Source: a virus
Reading direction: 5' to 3' (one strand)
Length of the DNA: 37,955 bases
Virus record (IMG/VR): IMGVR_UViG_3300046507_000257
Location: 1 to 37,955 of that record
Shown here: positions 1 to 37,955 of the stretch, one piece after another
Numbering within the stretch: the stretch's first letter is position 1
How the letters are laid out: each line of letters begins with the position of its first letter
Notes under the pieces: generated by a model
Told to the model about the DNA's origin: nothing
Databases searched by the model: none
What the model saw: the letters and a program-made list of their open reading frames with translations, nothing else
Program-made: the position numbers and the translations under genes

Positions 1-2
1 TG

Positions 3-1058
3 TACCAGAACAGCGCGGGCTATTTTTATTACCGAAATCCTGACACGAAGAAGGATTACGGGATCGGCCGCGACCAGGCAAAGGCGTTCGGGGAGGCTCG
101 GGCGGCAAACGCTGAGCTGGAAAGCAGCCGCGGTTACAGGTCGGTCGTGCAGCGGATGACGGCGCCGGACGAAAAGACGCTACTGGAATGGTCGGTCGAA
201 TACCAGACGATCTACGAGGAAACACGCAGCCCGACGCCGAGCACCATGCAGACGGTCAAAGCTGGCGTGCGCGCTGTCGTAAAGGCGCCATTCGTCGATA
301 AGCACTTGCGGTCGATCCAGACGCGCGAGGTTGCCGAGTTCCTCGATGGCATCGATAAGCCGAATATGGCGAAGCTCGTCCGGAAGACGCTGTACGACAT
401 GATGCGCATTGCGGAGACGAAGGGAATGATCGACACCGGGAAGAACCCGGTGACCGTGACGCGCACGCCGGAAATCGAGGTCGAGCGGTCGCGCCTGACG
501 CTTGAGCAGTTTCGGGCGATCTACAAGGAAGCCGGCAAGATGGAGCCATGGGTGGCGCGAAGCTTTGAACTCGCGTTGCTGACAGGGCAGCGCCGGGAAG
601 ATGTCGCAAATATGCTGTTCGCAGACGCGAAAGACGGATTCCTGTTCGTCGAGCAGCAGAAAACGAAGATGAGGCTCCGGATTCCGTTGGCTGTTCGCAT
701 GGATGCGTTGGGTCTGTCTTTGGACGACGTAATCAAGCGGTGCCGGGATAAGGTCGTTTCGAAGTCGATGATCCATCATGCGCGAACCATCGGGAACCAG
801 AAACCGGGTTATCCGATCGATCCGGATTCGCTGACGCGAGGCTTCCGGCTGGCCCGTACGGAAGCAAAGATCAAATGGGAAGATGGCAAGAAGCCGGCGT
901 CGTTCCACGAACTGCGCAGCCTCGCCGCGCGTCTATACGCCGATCAGTACAGCCCTGAATTCGCCCAGGCGATCATGGGGCACAAGTCGGCCAGCATGAC
1001 CGAAATGTACCGAGACGTGCGCGGATCCGAATGGGTCGAAGTGAAGCTTGCCGTCTGA
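3..1058 (+). CDS. int: Phage integrase, lambda-type tyrosine recombinase (5' end cut by window edge)
   Basis: Site-specific recombinase that joins phage and host att sites. The frame is open from the left edge, so the start lies outside. The first residues (GYFYYRNPDTKK, then GIGRDQAKA) match the N-terminal arm-binding domain of lambda Int. The core-binding helices follow, then the catalytic domain with all active-site residues. Counting from the methionine at 147, these are Arg149 (TGQR), Lys172 (EQQKT), His254 and Arg257 (HELR), His279 (MGHK) and the nucleophile Tyr288 (MYRD). The C-terminus, RDVRGSEW, is also lambda-like. The gene appears intact apart from the missing first residues. No excisionase is visible; it may lie upstream, outside the window. 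Confidence 0.95.
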   Translation, partial: YQNSAGYFYYRNPDTKKDYGIGRDQAKAFGEARAANAELESSRGYRSVVQRMTAPDEKTLLEWSVEYQTIYEETRSPTPSTMQTVKAGVRAVVKAPFVDKHLRSIQTREVAEFLDGIDKPNMAKLVRKTLYDMMRIAETKGMIDTGKNPVTVTRTPEIEVERSRLTLEQFRAIYKEAGKMEPWVARSFELALLTGQRREDVANMLFADAKDGFLFVEQQKTKMRLRIPLAVRMDALGLSLDDVIKRCRDKVVSKSMIHHARTIGNQKPGYPIDPDSLTRGFRLARTEAKIKWEDGKKPASFHELRSLAARLYADQYSPEFAQAIMGHKSASMTEMYRDVRGSEWVEVKLAV

Positions 1059-1391
1059 TAATTCTAGACGAATATCTAACGATAATAGACGGTGCCTTAC
1101 TGAGAAAGGGTTTTCGGGCGTTTCATCTTACCTCGCAGGTAATGCTTGAAAAACGCTGTTTTCGTCAATCGAATCAAACAGTTACGTGCGTTTTAGTGCC
1201 CCTGTTTGGGTGCCACAAATGCACAATGACGCACTAGCAAAATCAAAGACTTACAGCGCCATTCCAGACGCTTAAATTTTGAGCATCGTTCGATACGTGG
1301 ACTTGCGCTAGAATCTGCCGACGAAATAATCGGAAATGTCAGAACAAACTTCCGTACACCCGCAGCAAACAATCGAAAAAATAGGTGACAT
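1059..1391. other. Non-coding gap after int; probable attP region and methyltransferase promoter
   Basis: This is the only gap above 300 bases. It is AT-richer than its surroundings and has no convincing gene. In lambda-type phages attP lies just past the 3' end of int, so attP is probably here; I see no tRNA fragment or clear core with arm sites. Visible elements are a short inverted repeat (GAAAA/TTTTC, 1148-1163) and a -10-like TAGAAT at 1309-1314 without a good -35. An AGGTGA ribosome site (1383-1388) precedes the methyltransferase. The attP assignment is inference. Confidence 0.4.
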
Positions 1392-2081
1392 ATGGCTAAA
1401 TTCCACTTCATCGAAGATTACGAGAAGCACGTCGATAATCTGGTCGCAGCACACCCGATCGACGAGGCGATGGCGCTGGCTGTCGGTGGAGACTATGACG
1501 GTGTCGGGAAGATCGAGACGGCTATATTGAAGGCGGCCGGGCTGAAGTCGGGAATGTCGGTGTTCGATCTGGGGTGCGGCAGCGGGCGGCTCGCCGCGAT
1601 GCTCGGTCAGGAGGATGGCCGGATCGAGTATCTCGGGACCGATGTCGTGCAGGCGCTGCTCGACTACGCTGCGACGAAGACGCCCGAGCATTACCGATTC
1701 ATCCGCCATCTCTCCTTGTCAGTTCCCGCTGAAGACGCGTCGATCGATATCGCCTGCGCATTCAGCGTGTTCACGCATCTACTGCACCACGAGACGTACA
1801 TCTATCTCGAAGACATGAAGCGCGCGCTGAAGCCGGGCGGGAAGGTTGTGTTCTCGTTCTTGGAGTTCGCGTCGCCGGGACACTGGAACGTGTTCGATGC
1901 GACGATCGCCTACGCGCGCGGGTCGGATACGCCCCACTTGAACCAGTTCATCGAGCGGAACGTCATCAATCTCTGGGCGAAGAACCTGGGATTTGAGGTC
2001 GAGCGTTACATCGAGGGTGGAGAGCGAGTCGGAGGAGGTGCACCGCTCGGGCAGTGCACCGTGATTCTGAGGAAGATTTAA
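1392..2081 (+). CDS. Class I SAM-dependent methyltransferase, substrate unknown
   Basis: A 229-residue protein with a Rossmann-type methyltransferase fold. Motif I is VFDLGCGSGR (residues 57-66), the acidic SAM-ribose residue is in LGTD (Asp84), and the post-motif region has LKPGGKVVFSF, typical of small-molecule or sugar methyltransferases. It lacks the DPPY or PC motifs of DNA methyltransferases, so DNA modification is unlikely. It has its own SD (AGGTGA), lies between int and the tail genes and points against the late genes, the position of a moron. Methylation of a host surface sugar would suit lysogenic conversion, but that is inference. Its stop lies one base from the stop of the converging gene. 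Confidence 0.8.
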   Translation: MAKFHFIEDYEKHVDNLVAAHPIDEAMALAVGGDYDGVGKIETAILKAAGLKSGMSVFDLGCGSGRLAAMLGQEDGRIEYLGTDVVQALLDYAATKTPEHYRFIRHLSLSVPAEDASIDIACAFSVFTHLLHHETYIYLEDMKRALKPGGKVVFSFLEFASPGHWNVFDATIAYARGSDTPHLNQFIERNVINLWAKNLGFEVERYIEGGERVGGGAPLGQCTVILRKI

Positions 2082-2082
2082 A

Positions 2083-2997
2083 TCAGGGAAGGCGTGCGAT
2101 AGAGATGAAATCAGTCGTCGATCCACCCAACGTACGCGCTGAACCGCTGTTCTGGCCGGTCTGAATGATCACAGTCTGACCGGCATTCAATAGCACCACC
2201 CCTGTAACAGAGACTGGGGTAATGGCAGCGGATGTGCTCGTGATCGCTGTCTGTCCGGCCGCTACGATCGTCCCGTTGACGTTGATATTTGCCGATACAG
2301 AACCTAATACGCCTGTTGCCGACGAGTATGTGAGATTGCACGTGACCATGTAATAGCCGGTCTCTGGCGCGGTGAATACGCCGGTCGCCGCGTTGAAATT
2401 AGCGTTTACACGGTCATAGACCTTCGTCCATCCTGTGACCGTCGTGCTAACGCCGCTTGGGATGCTCTGCGCGCTGCTGTTCTGATAAAGCAGCGCATCG
2501 TTACCGCTGGCGTTGAGGGTCGTGAACTTTCCTGTTCTCGATGCAGTGGCGCCGATGGCTGTATTGTCGATCGTGCCTCCGCCGATAGTCGCTGACGGCG
2601 TACTCAGCGAAGAGAATGCGCCACTGCTCGACGAGACGGAACCGATCGGACCGGGCGATGAAAACGTGGCGCCCCCAAGGGTGACAGCGTTGATGGTCGC
2701 GTTGCAGCCGAACCCGGAACCCGCCGTGTAGTTCAGTGCCGACGACGCGCCGGCGCAGTTCGAAACCGAGATGGCGCCCGGGATAGCTGAAGAACCCGTC
2801 GTATTGCCTAGCACGGTGTTGGACGCGATGGGGGCCAATGTCGCCGCTCCCCATGCGGGCGCCGTCGTTGCGCCCGTCGAGACGATCACCTGTCCGGCCG
2901 TTGAGCCGGCCGGGTTCAGCAGTTGAACGGGCGTGGTTGTCGCAGCGAACGCGGCGAACGAGAGAAGCGCGAGCGCGCCAGTCAGAAGGCGTTTCAT
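2083..2997 (-). CDS. Secreted C1q/TNF-like jelly-roll protein with fibre-like repeats
   Basis: A 304-residue protein. Residues 1-18 are a signal peptide (MKRLLTGALALLSFAAFA). The middle is a low-complexity Gly/Ser/Thr/Ala region with tail-fibre phrases (STAGQVIVSTGATTAPAWG, SNTVLGNTTGSSAIPG). The last 130 or so residues look like a C1q/TNF-like beta-sandwich (FNAATGVFTAPETGYYMVTCNL, then VLLNAGQTVIIQTG, ending DFISIARLP). It is the last gene of the late minus operon, directly after the lysis genes. A signal peptide is unexpected on a virion fibre assembled in the cytoplasm, so it may act at the envelope or outside the cell. The function is unknown; a detached fibre tip or adhesin is possible. 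Confidence 0.75.
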   Translation of the reverse strand: MKRLLTGALALLSFAAFAATTTPVQLLNPAGSTAGQVIVSTGATTAPAWGAATLAPIASNTVLGNTTGSSAIPGAISVSNCAGASSALNYTAGSGFGCNATINAVTLGGATFSSPGPIGSVSSSSGAFSSLSTPSATIGGGTIDNTAIGATASRTGKFTTLNASGNDALLYQNSSAQSIPSGVSTTVTGWTKVYDRVNANFNAATGVFTAPETGYYMVTCNLTYSSATGVLGSVSANINVNGTIVAAGQTAITSTSAAITPVSVTGVVLLNAGQTVIIQTGQNSGSARTLGGSTTDFISIARLP

Positions 2998-3423
2998 TTA
3001 TTTCATCCCCTTGGATTTTTCGAAGCTGCGTGCGATGACATAGCCGCCGTATCCGGTGCCGAACGTCGTCCATAGCGCGTCAGGAATAGCCTTGAGCCAC
3101 GCCTGCATCCCCTGCGCAATCTCGATCGCTGTAGCCGGGCTGAACGCGGCCAGGACGCCCATGGGGATCGCACAAAGGATCAGGATGTACATGACGTACA
3201 TGAAGCTCGGGCGCGCGCGACTAGTCCACGGATCTTTGCTTTGCGCTTCGGCCAGCATGATCGACATCTGCTGAGCCATCATCGCGAGCGCGGCGTCCGT
3301 CTGCGCCTTCATAAGCGTGGCTTCAGCGGTCGCCTTCGCGGTTGGATCAGGCCAAATCTTGTTGATGCCGTCGTCGAGAAGCTTGCTAACGCCAGCGATT
3401 GCATCATCGATCCCGAATGCCAT
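2998..3423 (-). CDS. Three-TM holin (GTA holin_3TM-like)
   Basis: A 141-residue protein resembling the holin_3TM family of gene transfer agents and phages. The N-terminal amphipathic part has WPDPTAKATAEA, followed by SKDPWTSRARPSFMYVMY and the hydrophobic stretches MYILILCAIPMGVLAAF and a C-terminal GTGYGGYVIARS. Holins permeabilise the inner membrane at the end of the lytic cycle to release endolysin. It starts two bases after the lysozyme stop. A second small membrane protein sits on the other side of the lysozyme, so one may be the holin and the other an antiholin. Which is which cannot be read from sequence. Confidence 0.7.
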   Translation of the reverse strand: MAFGIDDAIAGVSKLLDDGINKIWPDPTAKATAEATLMKAQTDAALAMMAQQMSIMLAEAQSKDPWTSRARPSFMYVMYILILCAIPMGVLAAFSPATAIEIAQGMQAWLKAIPDALWTTFGTGYGGYVIARSFEKSKGMK

Positions 3424-3424
3424 G

Positions 3425-3871
3425 TCAAACCCCCTTGCGCATCATGTCGGCAAGACGTGTAGCCCTGCCCTTTACCTGCGATGCCCAAGCGGAATTGAGC
3501 ATCCCCCGGGCTGCGTCGTCGTACTTCCCTTGCCGCATTGCTGCGAGCGTATTCTTGAACCCGGCGAGCTTTGGCATACCGAGGTTGAAACACATGTTGC
3601 AGATAACGCGCTGTCGGACGTCGTTCAGGTCGGCCCACCAAGGGAGATTACGGTCGAGGTCTTCAAACACGTTCCGAACGTCACTGGTCAAGAGCACGTC
3701 GACCTGTTCGTCGGTAAGCGGATATAACCATCCGGACGGAAGCGGAGATGCTTGCAGGTTATGGCCGACGCCCACCGTCAGAATCCCCTTCGTATCCTTG
3801 TACGGCGTGTACTCGACGCCCTCGTCGCGCCGAAGCTCCGCGATCAGAGTGCGAAGATTGTCGTCAGTCAT
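3425..3871 (-). CDS. Endolysin, T4-type lysozyme (glycoside hydrolase 24)
   Basis: A 148-residue muramidase that cleaves the glycan backbone of peptidoglycan. The catalytic triad has exact T4 lysozyme spacing: Glu17 (RRDEG), Asp26 (PYKD) and Thr32 (ILTVGVGHN), 9 and 6 residues apart. The C-terminal half has the helical lobe, with VICNMCFNLG. There is no signal peptide or SAR segment, so export should depend on a holin. I chose the ATG at 3871 because AAGGGA precedes it and it overlaps the upstream small membrane gene by 8 bases. A longer frame from 4033 only reads that gene in another frame. Confidence 0.92.
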   Translation of the reverse strand: MTDDNLRTLIAELRRDEGVEYTPYKDTKGILTVGVGHNLQASPLPSGWLYPLTDEQVDVLLTSDVRNVFEDLDRNLPWWADLNDVRQRVICNMCFNLGMPKLAGFKNTLAAMRQGKYDDAARGMLNSAWASQVKGRATRLADMMRKGV

Positions 3872-4037
3872 TTCCCTTGCGCCCCTTGTTCTTGATGAGG
3901 TAGAACGATTGCAAAACGATGTAGGCGATCGTGAACAACGCCACATACCAATTGATGTCGTGGCTCGTGAACCAGAGCCAATAATTGGCCCCCAATGGGG
4001 GCACCGCCTTTGCGACACTGGCCGCGACGTCATTCAT
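3864..4037 (-). CDS. Small single-TM membrane protein, probable holin or antiholin
   Basis: A 57-residue protein read by hand: MNDVAASVAKAVPPLG, a Trp-rich segment (NYWLWFTSHDINWY), one long hydrophobic helix (WYVALFTIVYIVLQSFYLI) and a basic tail (KNKGRKGND). Its stop overlaps the lysozyme start by 8 bases, so the two should be translationally coupled. Size, topology and place before the endolysin suit a small holin or antiholin. Being hydrophobic, short and next to lysozyme is the only evidence. Confidence 0.65.
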   Translation of the reverse strand: MNDVAASVAKAVPPLGANYWLWFTSHDINWYVALFTIAYIVLQSFYLIKNKGRKGND

Positions 4038-4060
4038 TTTTTTCCCCGATTTACATTTAT

Positions 4061-5677
4061 TTATTGAGATCCGCCGCCGACCGTGTTCCCCGTTCCCGAA
4101 TTGACGACGGTGTTAGAGCAAGACGCATACGAATTAGATTGGACGTTGGCGCCCGAGGAGGCCGCCTGCAAATTGACAGCAGTAGTGAGCCCAAGGAATG
4201 CGTTGCCAGTGATGATCCCGGGGGACGAACTGTTGTCGATCGAGATTCCATTGGTGTTTGTGAAGCCGTTGCCGCCGATGGTGTTTCCGACGACGCTGTA
4301 AAAACCAGCGGCAGGAAGGTTTATGCCGATCGCGTTCGACTGGATAATGAACTCGTTGCCCATAATCATCGTGTTCGCGATGTTGGTTTGCTCGTGGATA
4401 TTCACGAGAATCTGGTTGAACTGGCTCGCTGTTACAGTGAGCTGGTCGAGTTCGGTCAAGCCCGGTTGGTTTGATATTCCGAAGTTGCCGCCCGTGAAGT
4501 TGCTCGACACGACGCTCAAACCCTGGACAAAGTTGCCGTAATCAATGCCGACGTCGTTCCATGCGAAGTTGCACGACACTACGTTGAATGCGACAGGCGG
4601 TAGACCGGCGACGCCCTCAATGAAGATCCCGCGACCAGCGCCGCCGAGCGCGGCATTGCCGAGGAATGCGCAGCTCGTGACGTTGACGTTCGACACACCG
4701 AAGATGTGAAGGCCGGTATCCCATGTGTCTGCGATGACATAGCCATCGCTGCCGCGGAAAACGCAGTCGCGCACCGTCGAGAGCGCATTGAGCGCGGGGT
4801 TCGGGATGCTAGACGCAGTCTGGTTCAGCCATAAACCAGAGCCCGACACAATCGCCCCCGTCGTGAACGTCAGGTCGCGCATGTGGACAGAATTGAACGG
4901 CCCGAGGTAGTTCAGTTTGAGGCCGTTTCCGCTCGCCCAACTGAGTTCCGTGATGTCGGCGCCAGCGCCATAGATCATCACCGCCTCGCTCGTGAGGCCC
5001 ATCGTATAGGCAGCCGTGCCAACGAAATTCCACTTCCCTTTCGGGATATACACATGCTTTCGACCGGCAGGGCATGCCGCTATCGCAGCCAGAAGCGCGG
5101 CCGTGTTGTTCGGATTGCTAGGCGAACCGCCGAAGTCCGTGATGCTGACGGAATCGTTGATGCGGTTAAAAAGCTTCGAGAGCGGCGAGACTTTGACGTC
5201 AGTCACTTTTCCATCGCCAGGAATGCCCTGTGCGACGTTCGATCCAGGCGCCAAACTCTCGTCGGTGACGGTGCCGTCCGAAGGAGCAGCAATGATACGC
5301 GTCTCGCCGCCCCTGACGTAGACCCTTTCTACTCCTAAAGGAATAGGCGACGAAAAAGCCAGACCCAAGCCTATCAGCGAGTATTGATCTGGTCCCTGAT
5401 AGGCTGCATCGAAAAACACTTCAATGTTGTGAACCGAAAAGAACTGATTCGCAAGCGTCAGCGCCAGCGATACGCCGGGCGTGAAGTCTGTGCCAGCGAC
5501 GAACGTTTCGGTGGTCGGACTTGCCGCGAGCGACGCAATATCAGCCTGCGTCAGATAGCGGGAATCGAGAACCGAAATCGGAAGCGCGCGCGTGACGCCG
5601 TTCGCATTGCTCCAGATCGGTAGTTTGTCGCCCGAGCTAACGGACGTGATAACGCAGAGATCCCCGATGGTGGACAT
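4061..5677 (-). CDS. Tailspike with right-handed beta-helix (pectate-lyase-like), probable depolymerase
   Basis: A 538-residue receptor-binding protein. Residues 1-170 look like a particle-attachment region. The catalytic-type domain opens with the classic phrase SVSITDFGGSPSNPNNTAALLAAI, followed by KHVYIPKGKW, the usual start of pectate-lyase-superfamily tailspikes. After it come repeated short turns rich in Asn, Gly, Val and Ile (VRDCVFRGS, VTSCAFLGN, VVSCNFAWN, VVSSNFTGG) typical of beta-helix rungs. Such spikes bind and often cleave O-antigen or capsule. Active residues cannot be assigned by eye. It follows the fibre gene with the P22-type head-binding domain, so it may attach through that protein. 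Confidence 0.82.
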   Translation of the reverse strand: MSTIGDLCVITSVSSGDKLPIWSNANGVTRALPISVLDSRYLTQADIASLAASPTTETFVAGTDFTPGVSLALTLANQFFSVHNIEVFFDAAYQGPDQYSLIGLGLAFSSPIPLGVERVYVRGGETRIIAAPSDGTVTDESLAPGSNVAQGIPGDGKVTDVKVSPLSKLFNRINDSVSITDFGGSPSNPNNTAALLAAIAACPAGRKHVYIPKGKWNFVGTAAYTMGLTSEAVMIYGAGADITELSWASGNGLKLNYLGPFNSVHMRDLTFTTGAIVSGSGLWLNQTASSIPNPALNALSTVRDCVFRGSDGYVIADTWDTGLHIFGVSNVNVTSCAFLGNAALGGAGRGIFIEGVAGLPPVAFNVVSCNFAWNDVGIDYGNFVQGLSVVSSNFTGGNFGISNQPGLTELDQLTVTASQFNQILVNIHEQTNIANTMIMGNEFIIQSNAIGINLPAAGFYSVVGNTIGGNGFTNTNGISIDNSSSPGIITGNAFLGLTTAVNLQAASSGANVQSNSYASCSNTVVNSGTGNTVGGGSQ

Positions 5678-5682
5678 GTTTT

Positions 5683-5889
5683 TTAGCTCTCGATTTTTGG
5701 TTCTGCGATCGGGCCGTATTTACCGGCGATCAGATCAGCATGGATTGCACGTCCGTAGTCCATGCAGTCTTTGTCGGATGCATTGAACTTCACAGGCGTA
5801 TCGCCGAGTGAGGGGAAAACGATGTCGATAGTGACCATCGAGTGCTCTGCATCGACCCACACTGGATTTGCGATCGAGTGATATTCCAT
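5683..5889 (-). CDS. Small conserved phage protein between fibre and tailspike
   Basis: A 68-residue protein (MEYHSIANPVWVDAEH through GPIAEPKIES) with the phrases VTIDIVFPSLGDTPVKFNAS and DYGRAIHADLIAGKYG. It has no signal peptide or TM segment. Its stop is only a few bases before the tailspike gene, and the fibre gene ends directly before it. A fibre assembly or chaperone role would suit the position, but no known fold is recognised. Confidence 0.65.
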   Translation of the reverse strand: MEYHSIANPVWVDAEHSMVTIDIVFPSLGDTPVKFNASDKDCMDYGRAIHADLIAGKYGPIAEPKIES

Positions 5890-6918
5890 TTATGCAGTCC
5901 TCACAAAAAGAAATACGGTGTTCGCGCTGGTGCCAGTTGGGACATACGTACCGGGCTGTGGTGGATTGACGCCGCCGGCGCCGCCGACCGCCACGGATCC
6001 GATACCGTTAGCTAACTGGTTGTCTCTGATAATCCCTTGAAACGTTGCCTGCGTGATTGCAAGCGACCCATTGACGGATACAGGGCCGCCCGGGAGGTTG
6101 TATTTCGTCCCGTCCCAATTGAGATTTACGGAAGAATCCGAAGCAAGGGCGACCATGCCGCCACCGGAAATTAACCTGTCGGTTGCCACTACATCGTTGG
6201 CCGCAGTAACGCTTCCATCACCGGATATAACGACTGTCGAAACGATCGTTCCTCCGTCAGCCGAAACAGTCTGAAAGGAAAAGCCGCCAGAGCCCGTACC
6301 ACGGTTGTTCGTGAGGAAAGTCGTGCCGTGTGCATCGTCATTCCAACTCACCCAACATCCCTGCGATTTCGCACCGGGAGAGACGCCCGAAATCTTCGCA
6401 TACGAGATATTCGCGTCCATCAGGCTTAGGTGATAACGCGCCCCATCATTCCCGACGATGATGAACGGAATGTTTTCAGGAGACGTGGTGTCGGTCGGAT
6501 CATTGAGGTACATCCCGATGTCGCTGACCCACACTTGGTTCGTCGAGGAACCGGAGCGCGCACGAAGCGCAGCGAGATCCGACGCGCTCTGCACGCTGGA
6601 CGATCCAATCGCAAGAGCGACCGGATCGGTTTCATTCAGCGACGCATAGACGAGACGCCCCGCACCGTCGAGGATCGTGATCGAATAGGGAATCTGGACA
6701 AACAGGTGAATCAAAGCGCCGGCTGCGGCGGCATGGCCGTGCGTCGTCCTGATCGGCTGAGCGACCACGACGGTTCCTGCGATGTCGGACGTTACGACAG
6801 CGGGATAGGCGACGGGATCGAGCCCGGCCTGACCGATGTAGATGAACCCGGACTCAAGCGGTTGCCCGAAGAGATCCGTGAAAAAAGGAAGCGCACGCGC
6901 CTCGCTTGTGGCTGCCAT
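5890..6918 (-). CDS. Tail fibre/spike protein with P22 gp9-type head-binding domain
   Basis: A 342-residue virion protein. Residues 10-70 match the P22 tailspike head-binding domain (FTDLFGQPLESGFIYIGQ, then AYPAVVTSDI and AQPIRTTHGH), which docks spikes onto the tail hub. Residues 105-340 are Gly/Ser/Thr-rich beta structure (NNRGTGSGGFSFQTVSADGG, VISGDGSVTAANDV) and end in a short compact region (GTSANTVFLFVRTA). I see no catalytic motif and no intramolecular chaperone. A plausible job is an adaptor or primary fibre joining the hub to the enzymatic tailspike encoded downstream. Confidence 0.78.
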   Translation of the reverse strand: MAATSEARALPFFTDLFGQPLESGFIYIGQAGLDPVAYPAVVTSDIAGTVVVAQPIRTTHGHAAAAGALIHLFVQIPYSITILDGAGRLVYASLNETDPVALAIGSSSVQSASDLAALRARSGSSTNQVWVSDIGMYLNDPTDTTSPENIPFIIVGNDGARYHLSLMDANISYAKISGVSPGAKSQGCWVSWNDDAHGTTFLTNNRGTGSGGFSFQTVSADGGTIVSTVVISGDGSVTAANDVVATDRLISGGGMVALASDSSVNLNWDGTKYNLPGGPVSVNGSLAITQATFQGIIRDNQLANGIGSVAVGGAGGVNPPQPGTYVPTGTSANTVFLFVRTA

Positions 6919-6972
6919 AGCATTCTCCCAAAGGTAAGCGGAGCGCCCCGAAGGGCGCCCGGAACACGTTGC

Positions 6973-8289
6973 TTACGTTTGGTTGAACAAAATAATGCCG
7001 CACATCTCGGGATTTGTGACCGAAGTGCCGTAGAACGCGTCGACACGGTACAGCGACTTGTACGTCTCGATGTGAGCCTGCTTGGCCATCACGATCTCGA
7101 TACCTTGGTCGGTCGTACCGCGCATCACGGCCATGCCCTGGTCCGAAGGAACAGCCAAGCGGCCCGGCAGGATTTCGACCGCTTCCTTCTTCCAGAAGCA
7201 GTTGACGCCGGTCGTCACCGTGTTGAGCCACGTGATAGCGGCGCCCGAAGCAGGCGTCGCCGTCACGTTCTTGTACGCGAGTTCCGCGTCCGTCGCGCCT
7301 TGTCCCGAGATGATTGCCGGGGTGATCGTGATCGTGCCAGTGCCACCCGCACCCGAGACGATGCCAACCACACGGAAGGTCTTGAGCTGGCCGGTGTCGA
7401 TCTTCGTGATCGGATGGACGTTGTTCACGCCGGCGATCGTGAATGCATCGCCCACCTTGACGGTGCCCGACGTGACGGTGATCGCGAGAGCTTGCAGGCG
7501 GTTGTCGACGTTCGACTGAAGCGGGCCGGACGGCGACGTAGCGAGAGCGCGGGGCGTGGTGAACTGGTTCGCACCGTTGACCGTGACCGTCACACCAGCA
7601 GCAGCCGTGAGACGCGAGATGTAGTCGGCCTTAAGCACGCGCTCGAAGCCCGCGACCTGACGGCCAACCGTCGCCATTTCATAGGCGTTGGCTGCCTTCT
7701 GCCCTTCCACAATGTATGCACGCGAAGCCAAGTTGCCGGCCATTGCGTTGTAGTCGCGCGAACCGAAGACCGAGTAGCGGCCGTCGTAGTCGATGCCCGA
7801 CTCGTTCATCAGCGAATCAGCTTGCGCCAGATCGTCGAAGCCGGTCGCGGCGACCGTGCGCTTCACGACCAGCGAGCCGAGCGTCGAAACGGCGTTCACG
7901 ACGTCGACGTTGATGTCCGAAGCAATCTTCTGCTTCGCAGCGGTGCCGAGGCGGTTTTCTTGCAGCGCGTCGCGCAGTTCGGTCGCGTCCATCACCCAGG
8001 GCGAGCTGCGGATCGTGTCGATTGCGGCCGGGATGGTCAGCTGCGTTTTGCCGACGAAGTTCGAAGTCTGGTCGAGGCCCGAGAACGAACGGGCGATGTA
8101 CGGCATCGGGCGACGGATGATGTCGCCGGCGCGAGCCATCATGGTCTGGTCGTTCTGGAATACGGTGACGGCCTTCGACATGACCAACTGGTCATTGAAG
8201 CCTTCGAGAAGGTTTTCGAACGCGATGCGCTCTTCTTTCGAGAACGAGTTTGCGGTGGACAAAAAGGGTGCGGCCGGGGGCTGTGCCAT
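6973..8289 (-). CDS. Major capsid protein, P22 coat family
   Basis: A 438-residue protein, close to P22 gp5 (430). It opens with MAQPPAAPFLSTANSFSKEE and carries the family's N-terminal pattern of long helices (NLLEGFNDQLVMSK, RRPMPYIARSFSGLDQT). A central beta-rich insertion (VTVTSGTVKVGDAFTIAGVNNVHPI) resembles the Ig-like I-domain of P22 coat. The C-terminus has VMAKQAHIETYKSLYRVDAFYGTSV, the usual ending of the family. I chose the ATG at 8289, with AGGA upstream, over a longer frame from 8349 whose extra residues fall in the untranslated leader. It follows scaffold, as in P22. Confidence 0.9.
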   Translation of the reverse strand: MAQPPAAPFLSTANSFSKEERIAFENLLEGFNDQLVMSKAVTVFQNDQTMMARAGDIIRRPMPYIARSFSGLDQTSNFVGKTQLTIPAAIDTIRSSPWVMDATELRDALQENRLGTAAKQKIASDINVDVVNAVSTLGSLVVKRTVAATGFDDLAQADSLMNESGIDYDGRYSVFGSRDYNAMAGNLASRAYIVEGQKAANAYEMATVGRQVAGFERVLKADYISRLTAAAGVTVTVNGANQFTTPRALATSPSGPLQSNVDNRLQALAITVTSGTVKVGDAFTIAGVNNVHPITKIDTGQLKTFRVVGIVSGAGGTGTITITPAIISGQGATDAELAYKNVTATPASGAAITWLNTVTTGVNCFWKKEAVEILPGRLAVPSDQGMAVMRGTTDQGIEIVMAKQAHIETYKSLYRVDAFYGTSVTNPEMCGIILFNQT

Positions 8290-8312
8290 TGTGTGTAATC
8301 CTAAGTAAAAGA

Positions 8313-8337
8313 CGAAAAATGAATGGCCGAAAGGCCA
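8313..8337 (-). terminator. Hairpin plus T-rich run just upstream of the coat gene
   Basis: On the minus strand TGGCC-TTTC-GGCCA (8324-8337) forms a five-pair stem with a four-base loop, followed by a T-rich run (8313-8319). It looks like a weak intrinsic terminator or attenuator in the coat leader, about 25-50 bases before the start codon. It could instead stabilise the coat mRNA 5' end. Confidence 0.3.
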
Positions 8338-8410
8338 CAGATTTCGCATCCAGCTAGGACTAACGCAGGCGTGCCGCGCCGATGGGGCTGAGATACGTGA
8401 AACGGGCTGC

Positions 8411-8447
8411 TTATCGCCTGAAAGGATTTAGCTCAGTCAGGCGATAA
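8411..8447. repeat. Perfect 11-bp inverted repeat in the coat leader
   Basis: TTATCGCCTGA (8411-8421) and TCAGGCGATAA (8437-8447) are perfect reverse complements around a 15-base loop. It lies between scaffold and coat, downstream of a promoter candidate, so it would fold in the coat mRNA leader. No T-run follows, so it is not a standard terminator. It may be an operator, an RNase site or a translational control element. Confidence 0.6.
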
Positions 8448-8460
8448 TTAGCTTTCCTAA

Positions 8461-8489
8461 ACTCTACTACTTTTGGTTATGTGTGGCAA
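8461..8489 (-). promoter_or_regulatory. Candidate sigma-70 promoter for the coat gene
   Basis: On the minus strand -35 TTGCCA (8489-8484) and -10 TAGAGT (8466-8461) are separated by exactly 17 bases. Transcription would begin near 8454, giving a leader of about 165 bases containing the inverted repeat. This would let coat be made in excess of the upstream genes. It is a pattern match only. Confidence 0.4.
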
Positions 8490-8500
8490 GCGCTACATAC

Positions 8501-9343
8501 TTACTTCTGCATTTGCTTCTTGTACGCAACCACCTTGCTGTAGTCGCCGGTGCGCTCTGCCTCGGCGCGCAGCTTTTCGAGTTGGTTGTTCGATGCACTG
8601 AAGCCGGAGCCTCGTTCGGCGGTCACGCGCGGCTCGGGCGCCGGACGGTTGGTTTTCTTCGTAGCCAATGAAAGCTCCAGTTTTGCAATTGCGACGGTGA
8701 ACTTGACCGGATCGGTGATCTTAGCCAGATCCATCAACCGGGACGGCGATTTCGAGAGCGCGTAGACGAGCACGGCCGGATCGTCCGCACCGCGCATCAT
8801 CAGGCCGACCTGCGTCTGATTGAGCATCGCGCCGACTTCCGCTTCGGCTTCCTCGAAGTCTTCCACGCCGAGCGACTTCTTGCGCGTGGCGTAGGTCTTC
8901 TTGAATTCCTCGACCTCTTCCTGCTCCTTCCGCTGCGCGTCCAGCTTGGCGCGGTCGGCTGCATCGGCCGCGGCCTTCTGCTCCATCCAGGCGTCGTACG
9001 CTTCCGAAAACTTCCCCTCGTCGTAGTCGAACTGATCGAGCGTCGGTTTCGCGCCGAGAGTCGGGACCGGCGGCGGCAGCTTGGCCTGAAGTTCTTCGAC
9101 CTTGCGTTGCAGGTCGCGCTTCTCGCGCATTACCTCTTTGTGGCTCTTTCGCAACTCCGCGACCCACTTGGGCGCCGGTTGGCCCTTCAGCGACGGGGAC
9201 TCGCCTTCGGGTTGCTCGGCGCCCTCCGCGGGCCCTTGCTCTTGGGACTCCTGATCTTCATCGTCAAACAAAGCGGGAGCCGAGATTTCGGCTGGATGTT
9301 CCTGCTCAAGTTCGGGTTTCTGCGTTTCGAGTTCTTGTTCCAT
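8501..9343 (-). CDS. Scaffolding protein
   Basis: A 280-residue, highly charged, largely helical protein directly upstream of coat. Residues 1-60 are acidic and disordered (FDDEDQESQEQGPAEGAEQPEGE). Residues 60-95 and 125-150 are coiled-coil-like (ELRKSHKEVMREKRDLQRKV; AADAADRAKLDAQRKEQEEV). The C-terminus is a basic helical tail (EAERTGDYSKVVAYKKQMQK), the kind of segment P22 gp8 uses to bind coat. Its length is near P22 scaffold (303). An AGGTGA ribosome site precedes the ATG at 9343. Confidence 0.82.
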   Translation of the reverse strand: MEQELETQKPELEQEHPAEISAPALFDDEDQESQEQGPAEGAEQPEGESPSLKGQPAPKWVAELRKSHKEVMREKRDLQRKVEELQAKLPPPVPTLGAKPTLDQFDYDEGKFSEAYDAWMEQKAAADAADRAKLDAQRKEQEEVEEFKKTYATRKKSLGVEDFEEAEAEVGAMLNQTQVGLMMRGADDPAVLVYALSKSPSRLMDLAKITDPVKFTVAIAKLELSLATKKTNRPAPEPRVTAERGSGFSASNNQLEKLRAEAERTGDYSKVVAYKKQMQK

Positions 9344-9373
9344 TCACTCACCTGTAGGTGGAAAGATGCGATG

Positions 9374-9384
9374 TGTCAAGTATA
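9374..9384 (-). promoter_or_regulatory. Possible promoter elements for scaffold (minus side of a divergent region)
   Basis: The 89-base gap between scaffold and the plus-strand island has, on the minus strand, a consensus -35 TTGACA (9379-9374). Seventeen bases further is only a weak -10 (TACAGG) that overlaps the scaffold ribosome site. An alternative -10 (TATACT, 9384-9379) has no good -35. The late operon is interrupted here, so a start point for scaffold is plausible. Confidence 0.3.
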
Positions 9385-9397
9385 CGGTAAAAATATC

Positions 9398-9426
9398 TTG
9401 TGATGCGCGAATTGTATGCCTATCAT
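9398..9426 (+). promoter_or_regulatory. Promoter of the RHH-membrane-dioxygenase island
   Basis: -35 TTGTGA (9398-9403) and -10 TATCAT (9421-9426) are 17 bases apart. Transcription would start at about 9433, which is the A of the first gene's ATG, and there is no ribosome site before that ATG. The first mRNA may therefore be leaderless, as lambda cI is from PRM. Confidence 0.5.
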
Positions 9427-9432
9427 GACCAC

Positions 9433-9579
9433 ATGAAACGGATTAGCCTCTTCTTCCCCGAGCCGATGCTTAAATGGCTTGTGGAATATGCCGAGAAGCA
9501 CGACCTATCGTTTGCGGAGGTGGTGCGCGACATGCTGCGCAAGCAAATCGAGATCGAAAAGGAGAAAGAAAAGAAATGA
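9433..9579 (+). CDS. Small ribbon-helix-helix DNA-binding protein (Arc/CopG-like)
   Basis: A 48-residue protein: MKRISLFFPEPMLKWLVEYA, then EKHDLSFAEVVRDMLRKQIE and a lysine/glutamate tail. The short N-terminal strand (RISLFFP) followed by two helices with the turn LSFAEVVRDML is the ribbon-helix-helix pattern of Arc, Mnt and CopG, about the size of P22 Arc (53). It probably binds DNA as a dimer and may control its own promoter, which ends at its start codon. It heads a three-gene plus-strand island inside the minus-strand late operon and overlaps the next gene by ATGA. Confidence 0.7.
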   Translation: MKRISLFFPEPMLKWLVEYAEKHDLSFAEVVRDMLRKQIEIEKEKEKK

Positions 9580-9815
9580 TGTACGCACTCAGTCACGCGC
9601 TTGTCGTCGGCGTGCTCATTGGCCTGGCGATCGGCCTAGTCCGCATGGGGCTGCTTCAGGCGGTCGCGGAGATCGTCATCCGCATTCTCGCCTTCCCGTT
9701 CGAACTGGCTGGCGACATCCGGCGCAATGGTTCGTCGGTGCTCAAGGCTATCTTCGGATGGAGCGTGATTATTACGATCCTCTATGGAATCTGGTTCGTT
9801 GGTAACCTAATTTGA
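9576..9815 (+). CDS. Two-TM membrane protein of the dioxygenase island
   Basis: A 79-residue protein starting at ATGATG (either codon possible; the first overlaps the upstream stop). Two hydrophobic segments are clear: residues 5-20 (LSHALVVGVLIGLAIGL) and about 58-78 (FGWSVIITILYGIWFVGNLI), with an amphipathic middle (IVIRILAFPFELAGDIRRNG). No signal-peptidase site and no family is recognised. Coupling to the RHH gene and a 7-base gap to the dioxygenase gene suggest one transcript. It could anchor or target the enzyme, or act alone on the inner membrane. Confidence 0.65.
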   Translation: MMYALSHALVVGVLIGLAIGLVRMGLLQAVAEIVIRILAFPFELAGDIRRNGSSVLKAIFGWSVIITILYGIWFVGNLI

Positions 9816-9822
9816 AGCGATT

Positions 9823-10410
9823 ATGAGAAATTTCCGAGTAATTAAAGACGGCATGGACGTCGGCGCCCTCGCGCTGGCGATTTCGATGAATCCCGAACTG
9901 TGGACGGCCGACACGTTCTTGCGGAACTACCCGCAGGGGCCGTTCGGCGACACCGACACGATTATGCTGCGCTTCCCGGAGATCCAGACCGGGATGAGCG
10001 AGGAAGAGATCGAGATGTACAAGTCGAACAACCTCGCCGGCTACGACCAGCACGAGTCGATCGCGTACCCGGCATGGTCGAAGCTGACGCAGGCGCATGC
10101 GTTCGTGTTCGATCTGGCGCGGTTCGTCGAGGCGACGCGGATCGGGCGGGTTCTCATCAATAGAATCAGGCCTGGCGGGCGCATTTATCCGCACGCGGAT
10201 ACTCCCGCGCATACGGAATATTACAAACGATTCCATTTGGTTATCCAAGGTCAACCCGGCGCCGTCATCACATGTGGTGACGAATCGCTGCAAATGCTAA
10301 CTGGTAGATTGTTTTATTTTGACAACAAACTTGTCCATGAGGTTCGCAACGAATCGTCCGTCGACCGAATCAGCATGGTCATTGACCTCAAATGCGGTTC
10401 CAATGATTAA
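9823..10410 (+). CDS. Fe(II)/2-oxoglutarate dioxygenase, aspartyl/asparaginyl beta-hydroxylase-like
   Basis: A 195-residue enzyme with a double-stranded beta-helix oxygenase pattern. The iron ligands are His124 and Asp126 in YPHAD (the HxD motif) and His172 in NKLVHEV. Arg182 (SVDRISMV) is placed to bind 2-oxoglutarate. The blocks GGRIYPHADTP, RFHLVIQG and GRLFYFDN are those of the Asp/Asn/Pro beta-hydroxylase family. It should couple 2-oxoglutarate decarboxylation to hydroxylation of an unknown substrate. It is the last gene of the plus-strand island and its 3' end overlaps the convergent terminase gene by 23 bases. Virion protein, host protein or base modification are all possible. Confidence 0.85.
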   Translation: MRNFRVIKDGMDVGALALAISMNPELWTADTFLRNYPQGPFGDTDTIMLRFPEIQTGMSEEEIEMYKSNNLAGYDQHESIAYPAWSKLTQAHAFVFDLARFVEATRIGRVLINRIRPGGRIYPHADTPAHTEYYKRFHLVIQGQPGAVITCGDESLQMLTGRLFYFDNKLVHEVRNESSVDRISMVIDLKCGSND

Positions 10411-11656
10411 CCGTTGGAATGATTTTGACGCTCGCTGCTAGGTTCGTCTGTTTCGCCCGGTACTCGGCCACGTTCTTGAAGTGCGTCATCGAAATACAGG
10501 TATAACGGAAGCTGTCCGCGGCGTGCGAGTGCTCGTCATGCTGCGGATGCCCCGCCTTGTTCCGTGCGTATCGGCGAAGGTGCTCTAACAGCACATCACA
10601 CTCATCCGAGATAAACGCCGTCTTCAGCGCCGCACGGGTTTGCTGAATGCCAGTCTCAACCGGCAGCGACGGAACGATGTGCACATCCCATCCGTAGCTT
10701 TTCATCAGCGCTTCCGACGACATCCCGGTATGCAGCGAGCGAGCGCGGCCGTCGTGCGGCAGCCATATTGTGGCGTGCTTCCATCCGTTCTGAATCAGCC
10801 AATCGCTATAGTCTTTCAGGGATAAACCGTGATCTTCGTGGAACGCCAGCACGCGAAGACCGCTGATGTCAGCTTGCGCGATGGTGATCGATGTCAGATC
10901 CGCGACGCCAAGGTCGAACACAGCATGCGTTGTCAGCGCTGGATCTTCTGCTATCGGGCGAATCCGGTTGCCGACTGAAAGCGCGTGCATTTCCTTCCGG
11001 TAGATCGCGCCATCGGTCGCCGCCATCGGGACGCCTTCCCAGATGTGATCATATCGGTCTGGGTCGTCAGCCTTCGAGCGCTGACGCTCGGCTTCTAGCG
11101 CCACGTTCCAAAAAGGATTCCGGTCCCAATTGACCTGAACCACGCGCGCATTGGCCGGCGGCTTGGCAATGAACGTCGTGTAGACCGGATCGGTGTCCAT
11201 TTCCGGATTCATCGACATCCAGATCTCGGAAGTCTCTTTCCGGATGGTCGGCAACAAAAGGTCCAACGAGCGCTGCGAAAGTGCCTGCGCTTCCTCGCAC
11301 CAGACAATATCGATGTTGTCGAGCGACTTGATCGAATCAGCCGTCACATCCGAGAGCCCGCGGAAAATGAACTTGCTGCCGTTCATCCCGGAAATCTCGG
11401 TATTCTTGATCGTGAAGAATGCCGATAGGCCGGCAGCCGCGATCCGCGATTCAATCATCGACTTGACCGATTCGTTGATCGATTGCTGAATTTCCCGGCA
11501 GCACAGAATACGAAGCGGCTCGGACGCAGCGCGGATAACCAGAGCCGTGCCGAACGACATCGACTTGCCCGAGCCGCGCCCACCGTGAAACACGGTATAG
11601 CGCGGACCCTGGCTAAGCAGGCATTCAGCCCATTCCGGTAGAGAAACCTCGCTCAA
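10388..11656 (-). CDS. Terminase large subunit (packaging ATPase and nuclease)
   Basis: A 422-residue packaging motor. The ATPase domain has Walker A GGRGSGKS (residues 25-32), Walker B IDIVW with catalytic acidic residues CEEA (115-123) and a coupling-type motif, WMSMNPE (146-152). The C-terminal RNase H-like nuclease has Asp248 (VFDLG) and the late acidic motif HSHAADSFRY, as in the Terminase_3/PBSX type. It docks on the portal and cuts concatemers. The start overlaps the upstream 103-residue gene by ATGA. A separate small-subunit candidate lies 12 kb upstream at 23893, an unusual distance. Confidence 0.93.
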   Translation of the reverse strand: MSEVSLPEWAECLLSQGPRYTVFHGGRGSGKSMSFGTALVIRAASEPLRILCCREIQQSINESVKSMIESRIAAAGLSAFFTIKNTEISGMNGSKFIFRGLSDVTADSIKSLDNIDIVWCEEAQALSQRSLDLLLPTIRKETSEIWMSMNPEMDTDPVYTTFIAKPPANARVVQVNWDRNPFWNVALEAERQRSKADDPDRYDHIWEGVPMAATDGAIYRKEMHALSVGNRIRPIAEDPALTTHAVFDLGVADLTSITIAQADISGLRVLAFHEDHGLSLKDYSDWLIQNGWKHATIWLPHDGRARSLHTGMSSEALMKSYGWDVHIVPSLPVETGIQQTRAALKTAFISDECDVLLEHLRRYARNKAGHPQHDEHSHAADSFRYTCISMTHFKNVAEYRAKQTNLAASVKIIPTVNHWNRI

Positions 11657-11964
11657 TGGTCACCACCACGGGTCATATCGTCCAACTCACGAATGATCAT
11701 GTTGCAGCAAGCATGAAACGCTGCCAATTCCGACCCAAGCCGTTCGCCGTAGTCATTCCACGTACGATCACCGAGCACACATGCCAATTCGCGCCATGAC
11801 AAGCCGCCTCGTGATGCCAAACCGTTGACGCTTTGACCGTGGTTGATCATGGCTTGCTGGTTATGCTTGATGACCACATCCCACGGCACGCTCTTAGGCG
11901 AAAGCCAATGGTCATTTTTCCAACAACTATCACGGCATGATTTGATTATGGGGAATGGCTTCAT
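11653..11964 (-). CDS. Unknown 103-residue protein coupled to portal and terminase
   Basis: Begins MKPFPIIKSCRDSCWKNDHW and has a helical second half (SWRELACVLGDRTWND, then GSELAAFHACCNMIIRELDD). It overlaps the portal stop and the terminase start by ATGA at both ends, so it is certainly translated in this chain. The segment GGLSWRELACVLGDRTW could be a helix-turn-helix, which would suit a terminase partner. No family is recognised. Confidence 0.6.
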   Translation of the reverse strand: MKPFPIIKSCRDSCWKNDHWLSPKSVPWDVVIKHNQQAMINHGQSVNGLASRGGLSWRELACVLGDRTWNDYGERLGSELAAFHACCNMIIRELDDMTRGGDH

Positions 11965-14258
11965 CTACCCACCGCCGGGCGATTGGTGACGTGTACCGGC
12001 GCCTGTGCAGCGGCCGGCGCGTTGCCCGCGGTCAACTGCTGCGCGGACGGATCGACCTGTTGCACGCCGTGAAGCGCGTTGACGCCCGGAGACGGCGCCG
12101 CGTTGCCGGTTGAGATCGCCGCATCCACCTTGCCGTCCATCGGCCCCTGCGGCTGGCTCTGGCTCACCTGCCCGGCCTGCGCGTTCACGCGGTCTTGGAT
12201 GCCCTGAAGCATAGCCATGATCGTCGACAACTGGCTTGCGTTCGTGTCGGAGATCGCCTGCGCCGCTTTCGCCTGGTTGAGTTCGGCCGCCGAAAGGCTC
12301 TGCACCGCGGATGCTTCGCTCTTGGTCGCGTTGGCCTGAGACTCCCGAGCCTGTGCCAGCAGAGCGACCGTCTGAGCGTCAGGCGGTGCATTGGCGGCCT
12401 GTTGCTGCTCGGCTTCGATTTCCTGCGCTTCCTCGTCATTCGGCTTGACGACACCGGCCTTGACGAGCTGCATGCGCGCGAACTTGGACAGATCCTCCAT
12501 CCCCTCTCCGTCCAGATTTCGGACGAGCGTCGCGACCATCAGTTGTTGCATCTGTGGGTCGACGATGCCGGGCAGGATCTTGGCAATCGCATTCACCGTC
12601 GAATCCTTCCGGCTGTTGAACGCGGGGCCTACGTCAACGAACACGTCAAGACCGTTCGTGAACGCCCGGGCGATCGTCGGATTGCCGTATTCGTCGATCG
12701 ACGGCACGTTGATTGTTGCCGATTCGGGGGAACCGTCCTCGCCATTGGACGAGAACTTGCGCTTTTCCTCCGTGTACACGTCGCACGCCATCGACAGATA
12801 AATCTTGCCGCACCGCTGCATCGCGCGCGACATGTTGTCGATGAAGATATAGACCTGCATGTCCTGATGCGCCTGAACACGGCTCACAAGAGCATCAGAC
12901 GTGTTTGCCGTTACCTGACCGGCCGCCAGATCGCCGCCCGTCACGTCGAGCATGTCGGCCGCAGTGATCTGCACCAGACCGGCCAATGCAGGCGGAACGT
13001 CCGGCTGCTTGATGTGACCCACCGGGCCGCTGACCGTCGACGAGCCGTCAGAGCCCGTAATCGGGTTGATCGTCAGGTAAGGGTTGTTGTCGACCAGATC
13101 GCGCGCCCACGCCAATTCATGCCCGGCGACCTGTTCCGGCAGGAAGATCGGTTTCTCGCGCGGCGTGAAGGCAGTAATGTCGGCCAACGTGCTGATCTGC
13201 ATGTTGTACAGCCGTTGCGAGTCCTTCGCCAGCCGCACAGCACCTTGGAAGCGCTCGATACCGTCGATCACTTGGCGGATGCCATAGACGACAACAATCG
13301 GGATCTCCGAGCCGGCGATATAGCCGCAGTCCTTCAGCACGCCACAGCCATCCATGAAGTACTTGCGCACGCGCTTGCATTTGCGCTTGCCCTCGCGGAC
13401 CTTCACGTATCCGACCGACGCCCAATGGTCCTCTTCTTCCTGCGCTTCCTCGCGTTCCTCAGCGTCGAGCCCGGCATAGACCTTTTGCTCAAGCCCGGAA
13501 TGCGGTTCGCGCCACACGGAGTACTGCTCGGTCTTCTGCTCGACCTCGTAGTACTCGCCGATATAGACGGAATCGTTCGTGAACCAGTCGAACTGTTTCA
13601 GCGAGCGAACTTCCTTAAAGCTGCTCGGGCGTTCAGCCAGTGTCACGGCATCGCCAAGGTATTCCGTCGTGTACGTGTCCCACGAGATGGGATTGAGCAC
13701 CGTACACCACTTCGCATCTGATTTGTCGAGCTTGCGACTGTCCGGATCGAAGAAAACGCTGATGTCGGCGTCAGGGATAGGCTCGAAACAGATCCGCTGC
13801 GGCGTGTCGTCGTCAATATCCGTTTCGGCGCGGTGATCGTAGTCATTCGTCAGGCGCCATGCTCCCATGCCGCCGGCCACAGCTTCGTCGAATGCGGAAA
13901 CATAAACGTCCTGCGCGCTGCTGTACTGCTCGTCCGACCTATAGACGATACGGAGCGCGTCAAGGTCATCCTGGCGGCTGTCGTCCTCGCTCGACCTGAA
14001 ATTGACTGTCATCGCATTGGCGCGGTACTCCGAGACGATCCGTCGAACCGCCTTCTGCACCTTGTTCACTTCGAAACGAGGACGATTGTTGAACTGCGCT
14101 CCAAGGCCCCCTTCCCACATGGCACCGGGGACATAAGCGAAGCGACGGTCTTCGAGCGACGCGAGCCGAATCTGTTGCTGGGGTCCATAAGCGCGATCGA
14201 ACCGTGCGGTTGCGCGGTCCCAAATCTTCGTCAGTCTGTCTTCTTTGGTCAGAGCCAT
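11961..14258 (-). CDS. Portal protein, P22 gp1 family
   Basis: A 765-residue portal (P22 gp1 is 725), which forms the dodecameric channel for DNA at one capsid vertex and nucleates head assembly. Typical features are the N-terminal wing/clip region (TARFDRAYGPQQQIRLASLED, then NRPRFEVNKVQKAVRRIVSE) and the stem/crown part with DSQRLYNMQISTLADI. Residues from about 630 form a long Gln/Ala-rich helical barrel (LLAQARESQANATKSEASA) with a disordered tail. I chose ATG 14258; the same frame has GTG codons at 14267 and 14264. Either choice overlaps the end of the GNAT gene. It is followed by ATGA coupling to the 103-residue gene. Confidence 0.92.
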   Translation of the reverse strand: MALTKEDRLTKIWDRATARFDRAYGPQQQIRLASLEDRRFAYVPGAMWEGGLGAQFNNRPRFEVNKVQKAVRRIVSEYRANAMTVNFRSSEDDSRQDDLDALRIVYRSDEQYSSAQDVYVSAFDEAVAGGMGAWRLTNDYDHRAETDIDDDTPQRICFEPIPDADISVFFDPDSRKLDKSDAKWCTVLNPISWDTYTTEYLGDAVTLAERPSSFKEVRSLKQFDWFTNDSVYIGEYYEVEQKTEQYSVWREPHSGLEQKVYAGLDAEEREEAQEEEDHWASVGYVKVREGKRKCKRVRKYFMDGCGVLKDCGYIAGSEIPIVVVYGIRQVIDGIERFQGAVRLAKDSQRLYNMQISTLADITAFTPREKPIFLPEQVAGHELAWARDLVDNNPYLTINPITGSDGSSTVSGPVGHIKQPDVPPALAGLVQITAADMLDVTGGDLAAGQVTANTSDALVSRVQAHQDMQVYIFIDNMSRAMQRCGKIYLSMACDVYTEEKRKFSSNGEDGSPESATINVPSIDEYGNPTIARAFTNGLDVFVDVGPAFNSRKDSTVNAIAKILPGIVDPQMQQLMVATLVRNLDGEGMEDLSKFARMQLVKAGVVKPNDEEAQEIEAEQQQAANAPPDAQTVALLAQARESQANATKSEASAVQSLSAAELNQAKAAQAISDTNASQLSTIMAMLQGIQDRVNAQAGQVSQSQPQGPMDGKVDAAISTGNAAPSPGVNALHGVQQVDPSAQQLTAGNAPAAAQAPVHVTNRPAVGR

Positions 14259-14707
14259 TTGCACCACTTTTTCTCGATAGGTTCGAAGCCCCGACGCTCA
14301 AAGAGCGGCCCCGCGGGGTACGCGATCTTTTCACCAGCCATGAAGCACTTCACGCCACGGCGCTTTAACTCCTGCTCGGCAGCGTCGAACAACGCTAGAC
14401 CGTGCATGAGTCCTCGCATGGACGGTTCCACGTAAAAAATGTCGCCGGCAGCTTCCATGCAATCGGTGTAATGAATGCTCGGGCGCACAAACGCGACAAA
14501 ATAGGCGACGATCCGGCCTTCTAGACGGCCAATCATCATCATCAGTTGATCCATGTCCTGCATCGCACGGTACAGAGCCACGTTCGGCTTCAGGTCATAA
14601 CCCTGGTGCTTGTGCAAGCTGATCTCGTCGTAATGCTTGTGAAGCAGTGGCAACAGTTCGTCATAGACATCTTGAAACCGCTCCACACTGAAAACAGGCT
14701 TGGTCAT
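14249..14707 (-). CDS. GNAT-fold acetyltransferase-like protein in the virion operon
   Basis: A 152-residue protein with a GNAT outline: a strand pair with GRLEGRIVAYFVAFV (58-74), a V-shaped acetyl-CoA region (DIFYVEPSMRGLMHGLALFD, 89-108) and the C-terminal block KCFMAGEK...AGPLFERRGFEPIEKKW. GNAT-like proteins occur beside portal and ejection genes of several podoviruses, including T7 gp13, where they are virion associated. It has a good ribosome site (AGGAC) and overlaps the portal start. Whether it acetylates anything, or is only structural, cannot be told. Confidence 0.7.
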   Translation of the reverse strand: MTKPVFSVERFQDVYDELLPLLHKHYDEISLHKHQGYDLKPNVALYRAMQDMDQLMMMIGRLEGRIVAYFVAFVRPSIHYTDCMEAAGDIFYVEPSMRGLMHGLALFDAAEQELKRRGVKCFMAGEKIAYPAGPLFERRGFEPIEKKWCKWL

Positions 14708-14715
14708 GAGTTGTC

Positions 14716-17700
14716 CTAACGGCGACTGTTAAACTGATTCGCGGCTGTAGCGCCTGCCACGTATCCGGCTTTCTGCGATAGCTGCTCGACGAACAGACGA
14801 CGCGCCGCGAGCGATTCATAATTGCGTAGCGCCGCGGCCAATAGTTTACCGTTAGACAGAAGCTTCGCAGCGTTCTCGGTGGTTATTGACGAGACCTTTT
14901 GCGTGATCGTGCGGCCGATTGCACCAGTCAAAGCGCCTGCTGCGAGGCCGCCCACCGTGCCAAACGGACCGGCAGCAGATCCGAGCGCACCGCCGATCAG
15001 GCTTTGCACCGCGCTATCCCTGAACGCCTCGCCGATGTTCCGGCCGAATCGCCTTCCCGCGCTCTGGTTCTGCGCGGTGTCGCTGCCGCCGATCTTGCCG
15101 GTTTTGGCATACGTCGTCGCCTGGTTGTGCAAGTCCTTTGCTACGCTACTGAACTGCTGCGCATCCTCTTTCGCCATGTAGGGCGAGAAATCGTCGGCCG
15201 TATCCTTGAACGATTTGCGGTTGAATTCTGTGCCGCCGCGACTATTCGGATTGCGCTCGGCAACTTCGCTCATTGCCAACTCGCGAGCTTTCTGCTGGCG
15301 AATCGCGATCGCTTTAGCTCGGTCAGCGGCTTCCATGTCAGGCAGAAGCTTGTCGAGCTTCTTCAGATCGGCAACCGAACTAGCGTCGCTGACGAGTTCC
15401 TGAGCGTTAAACAGAGCCGACTGACTGGTGCGCTGCGACTCGATCGCCGCGACGTTCTGAGCGTGCGCGCCATGCAGTTCCTTGTATGCCTGCGATTGAG
15501 AGTTAAGAACTTTCTGAAACTCGGCATTCGCGCCCGCGTGCTTCTCGCTCGATGCCAGAGCGCGGCGAATGAATTCCTGTCCTTCGGGAGCCAGACCGGT
15601 CAGATCGTTCTTGTTCTGAAGATGCCGGGCGAGTTCGGTCAACGCGTCGAGCGTATCCTTCGGAACCTTGTCGGCCGCACGCGCGCCCGGCTTCATCTGC
15701 TCCGTTTTGACGCTATTGATAGCGGAAACCAGCTTGCCCGGATCGACCTCGTTCGTTACCGGATCAATAGCACTGTACAGGCGGCTCTGCACCGACTGCA
15801 TCGCATCGATCGGCGCGGACGCCTCGCGGAACTTGTTCAGGTAGCTTTCGAACCCGGGCGCGGCTTTCTCGAGTTGCTTGTCGAGCACTTCCTTAACACG
15901 CAGCAGTTCGCGCGACGCCTGGATGCCGGCAGGATTCGCCGTGGCCATCTTCGGGTCGACCATATCGTCGATGCCCTTCCGAATGGAGTCGTACAGCGTC
16001 TTCGCGTCAGTGATCGGCGCGCCGTCGTTGTCGATGATGTTGCGCAGGTTGTTCAGCGACTGAGCGACCGCCGGCCGCTTGCCACTCGGCCCGGCAAGAA
16101 TGCTGTCGATCGTGTTTAGGACAGGCGCGGGATTGGCGGGCTTGGCGTTCTGGAAAACCTGATCAAGATCCTGCGTCGCCTGCTCGCTCCGTGCCGCTTT
16201 CAGCGCGGTCAACTGCTCGGGCGTGCCGATGATCTGCTGAAGCGTATCGCCTGCTTCTGCCTGACGCGCTTTCTGCAAGTCGTCGAACACGGTCGAGCCC
16301 TCGTCCCGCGCCATGCGCTGAGCGAGTTTCACCGGTGCTTCGAACTGCGGCGTGGTCAGCTTCTGCGCGACGTCCTGAGCCATCGGCTGAACTTCCGCCT
16401 GACCTTGAGCCGCCAGTGCATCACTACGCTGCGCCGCTACTTCGGCCGCCTGATCCGCTGCCTGCGGATTGGCCGGCGTGCCCGGATTGTTCGGCGTGCC
16501 CTGCTGCGCCAGTTCGCGCGCAATCGCCTCGTCATTGTTCGCGCTCGCGTTGGCAGCAATCGACGGGTTCGCATTCGTGTTCGCCTTCTGAAGCGTCGTC
16601 ACGTTGGCATCGTTCGCCAGCTCGGCCGCGGTCGGCACATAGCCGGGCGTCTGAGGCGCGGGAGCCGTTTCAAGCTTCGTCGCCAGTCCGCCGGGGGTGT
16701 TGTCCGTTGCCTGAGCGATGTCGGCCGCGACCTGAGCGTCAGGAGCCGCGCCACTCGCCGCTACCTTCGTCGCTTCTGACGGCGATTTGCCGAACATCTC
16801 CTGAAGGCGTGCGATGCCCTTGGCGACGGTCGGGTTCTCAGCCAGCGCGGCGACTCCTTTACCGACAACCGAGCCGAGCCCGAAACCGGCCCCACCAGCG
16901 CCAGCACCGACAGCGGCGTCGCGCACAACTTCAGCACCAGACTTGTTCTGTGCGACAGCGGGAGCAGCACCGGCCACAGCACCGCCAGCCACAGCGCCGG
17001 GAAGCGATGCGCCGCCCATCGAAACATACGGGACCGCAGAGCCGACAACGCCGGCCACGTTGCCCGCAACGCTGTTGTTCGAGTCGCGCGCTATCTGCGC
17101 ATCGATCTGCTGATGCGCGGCTTGTGCCTGATTGGCAAAGTCATTCGCGCCAACCAGACGACCGCCGGCCGATGCGATGTCAAGCAGACTGCCCGCCACG
17201 TTGCCGACGCCCTTTTCTGCGATGTCGGACCACGTGGAACCGTTCTTTGCGGCCGTCGCAGGAGTCTGCGGCGCAGTCGGAGTGGCAGAAGCAGGTAGAC
17301 CTGCGCTGAAGCCCGCACTTGACCCAAAGCCGTCGTTCTGCGGACCAGTCGCATCCTGTGCGGGAGCCTGCTGCGGAGCCTGCGACGGCATCGTCAGCGT
17401 GCCATTGTCGAGCCCCGCCTTGATCGTCGCCAGTTGATCGGGCGTGAGCGTGCCAGCCTGCATCGCAGCGAGCGTTTGCGGACCGATCGGTTTGGGCTGT
17501 GCCGGTGCTTGCTGCTGCGTTGGCTGCTGAGACTGTTGCGGGCGTTGCAATGCGCCAGCGTCAATCGCCAGCTTGCCAGCCTTCACGCGCTGGTCTACTG
17601 CATCCATGTCTTCGGGCGACAGCCGTCCGGCGTTGTAGTCCGCGACAACCTGAGCATTGACACCAGCACCCGGCGCCGCGGCTTTCGGAGCCTGCACCGT

Positions 17701-18228
17701 AGCCGGAACCACCGGAGCAGGTCCGGAACCTCCTAACCCAACTACGGAGGGATCGAGCCCGTACGACGCAGCGCTCGGAAGCGGAGCAGACGGGATCTGA
17801 TCGGCCTGCGGCGTATCCTGGCCGCCTGTCTTCGTGAAGTTCGCCATCACGCGATTGGTGTACGCGCGCGTCTGTCCGCCCCAATTCTTCGGGTCCGTGC
17901 CGCCGATGTACTGCGTCACCGCGCCGGCAGCGCTGCCAGTACGATCGATGCCCTCTTTCAACAGGTATGCAGCACCGAGCGCAGCGGCCTGTGGCGAGGA
18001 TGTCGGATCGATGTTGTACTTCTTGATGATGAGCTGACGCGTTGCCGGCGTAAATTGGTACGGCGAAACGGCTTTTGCCGAACTAACCTGATCTGCGTTC
18101 GATCGCTCACCTGCTACGCGGACGCTTTGTAGCAATCCAGGAGGAATTCCAGCAGCGGCAGACGCGGCCTCATCGGCCGCAGCGTAGACCGGGTCGCGAT
18201 ACGATACGGGAAAGGTATTGTTGGTCAT
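14716..18228 (-). CDS. Ejection protein with N-terminal lytic transglycosylase domain
   Basis: A 1170-residue internal virion protein. Residues 25-120 are a lysozyme-like transglycosylase domain: catalytic Glu41 in VRVAGERSNADQVSSAKA, then SPYQFTPATR and a helical end with AALGAAYLLKEG and GAVTQYIGG. Residues 190-400 are low-complexity Pro/Gln/Ala linker. Around 400-470 is a Gly/Ala-rich hydrophobic stretch (VVGSAVPYVSMGGASLPGAVAGGAV) that could enter membrane, and the rest is helical with another Gly/Ala segment near 1090-1130. It should be injected with the DNA, open peptidoglycan and help form the trans-envelope conduit, like P22 gp16 or T7 gp16. It overlaps the previous gene by ATGA. Confidence 0.85.
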   Translation of the reverse strand: MTNNTFPVSYRDPVYAAADEAASAAAGIPPGLLQSVRVAGERSNADQVSSAKAVSPYQFTPATRQLIIKKYNIDPTSSPQAAALGAAYLLKEGIDRTGSAAGAVTQYIGGTDPKNWGGQTRAYTNRVMANFTKTGGQDTPQADQIPSAPLPSAASYGLDPSVVGLGGSGPAPVVPATVQAPKAAAPGAGVNAQVVADYNAGRLSPEDMDAVDQRVKAGKLAIDAGALQRPQQSQQPTQQQAPAQPKPIGPQTLAAMQAGTLTPDQLATIKAGLDNGTLTMPSQAPQQAPAQDATGPQNDGFGSSAGFSAGLPASATPTAPQTPATAAKNGSTWSDIAEKGVGNVAGSLLDIASAGGRLVGANDFANQAQAAHQQIDAQIARDSNNSVAGNVAGVVGSAVPYVSMGGASLPGAVAGGAVAGAAPAVAQNKSGAEVVRDAAVGAGAGGAGFGLGSVVGKGVAALAENPTVAKGIARLQEMFGKSPSEATKVAASGAAPDAQVAADIAQATDNTPGGLATKLETAPAPQTPGYVPTAAELANDANVTTLQKANTNANPSIAANASANNDEAIARELAQQGTPNNPGTPANPQAADQAAEVAAQRSDALAAQGQAEVQPMAQDVAQKLTTPQFEAPVKLAQRMARDEGSTVFDDLQKARQAEAGDTLQQIIGTPEQLTALKAARSEQATQDLDQVFQNAKPANPAPVLNTIDSILAGPSGKRPAVAQSLNNLRNIIDNDGAPITDAKTLYDSIRKGIDDMVDPKMATANPAGIQASRELLRVKEVLDKQLEKAAPGFESYLNKFREASAPIDAMQSVQSRLYSAIDPVTNEVDPGKLVSAINSVKTEQMKPGARAADKVPKDTLDALTELARHLQNKNDLTGLAPEGQEFIRRALASSEKHAGANAEFQKVLNSQSQAYKELHGAHAQNVAAIESQRTSQSALFNAQELVSDASSVADLKKLDKLLPDMEAADRAKAIAIRQQKARELAMSEVAERNPNSRGGTEFNRKSFKDTADDFSPYMAKEDAQQFSSVAKDLHNQATTYAKTGKIGGSDTAQNQSAGRRFGRNIGEAFRDSAVQSLIGGALGSAAGPFGTVGGLAAGALTGAIGRTITQKVSSITTENAAKLLSNGKLLAAALRNYESLAARRLFVEQLSQKAGYVAGATAANQFNSRR

Positions 18229-19574
18229 TTCGTCGGATCGAAGGAGTTTTCGCCCGGCGTCGTGTAGTAGCTCGGCGCCGCCTTCTTGCTGAACTGCGTG
18301 AAGCTGTCACCCTGCTTGACGAATGCCGCCCCGCTCGGCGTCTGGATAGTCATGTCACGGTACGCCGGCCCGAACGAGCCGTTATTGCTGCGCGCCCAAT
18401 CGCCGCGAGCGTTCGACCATGCGGCTTTCGACGCGAGGAACTTCTGCCGCGCTTGCAGGTACGTGGCCCATGCCTTCGGACTGTCCGTGATCTGTGGCAC
18501 GTTCTGCACTGCACGAGCCGTCGACGCGTCTGTAAAATTGCCGTTGACCATGCTCGCCGTTTCGGCCTGCGTGACCAGAGATGCAGCCTCCTGTCGCAAC
18601 TGCTGAAGCTTCGACGTGTCGCCTGTCCACTTCCGGCCTGCCTGATCCCACGTCGCCCCGAGCAAACCACTCGTGCCGCCGTTCTCGATCTGATTGAACG
18701 CGCCGGCGAGTTCGCCCGATTGGTCGGCGATCTGCTGATTCCGTTGTCCGTCGTCGTATTCCTTCTGCGACGAGGCGATCGCCGCGGGAGGCGCGACCAA
18801 TTGCTGATTGGTGACGCCCGTCTGAGCCGTCGTCAGACCAGTTCCAGCCTGAGTCGATTCGACATTCGCTTGAGCTTGCGCAGGGGCATATGCGGCCGCC
18901 GTTCCAGCACGAGAAGCATCTGCGTTTGCCTGAGCGACCGCCGCTGGGACTGTTGCCTGCGCCACGACCGCGCCAGCTTGGGATTTCTGGTTCGCATACA
19001 GTTGATCCGCTGTATTTGCACTGCCCGAATTCAGGATGCTCGAAGCGACCTGCATCGCAGCCTGCGGATTCTTCTGGATCAGTGCTTCGAATGAGCGCGT
19101 GGTCGCCGCGCCCTGAGCGTCGCCAGAGTTCTCCTGACGCACCGCACGCGCCTCCAACAGTTCGAGCGCGCCGTTCGGATCGTTCGCCTGCAACCGTGCC
19201 TGCATTCCTGCAACCGTGCTGACAGCGTCCGACGACATGCGAGCTCGCACGTTCTGCCAGTTCGTTTGCGCCTGCTGCGTGTTCTGGTTGACCGTCTGCG
19301 CGAACTCGGGATACTTGACCGCAAGCGCCTGATAGTCGGCCGGCGAGGCGTTCGGATTCGACGCGAGCGCCTGCGATTCCATCTGGAACGCCTGCTGACG
19401 CTGGTTGTTGGCAACTTGAAGCCCAGCGTTTGATACCGTGGCCGCGTTTCCTGCATTCGTAGCGGCTATGCGCGATCCCATCGTGGCATCATTGAATCCA
19501 AGCTGCTGACCCGTCTGCGCCGCCTGCCCCATTTGGGTATCGATACCCTTACCGATGTTTGAGAAGTCGAACAT
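18225..19574 (-). CDS. Ejection protein (P22 gp20-like position)
   Basis: A 449-residue Ala/Gln/Asn-rich, mostly helical protein. It begins MFDFSNIGKGIDTQMGQAAQ and has long repeating helices (AATNAGNAATVSNAGLQVAN, QAGAVVAQATVPAAVAQANA). The C-terminal third has QQIADQSGELAGAFNQIENGG and a compact end (MTIQTPSGAAFVKQGDSF). Composition and place between the short membrane-active ejection protein and the transglycosylase protein match P22 gp20. No enzyme motif is visible. It overlaps both neighbours by a few bases. Confidence 0.72.
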   Translation of the reverse strand: MFDFSNIGKGIDTQMGQAAQTGQQLGFNDATMGSRIAATNAGNAATVSNAGLQVANNQRQQAFQMESQALASNPNASPADYQALAVKYPEFAQTVNQNTQQAQTNWQNVRARMSSDAVSTVAGMQARLQANDPNGALELLEARAVRQENSGDAQGAATTRSFEALIQKNPQAAMQVASSILNSGSANTADQLYANQKSQAGAVVAQATVPAAVAQANADASRAGTAAAYAPAQAQANVESTQAGTGLTTAQTGVTNQQLVAPPAAIASSQKEYDDGQRNQQIADQSGELAGAFNQIENGGTSGLLGATWDQAGRKWTGDTSKLQQLRQEAASLVTQAETASMVNGNFTDASTARAVQNVPQITDSPKAWATYLQARQKFLASKAAWSNARGDWARSNNGSFGPAYRDMTIQTPSGAAFVKQGDSFTQFSKKAAPSYYTTPGENSFDPTK

Positions 19575-20209
19575 TAGGCCGCCTGATATGCACGGTCTGC
19601 ATAGCGGTTGATCCCTTGCGTGATCGACCCAAGACCGGAGTTATATGAATTCGCTAATGACGTGTCAAACATGCCTTGAGCATCGGCCGATTGATTGTTT
19701 GCCCCTGTCACGCCATTCGTTAGGGCGGTGCTTGCCGCCTGCGACGCCGCAATCGATTGGCGGCCTGTATCCATCAACTGACCGTACCCCTGAAGTCGCT
19801 GAGTGATAAGCCCGTTTAGCGTATTGATCGACGTGTTGGCGAGCGTATTGCTCGTATTGCTGCCGCGCAATCCGCCTGTTGCCGAGGCGTTGGCAAGGAT
19901 GTTCTCGTTACCGGTCTGCATCAGCCCTTGGTATTGCGGACCCTGCTTGATCTCATTGATCGCTGTGCCCTGCGCCTGATTGCCATTGATGCCAATCAGA
20001 TTTTCATATCCCGCAATCCCGTTATTTCCGGCGCCGAGATACGGCTGTATTTGCCCCTGCATCGTGTTGAATTGCTGTTGCGCAAATTGCAGGTTGCTCT
20101 GCGCTGCTTGTTGCTGCGCATCTGCCGCATCGCCCGCCGCGCTCGCAGACATAGCAGAACCTGCTATGCCAGCAATGGCAGTCCCCGCGCCTACCGCTGC
20201 TGCTACCAT
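19574..20209 (-). CDS. Ejection protein with membrane-active N-terminus (P22 gp7-like)
   Basis: A 211-residue protein. Residues 1-27 form a Gly/Ala hydrophobic segment (AAAVGAGTAIAGIAGSAMSA) like those of P22 gp7 and other DNA transfer proteins. A Gln-rich coiled region follows (DAQQQAAQSNLQFAQQQFNT), then Asn/Gly/Ser-rich repeats (ASATGGLRGSNTSNTLANTS). It is the first of three consecutive ejection genes. It should be packaged in the capsid and inserted into the host envelope at infection. Confidence 0.75.
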   Translation of the reverse strand: MVAAAVGAGTAIAGIAGSAMSASAAGDAADAQQQAAQSNLQFAQQQFNTMQGQIQPYLGAGNNGIAGYENLIGINGNQAQGTAINEIKQGPQYQGLMQTGNENILANASATGGLRGSNTSNTLANTSINTLNGLITQRLQGYGQLMDTGRQSIAASQAASTALTNGVTGANNQSADAQGMFDTSLANSYNSGLGSITQGINRYADRAYQAA

Positions 20210-20212
20210 AGG

Positions 20213-20623
20213 TCACCCCACCGAAGATTGATATGTGCCTGCCAAAAAGTACGTTCCTGCTGACAGCGCTGCGCCGTCATAGCGAAACAACCTGAGATCC
20301 GCCGAATCCGGGTCAACAACCCCGGTTACTGCGACACCTGCGGCTGATATGCCAGGAATAACGCCCCTCTGGCTGCTCAATCCTTGGTGAGTAAATGGAA
20401 GCGACACGCTCGGGAATCCTCCCGACGTGACCAACGTAATCTCAACGTAAATCTGCGTGCCGATCGACGAATAGACCGCGGTCGCCGATCCGCCCGATAC
20501 AACCGGGTCATACCCGTTCGCCGCGCTGCCGTTCACCACGTTCCCGATCGCGTCTGCAACTGCTGAATCGCCGTTCAGTGCGGCTGTCAGGTACATCTGG
20601 GGGACGCGCGTTAGGTTTCCCAT
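20213..20623 (-). CDS. Unknown beta-rich virion-operon protein
   Basis: A 136-residue protein starting MGNLTRVPQMYLTAALNG. The body is strand-rich (TQIYVEITLVTSG, SAGTYFLAGTYQSS) with no Cys, signal or TM. I used the ATG two bases after the gp10-like stop rather than an in-frame TTG further up. It lies between the tail hub gene and the ejection genes, where P22 has gp26 and gp14. It lacks the long coiled coil of a gp26 needle. A tail-tip or plug role is possible but unsupported. Confidence 0.55.
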   Translation of the reverse strand: MGNLTRVPQMYLTAALNGDSAVADAIGNVVNGSAANGYDPVVSGGSATAVYSSIGTQIYVEITLVTSGGFPSVSLPFTHQGLSSQRGVIPGISAAGVAVTGVVDPDSADLRLFRYDGAALSAGTYFLAGTYQSSVG

Positions 20624-20624
20624 G

Positions 20625-22334
20625 TCAGGTCGCAAGCGCCTCTAGTTCGACGTCCAGACCGAACCACGTCACATGCTGAGTCGTCACGTGCTCGATCCGC
20701 ACCTGCATCTTGTTGCGCGTCAGACCGCCCGGCAGCCACCGAATGCGCTTGCTGTACCCGCCGCGAGTTACCGCCCGCGTGTAGCGCGTCTGCGACCACC
20801 TGATGCCGTCAGACGAGTAAGTCATGGCGATACGCGACGTGTCGCCGGCTTGTCCGGTGATGCACTTCAGTTCGACCGACCTGAGCCCCGCTGAAGCCAG
20901 CGGCAACATAACCATAGGGCTCGAAGTGCGGTGCAGTACAGGAGCACCATAGTGACCGCCAGTAGTGCTATCCAAGAATCCGACACGGTTGTCAGCCAGA
21001 TCGCCACAAGCCCACATGCCGTTGAAACGTACAAAATTACGAGCCCGATAGAAAGCATTCGCTTCGGCTCCGCTGTTCAGTTGCGTCCAGAACTTCACGC
21101 CGAGCCCGGCCGTCGCAGTGGCGTCGAACACCAGCGTCTTGTCCGGGAGATGCACGTACAACAGTTCCGAGTCTTCAAACGAGATCGCCTCAAGCGTCAC
21201 CACCGCGACCTGTTCTTCCGTCAGCTTGGCGAGTTCGAAGTCCACCGCTGCGGAGCTGATCTTGTTCGGCGCGTTGCCGTTGAGCATCCATACGCCGTTA
21301 GGCATGTTCCGGCCGCCGCCAATCCACGCGAGCGTGCGATTGAAATAACACATCGTCTGGCGAGACACACAGCCGATGTCGAACGTGTACGACTGCTGCA
21401 CGGTGAACGGGAAGTTATTGCCACCCGTGTTAGCCATCGTCTGCGTGGTGCGCTGGCCACCGATGTAAAGCTGATTGTTCAGCTTGAAAATATAGGTGAG
21501 GCCGTCCGGATCGTATTCTGCGCTACCGAAGAAGCCAGGAAAGAACGTCAGGTTGACCAGCGAGCTGGACCAGACGTCAACGCCGTCCGTGACCATCACG
21601 TAGCCAGCCATGAAGCACGCGTCGACAATCGGCGTGATGCCGGCCGACTTGCTCATGTCGACCTGGATAAAGTTGCCGAGGCTCGCAAACGTCACATTGA
21701 ACGATGCGCCTGTGCCGCCGCCACTCGAAAGAACCTGCGGAACCGGATTCGGCGGTACGAACTGCGTCAGCACCTGAGGATCGGTCTGAACTACCGCAGC
21801 CGTCACGGCGCCACTCGTTACAGCAGTCACACGGAGCGTCGCGTTGATGCCGAGCGGACCAAGAGTGATCGTGTCGCCAACGTTGTATCCGGTACCGCCA
21901 GAAGCTACAGCCGCAGCCGTTGCGTGGCTGAACCCATTCGGCGTGTAGTAATAGAGGTTGCCCGCGCTGACGATCAGCAGGAAGTCGAAGCTGTTGTCGA
22001 GCCGGCAACGCAGTCCATCGTTCGCCACCGTGCCGATCTTCGTCCGAACGCCATCCGTCGTGTACGAATAGACCGATGCGCCCTGCACGCGGTACATGAT
22101 GCCGTTCCACAGCCATCCGCCGCGGTCAGACTCGCCCGTCACCGTTGCAGGCATAAACTCCGAAAGCCCACCGTGCGACGTAGACGTGCCAGGCTTATCC
22201 TTCGTCGGGATCTGGCGCAGCTTCAGATTGACCGCGAAACTGCCCTGCACATTGCCATCGTCAGTCGTGCTCGTGCCTCCCGTCATCAACGGGATCGGCA
22301 GAGCTTGGACGTTGGCGAGCGGGACTTGTGCCAT
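20625..22334 (-). CDS. Packaged-DNA stabilisation / tail hub protein, P22 gp10 family, with inserted domain
   Basis: A 569-residue protein of the P22 gp10 family, which forms the head-tail hub that closes the portal after packaging. Family traits are the N-terminal LPIPLMTGGTST and VNLKLRQIPTKDKPG, WLWNGIMYRVQG, and a propeller-like series (LYYYTPNGF, VMVTDGVDVW, LYIGGQRTTQ, VWMLNGNAPN) ending in YSSDGIRWSQTRYTR. P22 gp10 is 472 residues. About 80 extra residues here (138-217) form a separate module, GGTGYNVGDTITLGPLGINA to GGGTGASFNVTF, like repeat domains of phage fibres. Confidence 0.85.
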   Translation of the reverse strand: MAQVPLANVQALPIPLMTGGTSTTDDGNVQGSFAVNLKLRQIPTKDKPGTSTSHGGLSEFMPATVTGESDRGGWLWNGIMYRVQGASVYSYTTDGVRTKIGTVANDGLRCRLDNSFDFLLIVSAGNLYYYTPNGFSHATAAAVASGGTGYNVGDTITLGPLGINATLRVTAVTSGAVTAAVVQTDPQVLTQFVPPNPVPQVLSSGGGTGASFNVTFASLGNFIQVDMSKSAGITPIVDACFMAGYVMVTDGVDVWSSSLVNLTFFPGFFGSAEYDPDGLTYIFKLNNQLYIGGQRTTQTMANTGGNNFPFTVQQSYTFDIGCVSRQTMCYFNRTLAWIGGGRNMPNGVWMLNGNAPNKISSAAVDFELAKLTEEQVAVVTLEAISFEDSELLYVHLPDKTLVFDATATAGLGVKFWTQLNSGAEANAFYRARNFVRFNGMWACGDLADNRVGFLDSTTGGHYGAPVLHRTSSPMVMLPLASAGLRSVELKCITGQAGDTSRIAMTYSSDGIRWSQTRYTRAVTRGGYSKRIRWLPGGLTRNKMQVRIEHVTTQHVTWFGLDVELEALAT

Positions 22335-22705
22335 CAGGGATTCGCGTTGCTCGGGCTGTAGAAGATGTCGACGCCCGACGTGTTGGCCGCGGCAAGCACC
22401 GTCGCGTCGTTGTCAGCCGGGTTCAGCGTCACCGCGATCGCCAGCCCGTTCTTCAGCGACAGAGGCTTCACGCCGAAATTGGCGAATACCTGCACGTTCG
22501 CCGGCAGCATGACCGTCATCATCGGCAGATCAGTTCCGAGCGTCGGCGCCTTCGCCAGATCGAAAATCTTCAGGTAGCACGTGACCGTCGCCCATCCGCT
22601 GATGCCGTCCAGATCGCTCGGAAAGGCCGACAGCATGCTTGCGTTGGTCGTGGCTGCGGTGACGAGGTGCTTGGTCTTCAGCGGACTGACTGCGGTAACG
22701 TACAT
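22334..22705 (-). CDS. Unknown beta-sandwich-like virion protein
   Basis: A 123-residue protein from the ATG at 22705, which has a strong AGGAG ribosome site. It is rich in strands (WATVTCYLKIFDLAKAPTLG, PMMTVMLPANVQVFANFGVK, GLAIAVTLNPADND) and has no TM or signal. Its stop overlaps the gp10-like start (TGATG). The position among tail-hub genes suggests a minor virion or decoration protein. No family is assigned. Confidence 0.6.
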   Translation of the reverse strand: MYVTAVSPLKTKHLVTAATTNASMLSAFPSDLDGISGWATVTCYLKIFDLAKAPTLGTDLPMMTVMLPANVQVFANFGVKPLSLKNGLAIAVTLNPADNDATVLAAANTSGVDIFYSPSNANP

Positions 22706-22713
22706 GTGTGCTC

Positions 22714-22926
22714 CTAGAGCGCGACTTTGATTACGTTGCCGGCCGTCGTGTCGATCCACAGCTCACCCGAGCCCGCAGCCGGTTGCACGGTCGGTAGTTG
22801 ATTCAGCACTTGCAAAAGCAGATTGATCGACGTGCGCTGAGTCGTGCCGCTTGACTGCGCGTAGATCGGGACCTGATCGGCGGGGTTCGGCGTCTGGTCG
22901 AACGACAGATTATTGATAGTCGCCAT
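22714..22926 (-). CDS. Small conserved virion-operon protein
   Basis: A 70-residue protein, MATINNLSFDQTPNPADQVP, then TSINLLLQVLNQL and a C-terminal GSGELWIDTTAGNVIKVAL. The last part resembles the trailing strand of fibre-associated proteins. It is tightly packed between the gp4-like gene (1-base gap) and the next gene. No function is recognised. Confidence 0.6.
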   Translation of the reverse strand: MATINNLSFDQTPNPADQVPIYAQSSGTTQRTSINLLLQVLNQLPTVQPAAGSGELWIDTTAGNVIKVAL

Positions 22927-22927
22927 A

Positions 22928-23449
22928 TCACATCCCCGGAATGTTGTTGTTGCCGTCCCACAATTCCATATCCGGGCTCATGTGCGAATCCGGGCCTGCG
23001 TCCAACTGCGGCGGCCGCTGCGGAAAGAACTGCACGCCGTCCGCGAAGATCTGATTGCCGCTTCCAACCGGCATGTTCGTGTTGCGGTGCATCTGTGGGA
23101 TTTTTTTGCCGAAGTACAGCAGGTTGTCCCGCGCGATCTTCAGCTGAGCGACCGTGACCGATGACAGGTTCTTGCCAATGCTCGGCGCCGCGACGATCGC
23201 AGCGGACAAAATCACGAGATTGACCAGTGCCGTCGGTATGTTCACTTCGGTCGACAGATTCGCAACGCCCGGCGCATCGGCATACGACCAGCCCGGGATA
23301 CGCGCGCCCTTGCTCTCCAACTCAGCCAGATTCGCATCCAGACGGTTGCTGATGCGCTCCAAGTCTTCCGGCTCCATGTCATACACAGCCGAAGTCAGGC
23401 CGAGTTCAGCGATGCCTTCCTGGACGAAATATGACTTTGGGGCCCTCAC
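22928..23449 (-). CDS. Tail accessory factor / head completion protein, P22 gp4 family
   Basis: A 173-residue protein matching P22 gp4 (166), which binds the portal ring after packaging and forms the adaptor for gp10. Family phrases are FVQEGIAELGLTSAVYDMEP, DLERISNRLDANLAELESKG, IPGWSYADAP and LAIVAAPSIGKN-like AIVAAPSIGKNL. The C-terminal extension ends in a flexible GPDSHMSPDMELWDGN tail. The start overlaps the upstream 75-residue gene by ATGA. Confidence 0.85.
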   Translation of the reverse strand: MRAPKSYFVQEGIAELGLTSAVYDMEPEDLERISNRLDANLAELESKGARIPGWSYADAPGVANLSTEVNIPTALVNLVILSAAIVAAPSIGKNLSSVTVAQLKIARDNLLYFGKKIPQMHRNTNMPVGSGNQIFADGVQFFPQRPPQLDAGPDSHMSPDMELWDGNNNIPGM

Positions 23450-23673
23450 GACGCATCCTTCTTAGCGTCGCGTGCAGCCTTCGTGCGGCCGTCGACCTTC
23501 TCTTCTGGCTTGACATCGGCCGCTTCCAACGCCTCATGCGCCGACGTGAACCAGCCCGCGGCGATGTGCTCGGCGTGCTCGATCTCGTCGACTACCTTTT
23601 GCACGAGCTTTCCCCACACAACCTCGCCTTCCCCGAGCGCGTCGGCAATCGGCTTGAAAATGGCAATCGTCAT
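23446..23673 (-). CDS. Unknown small charged protein at the head of the late operon
   Basis: A 75-residue protein, MTIAIFKPIADALGEGE, with an amphipathic helix (VVQKVVDEIEHAEHIAAGWF, approximate) and a basic C-terminus (DGRTKAARDAKKDAS). It is the first gene after the promoter candidate at 23705-23732 and is coupled to the gp4-like gene by ATGA. No family is recognised. Confidence 0.55.
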   Translation of the reverse strand: MTIAIFKPIADALGEGEVVWGKLVQKVVDEIEHAEHIAAGWFTSAHEALEAADVKPEEKVDGRTKAARDAKKDAS

Positions 23674-23704
23674 ATCGGCTCCGGAATACTTAGGTTTCCT
23701 GCGT

Positions 23705-23732
23705 ATTTTATCTTAAATGGGATATATATCAA
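23705..23732 (-). promoter_or_regulatory. Candidate promoter for the virion operon
   Basis: On the minus strand -35 TTGATA (23732-23727) and -10 TAAAAT (23710-23705) are 16 bases apart in a markedly AT-rich stretch of an otherwise GC-rich region. Transcription would start near 23698, about 25 bases before the ATG at 23673, which has a GGAG ribosome site. It could be the late promoter. Confidence 0.45.
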
Positions 23733-23896
23733 CGGTTTATGCTGAAAGCCTTGATGTCTCGCCCGCTCAGCTTATGGTTCTGCAAGATGACAAACTTGCC
23801 GGTACGCTCGATGAACTTGTCTACGATTACGGTTCCGTCACGCAGCACGACACGAACACGCGTTCCTCGCTGACAACTTGTGTGCGGAGTCTTCAC
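23729..23896 (-). CDS. Small KOW/Sm-like protein, GTG start
   Basis: A 55-residue protein, VKTPHTSCQRGTRVRVVLRD, then GTVIVDKFIERTGKFVILQN and SGRDIKAFSINR. The short alternating strands with basic residues resemble a KOW or Sm-like beta barrel, suggesting RNA or DNA contact; this is inference. I chose GTG at 23896 because it overlaps the upstream stop as GTGA. A longer reading from 24025 would only run inside the upstream gene in another frame. Confidence 0.6.
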   Translation of the reverse strand: MKTPHTSCQRGTRVRVVLRDGTVIVDKFIERTGKFVILQNHKLSGRDIKAFSINR

Positions 23897-24159
23897 CCTT
23901 TCGCCTTCACGATGTTGACCTGAACAGCCGGCGCGCCTTCCTTCCCCGCGATCGTCGCGTCTATCTCGGTCGGGATAAGCTTCGAGTAAAGCTGATAGAA
24001 CTGCGTCGGATTCTCCTGCGCCCACGTCACGAGCGCAGCCGTCCCGCCAAGATCGTCGAACGCCTTCCGGAACGCCTCTTTGACGGCGACCGTCGTTTTG
24101 TTCAGTGATCCTTTCTGACGGCCTCCCGTCTTCGGCAAGCCTTTCGGTCGTCCTGGCAC
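23893..24159 (-). CDS. Probable DNA-binding packaging protein (small terminase candidate)
   Basis: An 88-residue protein. The N-terminus is basic (MPGRPKGLPKTGGRQKGSLN), an AT-hook-like start common in phage terminase small subunits and related DUF5681-type proteins. A helical part follows (VAVKEAFRKAFDDLGG, LVTWAQENPTQFYQLYSKLI) and ends in a strand-rich tail. It sits at the junction of early and late genes. The large terminase is 12 kb downstream, so the assignment rests on sequence style only. Confidence 0.5.
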   Translation of the reverse strand: MPGRPKGLPKTGGRQKGSLNKTTVAVKEAFRKAFDDLGGTAALVTWAQENPTQFYQLYSKLIPTEIDATIAGKEGAPAVQVNIVKAKG

Positions 24160-24183
24160 GATTCTTTCCTATTGCAATCCGTT

Positions 24184-24369
24184 TTAGATTTGCTTCCGCT
24201 TCGCTTCCACCGCGATCTCATCCCGCAAGATCTGAGCAGCCGCCACCAACTCATGCGCCTCGTTCCATGCCGCGTCGCTTCCACCCTGCGCGGTCATTTG
24301 ATCCAGACGGCTGATGCGCTTCTTGACTTCGACCATCCATGCTGCGCTATTTGATTCTTTCATTATCAT
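24184..24369 (-). CDS. Unknown 61-residue helical protein
   Basis: Reads MIMKESNSAAWMVEVKKRIS, then LDQMTAQGGSDAAWNEAHEL and a basic end (EIAVEAKRKQI). It is all-helical with no Cys or TM. The first ATG overlaps the upstream phosphoesterase stop by ATGA; the ATG at 24363 is an alternative. It lies beside the small terminase candidate. No function is recognised. Confidence 0.55.
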   Translation of the reverse strand: MIMKESNSAAWMVEVKKRISRLDQMTAQGGSDAAWNEAHELVAAAQILRDEIAVEAKRKQI

Positions 24370-25541
24370 TTCACTGACTCCGCGCTATCGAACATTTCCG
24401 GCGTGACGATCGTTCTTGCCACCTGGCCGAATTTCTCGTGATATGTGATTGCCGACGCTGCACGCTGCGAGATGTAGCCACCACGCGCCGAATGTGCATC
24501 CCGAGCGGAGAGCGTCGGATGCTGCGTAACGATCATCCCGCTGTATTCCTTCTCGTCGACGTGGTGCCGATGCCCGCAATGGGCGTAACGCTTGGTCGTC
24601 GCTCCCCATACCTTCGGGAATTGCGCCGCGAACAGCATTGGAAGCTGCTCGTTGTTCACCTTGTGGCCGTGGTGAAATCCCAACATGATCTCGCCGTGCT
24701 GGTGCACGTAGAACGGCAACTCAGAGTCGTTCACCGTCAACCGCGGCTCTTTCTCATACAGCGCGGCGAACATCTGGCGCAGCCAAACCGAGCTCGCCTC
24801 GTCGTGGTTCCCTTCGCACATCACCAGATGCACCGTTTCGTGCTTGGCGAGCGCATGGTCGATCAGCTGACGCAATACGCGAATGGCAGATGCGACGATC
24901 TTCGAGAACCGCCCATCCGTATCCAGCACGTTCTTGTGCGCCGGCGTAAGGGGCAGCAGACCATCGCTGTGCAGGAAATCACCCTGTATTGTCAAAATAC
25001 AGGTCTTCGCCTGTGGCGCCGTTTCAACCATGTGGATGAAACTGTCTCGCAACAGGCTTTCCGCGATCTTCAGATCCCAATCGGCGCCGCCTTCACGGTG
25101 CCAACTGAGTTGCCCCATGTGGTAGTCAGTGAAGACAATCAGGTTGCACAGGTTGGCGATGGTTTCTTTCGGCCGCTTGATCGGCGCCAGGCGGGGCAGG
25201 CTGTCTGCCATCGCCCCGAACGCCTCGCGCATGATCTCGGCTTGGCGTTCCGAGTCCACTGCGCTCTTTACCCACTGCGCGGTCGGCTTGCCGTCTTTGT
25301 TATAGAGCGTCGACACGCCCTTGACCATGAAGCCGTCAGGAACCGTGTGTGTCATGTCGTGCGTCGGCGAGTATCCAGCCTTCGCCGCGCGCTTCTCCAA
25401 GTTGCTGATGGCGCCGATGATGGTGCTGTGATGCACACCAAGCTTCTTAGCCGCCTTCGTCCTGGTTCCGTTAGCCTCGATGGCATCAAGGAACTCCAGT
25501 TCCCGGTCGGTCGCCCACTGGCGCAAGTTCTGGTCCGTCAT
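24366..25541 (-). CDS. HTH-metallophosphoesterase fusion protein
   Basis: A 391-residue protein with two parts. Residues 11-55 form a helix-turn-helix (DRELEFLDAIEANGTRTKAA, KKLGVHHSTIIGAISNLE) like those that recognise DNA. Residues 130-330 are a calcineurin-like phosphoesterase with its metal-binding blocks in order: DYH (139-141), GDFLHSDG (187-194), GNHDE (244-248), FHHGH (289-293) and HCGHRHH (321-327). Such proteins hydrolyse phosphoesters, as Mre11/SbcD-type nucleases or phosphatases. It sits just upstream of the packaging genes, so a role in DNA end processing or recruitment is plausible. I chose ATG 25541, coupled to the upstream gene by ATGA; the longer frame from 25694 reads that gene out of frame. 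Confidence 0.85.
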   Translation of the reverse strand: MTDQNLRQWATDRELEFLDAIEANGTRTKAAKKLGVHHSTIIGAISNLEKRAAKAGYSPTHDMTHTVPDGFMVKGVSTLYNKDGKPTAQWVKSAVDSERQAEIMREAFGAMADSLPRLAPIKRPKETIANLCNLIVFTDYHMGQLSWHREGGADWDLKIAESLLRDSFIHMVETAPQAKTCILTIQGDFLHSDGLLPLTPAHKNVLDTDGRFSKIVASAIRVLRQLIDHALAKHETVHLVMCEGNHDEASSVWLRQMFAALYEKEPRLTVNDSELPFYVHQHGEIMLGFHHGHKVNNEQLPMLFAAQFPKVWGATTKRYAHCGHRHHVDEKEYSGMIVTQHPTLSARDAHSARGGYISQRAASAITYHEKFGQVARTIVTPEMFDSAESVK

Positions 25542-25744
25542 GATGCGAGGACCGGAGCCCACTCCGAACACTTGTCGTCTTTCTCTACTGCGGGGTAATG
25601 AGCCACAATTCCTCCTGCTTCGGGATCTAGTACCGGAACTGGCGGAAAGCGCTTGCAGCATGTAGTTCCCATCGAGACGCCTACATGCCGACAATTGCCG
25701 CAGTTATGTGCCACTACCGGCTCTTTATGCTTTCGAGTGGCCAT
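25538..25744 (-). CDS. Small Cys-rich, probable zinc-binding protein
   Basis: A 68-residue protein with NCGNCRHV, TTCCKRFPPVPV and a late DKCSEW, giving a C-x2-C...CC...C pattern that could bind one metal ion. It is common in style among phage small proteins of unknown role. It is coupled by ATGA to the phosphoesterase gene. Confidence 0.6.
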   Translation of the reverse strand: MATRKHKEPVVAHNCGNCRHVGVSMGTTCCKRFPPVPVLDPEAGGIVAHYPAVEKDDKCSEWAPVLAS

Positions 25745-25781
25745 CTCCGCCCAAAATATTTAGGTATGCATATTTTACACG

Positions 25782-26171
25782 TCATTTCAACACACCGATG
25801 ACGCCCGCCTCTATTAATGCGACATAAGTCTTCAGTACCATCTCAGCTTCGAACTCACGGCGCGCGACTTTGCTCATCTTGCCGCCCTGATCCAGTTCCG
25901 AATGGCATTTGGTGCAGAGAGCCGCGACAAGCGCGTCGGATACCTTGATCCCCATCCCCTTCCCCATGTTGGCGTGCGCAGCCTGGGTGAACCCTTCCCG
26001 TCCGCACGCCTGACACGGCAGATCAGCGACCGCCCGGCGCAACTTCTCCGAGCGGAAGGTCTGCGGCTTGGGGATGCATCCAATCAAGCGCGCTGCCATC
26101 ATTCGCTCCCGTAAAATCTCACCGATCGCACGGTTTCCTGCTTTGCGGCGCCCGTGCTGTTGCGTTTCCAT
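25782..26171 (-). CDS. YbcO/DUF1364-like putative nuclease
   Basis: A 129-residue protein. The core has LPCQACGREGFTQAAHANMG, then GIKVSDALVAALCTKCHSEL. The pattern C-x2-C...H...C-x2-C-H matches the YbcO/DUF1364 family of lambdoid phages, an HNH-related fold proposed to be a nuclease. It lies next to ninB, as ybcO-like genes often do in the nin region. Catalytic activity is not shown by sequence alone. Confidence 0.72.
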   Translation of the reverse strand: METQQHGRRKAGNRAIGEILRERMMAARLIGCIPKPQTFRSEKLRRAVADLPCQACGREGFTQAAHANMGKGMGIKVSDALVAALCTKCHSELDQGGKMSKVARREFEAEMVLKTYVALIEAGVIGVLK

Positions 26172-26187
26172 GCGCCCATATGGATTT

Positions 26188-26574
26188 TCATTCGGCGCCC
26201 CAAGAGAACTTGACCCCGCGCTCTGCGCCGAAACAGGTCATGATCTCCATCAGATCGCCCATCTCCCGCACGGTCATCTTGCTGGTGGACTGCCCGAGCA
26301 CCACGAAACCGCCGTCGAGCCCCGGCACTGCTCGCTGCTGCTTGAGCGATGCCGAGAACACGTGTTTCCAGTCCTCAGGCTTCAACTTCTGCCCGTGCCA
26401 CTCGACCTGCTCCGAAATTTCGCCGAGCATGGCCCAAAACCGCGCGTTCTGATCTAGGCTTCGAGTTGCCGGCTTTATCTCGACCACAAAGCCATCCTTG
26501 GCACGCGCCACCGTACTGATAGCGTTGCGGCGCACCGTCTCATTGACCAGTTTGAAAACCCGACGATCGCTCAT
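26188..26574 (-). CDS. ninB: NinB recombination protein
   Basis: A 128-residue protein of the lambda NinB family, a single-stranded-DNA-binding factor that works with phage annealing recombinases. Family phrases are ATRSLDQNARFWAMLGEISE, VEWHGQKLKPEDWKHVFSAS and the C-terminal MTVREMGDLMEIMTCFGAE. The start at 26574 overlaps the upstream stop by ATGA; an in-frame GTG lies nine bases earlier. Together with the YbcO-like gene it forms a nin-like region, between replication and late genes as in lambda. Confidence 0.88.
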   Translation of the reverse strand: MSDRRVFKLVNETVRRNAISTVARAKDGFVVEIKPATRSLDQNARFWAMLGEISEQVEWHGQKLKPEDWKHVFSASLKQQRAVPGLDGGFVVLGQSTSKMTVREMGDLMEIMTCFGAERGVKFSWGAE

Positions 26575-26804
26575 TTCGACCACCCATCATCGATCATCTT
26601 GTCAACCCTGCGAGCCTCGGCAACGCACGTGCAACTCTTCGCCCCCTCCCGCATCCCATGCTCATAAGCGACGCGCAACAGTTGCTTCGTCGCCCACGAG
26701 AGTTCACGCCAGTTCTGGTAATCGAGAAAGTGGCCGAACAGGCAATCGTGCGTGTGCGGGATCGTGCCGCTTGAGCCGCAACCGTTGCAGGCATTCGTGC
26801 TCAT
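26571..26804 (-). CDS. Cys/His-rich small protein, probable zinc binder
   Basis: A 77-residue protein, MSTNACNGCGSSGTIPHTHD, a helical middle (RELSWATKQLLRVAYEHGMR), then SCTCVAEARRVDKMIDDGWS. Cys-x2-Cys at the start plus His-Asp-Cys and Cys-Thr-Cys could bind metal. It is coupled by ATGA to both neighbours. No family is recognised. Confidence 0.6.
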   Translation of the reverse strand: MSTNACNGCGSSGTIPHTHDCLFGHFLDYQNWRELSWATKQLLRVAYEHGMREGAKSCTCVAEARRVDKMIDDGWSK

Positions 26805-27034
26805 TGGGGCGCCCCATCGCATACGCCGTGCTTCGAGTTCTGGCACAGAATCTTGCAATTCTTCGTGCAGAACTCCGGTTCTCTCAGCACCCGCATCTCA
26901 ATAGCCGGGCCATGCGCCGACAGAATCGCCTCCTGCGCGGCCATCCACGTCTGCCAATGCGCCTCTTTCACTGACGACAGGAGCGCAAGCTTCCGCTCTT
27001 CGTAGTTCGCTTCGAATTGCTCGCGACCGTTCAT
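26801..27034 (-). CDS. Unknown 77-residue protein
   Basis: Reads MNGREQFEANYEERKLALLS, a helical body, then EFCTKNCKILCQNSKHGVC. The N-terminal style is frequent in phage early proteins of siphoviruses and podoviruses. Four C-terminal cysteines could bind metal. It is coupled by ATGA to the 28-residue gene before it and to the next gene. Confidence 0.6.
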   Translation of the reverse strand: MNGREQFEANYEERKLALLSSVKEAHWQTWMAAQEAILSAHGPAIEMRVLREPEFCTKNCKILCQNSKHGVCDGAPQ

Positions 27035-27117
27035 GATTTCACCGGTACAGGTTGGGTCCAGTCGCGGCGCTTCACGCCCATGACGGCGAAGTACGCGTCG
27101 AAGTTGTCAGGGATCAT
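27031..27117 (-). CDS. 28-residue microprotein
   Basis: A very short gene, MIPDNFDAYFAVMGVKRRDW, ending TQPVPVKS. It has a clear AAGGAG ribosome site 7-8 bases upstream of the ATG, and its stop overlaps the next start by ATGA, so it is likely translated. Both Trp and basic residues are present but no fold can be assigned. Confidence 0.55.
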   Translation of the reverse strand: MIPDNFDAYFAVMGVKRRDWTQPVPVKS

Positions 27118-27128
27118 CGCGCGGCTCC

Positions 27129-27371
27129 TTAAAACGGAATGTCGTCGTCCATATCGTCGGCCGGCGCGGCCTTCGACGGCTTTGCAGCGGCCTCTTCCTT
27201 CGGCTTGATGGCGAGACTGAAGAACTTGCCGTTCTGACCTTCCTTGACCCATGCCGACAGCCAGTAGCCAACGCCGTTAACGTCGATCTGGCCGGTGTAT
27301 TCCGGATGCGTGTCCTTTTCGCGACGCTGGTTCTTGCCGAGGGTGCCGCGGTTCGTGTTGTCGTATGCCAT
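27129..27371 (-). CDS. DUF736-like protein with SSB-type acidic C-terminal tip
   Basis: An 80-residue protein. The body (GTLGKNQRREKDTHPEYTGQ, NGVGYWLSAWVKEGQNGKFF, LAIKPKE) matches DUF736-style small beta proteins. An Ala/Lys/Pro linker then leads to a C-terminus ending DDDIPF. That hexapeptide is identical to the tip of E. coli SSB, which docks replication and repair partners. It may be a small single-strand DNA binding protein or an SSB mimic that recruits host proteins. It lies among replication and recombination genes. Confidence 0.7.
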   Translation of the reverse strand: MAYDNTNRGTLGKNQRREKDTHPEYTGQIDVNGVGYWLSAWVKEGQNGKFFSLAIKPKEEAAAKPSKAAPADDMDDDIPF

Positions 27372-27388
27372 TTTGTTTCTCTCTTAAG

Positions 27389-27889
27389 TTATGCAGCCAT
27401 GCCAAACAGCGCGGCGGTGAGCGGGTCTCGGGCGATGATGCTGCTCCGAACGGGCCGAGCTGCGACAGCAGCCACAGGGATACAATCCCGCTCTTCCTTG
27501 GATGGATACTGAGCATCCGGAAGGTTTCCGATCGCCCAACGCTTCGACAGGTGGCCGCCGCGTGTCTCGATGTATCCCGCAACGTGCACCTTCCGCTTGG
27601 CGCGCATCTTCCGGATGTACGAATCGACTTGTCGGTTGTCGCACAGCAGCATGGCGGCCATCTCGATCGAGCAGAGCGGCCCGTTCTTCTTCATCAGGGC
27701 AATGATTCCCTTCTCGATGAAAGCCACCTGCCCCGGCTTGCGGTTCGCAACGCCGATCTTCTGGGCGTGATGCTTGATGGCCGACAACGTACGCCCAGGC
27801 AGAGCCTTCACCGCCTCGTCAGCAGGCTTATCGCTGCGCCAAAACTTTCGCAGGATCTCGTTTTCTTCCTCAGTCCACTTCATTTCCAT
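27389..27889 (-). CDS. Putative DNA-binding protein with SANT/Myb-like N-terminus
   Basis: A 166-residue protein. Residues 1-50 (MKWTEEENEILRKFWRSDKP, ALPGRTLSAIKHHAQKIGVA) follow a Myb/SANT-like trihelix with spaced Trp residues. Residues 55-115 (EKGIIALMKKNGPLCSIEMA, DSYIRKMRAKRKVHVAGYIE) look like a winged helix. The C-terminus is unstructured. The gene overlaps the nuclease gene's end. Its place after replication genes and before the late genes would suit a regulator of late transcription, but this is inference. Confidence 0.6.
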   Translation of the reverse strand: MEMKWTEEENEILRKFWRSDKPADEAVKALPGRTLSAIKHHAQKIGVANRKPGQVAFIEKGIIALMKKNGPLCSIEMAAMLLCDNRQVDSYIRKMRAKRKVHVAGYIETRGGHLSKRWAIGNLPDAQYPSKEERDCIPVAAVAARPVRSSIIARDPLTAALFGMAA

Positions 27890-28181
27890 TTGGAACCCCC
27901 GTTCCCGTTAAAACGCTAATCGCTTGTTCGATCGACTCGATAACCGCTATCTCGCCCGACCACGCCGCATGAAACACTTCTTGATCCGGGGTCAGCCTCC
28001 GCGCGCTAGGCGGTTTCGACCCATCCTTCACTTCCATCAGGAGGGTTCGCCCCCTGAAACACACAACCAAATCTGGGAATCCTTGCCCTACCGTATGCGT
28101 TGGAACCACCTGAGCCCCGATCTTCCGGAGTGCTGCAACGATGTCCGGCTGATTCGCATCGATCTTGGCCGCCCTGCGCAT
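27870..28181 (-). CDS. VRR-NUC/Holliday-resolvase-like nuclease
   Basis: A 103-residue PD-(D/E)xK-type protein. The core is VGQGFPDLVVCFRGRTLLMEVKDG: the D in FPDL and the E-x-K in MEVKD are the expected metal-binding and catalytic residues. A helix follows with TPDQEVFHAAW. The length and motif fit phage VRR-NUC proteins, structure-specific nucleases that can cut branched DNA. It would process recombination intermediates beside the helicase and NinB genes. The gene overlaps the next one by about 20 bases. Confidence 0.8.
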   Translation of the reverse strand: MRRAAKIDANQPDIVAALRKIGAQVVPTHTVGQGFPDLVVCFRGRTLLMEVKDGSKPPSARRLTPDQEVFHAAWSGEIAVIESIEQAISVLTGTGVPNGNEVD

Positions 28182-28435
28182 CAGTCCTCCGTCTCCTCAA
28201 GCTCGCCCACATACGGATGAGCAACACCGTTCGTAGCGCACCAGACCGCCAGACCGCGGCCCTCTGATTCCTCGTAACCCTTCCGATGCGCCGCAGCCAA
28301 AGATGAAAGAAACTGGATGAACTCATTCGGGTGGGCTTTCACCGACTCCCGAACATGCTTCTTCATTGCCTCAGTCCACGCGTAGATGGCAGACAGATAA
28401 CGAAGATCGGTCAAAAATTCAGGTGACACTTTCAT
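28181..28435 (-). CDS. Unknown 84-residue helical protein
   Basis: Starts MKVSPEFLTDLRYLSAIYAW at an ATG with a strong GGAGGAG ribosome site (an upstream in-frame TTG is less likely). It is helical (NEFIQFLSSLAAAHRKGYEE) with an acidic end. Stop and start codons overlap those of both neighbours (TGATG). No family is recognised. Confidence 0.55.
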   Translation of the reverse strand: MKVSPEFLTDLRYLSAIYAWTEAMKKHVRESVKAHPNEFIQFLSSLAAAHRKGYEESEGRGLAVWCATNGVAHPYVGELEETED

Positions 28436-29394
28436 CAAAACTCCTCCAGCGGAACGCCCGTTCCGTCTACGTGGTACCGGCGCGGATGCTGTCCGTTGCT
28501 CTCGACGTACTGCATCGACTGGTTATCGAACCAGAATCCGAACACACCCTCGAAATCGCCGTTGCGCTGCTTCTCGATCGATAGGTAACAATCCGGGTCA
28601 AGCAAAGCCTCGCGCTTCTCATCCGGCTTCACCTTCAGCTTGTCGATCGCGATTGCCTCTTTGCGCTTGTTACGCCAGACAATGAAAAGGTTGTCCGCGA
28701 GGTCGGTAATCGATCCGCTGCCCTTGATGTCGAACTTGCCCGGTCGGTCGTACTCGCTGCCGCCCTTCTTCACGTGCGCGATCAGGTGGATGTGCACGCC
28801 GGTGTCTTGCGCGATCGCTGTCAGCGAGTTCACGAAATCTTTCTGGCCGTTGTAGTCGTCATCGCCCGGGACGCACTTCATGAGGTTGTCGATCACGAAA
28901 TGCTGAATTCCGAAGTTCTCGACGGCGTATCGAACGATCGCGAGCATCTTCTGAGGCTTCACGCTGCCGGTATGGTCATAGAGCCAGAGGCGACCATCGG
29001 TCCAACCGTGCATGCCGCGGATGAACTCGCTATCCGGCCGGCCAGAGCCGAAAGCCTGCTTGACCATGCGAAGCATCGTCTTTTCCGGCTTCATCTCAAG
29101 AGAGGCGATGCAGACACGCTGGTCTTGAACGCACAGGTCAAGCGCTACCTGGCTGGTAAGCATCGACTTCCCGTGCCCGTTAATACCGCCCCAAATCGTC
29201 AGTTCGCCAGCCCGGAACTCGAAATGCCCCTCGCACTTCATCCAGCCGAGCTGAACGATCGGATGCAGCGAGCGGCTGTACAGCGCGTCGATCACGCTTT
29301 GCGCCCATTCCCGCGCAGGCCGGATCTTGTGCACGTCTTCCGACTCGGCCATATAGTCGGCCAGGTTGATCGTGTCGCCGTCGATAATCCGCAT
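28435..29394 (-). CDS. Replicative DNA helicase, DnaB/T7 gp4 C-terminal type
   Basis: A 319-residue RecA-fold ATPase that would unwind the phage replication fork. The Walker A motif is GGINGHGKS (residues 69-77), the catalytic glutamate is in ASLEM (Glu100), and Walker B is HFVIDNL (165-171). Later come HLIAHVKK and DIKGSGSITDLADN, as in the gp4/DnaB family. It lacks a DnaB N-terminal or primase domain, so the host primase is probably used. I chose ATG 29394, which begins at MRIIDGDT; the longer frame is antisense-like extension. It follows the O-like initiator, as in lambdoid phages. Confidence 0.85.
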   Translation of the reverse strand: MRIIDGDTINLADYMAESEDVHKIRPAREWAQSVIDALYSRSLHPIVQLGWMKCEGHFEFRAGELTIWGGINGHGKSMLTSQVALDLCVQDQRVCIASLEMKPEKTMLRMVKQAFGSGRPDSEFIRGMHGWTDGRLWLYDHTGSVKPQKMLAIVRYAVENFGIQHFVIDNLMKCVPGDDDYNGQKDFVNSLTAIAQDTGVHIHLIAHVKKGGSEYDRPGKFDIKGSGSITDLADNLFIVWRNKRKEAIAIDKLKVKPDEKREALLDPDCYLSIEKQRNGDFEGVFGFWFDNQSMQYVESNGQHPRRYHVDGTGVPLEEF

Positions 29395-29395
29395 G

Positions 29396-29803
29396 TCAGA
29401 ACCCCATCCCGAAAAATTCCTTGATCTGCCAGTCGGCCCACGGGTCAAGCTCGATTGCGACCGTCTTGTTCATGGCCTTCCGATGCGCCTGAGCGTGCGT
29501 AGCCGGGTAGTCGAAATGCACTTCGGCGCCGGTCTTCGCGTCCACGTCCCACAGCGACAGGCTTTTCGGCTGCTCATTACGCATGGCCTTCAGCTGGTGA
29601 GCAATCCCTTGGCCCTTCCGGCCGAACACGATCACATCGAGCCCGACGATCCAGCGCCAGTCGTATTCGTTCTCAGGCGCGGCGTACGTGGTGAAGCCGT
29701 CGTCCTGCTTGACCTTGCCGACAAAGGAAACCAGCACCCAAGCGGCCGGTTGTTTGCCGTGCTTGCGCATTTCGACGATCGGGGCAGCGTTTGAAGCGAT
29801 CAC
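29396..29803 (-). CDS. Unknown replication-operon protein, GTG start
   Basis: A 135-residue protein, VIASNAAPIVEMRKHGKQPA, then WVLVSFVGKVKQ, DWRWIVGLDVIVFGRKGQG and a C-terminus ending DWQIKEFFGMGF. I chose GTG 29803 because it overlaps the initiator stop as GTGA. A frame from 29869 exists but would overlap that gene by 70 bases. It sits between the initiator and the helicase, where a helicase-loader function would fit, but no AAA+ motif is present. No family is recognised. Confidence 0.6.
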   Translation of the reverse strand: MIASNAAPIVEMRKHGKQPAAWVLVSFVGKVKQDDGFTTYAAPENEYDWRWIVGLDVIVFGRKGQGIAHQLKAMRNEQPKSLSLWDVDAKTGAEVHFDYPATHAQAHRKAMNKTVAIELDPWADWQIKEFFGMGF

Positions 29804-30648
29804 AGGTATTTCTCCGATGTGGTTTCTGGTTGCCGGCTGTATCGCGACGAACCGCTGTCGTCCAACCACTTAGCGTTGAACCCGGCCCACCCGCGCTCAC
29901 AACAAATCCTCAAAGCGTCATCAAGCGAGAGTTCCGCTTTCTCGGCTTCCCGTACCACGCCATCCACCGCCGTCTCCGTCACGGGAAGCTTTTTTGCTTT
30001 GCGGAGTTCAAGCCAGTCTCTAGCGATCGAAGAGTCAACAGAGAGAGATTCGAGATGCGCTTGCGCATCGAAGCGCGGAGCGCGTGTTTTTGTTTCTTTC
30101 TTCTCTTCTCTTCTCTTCTCTTCTCTAGCGTTATTAGTTACGTCACGCGTTACGTCACTATCATCCGTGACGGAAGCGTCACAAGACGCCTCCTTTTTAC
30201 GCTCGCGGTAACGCTTCTGACGCTCAGCCGAGCTCGTTCTATCGATGGCGGCAGCGTTGAATTCATTGAAGTTCGGAAGGTTGATGCCTGCGCCGCCCTC
30301 ACTAGGGATGACCCAGCCAACGGTCGCAAGAGCAGACCCGAAACACGGAATTTGGACGATCTCGTCGATGTCCTCGATGCTCATGAATTCGATGAATTCA
30401 TCACGGCAATGCTCGTTTGCGTAACCCCAAAAACGAAGCAACGCACACACCGTTACGTAACGCGTTACGCGTAACGCGGCATAACGCTCGTTGCGCAATG
30501 CCTTTTCATCGTCGCCAAAGCCTGGAATGAACCCCGAAAGCGTTGACCAGTCCTGAAATTCGCTCTGCTCCGCGAGATATTCAGCAATGGCCATCACCTT
30601 GGGGTTCGTTACCAAGTTGACGCGCATCTTGATCCAATCACCAGCCAT
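29800..30648 (-). CDS. Replication initiator, lambda O-like phage replication protein
   Basis: A 282-residue protein. The first 20 residues (MAGDWIKMRVNLVTNPKVMA) are those seen in many replication proteins of Burkholderia and Gram-negative phages; a winged-helix-type region follows to about residue 130. Residues 140-190 are very charged (AERQKRYRERKKEA, EEKRREEKKE), partly because of a repeated GAAGAGAA-type DNA tract on the coding strand. The C-terminal domain (LDDALRICCERGWAGFNAKW) resembles the part that loads helicase. The gene contains palindromes and direct repeats that could be the origin. Confidence 0.78.
   Translation of the reverse strand: MAGDWIKMRVNLVTNPKVMAIAEYLAEQSEFQDWSTLSGFIPGFGDDEKALRNERYAALRVTRYVTVCALLRFWGYANEHCRDEFIEFMSIEDIDEIVQIPCFGSALATVGWVIPSEGGAGINLPNFNEFNAAAIDRTSSAERQKRYRERKKEASCDASVTDDSDVTRDVTNNAREEKRREEKKETKTRAPRFDAQAHLESLSVDSSIARDWLELRKAKKLPVTETAVDGVVREAEKAELSLDDALRICCERGWAGFNAKWLDDSGSSRYSRQPETTSEKYL
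30137..30182. repeat. Candidate origin repeats inside the initiator gene, cluster 1
   Basis: Two direct copies of GTTACGTCAC (30137-30146, 30149-30158) are 12 bases apart. Just beyond is an inverted pair GTGACG/CGTCAC with a four-base loop (30167-30182). To the left is a purine/pyrimidine tract of five TTCTC repeats. Iterons inside the initiator gene are the lambda ori pattern. The encoded residues are in a low-constraint charged region. Origin function is inferred. Confidence 0.5.
30451..30478. repeat. Overlapping perfect palindromes in the initiator gene, cluster 2
   Basis: CGTTACGTAACG (30451-30462) and CGCGTTACGCGTAACGCG (30461-30478) are perfect palindromes that overlap by two bases and share the GTTACG core with cluster 1, about 300 bases away. 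They encode part of AALRVTRYVTVCAL in the initiator. They could bind the initiator or form a cruciform. Confidence 0.55.
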
Positions 30649-30764
30649 AGGGACCTCTACCGCCCGGGAGGGCGTTAGTAGAACTAAAAGGAGAAAATAG
30701 AAGGCGCCTCGTACGGCAACTTTTATTTACTTCTTCATCCGATCGTGGTCGACCGTTTCGTTAT

Positions 30765-30959
30765 TTAGGCCCCGCCGTTCCCTACCAAGCCTTGCTCAAA
30801 AGCTGCTACCACCGGATGCGACGCCCCAAATGCTGAGCGGAGAACGTGATATCCGACGTATTGCTGTATCGATACGCCCATCTGCACGGCATCGAGCACC
30901 AATTTCTCCATTTCGGGAAACGGAAGTTCGGCCGGAAGGTGGGAATTACCGATGGTCAT
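30765..30959 (-). CDS. Unknown 64-residue early protein
   Basis: A 64-residue protein (MTIGNSHLPAELPFPEMEKL, then VQMGVSIQQYVGYHVLRSA) with an alpha-helical middle. It sits between the RHH gene, coupled by ATGA, and the initiator gene, with a 116-base spacer before the latter holding no further gene that I can see. CII would be expected here in lambda, but this lacks a clear HTH. No family is recognised. Confidence 0.55.
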   Translation of the reverse strand: MTIGNSHLPAELPFPEMEKLVLDAVQMGVSIQQYVGYHVLRSAFGASHPVVAAFEQGLVGNGGA

Positions 30960-31183
30960 GCGTGCTCCGCGTTCCTTACGACGGCTTGCTGCGAACTGAC
31001 ATCAACAAGGTTTGCGGGCAAAGTGCCAACAGTGCCAAAGAGAAACAACGTCGCGACACGTTCGAGCGCCGTAGACATGTACTCGATGCCATGGATTGCC
31101 ATATAGGCGCGGAGACCTTCATAAGTCCGATCGTTGAGCTTCGCTTTGACTTCATTGCAGAACTGCGATGACTTGCGCGACAT
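30956..31183 (-). CDS. Early ribbon-helix-helix-like protein
   Basis: A 75-residue protein starting at MSRKSSQFCNEVKAKLND, which has an excellent AAAGGAGGT ribosome site. An N-terminal strand (SQFCNEVKAKL) is followed by helices TYEGLRAYMAIHG and YMSTALERVATLFLF, the ribbon-helix-helix pattern. As the gene directly after cro, it may be an early regulator taking the place of CII. Confidence 0.6.
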   Translation of the reverse strand: MSRKSSQFCNEVKAKLNDRTYEGLRAYMAIHGIEYMSTALERVATLFLFGTVGTLPANLVDVSSQQAVVRNAEHA

Positions 31184-31267
31184 TGCTTTACCTCCTTTCG
31201 TTAAAAAAAGAACAACATGAAATTGACGCAAAAGAAGATCCGGCTCATGAAGCTAGCCAGAAGGAAA

Positions 31268-31504
31268 TCAGGCGCCGATCTTTCCGGTGCGCCGGTAGTA
31301 GGTCCAGTCGATCCGGTCGTTGAGCGTCTCGCTCATGACGCCGGTGTGCGCCTCGACGGCGGAGCAGTGCTCAGCCGGGACGCGACCTTGCTTCCGCCAC
31401 TCTTGGATGACCTGGTACCCGGACAGCTCCAGAGCCCGGGCCATCGCGCTCAAGGTTCCGAAGTGCTTAATGGCACGTTCGAGAGAATCGTTGGTTTGGG
31501 TCAT
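31268..31504 (-). CDS. Cro-like repressor (YdaS/Cro HTH)
   Basis: A 78-residue protein, MTQTNDSLERAIKHFGTLSA, with helix-turn-helix MARALELSGYQVIQEWRKQG and RVPAEHCSAVEAHTG. The last part, typical of YdaS/Cro-type repressors, has VPAEHC between helices. It is divergent from the CI-like gene. Two further in-frame ATGs exist; the one at 31528 coincides with the predicted transcription start, so an 86-residue leaderless form is possible. It should bind the CAAG-N5-CTTG operators and turn down cI in the lytic cycle. Confidence 0.75.
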   Translation of the reverse strand: MTQTNDSLERAIKHFGTLSAMARALELSGYQVIQEWRKQGRVPAEHCSAVEAHTGVMSETLNDRIDWTYYRRTGKIGA

Positions 31505-31535
31505 GACGGACTTGATGGTGGTGTGCATGGAAACC

Positions 31536-31564
31536 ATTCTATACAAGTGTCGCTTGTGTTGCAA
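31536..31564 (-). promoter_or_regulatory. Promoter of cro and the minus-strand early operon (PR-like)
   Basis: On the minus strand -35 TTGCAA (31564-31559) and -10 TAGAAT (31541-31536) are exactly 17 bases apart. One operator (31544-31556) fills the spacer and another (31562-31574) overlaps the -35. Repressor binding would block it, as CI blocks PR. The predicted transcript begins at about 31528. Confidence 0.7.
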
Positions 31565-31595
31565 GCACCTCTTGCATTTTCGCAAGAATCACTTG
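31544..31595. promoter_or_regulatory. Three tandem operators CAAG-N5-CTTG between cro and cI
   Basis: Three copies of a 13-base dyad, CAAGTGTCGCTTG (31544-31556), CAAGCACCTCTTG (31562-31574) and CAAGAATCACTTG (31583-31595), have centres 18 and 21 bases apart. The arms are identical and the middle five bases vary. Repressor dimers would bind next to each other along the helix, as at lambda OR. The two sites nearest cro cover the cro promoter; the third is next to the cI start. Confidence 0.8.
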
Positions 31596-31605
31596 CAGAT
31601 AGGAT
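31577..31605 (+). promoter_or_regulatory. Weak cI promoter candidate (PRM-like)
   Basis: A poor -35 (TTTTCG, 31577-31582) and a fair -10 (TAGGAT, 31600-31605) are 17 bases apart. Transcription would begin at the cI ATG (31613), giving a leaderless mRNA as at lambda PRM. A weak -35 next to an operator suits activation by bound repressor. AGGA (31601-31604) could alternatively be a ribosome site if transcription starts further up. Confidence 0.3.
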
Positions 31606-31612
31606 GGCGCAC

Positions 31613-32329
31613 ATGACAACCATTCACACCAGAATCAAAGAACTTAGGGCAGACAGAGGCCTCTCGTTGGAGGCTCTGGCTGCTCGTCTCGACGTCTCCT
31701 GGCAGACCATCCAGCAATGGGAAAAAGGGAAAACGACGCCGAGCATAAAAAGAATTGAAGCAATTGCTGAAGCACTGAATACAACCCGGGAATACCTCCT
31801 ATTCGGCGAATCGGGGCAGACAAAAATAGGTCAATCTTCCGTATCGACGGAATCTGAAGGCGCAAACGTTACCGAAAGTAGCGCGCAGGCTGTGCCATTG
31901 CGCTATTCTGTAGACGTTAAAAACTTCCGACGTGTGTTCGTGGTTGGTCGAGCGCAAGGCGGATTACCTGAACGAATCTGGACGGATGGGGATTATCCAG
32001 TGGGAGCTACCGATGAGTATGCGGAGTTGGCGACGACCGATCCGCATGCCTTTCTATCGCCAATTGTCGGAACTTCGATGGTTCCGAAGTTCAATCCTGG
32101 CGACTTCGCCTTTGTAGAGCCCGGCACGGCGCCGGAAATCGAAGATGACGTGCTGGTGCGGCTGAACACCGGCGAAACCATGTTGAAGCGTCTCATTTCA
32201 CGCCGCGGAGGCATACAGTTCGCCTCCTATAATGAGCCCGGGACTCTCCTTTACCAGCCGGAGGAAATCACCTGGATGTACTACGTTGCGCATTACGTCC
32301 CGGCCCGTAAAATCAAACACCGGATGTAA
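31613..32329 (+). CDS. CI-like lysogeny repressor, HTH plus S24 peptidase
   Basis: A 238-residue repressor. Residues 5-64 are an HTH_3 domain (LEALAARLDVSWQTIQQWEK, ALNTTREYLL). Residues 110-235 are a LexA/S24 autoprotease with Ser155 (VGTSMVPKF) and general-base Lys192 (ETMLKRL). The likely self-cleavage region is VVGRAQGGLPE (110-120), though it is not a simple Ala-Gly. SOS-activated RecA would trigger cleavage and prophage induction. I chose ATG 31613, eight bases after AGGA; ATG 31604 is in frame but lacks spacing. It should bind the five CAAG-N5-CTTG sites. Confidence 0.92.
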   Translation: MTTIHTRIKELRADRGLSLEALAARLDVSWQTIQQWEKGKTTPSIKRIEAIAEALNTTREYLLFGESGQTKIGQSSVSTESEGANVTESSAQAVPLRYSVDVKNFRRVFVVGRAQGGLPERIWTDGDYPVGATDEYAELATTDPHAFLSPIVGTSMVPKFNPGDFAFVEPGTAPEIEDDVLVRLNTGETMLKRLISRRGGIQFASYNEPGTLLYQPEEITWMYYVAHYVPARKIKHRM

Positions 32330-32333
32330 TCAT

Positions 32334-32546
32334 ATGAAGAAAATAACCGCCTCGATAATCGCCGTCGCTGCCGCGACAAATGCGCACGCGTTCGCCGTCA
32401 CGGCATATTCGACCGGCCAGCAAGAGCTGGTGCAGACCGTGACTGGACAAACCGTGGTCCGCTGCCACTTCCAATACAGCGGCCAAGAATTCACCAAGCT
32501 TTATCCCTTCGGCACGATCTGCCCGATGTCGATCGAAGTCGAATAA
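32334..32546 (+). CDS. Small secreted/periplasmic protein co-transcribed with cI
   Basis: A 70-residue protein. Residues 1-20 are a signal peptide (MKKITASIIAVAAATNAHAF, cut at or near AHA-FA), leaving a mature chain of about 50 residues (VTAYSTGQQELVQTVTGQTV, CHFQYSGQEFTKL, ICPMSIEVE) with two cysteines that could form a disulfide. It begins 4 bases after the cI stop and is followed by a terminator, so it should be made in the lysogen. Superinfection exclusion at the envelope is a reasonable idea, not a demonstrated one. Confidence 0.7.
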   Translation: MKKITASIIAVAAATNAHAFAVTAYSTGQQELVQTVTGQTVVRCHFQYSGQEFTKLYPFGTICPMSIEVE

Positions 32547-32568
32547 CAGTACAAGTAAGCGCCCCAAG

Positions 32569-32593
32569 AACCCCGCCTTGAGCGGGGTTTTTT
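32569..32593 (+). terminator. Rho-independent terminator of the cI operon
   Basis: AACCCCGC (32569-32576), loop CTTGA, GCGGGGTT (32582-32589) gives an eight-pair stem, then TTTT. It lies 22 bases past the secreted-protein stop and separates lysogeny transcription from the early operon. Confidence 0.9.
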
Positions 32594-32647
32594 GTTGCGT
32601 CGCGCAATGTTAGAGCGGCTGCGCTAAAAAAATTTTGCTCTCTCTTG

Positions 32648-32678
32648 CAAGAGCCTCTTGCATTACAAGCGTTGCTTG
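32648..32678. promoter_or_regulatory. Two further operators CAAG-N5-CTTG (OL-like)
   Basis: CAAGAGCCTCTTG (32648-32660) and CAAGCGTTGCTTG (32666-32678) have centres 18 bases apart, the same spacing as the two cro-proximal sites. They flank and enter the early plus-strand promoter. The same repressor should bind both clusters, about 1.1 kb apart, so looping between them is possible. Confidence 0.8.
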
Positions 32679-32686
32679 TGTAAAGT
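32658..32686 (+). promoter_or_regulatory. Promoter of the plus-strand early operon (PL-like)
   Basis: -35 TTGCAT (32658-32663) and -10 TAAAGT (32681-32686) are exactly 17 bases apart. One operator overlaps the -35 and the other fills the spacer, the mirror arrangement of the cro promoter. The first gene starts about 40 bases after the predicted transcription start. Confidence 0.7.
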
Positions 32687-32734
32687 ACATCCATGCACTG
32701 AACGAACAGCGCAAACGAGACGAGGAGAAGCCAA

Positions 32735-32914
32735 ATGAAATTAGTTTTCCACCCGCAACGCATCGAAACCAGCAACGGCGACGTGGCTTGGGCGATCTTT
32801 GATGAGGAAATCGGTGTGTGGGAAATCTTCACTAGCGAAACGGGCGAAGGCTACGTCGGATGTGCTGACACCCTCGCAAAAGCCAAGACGTTCGTAAAGA
32901 AGTGGTTCGCTTAA
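32735..32914 (+). CDS. Small first gene of the plus-strand early operon
   Basis: A 59-residue protein, MKLVFHPQRIETSNGDVAWA, then IFDEEIGVWEIFTSETGEGY and a basic helical end (AKAKTFVKKWF). The ribosome site is GAGGAG. It resembles compact alpha/beta phage proteins but no family is recognised. It is the nearest gene to the repressor-controlled promoter, a place often used for host takeover or anti-host functions. It is not N-like (no Arg-rich N-terminus). Confidence 0.6.
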   Translation: MKLVFHPQRIETSNGDVAWAIFDEEIGVWEIFTSETGEGYVGCADTLAKAKTFVKKWFA

Positions 32915-32923
32915 GGAGCCGTC

Positions 32924-33064
32924 ATGAGCACGCTAGCCGAAGACCTGATCGAGTTGAAGCGCTTGGCCGAAGGTGGGGCGGGTGCCCTTACCGAGCACCT
33001 TCTCCGCGAGGTCGCTTTGAACCTGATCGCTGAAGGCGTGGCGGATGTTCGGGAGGGCTGCTGA
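32924..33064 (+). CDS. 46-residue helical protein
   Basis: Reads MSTLAEDLIELKRLAEGGAG, then LTEHLLREVALNLIAEGVAD, ending VREGC. The gene has an AAGGAG ribosome site and lies 9 bases after the previous stop. It is amphipathic and helical throughout. No function is recognised. Confidence 0.55.
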   Translation: MSTLAEDLIELKRLAEGGAGALTEHLLREVALNLIAEGVADVREGC

Positions 33065-33065
33065 G

Positions 33066-33149
33066 ATGGACTCGAACATCGTGATTGTTCTGGCTGCCTT
33101 CTGTTTGCTGCTGTTCATCTGCGACACGATCTTCGAGGAACGGCAATGA
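33066..33149 (+). CDS. 27-residue single-TM microprotein
   Basis: Reads MDSNIVIVLAAFCLLLFICD, ending TIFEERQ. One hydrophobic helix spans most of it. A GGGAGGG ribosome site sits about 9 bases upstream and its stop overlaps the next start by ATGA. Small membrane peptides of this kind in early operons sometimes block superinfection or change host physiology; no evidence for a specific role. Confidence 0.5.
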   Translation: MDSNIVIVLAAFCLLLFICDTIFEERQ

Positions 33150-33292
33150 ACGTGACGCCCTTTTTCGTGACCCGGCTTGGCGATTATCTGTACGACAAGG
33201 AGTTGGACGAGCTGGACGACGAGTACGAAGCAGACGACGACCACTCCGACGAGCAGTTTGACCGGATGGACCGACAAACCGAACTGAGGTGA
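33146..33292 (+). CDS. 48-residue acidic protein
   Basis: Reads MNVTPFFVTRLGDYLYDKEL, then a strongly acidic stretch (DELDDEYEADDDHSDEQ) and a short mixed end. It is coupled by ATGA to the preceding microprotein. A highly acidic early protein could mimic DNA, but that is speculation from composition only. Confidence 0.5.
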   Translation: MNVTPFFVTRLGDYLYDKELDELDDEYEADDDHSDEQFDRMDRQTELR

Positions 33293-33295
33293 GCG

Positions 33296-33502
33296 ATGCA
33301 GATTAGCCCCTACTACGACACGCGGCCTTATGTGTCCATCCAAGTGTCGACGGATGACTTCGGCGACGAGGTGATGGCTGTGTCGGATCTGAACCCGGAC
33401 ATCGACATGTTCCAGATCAAGATGAACAAAGAGACGTGGTGGCATCTGTTCGACTTCGCCGACAAGGTAACAGACTGGCGCGATGGGCACGACGCGGAAT
33501 AG
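33296..33502 (+). CDS. Unknown 68-residue early protein
   Basis: Reads MQISPYYDTRPYVSIQVSTD, then VMAVSDLNPDIDMFQIKMNK and ETWWHLFDFADKV. It has a GAGGTGAG ribosome site. Strand and helix content suggests a small globular fold. No family is recognised. It ends before the GTG gene at 33591. Confidence 0.6.
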   Translation: MQISPYYDTRPYVSIQVSTDDFGDEVMAVSDLNPDIDMFQIKMNKETWWHLFDFADKVTDWRDGHDAE

Positions 33503-33590
33503 CAGGAAATCGCAGGGTTTTGATCGATACAAGTTGCAAGCAGCTTTTATCCTTCAGTGCCTTGCGGTCAGTTGTCCTACAGGAGGGAGC

Positions 33591-33755
33591 GTGGAAGACG
33601 ACGACCAGATGTGGCAAGCATGGGAAGAAGAGCAGGCAGCGGATTGGCTGTCTTGGTTCGAACAAAACAGACGAAATCATGGAAACGACGAAAAAGACAG
33701 GGTTGCAACTACTTCGAGAACCCTTCCCGGAGCATCAGATCAGCCTTTTGCCTAA
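33591..33755 (+). CDS. 54-residue protein overlapping the annealing-protein gene, GTG start
   Basis: Read from GTG 33591, which is four bases after a strong AGGAGGG ribosome site: VEDDDQMWQAWEEEQAADWL, then WFEQNRRNHGNDEKD. The first half is acidic and Trp-rich. The last third overlaps the Rad52-like gene by 77 bases in another frame. The frame remains open upstream to an ATG at 33483, but that has no ribosome site. It is likely translated, less certain than its neighbours. Confidence 0.4.
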   Translation: MEDDDQMWQAWEEEQAADWLSWFEQNRRNHGNDEKDRVATTSRTLPGASDQPFA

Positions 33756-34323
33756 GCCGTACAAGAAGGATTCGCCCAAGGGCAAATGCCCTGAGTGCGG
33801 CGGGTATCACGGTCTGCCCGCTGTCCATCTGTCGTACGTAGGCCATGCGGCCCTTACGGATCGCCTGCTGAACTGCGACGAGCAGTGGTCGTGGGAGCCG
33901 GTCGCGTTCGGTGCTGACGGGCTTCCCTTGCTCGACCAGCAAGGCGGCATGTGGATTCGCCTGACGGTCTGCGGCGTGACGCGTCTTGGCTACGGTGACG
34001 CACAAGGCAAGACCGGGCCTGACGCCATGAAGGAACGCATTGGCGACGCGCTGCGGAACGCAGCAATGCGCTTCGGTGCGGCTCTGGACCTGTGGCACAA
34101 GGGCGATCTGCACAAGGACGACGACGAGCCGCCGCCTGAAAGCCTGAGCGAAAGCGAAATGGCCGATTTCAAGGTGGCGATTCGCGAGGCTGAAGACATT
34201 GATGCGCTTACGCGGATCGGCGACGGAATCGGCAAGAGCAAGGTGACGGAGAAGCAGCGCGCGGAACTGCTCGCTGACTACTCCAAGCGCAAGAAGGAAC
34301 TGAAGCAGGGAGTGCCAGCATGA
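33679..34323 (+). CDS. Rad52-like single-strand annealing protein candidate with zinc knuckle
   Basis: A 214-residue protein. Residues 1-45 have a treble-clef-like CPECGGYHGLPAVH. Residues 50-140 follow the outline of Rad52-type annealing proteins: VGHAALTDRLLNCDEQWSWE, GGMWIRLTVCGVTRLGYGDA, then KERIGDALRNAAMRFGAALD, like the helix after the strands in Rad52/RecT-type phage recombinases. The C-terminus is charged (REAEDIDALTRIG). It should pair with the phage nuclease and NinB in recombination, which are in the other early operon. Start: ATG 33679; a longer frame from 33436 has no ribosome site. Confidence 0.6.
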   Translation: METTKKTGLQLLREPFPEHQISLLPKPYKKDSPKGKCPECGGYHGLPAVHLSYVGHAALTDRLLNCDEQWSWEPVAFGADGLPLLDQQGGMWIRLTVCGVTRLGYGDAQGKTGPDAMKERIGDALRNAAMRFGAALDLWHKGDLHKDDDEPPPESLSESEMADFKVAIREAEDIDALTRIGDGIGKSKVTEKQRAELLADYSKRKKELKQGVPA

Positions 34324-34604
34324 TGGACCTCTCGACAGTCGATGCCGCACTGATCCTGGCGCGCGGTCAATACGCGACGGTGAACAGCGAGCACAAGACG
34401 CAGATGTCGCTTGTTCAGTCGTGGACTCAGCAGGCCTGCGATTACCTTCGGCACGCGCTGCAATCCACCAACCAGGAAATCGCACAGGAAAATTTGAAAG
34501 CTGCTGCTCATCTGTGCGAAGTCTTGATGTCGGCATCCGAGACATGTGCCGCCCTGAAAGATCAGAAAGACGAACTGTATCAAGCAGCATGGGGGAAGAA
34601 ATGA
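34320..34604 (+). CDS. Unknown 94-residue helical protein
   Basis: Reads MMDLSTVDAALILARGQYAT, then SEHKTQMSLVQSWTQQACDY and a helical rest (AAAHLCEVLMSASETCAALK). The ATG overlaps the annealing-protein stop by ATGA. It is probably a helical bundle. Its role is unknown, though coupling to the recombinase gene suggests a partner. Confidence 0.6.
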   Translation: MMDLSTVDAALILARGQYATVNSEHKTQMSLVQSWTQQACDYLRHALQSTNQEIAQENLKAAAHLCEVLMSASETCAALKDQKDELYQAAWGKK

Positions 34605-34702
34605 CCATCGCTCAGAAAAACGGGCTGCTCGTCGGCCTGACCGGCGTAGGGATCGGATGCTTTTGGTACTTGGTTGTCTTCTTCGCCGCGGGAGGTGCGT
34701 GA
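34601..34702 (+). CDS. 33-residue single-TM microprotein
   Basis: Reads MTIAQKNGLLVGLTGVGIGC, then FWYLVVFFAAGGA: one TM helix. It overlaps the preceding stop by ATGA and the next start by TGATG. It is the first of three consecutive membrane microproteins. Confidence 0.5.
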   Translation: MTIAQKNGLLVGLTGVGIGCFWYLVVFFAAGGA

Positions 34703-34833
34703 TGGGGATTTTAAAGATTTGGGCGATAACGCTGATCGTAGCGAGCGCCTACGTCGCCCTTGGCGCCGAAATGGACTACCGGGCGGCACAGATCGAGCGC
34801 TGCTCCGTCGTTCGATGCAATGGGATGACGTGA
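34702..34833 (+). CDS. 43-residue membrane microprotein
   Basis: Reads MGILKIWAITLIVASAYVAL, then GAEMDYRAAQIERCSVVRCN. A TM helix or uncleaved signal comes first, then a polar tail with two cysteines. A GGAGG ribosome site precedes it and both ends overlap neighbouring genes. Confidence 0.5.
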   Translation: MGILKIWAITLIVASAYVALGAEMDYRAAQIERCSVVRCNGMT

Positions 34834-34985
34834 TGGAAACGATGCTTATCGCCCTGTTATGGGCGTTTCTGTGCGGCTGCGTGTGTGCGTTTATCCACGG
34901 AGCAAAGAAAGCACGGAGAAAGCAGGAATGGGTAGAAGAAGCGCGGCGCAATGTGAAGTGGCCGGTAACTGGAGAAATGGAATGA
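34833..34985 (+). CDS. 50-residue membrane microprotein
   Basis: Reads METMLIALLWAFLCGCVCAF, then a basic cytoplasmic-type tail (IHGAKKARRKQEWVEEARRN). One N-terminal TM segment with cysteines. It overlaps the genes on both sides (TGATG and ATGA). Confidence 0.5.
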   Translation: METMLIALLWAFLCGCVCAFIHGAKKARRKQEWVEEARRNVKWPVTGEME

Positions 34986-35179
34986 GCGAGAAGAAAACCC
35001 GCCGCTGGTTCATAGAACGCGACGTGCGGCACGTAGCAACCAGCAAGGGCGACGACTGGATTATTCGATTCCAGGGCCCTGATCAACGCGGCGGCTATGC
35101 CTGCTGGTACGGCACTCGCGCGGAGGCCCTGAAGGATCTGCGCCGCCGCTTCAACGGTCACCACGGCCGGATTATCTGA
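34982..35179 (+). CDS. Unknown 65-residue basic protein
   Basis: Reads MSEKKTRRWFIERDVRHVAT, then WIIRFQGPDQRGGYACWYGT and ALKDLRRRFNGHHGR. It is basic and has a strand-rich middle, so nucleic-acid contact is conceivable. It is coupled by ATGA to the preceding gene. No family is recognised. Confidence 0.5.
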   Translation: MSEKKTRRWFIERDVRHVATSKGDDWIIRFQGPDQRGGYACWYGTRAEALKDLRRRFNGHHGRII

Positions 35180-35212
35180 GCGCACCGCGCCGGACACGAT
35201 AGAGAGATGAAC

Positions 35213-35533
35213 ATGAGCGAGAAGACCGATTGGTATCCGGAAAGCATCAAGCCTGTTCGAATCGGTCTTTATGAGATCGAGCTTTATTTCGACAACTCTC
35301 CGCCTCATCCGGGGTTCTTGGTATGGACAGGGGAGCAATGGAGGACGCGCGATGGCTATCAATCGGTCTTCGGAGCGAGTGGCGACAAATGGCGCGGTCT
35401 GACAGCAGAGATCAAGCGATGCGCAGCCGCACGAGATGGCGATTGCAGCCACGTTGGATGCCCTCAGATCCTAGACAACGAGCCGAAGAGATCGGGACGG
35501 CATTGCCCGCTAGATAGGTGCGAAGACGCATGA
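35213..35533 (+). CDS. Unknown 106-residue early protein
   Basis: Reads MSEKTDWYPESIKPVRIGLY, with YEIELYFDNSPPHPGFLVWT, WRTRDGYQSVFGASGD and a Cys-containing end (DCSHVGCPQILDN, GRHCPLDRCEDA). The opening phrase WYPESIKPVRIGLYE is common in phage proteins of unknown function. Four late cysteines could bind metal. I chose ATG 35213 rather than 35207 because the purine-rich GAGAG is better spaced for it. Confidence 0.6.
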   Translation: MSEKTDWYPESIKPVRIGLYEIELYFDNSPPHPGFLVWTGEQWRTRDGYQSVFGASGDKWRGLTAEIKRCAAARDGDCSHVGCPQILDNEPKRSGRHCPLDRCEDA

Positions 35534-35709
35534 CCCCCACAAAGACCGCCGCTCTCACGCACCTACGAGCGCTATGCAACGCAAATATGCCGACGAGAGA
35601 TCAGCTGCATTCGGCTGCGTCATCAGTAGCAGCGTTGTTCGCGCAGTGCTCAGGCGAGCGGGTACAAATCAGGATCGGCAAAGTGCTGATCGCAAGGAGC
35701 GAGAAGTGA
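35530..35709 (+). CDS. Unknown 59-residue protein
   Basis: Reads MTPTKTAALTHLRALCNANM, then QLHSAASSVAALFAQCSGER, then VQIRIGKVLIARSEK. It is helical with a strand at the end, and coupled by ATGA and GTGA to its neighbours. No family is recognised. Confidence 0.55.
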   Translation: MTPTKTAALTHLRALCNANMPTRDQLHSAASSVAALFAQCSGERVQIRIGKVLIARSEK

Positions 35710-36356
35710 ACGGGATTGTTATCAGCCTTTTCGACAAGACTGGAAATATGGTGCGCCCGTGGGCTGAAGCCGGATACGAATGCGTCTGCTACGACATCGC
35801 GCATGAGCATCCGCGGTTCGAGCGCGTCGGTGCCGGTTCGATCATGTTCGTTCCGTTCGACCTGATGCACCGAGCGCCGATCGTGACCGGACGTATCGCG
35901 ATCGTGTTCGCGTTCCCGCCCTGCACTCACCTGGCTGTCTCTGGTGCGCGCTGGTTCCAAGGGAAGGGGCTGCGATCTCTGGCTGAGTCAGTGCAGATGT
36001 TCGCGACGGCCGCTGAGTTCGCAGAGACAAGCGGCGCCCCGTACCTGATCGAGAACCCGGTCAGCACGATCTCGACCTATTGGCGAAAGCCCGATCACAC
36101 GTTCCACCCGCATCACTTCACCGGATTCGAACTCGGTGACCATTACACGAAACAGACATGCCTTTGGGTCGGTGGCGGATTCGTGATGCCCGCGCAGAAC
36201 CCGGCCCCCGAACTCGTCGGCACGAAGCCCGATAACCGGATTCACACGGCGCCGCCATCCGATGACCGCGCCGACTTCAGAAGCGCGACCCCCATGGGTT
36301 TCGCACGAGCAGTATTCCAGGCTAACTCACCGCTCGCACAACGCGCGGCCGCATAG
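35706..36356 (+). CDS. Cytosine-C5-methyltransferase-like protein, GTG start
   Basis: A 216-residue protein. The start (VNGIVISLFDKTGNMVRPWA, then GYECVCYDIAHEH) is a SAM-binding-type opening, FAFPPCTHLAVSG (about 60-75) carries the Pro-Cys of the C5-methyltransferase catalytic motif, and APYLIENPVS has the Glu-Asn-Pro motif that contacts cytosine. It is only about two thirds the usual length and the target-recognition domain is reduced, as in small phage DCM-like proteins. It would modify phage or host DNA. The GTG overlaps the previous stop (GTGA). Confidence 0.65.
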   Translation: MNGIVISLFDKTGNMVRPWAEAGYECVCYDIAHEHPRFERVGAGSIMFVPFDLMHRAPIVTGRIAIVFAFPPCTHLAVSGARWFQGKGLRSLAESVQMFATAAEFAETSGAPYLIENPVSTISTYWRKPDHTFHPHHFTGFELGDHYTKQTCLWVGGGFVMPAQNPAPELVGTKPDNRIHTAPPSDDRADFRSATPMGFARAVFQANSPLAQRAAA

Positions 36357-36364
36357 AGGACAAC

Positions 36365-36691
36365 ATGACCAATACCAATGACCGCGCAGACGGATCAGCA
36401 GGCGGGGGCGAAGGAGACTTCCAGAACTTCCATAGACTTCTGTGTGAGCGTTTTGGATACGTCCACGACGAGAAGGACTGGAAGCGCGACCAGCTTTCAT
36501 TGATCGAGCACATTGCAGGCTGCGCCGAGGGCGGCAAGAGCGAGTCATTCGAAGAGGCCGCAAAGATTTGCGAAAAGTGGGCCGCCAGCATAGACACGGG
36601 TAAGAAGCGTAATCGAGTTGTCGCTGCTGCCATGCAAGGCGCATTGACGTGCGCAAATGAAATTCGTGCCGCTATTGAGGAACAGAAATGA
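36365..36691 (+). CDS. Mosaic Ea22-like early protein
   Basis: A 108-residue protein, MTNTNDRADGSAGGGEGDFQ, then RFGYVHDEKDWKRDQLSLIE and a joint CAEGGKSESFEEAAKICEKW. The joint is repeated in the next gene. Such proteins (Ead/Ea22-type) have variable modules joined by short linkers. Ends overlap by ATGA with the next gene. The function is unknown. Confidence 0.6.
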   Translation: MTNTNDRADGSAGGGEGDFQNFHRLLCERFGYVHDEKDWKRDQLSLIEHIAGCAEGGKSESFEEAAKICEKWAASIDTGKKRNRVVAAAMQGALTCANEIRAAIEEQK

Positions 36692-37053
36692 CAACGCTCA
36701 ACGATTTGAAGGACTACTTGGACGACGAAGCCTACACGGTTCGAGTCGGAGAACTGCGCGCCCTTCTAGCCGAGGGCGGCAAGAGTGAGGGCGAATTTGA
36801 AGAATGGCTAAACGATCATCGGGAGTCTGACGTATCTTCCGTGTTCCACGAAATCATCGCTAAATTTAAATCCGCCGCCCGCGCTGCTATAGACAAGGGC
36901 GAGGAGCAGGCAGGCGGGGATGACCTGTTGAACGACTACATCGAACTGAACATGTCCAACTACAACGAGGATGACGTATCGCGCCTCAATGAGTGGGGCA
37001 TCAGGGCATACACCGCACTGTCGGCAGGCTGCGACGAGGGCGGCAAGAGTGAG
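36527..37053 (+). repeat. Three copies of an 18-base joint in the Ea22-like genes
   Basis: GAGGGCGGCAAGAG(C/T)GAG occurs at 36527-36544, 36772-36789 and 37036-37053. The first and third copies are also preceded by GCAGGCTGCG. All are in one reading frame relation and encode EGGKSE. Short shared sequences at module borders could drive recombination between mosaic genes. Confidence 0.75.
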
Positions 37054-37308
37054 GCGGTGGCGGAAGTGGGTCCCCGCATTGGGGAATTGATGGCGAACCC
37101 CATTCGATGGACCGACACGAGCGCGATGGACAGGCTTCCTATCGGCACGAAGCTCTACGCCGCCCCTATCGCCACGCGTGCGCTGACAGGCATGCAGAAG
37201 GAAGCACTCAAGCAGGTCGCCGGGATCCTCAAGAAAGGCGGCTGGAAATACTACGAAACGACGGTTCGCGCCCTACTCGCCGCAGCCGACAAGGAGGCTC
37301 AACGGTGA
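36688..37308 (+). CDS. Mosaic Ea22-like protein
   Basis: A 206-residue protein with two EGGKSE joints (residues about 29-34 and 117-122). Modules are acidic (GGDDLLNDYIELNMSN), a middle with FHEIIAKFKSAARAAIDKGE and a C-terminal PIGTKLYAAPIATRALTGMQ, the LYAAP phrase being frequent in phage Ea22-type proteins. It is coupled by ATGA and GTGA to its neighbours. No biochemical role is known for the family. Confidence 0.6.
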   Translation: MTTLNDLKDYLDDEAYTVRVGELRALLAEGGKSEGEFEEWLNDHRESDVSSVFHEIIAKFKSAARAAIDKGEEQAGGDDLLNDYIELNMSNYNEDDVSRLNEWGIRAYTALSAGCDEGGKSEAVAEVGPRIGELMANPIRWTDTSAMDRLPIGTKLYAAPIATRALTGMQKEALKQVAGILKKGGWKYYETTVRALLAAADKEAQR

Positions 37309-37598
37309 AAAGCTATCCGCTCGAAATTGAGAACGCTGGCGATGATACCTACATCGTCATGTCGCGCGGTCACCATGACCCGCACGAGTTCATGCGCAAG
37401 GTGCGCGAGGAAGGCTACGACTGGCCGCTAGGCATGCCGTCACACCGTTGGGTAAAACAAACGCCCGCTCGCGACGGCTTCTGGTACCACTTCGTTGAAG
37501 AAGGAACACGCGGCGCATTCCCCGCCACTTATGCGCATGAGGCATATGGTGATGAGCGATATGAAGTGGCCGCGAACAAGGAGGCTCAACCGAAATGA
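37305..37598 (+). CDS. Unknown 97-residue protein, GTG start
   Basis: Reads VKSYPLEIENAGDDTYIVMS, then RGHHDPHEFMRKVREEGYDW, then a phrase WVKQTPARDGFWYHFVEEG. The GTG overlaps the preceding stop and the stop overlaps the next ATG. Its HHDPHEFM phrase is distinctive but I do not recognise a family. It belongs to the same mosaic gene group. Confidence 0.55.
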   Translation: MKSYPLEIENAGDDTYIVMSRGHHDPHEFMRKVREEGYDWPLGMPSHRWVKQTPARDGFWYHFVEEGTRGAFPATYAHEAYGDERYEVAANKEAQPK

Positions 37599-37955
37599 GC
37601 GACGATCTGAAGCCGATACCTATCGAGATAAATTGCCCTGCGTGCGGCGAGCAGCATATCGACGAAGGAGAATGGGCGACGCGGGCACATAAGACGCACC
37701 AATGCCAAGCGTGCATGCACGAGTGGATGCCTTTCAAGTTCCCAACGGTTGGGACAAGGCGCCCGGAGAATACACAGAAGCCGGTCTTTAACTTAGTCGT
37801 GAAGCTGGATGGTAGCTATGACGTTTGCGAGGCAAACATCGGCAATCTTTGTCCCGGAATTCACGGCCTCTACGCCGCACCCCAGCACAGCGCCGACCTC
37901 GATGCGATGCGGCTGATGGATCAGCTGTTCCTCGTTTTGATGTGTCAGAACATCC
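37595..37955 (+). CDS. Zinc-ribbon/Ea22-like protein, cut by right edge
   Basis: Open frame of 120 complete residues to the window edge, MSDDLKPIPIEINCPACGEQ, then GEWATRAHKTHQCQACMHEW. The CPAC...CQAC pair forms a zinc ribbon. The rest has GLYAAPQHSADLDAMRL, the LYAAP module of Ea22-like proteins. The end lies outside the window. If the sequence were circular, the frame would run straight into the integrase frame. Confidence 0.6.
   Translation, partial: MSDDLKPIPIEINCPACGEQHIDEGEWATRAHKTHQCQACMHEWMPFKFPTVGTRRPENTQKPVFNLVVKLDGSYDVCEANIGNLCPGIHGLYAAPQHSADLDAMRLMDQLFLVLMCQNI

Follow-up and report, generated by a model that had tools for sequence, protein, structure and literature searches.

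A PF05118-type oxygenase encoded antisense to the virion genes of a temperate podovirus, and its relatives beside podovirus ejection-protein genes

A plus-strand island between the scaffold and terminase genes

The window, by which we mean the whole 37,955-base virus record, belongs to a temperate podovirus of Burkholderiales, the temperate lifestyle being judged from its predicted integrase and CI-type repressor genes. The virion genes lie on the minus strand in the order head-tail adaptor (Ad3), head closure (Hc3), ejection protein, two internal virion proteins, GNAT acetyltransferase, portal and terminase large subunit (terL), and beyond terL the same strand carries scaffold, major capsid protein and tail fibres. 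Three plus-strand open reading frames occupy the interval between scaffold and terL with the coordinates, order and position given in the initial annotation; the first two, encoding a putative ribbon-helix-helix (RHH) regulator and a small membrane protein, share an ATGA overlap, and the stop codon of the third, encoding an Fe(II)/2OG oxygenase, runs 23 nt into the convergent terL gene. The features referred to below are as follows.

147-1058, plus strand: tyrosine integrase, a temperate-phage marker
8501-9343, minus strand: scaffold protein, divergent neighbour of the island (phrog_648, 7e-45)
9380-9385, no strand assigned: GTATAC box, which 15 of 17 distinct upstream sequences have at 52-54 nt ahead of the RHH start
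9398-9426, plus strand: promoter-like TTGTGA-17-TATCAT, whose start would coincide with the RHH ATG
9433-9579, plus strand: putative RHH regulator, 48 aa (profile matches)
9576-9815, plus strand: small membrane protein, 79 aa
9823-10410, plus strand: Fe(II)/2OG oxygenase, 195 aa (PF05118; H124, D126, H172, R182)
10388-11656, minus strand: terL, convergent neighbour of the island (Terminase_3, 1.6e-33)
14249-14707, minus strand: GNAT acetyltransferase, homologous to the gene directly after the oxygenase in other podoviruses
19574-20209, minus strand: DNA-ejection (internal virion) protein (phrog_598, 3.5e-19), homologous to the gene that follows the oxygenase-GNAT pair elsewhere
31217-32329, plus strand: CI-type repressor with HTH and S24 peptidase, a temperate-phage marker

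A search among phages returned no DNA near-match to positions 1-24000 of the window. Matches of window proteins to cupin_2, PIN and PrgI profiles were weak and were judged incidental.

Island content and control region in close relatives

Relatives were fetched by terL rather than by the oxygenase, and only loci with judgeable sequence were counted; the antisense oxygenase was present in 32 of 32, and the presence/absence polymorphism envisaged in the initial annotation was not seen. The 52 antisense loci collapsed to 27 distinct islands of 861-1556 nt, in which the genes were linked at a single site, as had been anticipated; the membrane protein was encoded in 27/27, the RHH regulator in 24/27 and the oxygenase in all, and one minimal locus (L149) retained the oxygenase with only a 27-aa peptide ahead of it. 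Because the RHH gene is missing from three of the 27 islands and L149 keeps the oxygenase, the oxygenase is the constant element and the RHH gene is dispensable; the originally described three-gene set is thus a frequent linkage but not an obligate unit. Paraburkholderia sp. BL9I2N2 has an integrated copy on a contig of 1.16 Mb, and Caballeronia glathei carries one copy on a 47.5 kb contig. An apparently empty scaffold-terL site in the distant terL relative MW202691 was set aside, its gene order being too different to inform.

Additional small reading frames, zinc-ribbon-like and others, are inserted in some islands. One locus (L005:1779-2315) contains two RHH genes of different type together with a zinc-ribbon-like frame, which suggests repeated gene accretion at the site, and another (L123:10594-11085) has an HNH endonuclease gene (Pfam HNH_3) between oxygenase and terL, with similar frames in L114 and L115.

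Comparison with relatives gave dN/dS values of 0.08-0.12 for the oxygenase and 0.03-0.18 for the RHH gene, whereas the membrane protein is the least constrained gene of the island (0.44 vs 0.11 for the oxygenase). The homologues in 27 distinct islands and these ratios, less strikingly in the case of the membrane protein, argue that the genes are real. The membrane protein has two hydrophobic stretches flanking a conserved (R/W)RNG..VLK motif and matched no family among Pfam, PHROG and NCBIfam profiles; it would be either a local partner or a passenger. The RHH assignment draws on weak profile matches (phrog_876 repressor, 5.7e-5; Pfam CopG_antitoxin, 18.2 vs a cut-off of 28) and on a typical sequence pattern, and is accordingly treated as putative.

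Small membrane proteins are common as exclusion factors, and the RHH protein weakly matches antitoxin-type profiles; the two could thus form the functional unit, acting in superinfection exclusion or in a toxin-antitoxin-like manner, with the oxygenase as passenger. We regard this as very unlikely: it is the RHH gene that is absent from three islands and the oxygenase that is in every one, L149 keeps the oxygenase behind nothing but its short peptide, the membrane protein shows the weakest constraint, and a screen for defence-system membership gave zero PADLOC matches.

The initial annotation had also given the island its own promoter. TTGTGA-17-TATCAT is weak by consensus and, taken alone, does not exceed chance (the region has 3 promoter-like sites vs 1.6 expected), whereas the region around it is conserved: relatives retain a TATAAT/TATCAT-like hexamer about 6 nt upstream of the RHH start, and the RHH-less loci L028 and L124 have TTGTCA-17-TATCAT followed by an AGGAG site upstream of the membrane-protein gene. 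We take the retained hexamer and its counterpart at the RHH-less loci as support for a promoter. Since the -10 element would lie so near the RHH ATG, and no Shine-Dalgarno sequence is found upstream of that start, the RHH message would probably be leaderless.

The GTATAC box is a doubtful RHH operator, as it persists at the RHH-less loci L028, L124, L099 and L149; it may be an operator or, given this retention, may instead supply the TATACT -10 element of a minus-strand scaffold promoter. Such a promoter would make sense given the approximately 1 kb of untranslated antisense sequence between scaffold and terL. Two RHH types occur, each with different upstream sites. Phages of the L007 type encode the different RHH protein and carry a perfect 12-nt inverted repeat spanning the promoter (L007:810-851, GCTGCACATGTG/CACATGTGCAGC, upstream of the alternative RHH gene), a likely operator, and this repeat supports autoregulation in those phages. 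The earlier proposal of a self-regulated moron is therefore plausible in its first half, whereas presence in 32 of 32 loci speaks against a moron. Like phage morons, the island consists of counter-oriented genes with a candidate promoter of their own inside the late region; unlike them, it is fixed in its clade, appears to derive from a late-operon gene and has no terminator-like site that we could find after the oxygenase, between island and terL.

Sense-strand relatives and the history of the oxygenase

Sense-oriented oxygenase genes with 42-56% identity turn up at numerous other podovirus loci, as well as in prophages of Burkholderiaceae and Acinetobacter, and the family as a whole has members in phages that infect Pseudomonas, Acinetobacter, Limnohabitans and Burkholderiaceae. 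Of the sense loci, which were fetched with the oxygenase alone as query, 59 had downstream sequence; in 57 of these the next gene encodes a GNAT acetyltransferase, the frame of which abuts or overlaps that of the oxygenase. The usual order, which includes phage PfAn1 and Burkholderiaceae prophages, is Hc3 ... oxygenase, GNAT, DNA-ejection protein. Neither the RHH nor the membrane-protein gene was found beside sense copies, a further respect in which the three genes part company. A small beta-sandwich protein encoded ahead of the sense oxygenase was considered as an obligate partner and rejected, being present at only 17/43 loci.

In Limnohabitans phage DC33 the oxygenase-GNAT pair lies between terL and the head-tail adaptor/portal gene, and because the site differs we conclude that the pair moves together. 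The DC33 record (L002, PQ492659.1) is filed as Inoviridae, yet encodes a terminase and a head-tail adaptor; its taxonomy line looks wrong. Among Burkholderiaceae prophages of a divergent group (35-41% identity), the GNAT slot is taken by a cupin, with an ejection-type protein behind it, as seen by eye at six loci, four of which were checked by Pfam with three above the cut-off. The small cupin at these loci (L142, L144, L145, L146, L154 and L156; PF07883) also matches phrog_12032, 'short tail fiber'.

Phages of the antisense clade always retain the GNAT gene where sequence exists, within the late operon and next to the genes for the portal and a large internal virion protein; that of the window scores 25.8 bits against Acetyltransf_1 (cut-off 20.7). 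Zobellviridae have the GNAT after Hc3 without an oxygenase, and the GNAT is therefore not dependent on the oxygenase. A GNAT following Hc3 has been likened to T7 gp13, and a role in virion morphogenesis was suggested for it (PMC6775973). In both cases the GNAT gene has head-closure or tail genes on one side and ejection-protein genes on the other (PMC6775973), whereas T7 has no oxygenase at that position; the only similarity to gp13 that we detected is one of position, as hhalign gave sequence homology a probability of 0.6% and hmmsearch returned no hit.

In both the oxygenase tree and the GNAT tree, the antisense phages form one clade with full support (100/100). When rooted on the divergent cupin-type sequences, this clade nests inside the sense-type rows, although support is only 75-82% for inner branches on which this rooting depends; the minimal island of L149 falls in a polytomy (a basal position was tried). 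The simplest account from these trees is that the oxygenase left the ejection cassette once, being relocated and inverted, and that the GNAT remained in the late operon. Because the antisense clade nests within the sense type as one event, the island is best read as a virion-cassette enzyme that was moved and brought under new control, and not as a unit assembled from scratch. We hold this description of the island's anatomy and history with high confidence.

Active site, fold and candidate substrates

The oxygenase scores 52 bits against PF05118 (Asp_Arg_Hydrox; curated cut-off 22.6). Its iron ligands H124, D126 and H172 and its 2OG arginine R182 are invariant in 46 aligned phage relatives, bearing out the initial reading of an intact HxD motif, distal His and Arg, and a phage-specific block ahead of the core, LWxxDTxLRxYPQGPFG, is nearly or fully invariant in the same set. 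Confidence in the AlphaFold model is high (pLDDT 89) apart from residues 34-38 within this block, a region that may form a substrate lid. The predicted fold is a double-stranded beta-helix, and its best matches include 4p7w, 5apa and 5jqy (Z 13.6-13.8). The protein thus belongs to PF05118 with an intact active site, and 2OG-dependent activity is predicted.

The known members of this family, AspH, L-proline cis-4-hydroxylase and LpxO, share the beta-helix and the 2OG/Fe site but lack the phage-specific block. AspH has the same distal His/Arg spacing (H725/R735, corresponding to H172/R182), whereas it aligns with HTG where the phage enzyme has a full HxD, and the phage enzyme has no TPR domain. 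Best Foldseek matches to the model were L-proline cis-4-hydroxylase (4p7w, E 6e-10) and AspH; proline 3-hydroxylase and HIF prolyl hydroxylases score at similar Z, and a nucleoside-antibiotic hydroxylase also ranks high. Since the nearest folds span both kinds of substrate at similar Z, fold alone cannot separate protein from small-molecule substrates.

The oxygenase might accordingly hydroxylate a free amino acid such as proline, with the GNAT acetylating the product, a reading with which the top Foldseek match, the high rank of proline 3-hydroxylase and the nucleoside-antibiotic enzyme, and the tight pairing with an acetyltransferase would agree. It is nevertheless quite unlikely in our estimation, as the scores of peptide hydroxylases are just as good, the neighbourhood has no genes for biosynthesis or transport, and the constant placement beside ejection genes would be left unexplained. 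In addition, the C-terminal domain that L-proline cis-4-hydroxylase has beyond the beta-helix (4p7w, 280 residues, the model aligning to 1-176) is absent from the phage protein.

Lysogenic conversion would give the island a role in the prophage, in which oxygenase and membrane protein modify the envelope (lipid A acyl chains, for example) and so alter adsorption or host fitness. Integrated prophages such as L124 exist, the island has its own promoter region outside the late operon and a membrane protein linked in every distinct island, and LpxO, which acts on lipid A acyl chains, shares the Pfam family and gives a weak NCBIfam match. That match, however, is 15.6-21.3 bits against an equivalog cut-off of 500, and identity with LpxO was rejected on this rule (15.6 bits). 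Moreover, the oxygenase is soluble, most family members sit in late operons with no membrane-protein neighbour, and the island is in every clade member rather than sporadic; we consider lysogenic conversion unlikely.

Placement beside ejection genes and a GNAT is the feature that the family shares, and for that reason we consider an ejection protein or another virion protein the likeliest target of hydroxylation; this substrate class, one of several options named at the outset, is now the leading idea, predicted from gene context. A place for the oxygenase in the virion-assembly or DNA-ejection programme, as a protein hydroxylase, is put forward tentatively, at somewhat less than an even chance. 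Gene neighbourhood does not identify a substrate, some of the nearest solved structures are hydroxylases of free amino acids, and a role outside virion assembly would be equally compatible with the antisense location and the early-type companion genes.

The comparison of loci shows a family encoded in the late operon of many podoviruses, directly before the GNAT (or, in the divergent group, a cupin) and usually an ejection protein, and an oxygenase gene that moved once, in the ancestor of the Burkholderiales clade, to the opposite strand between terL and scaffold. There, the conserved promoter would drive the membrane protein and oxygenase independently of the late operon, and the RHH protein, encoded first where present, would repress it. 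The oxygenase would hydroxylate a residue of the ejection protein or another virion protein, and the GNAT would act on the same target or assembly step. Independent control may let the enzyme accumulate ahead of its substrate. In the full model, podoviruses share a widespread modification cassette, made up of a PF05118 hydroxylase and a GNAT or cupin, by which ejection or virion proteins are hydroxylated; in one temperate clade the hydroxylase would have come under its own RHH-controlled, leaderless antisense promoter, such that the enzyme is made before the virion proteins. This model is possible but more doubtful than the general role.

The oxygenase family, RHH regulators and GNATs are all known kinds of protein, and phage oxygenases are usually filed under auxiliary metabolism or DNA repair. 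Within a limited literature that included few subscription journals, we found no prior description of a fixed oxygenase-GNAT/cupin-ejection cassette or of its antisense derivative. What is described here is one oxygenase family tied to virion ejection-protein genes and a GNAT across phages of several hosts. If ejection proteins were hydroxylated, an oxygen- and 2OG-dependent step would control the assembly or delivery of short-tailed phages, and the antisense clade, in which the gene was relocated and the enzyme retained, offers a natural test. The available text of reports on cyanophage 2OG oxygenases and on Roseobacter podophage 'aspartyl hydroxylase' and GNAT genes treats them as scattered auxiliary metabolic genes (PMC3037559, PMC11288001); these are likewise phage-encoded 2OG oxygenases, Asp/Asn hydroxylases among them, whereas the fixed cassette and the antisense RHH island are not described in that text.

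Two further genes of the window lie near its start. A SAM-dependent methyltransferase gene (1392-2081, plus strand) adjoins the integrase gene and is a candidate lysogeny gene, and a C1q-domain protein that barely exceeds the Pfam cut-off (2083-2997, minus strand) is encoded where the late operon ends, next to the holin gene.
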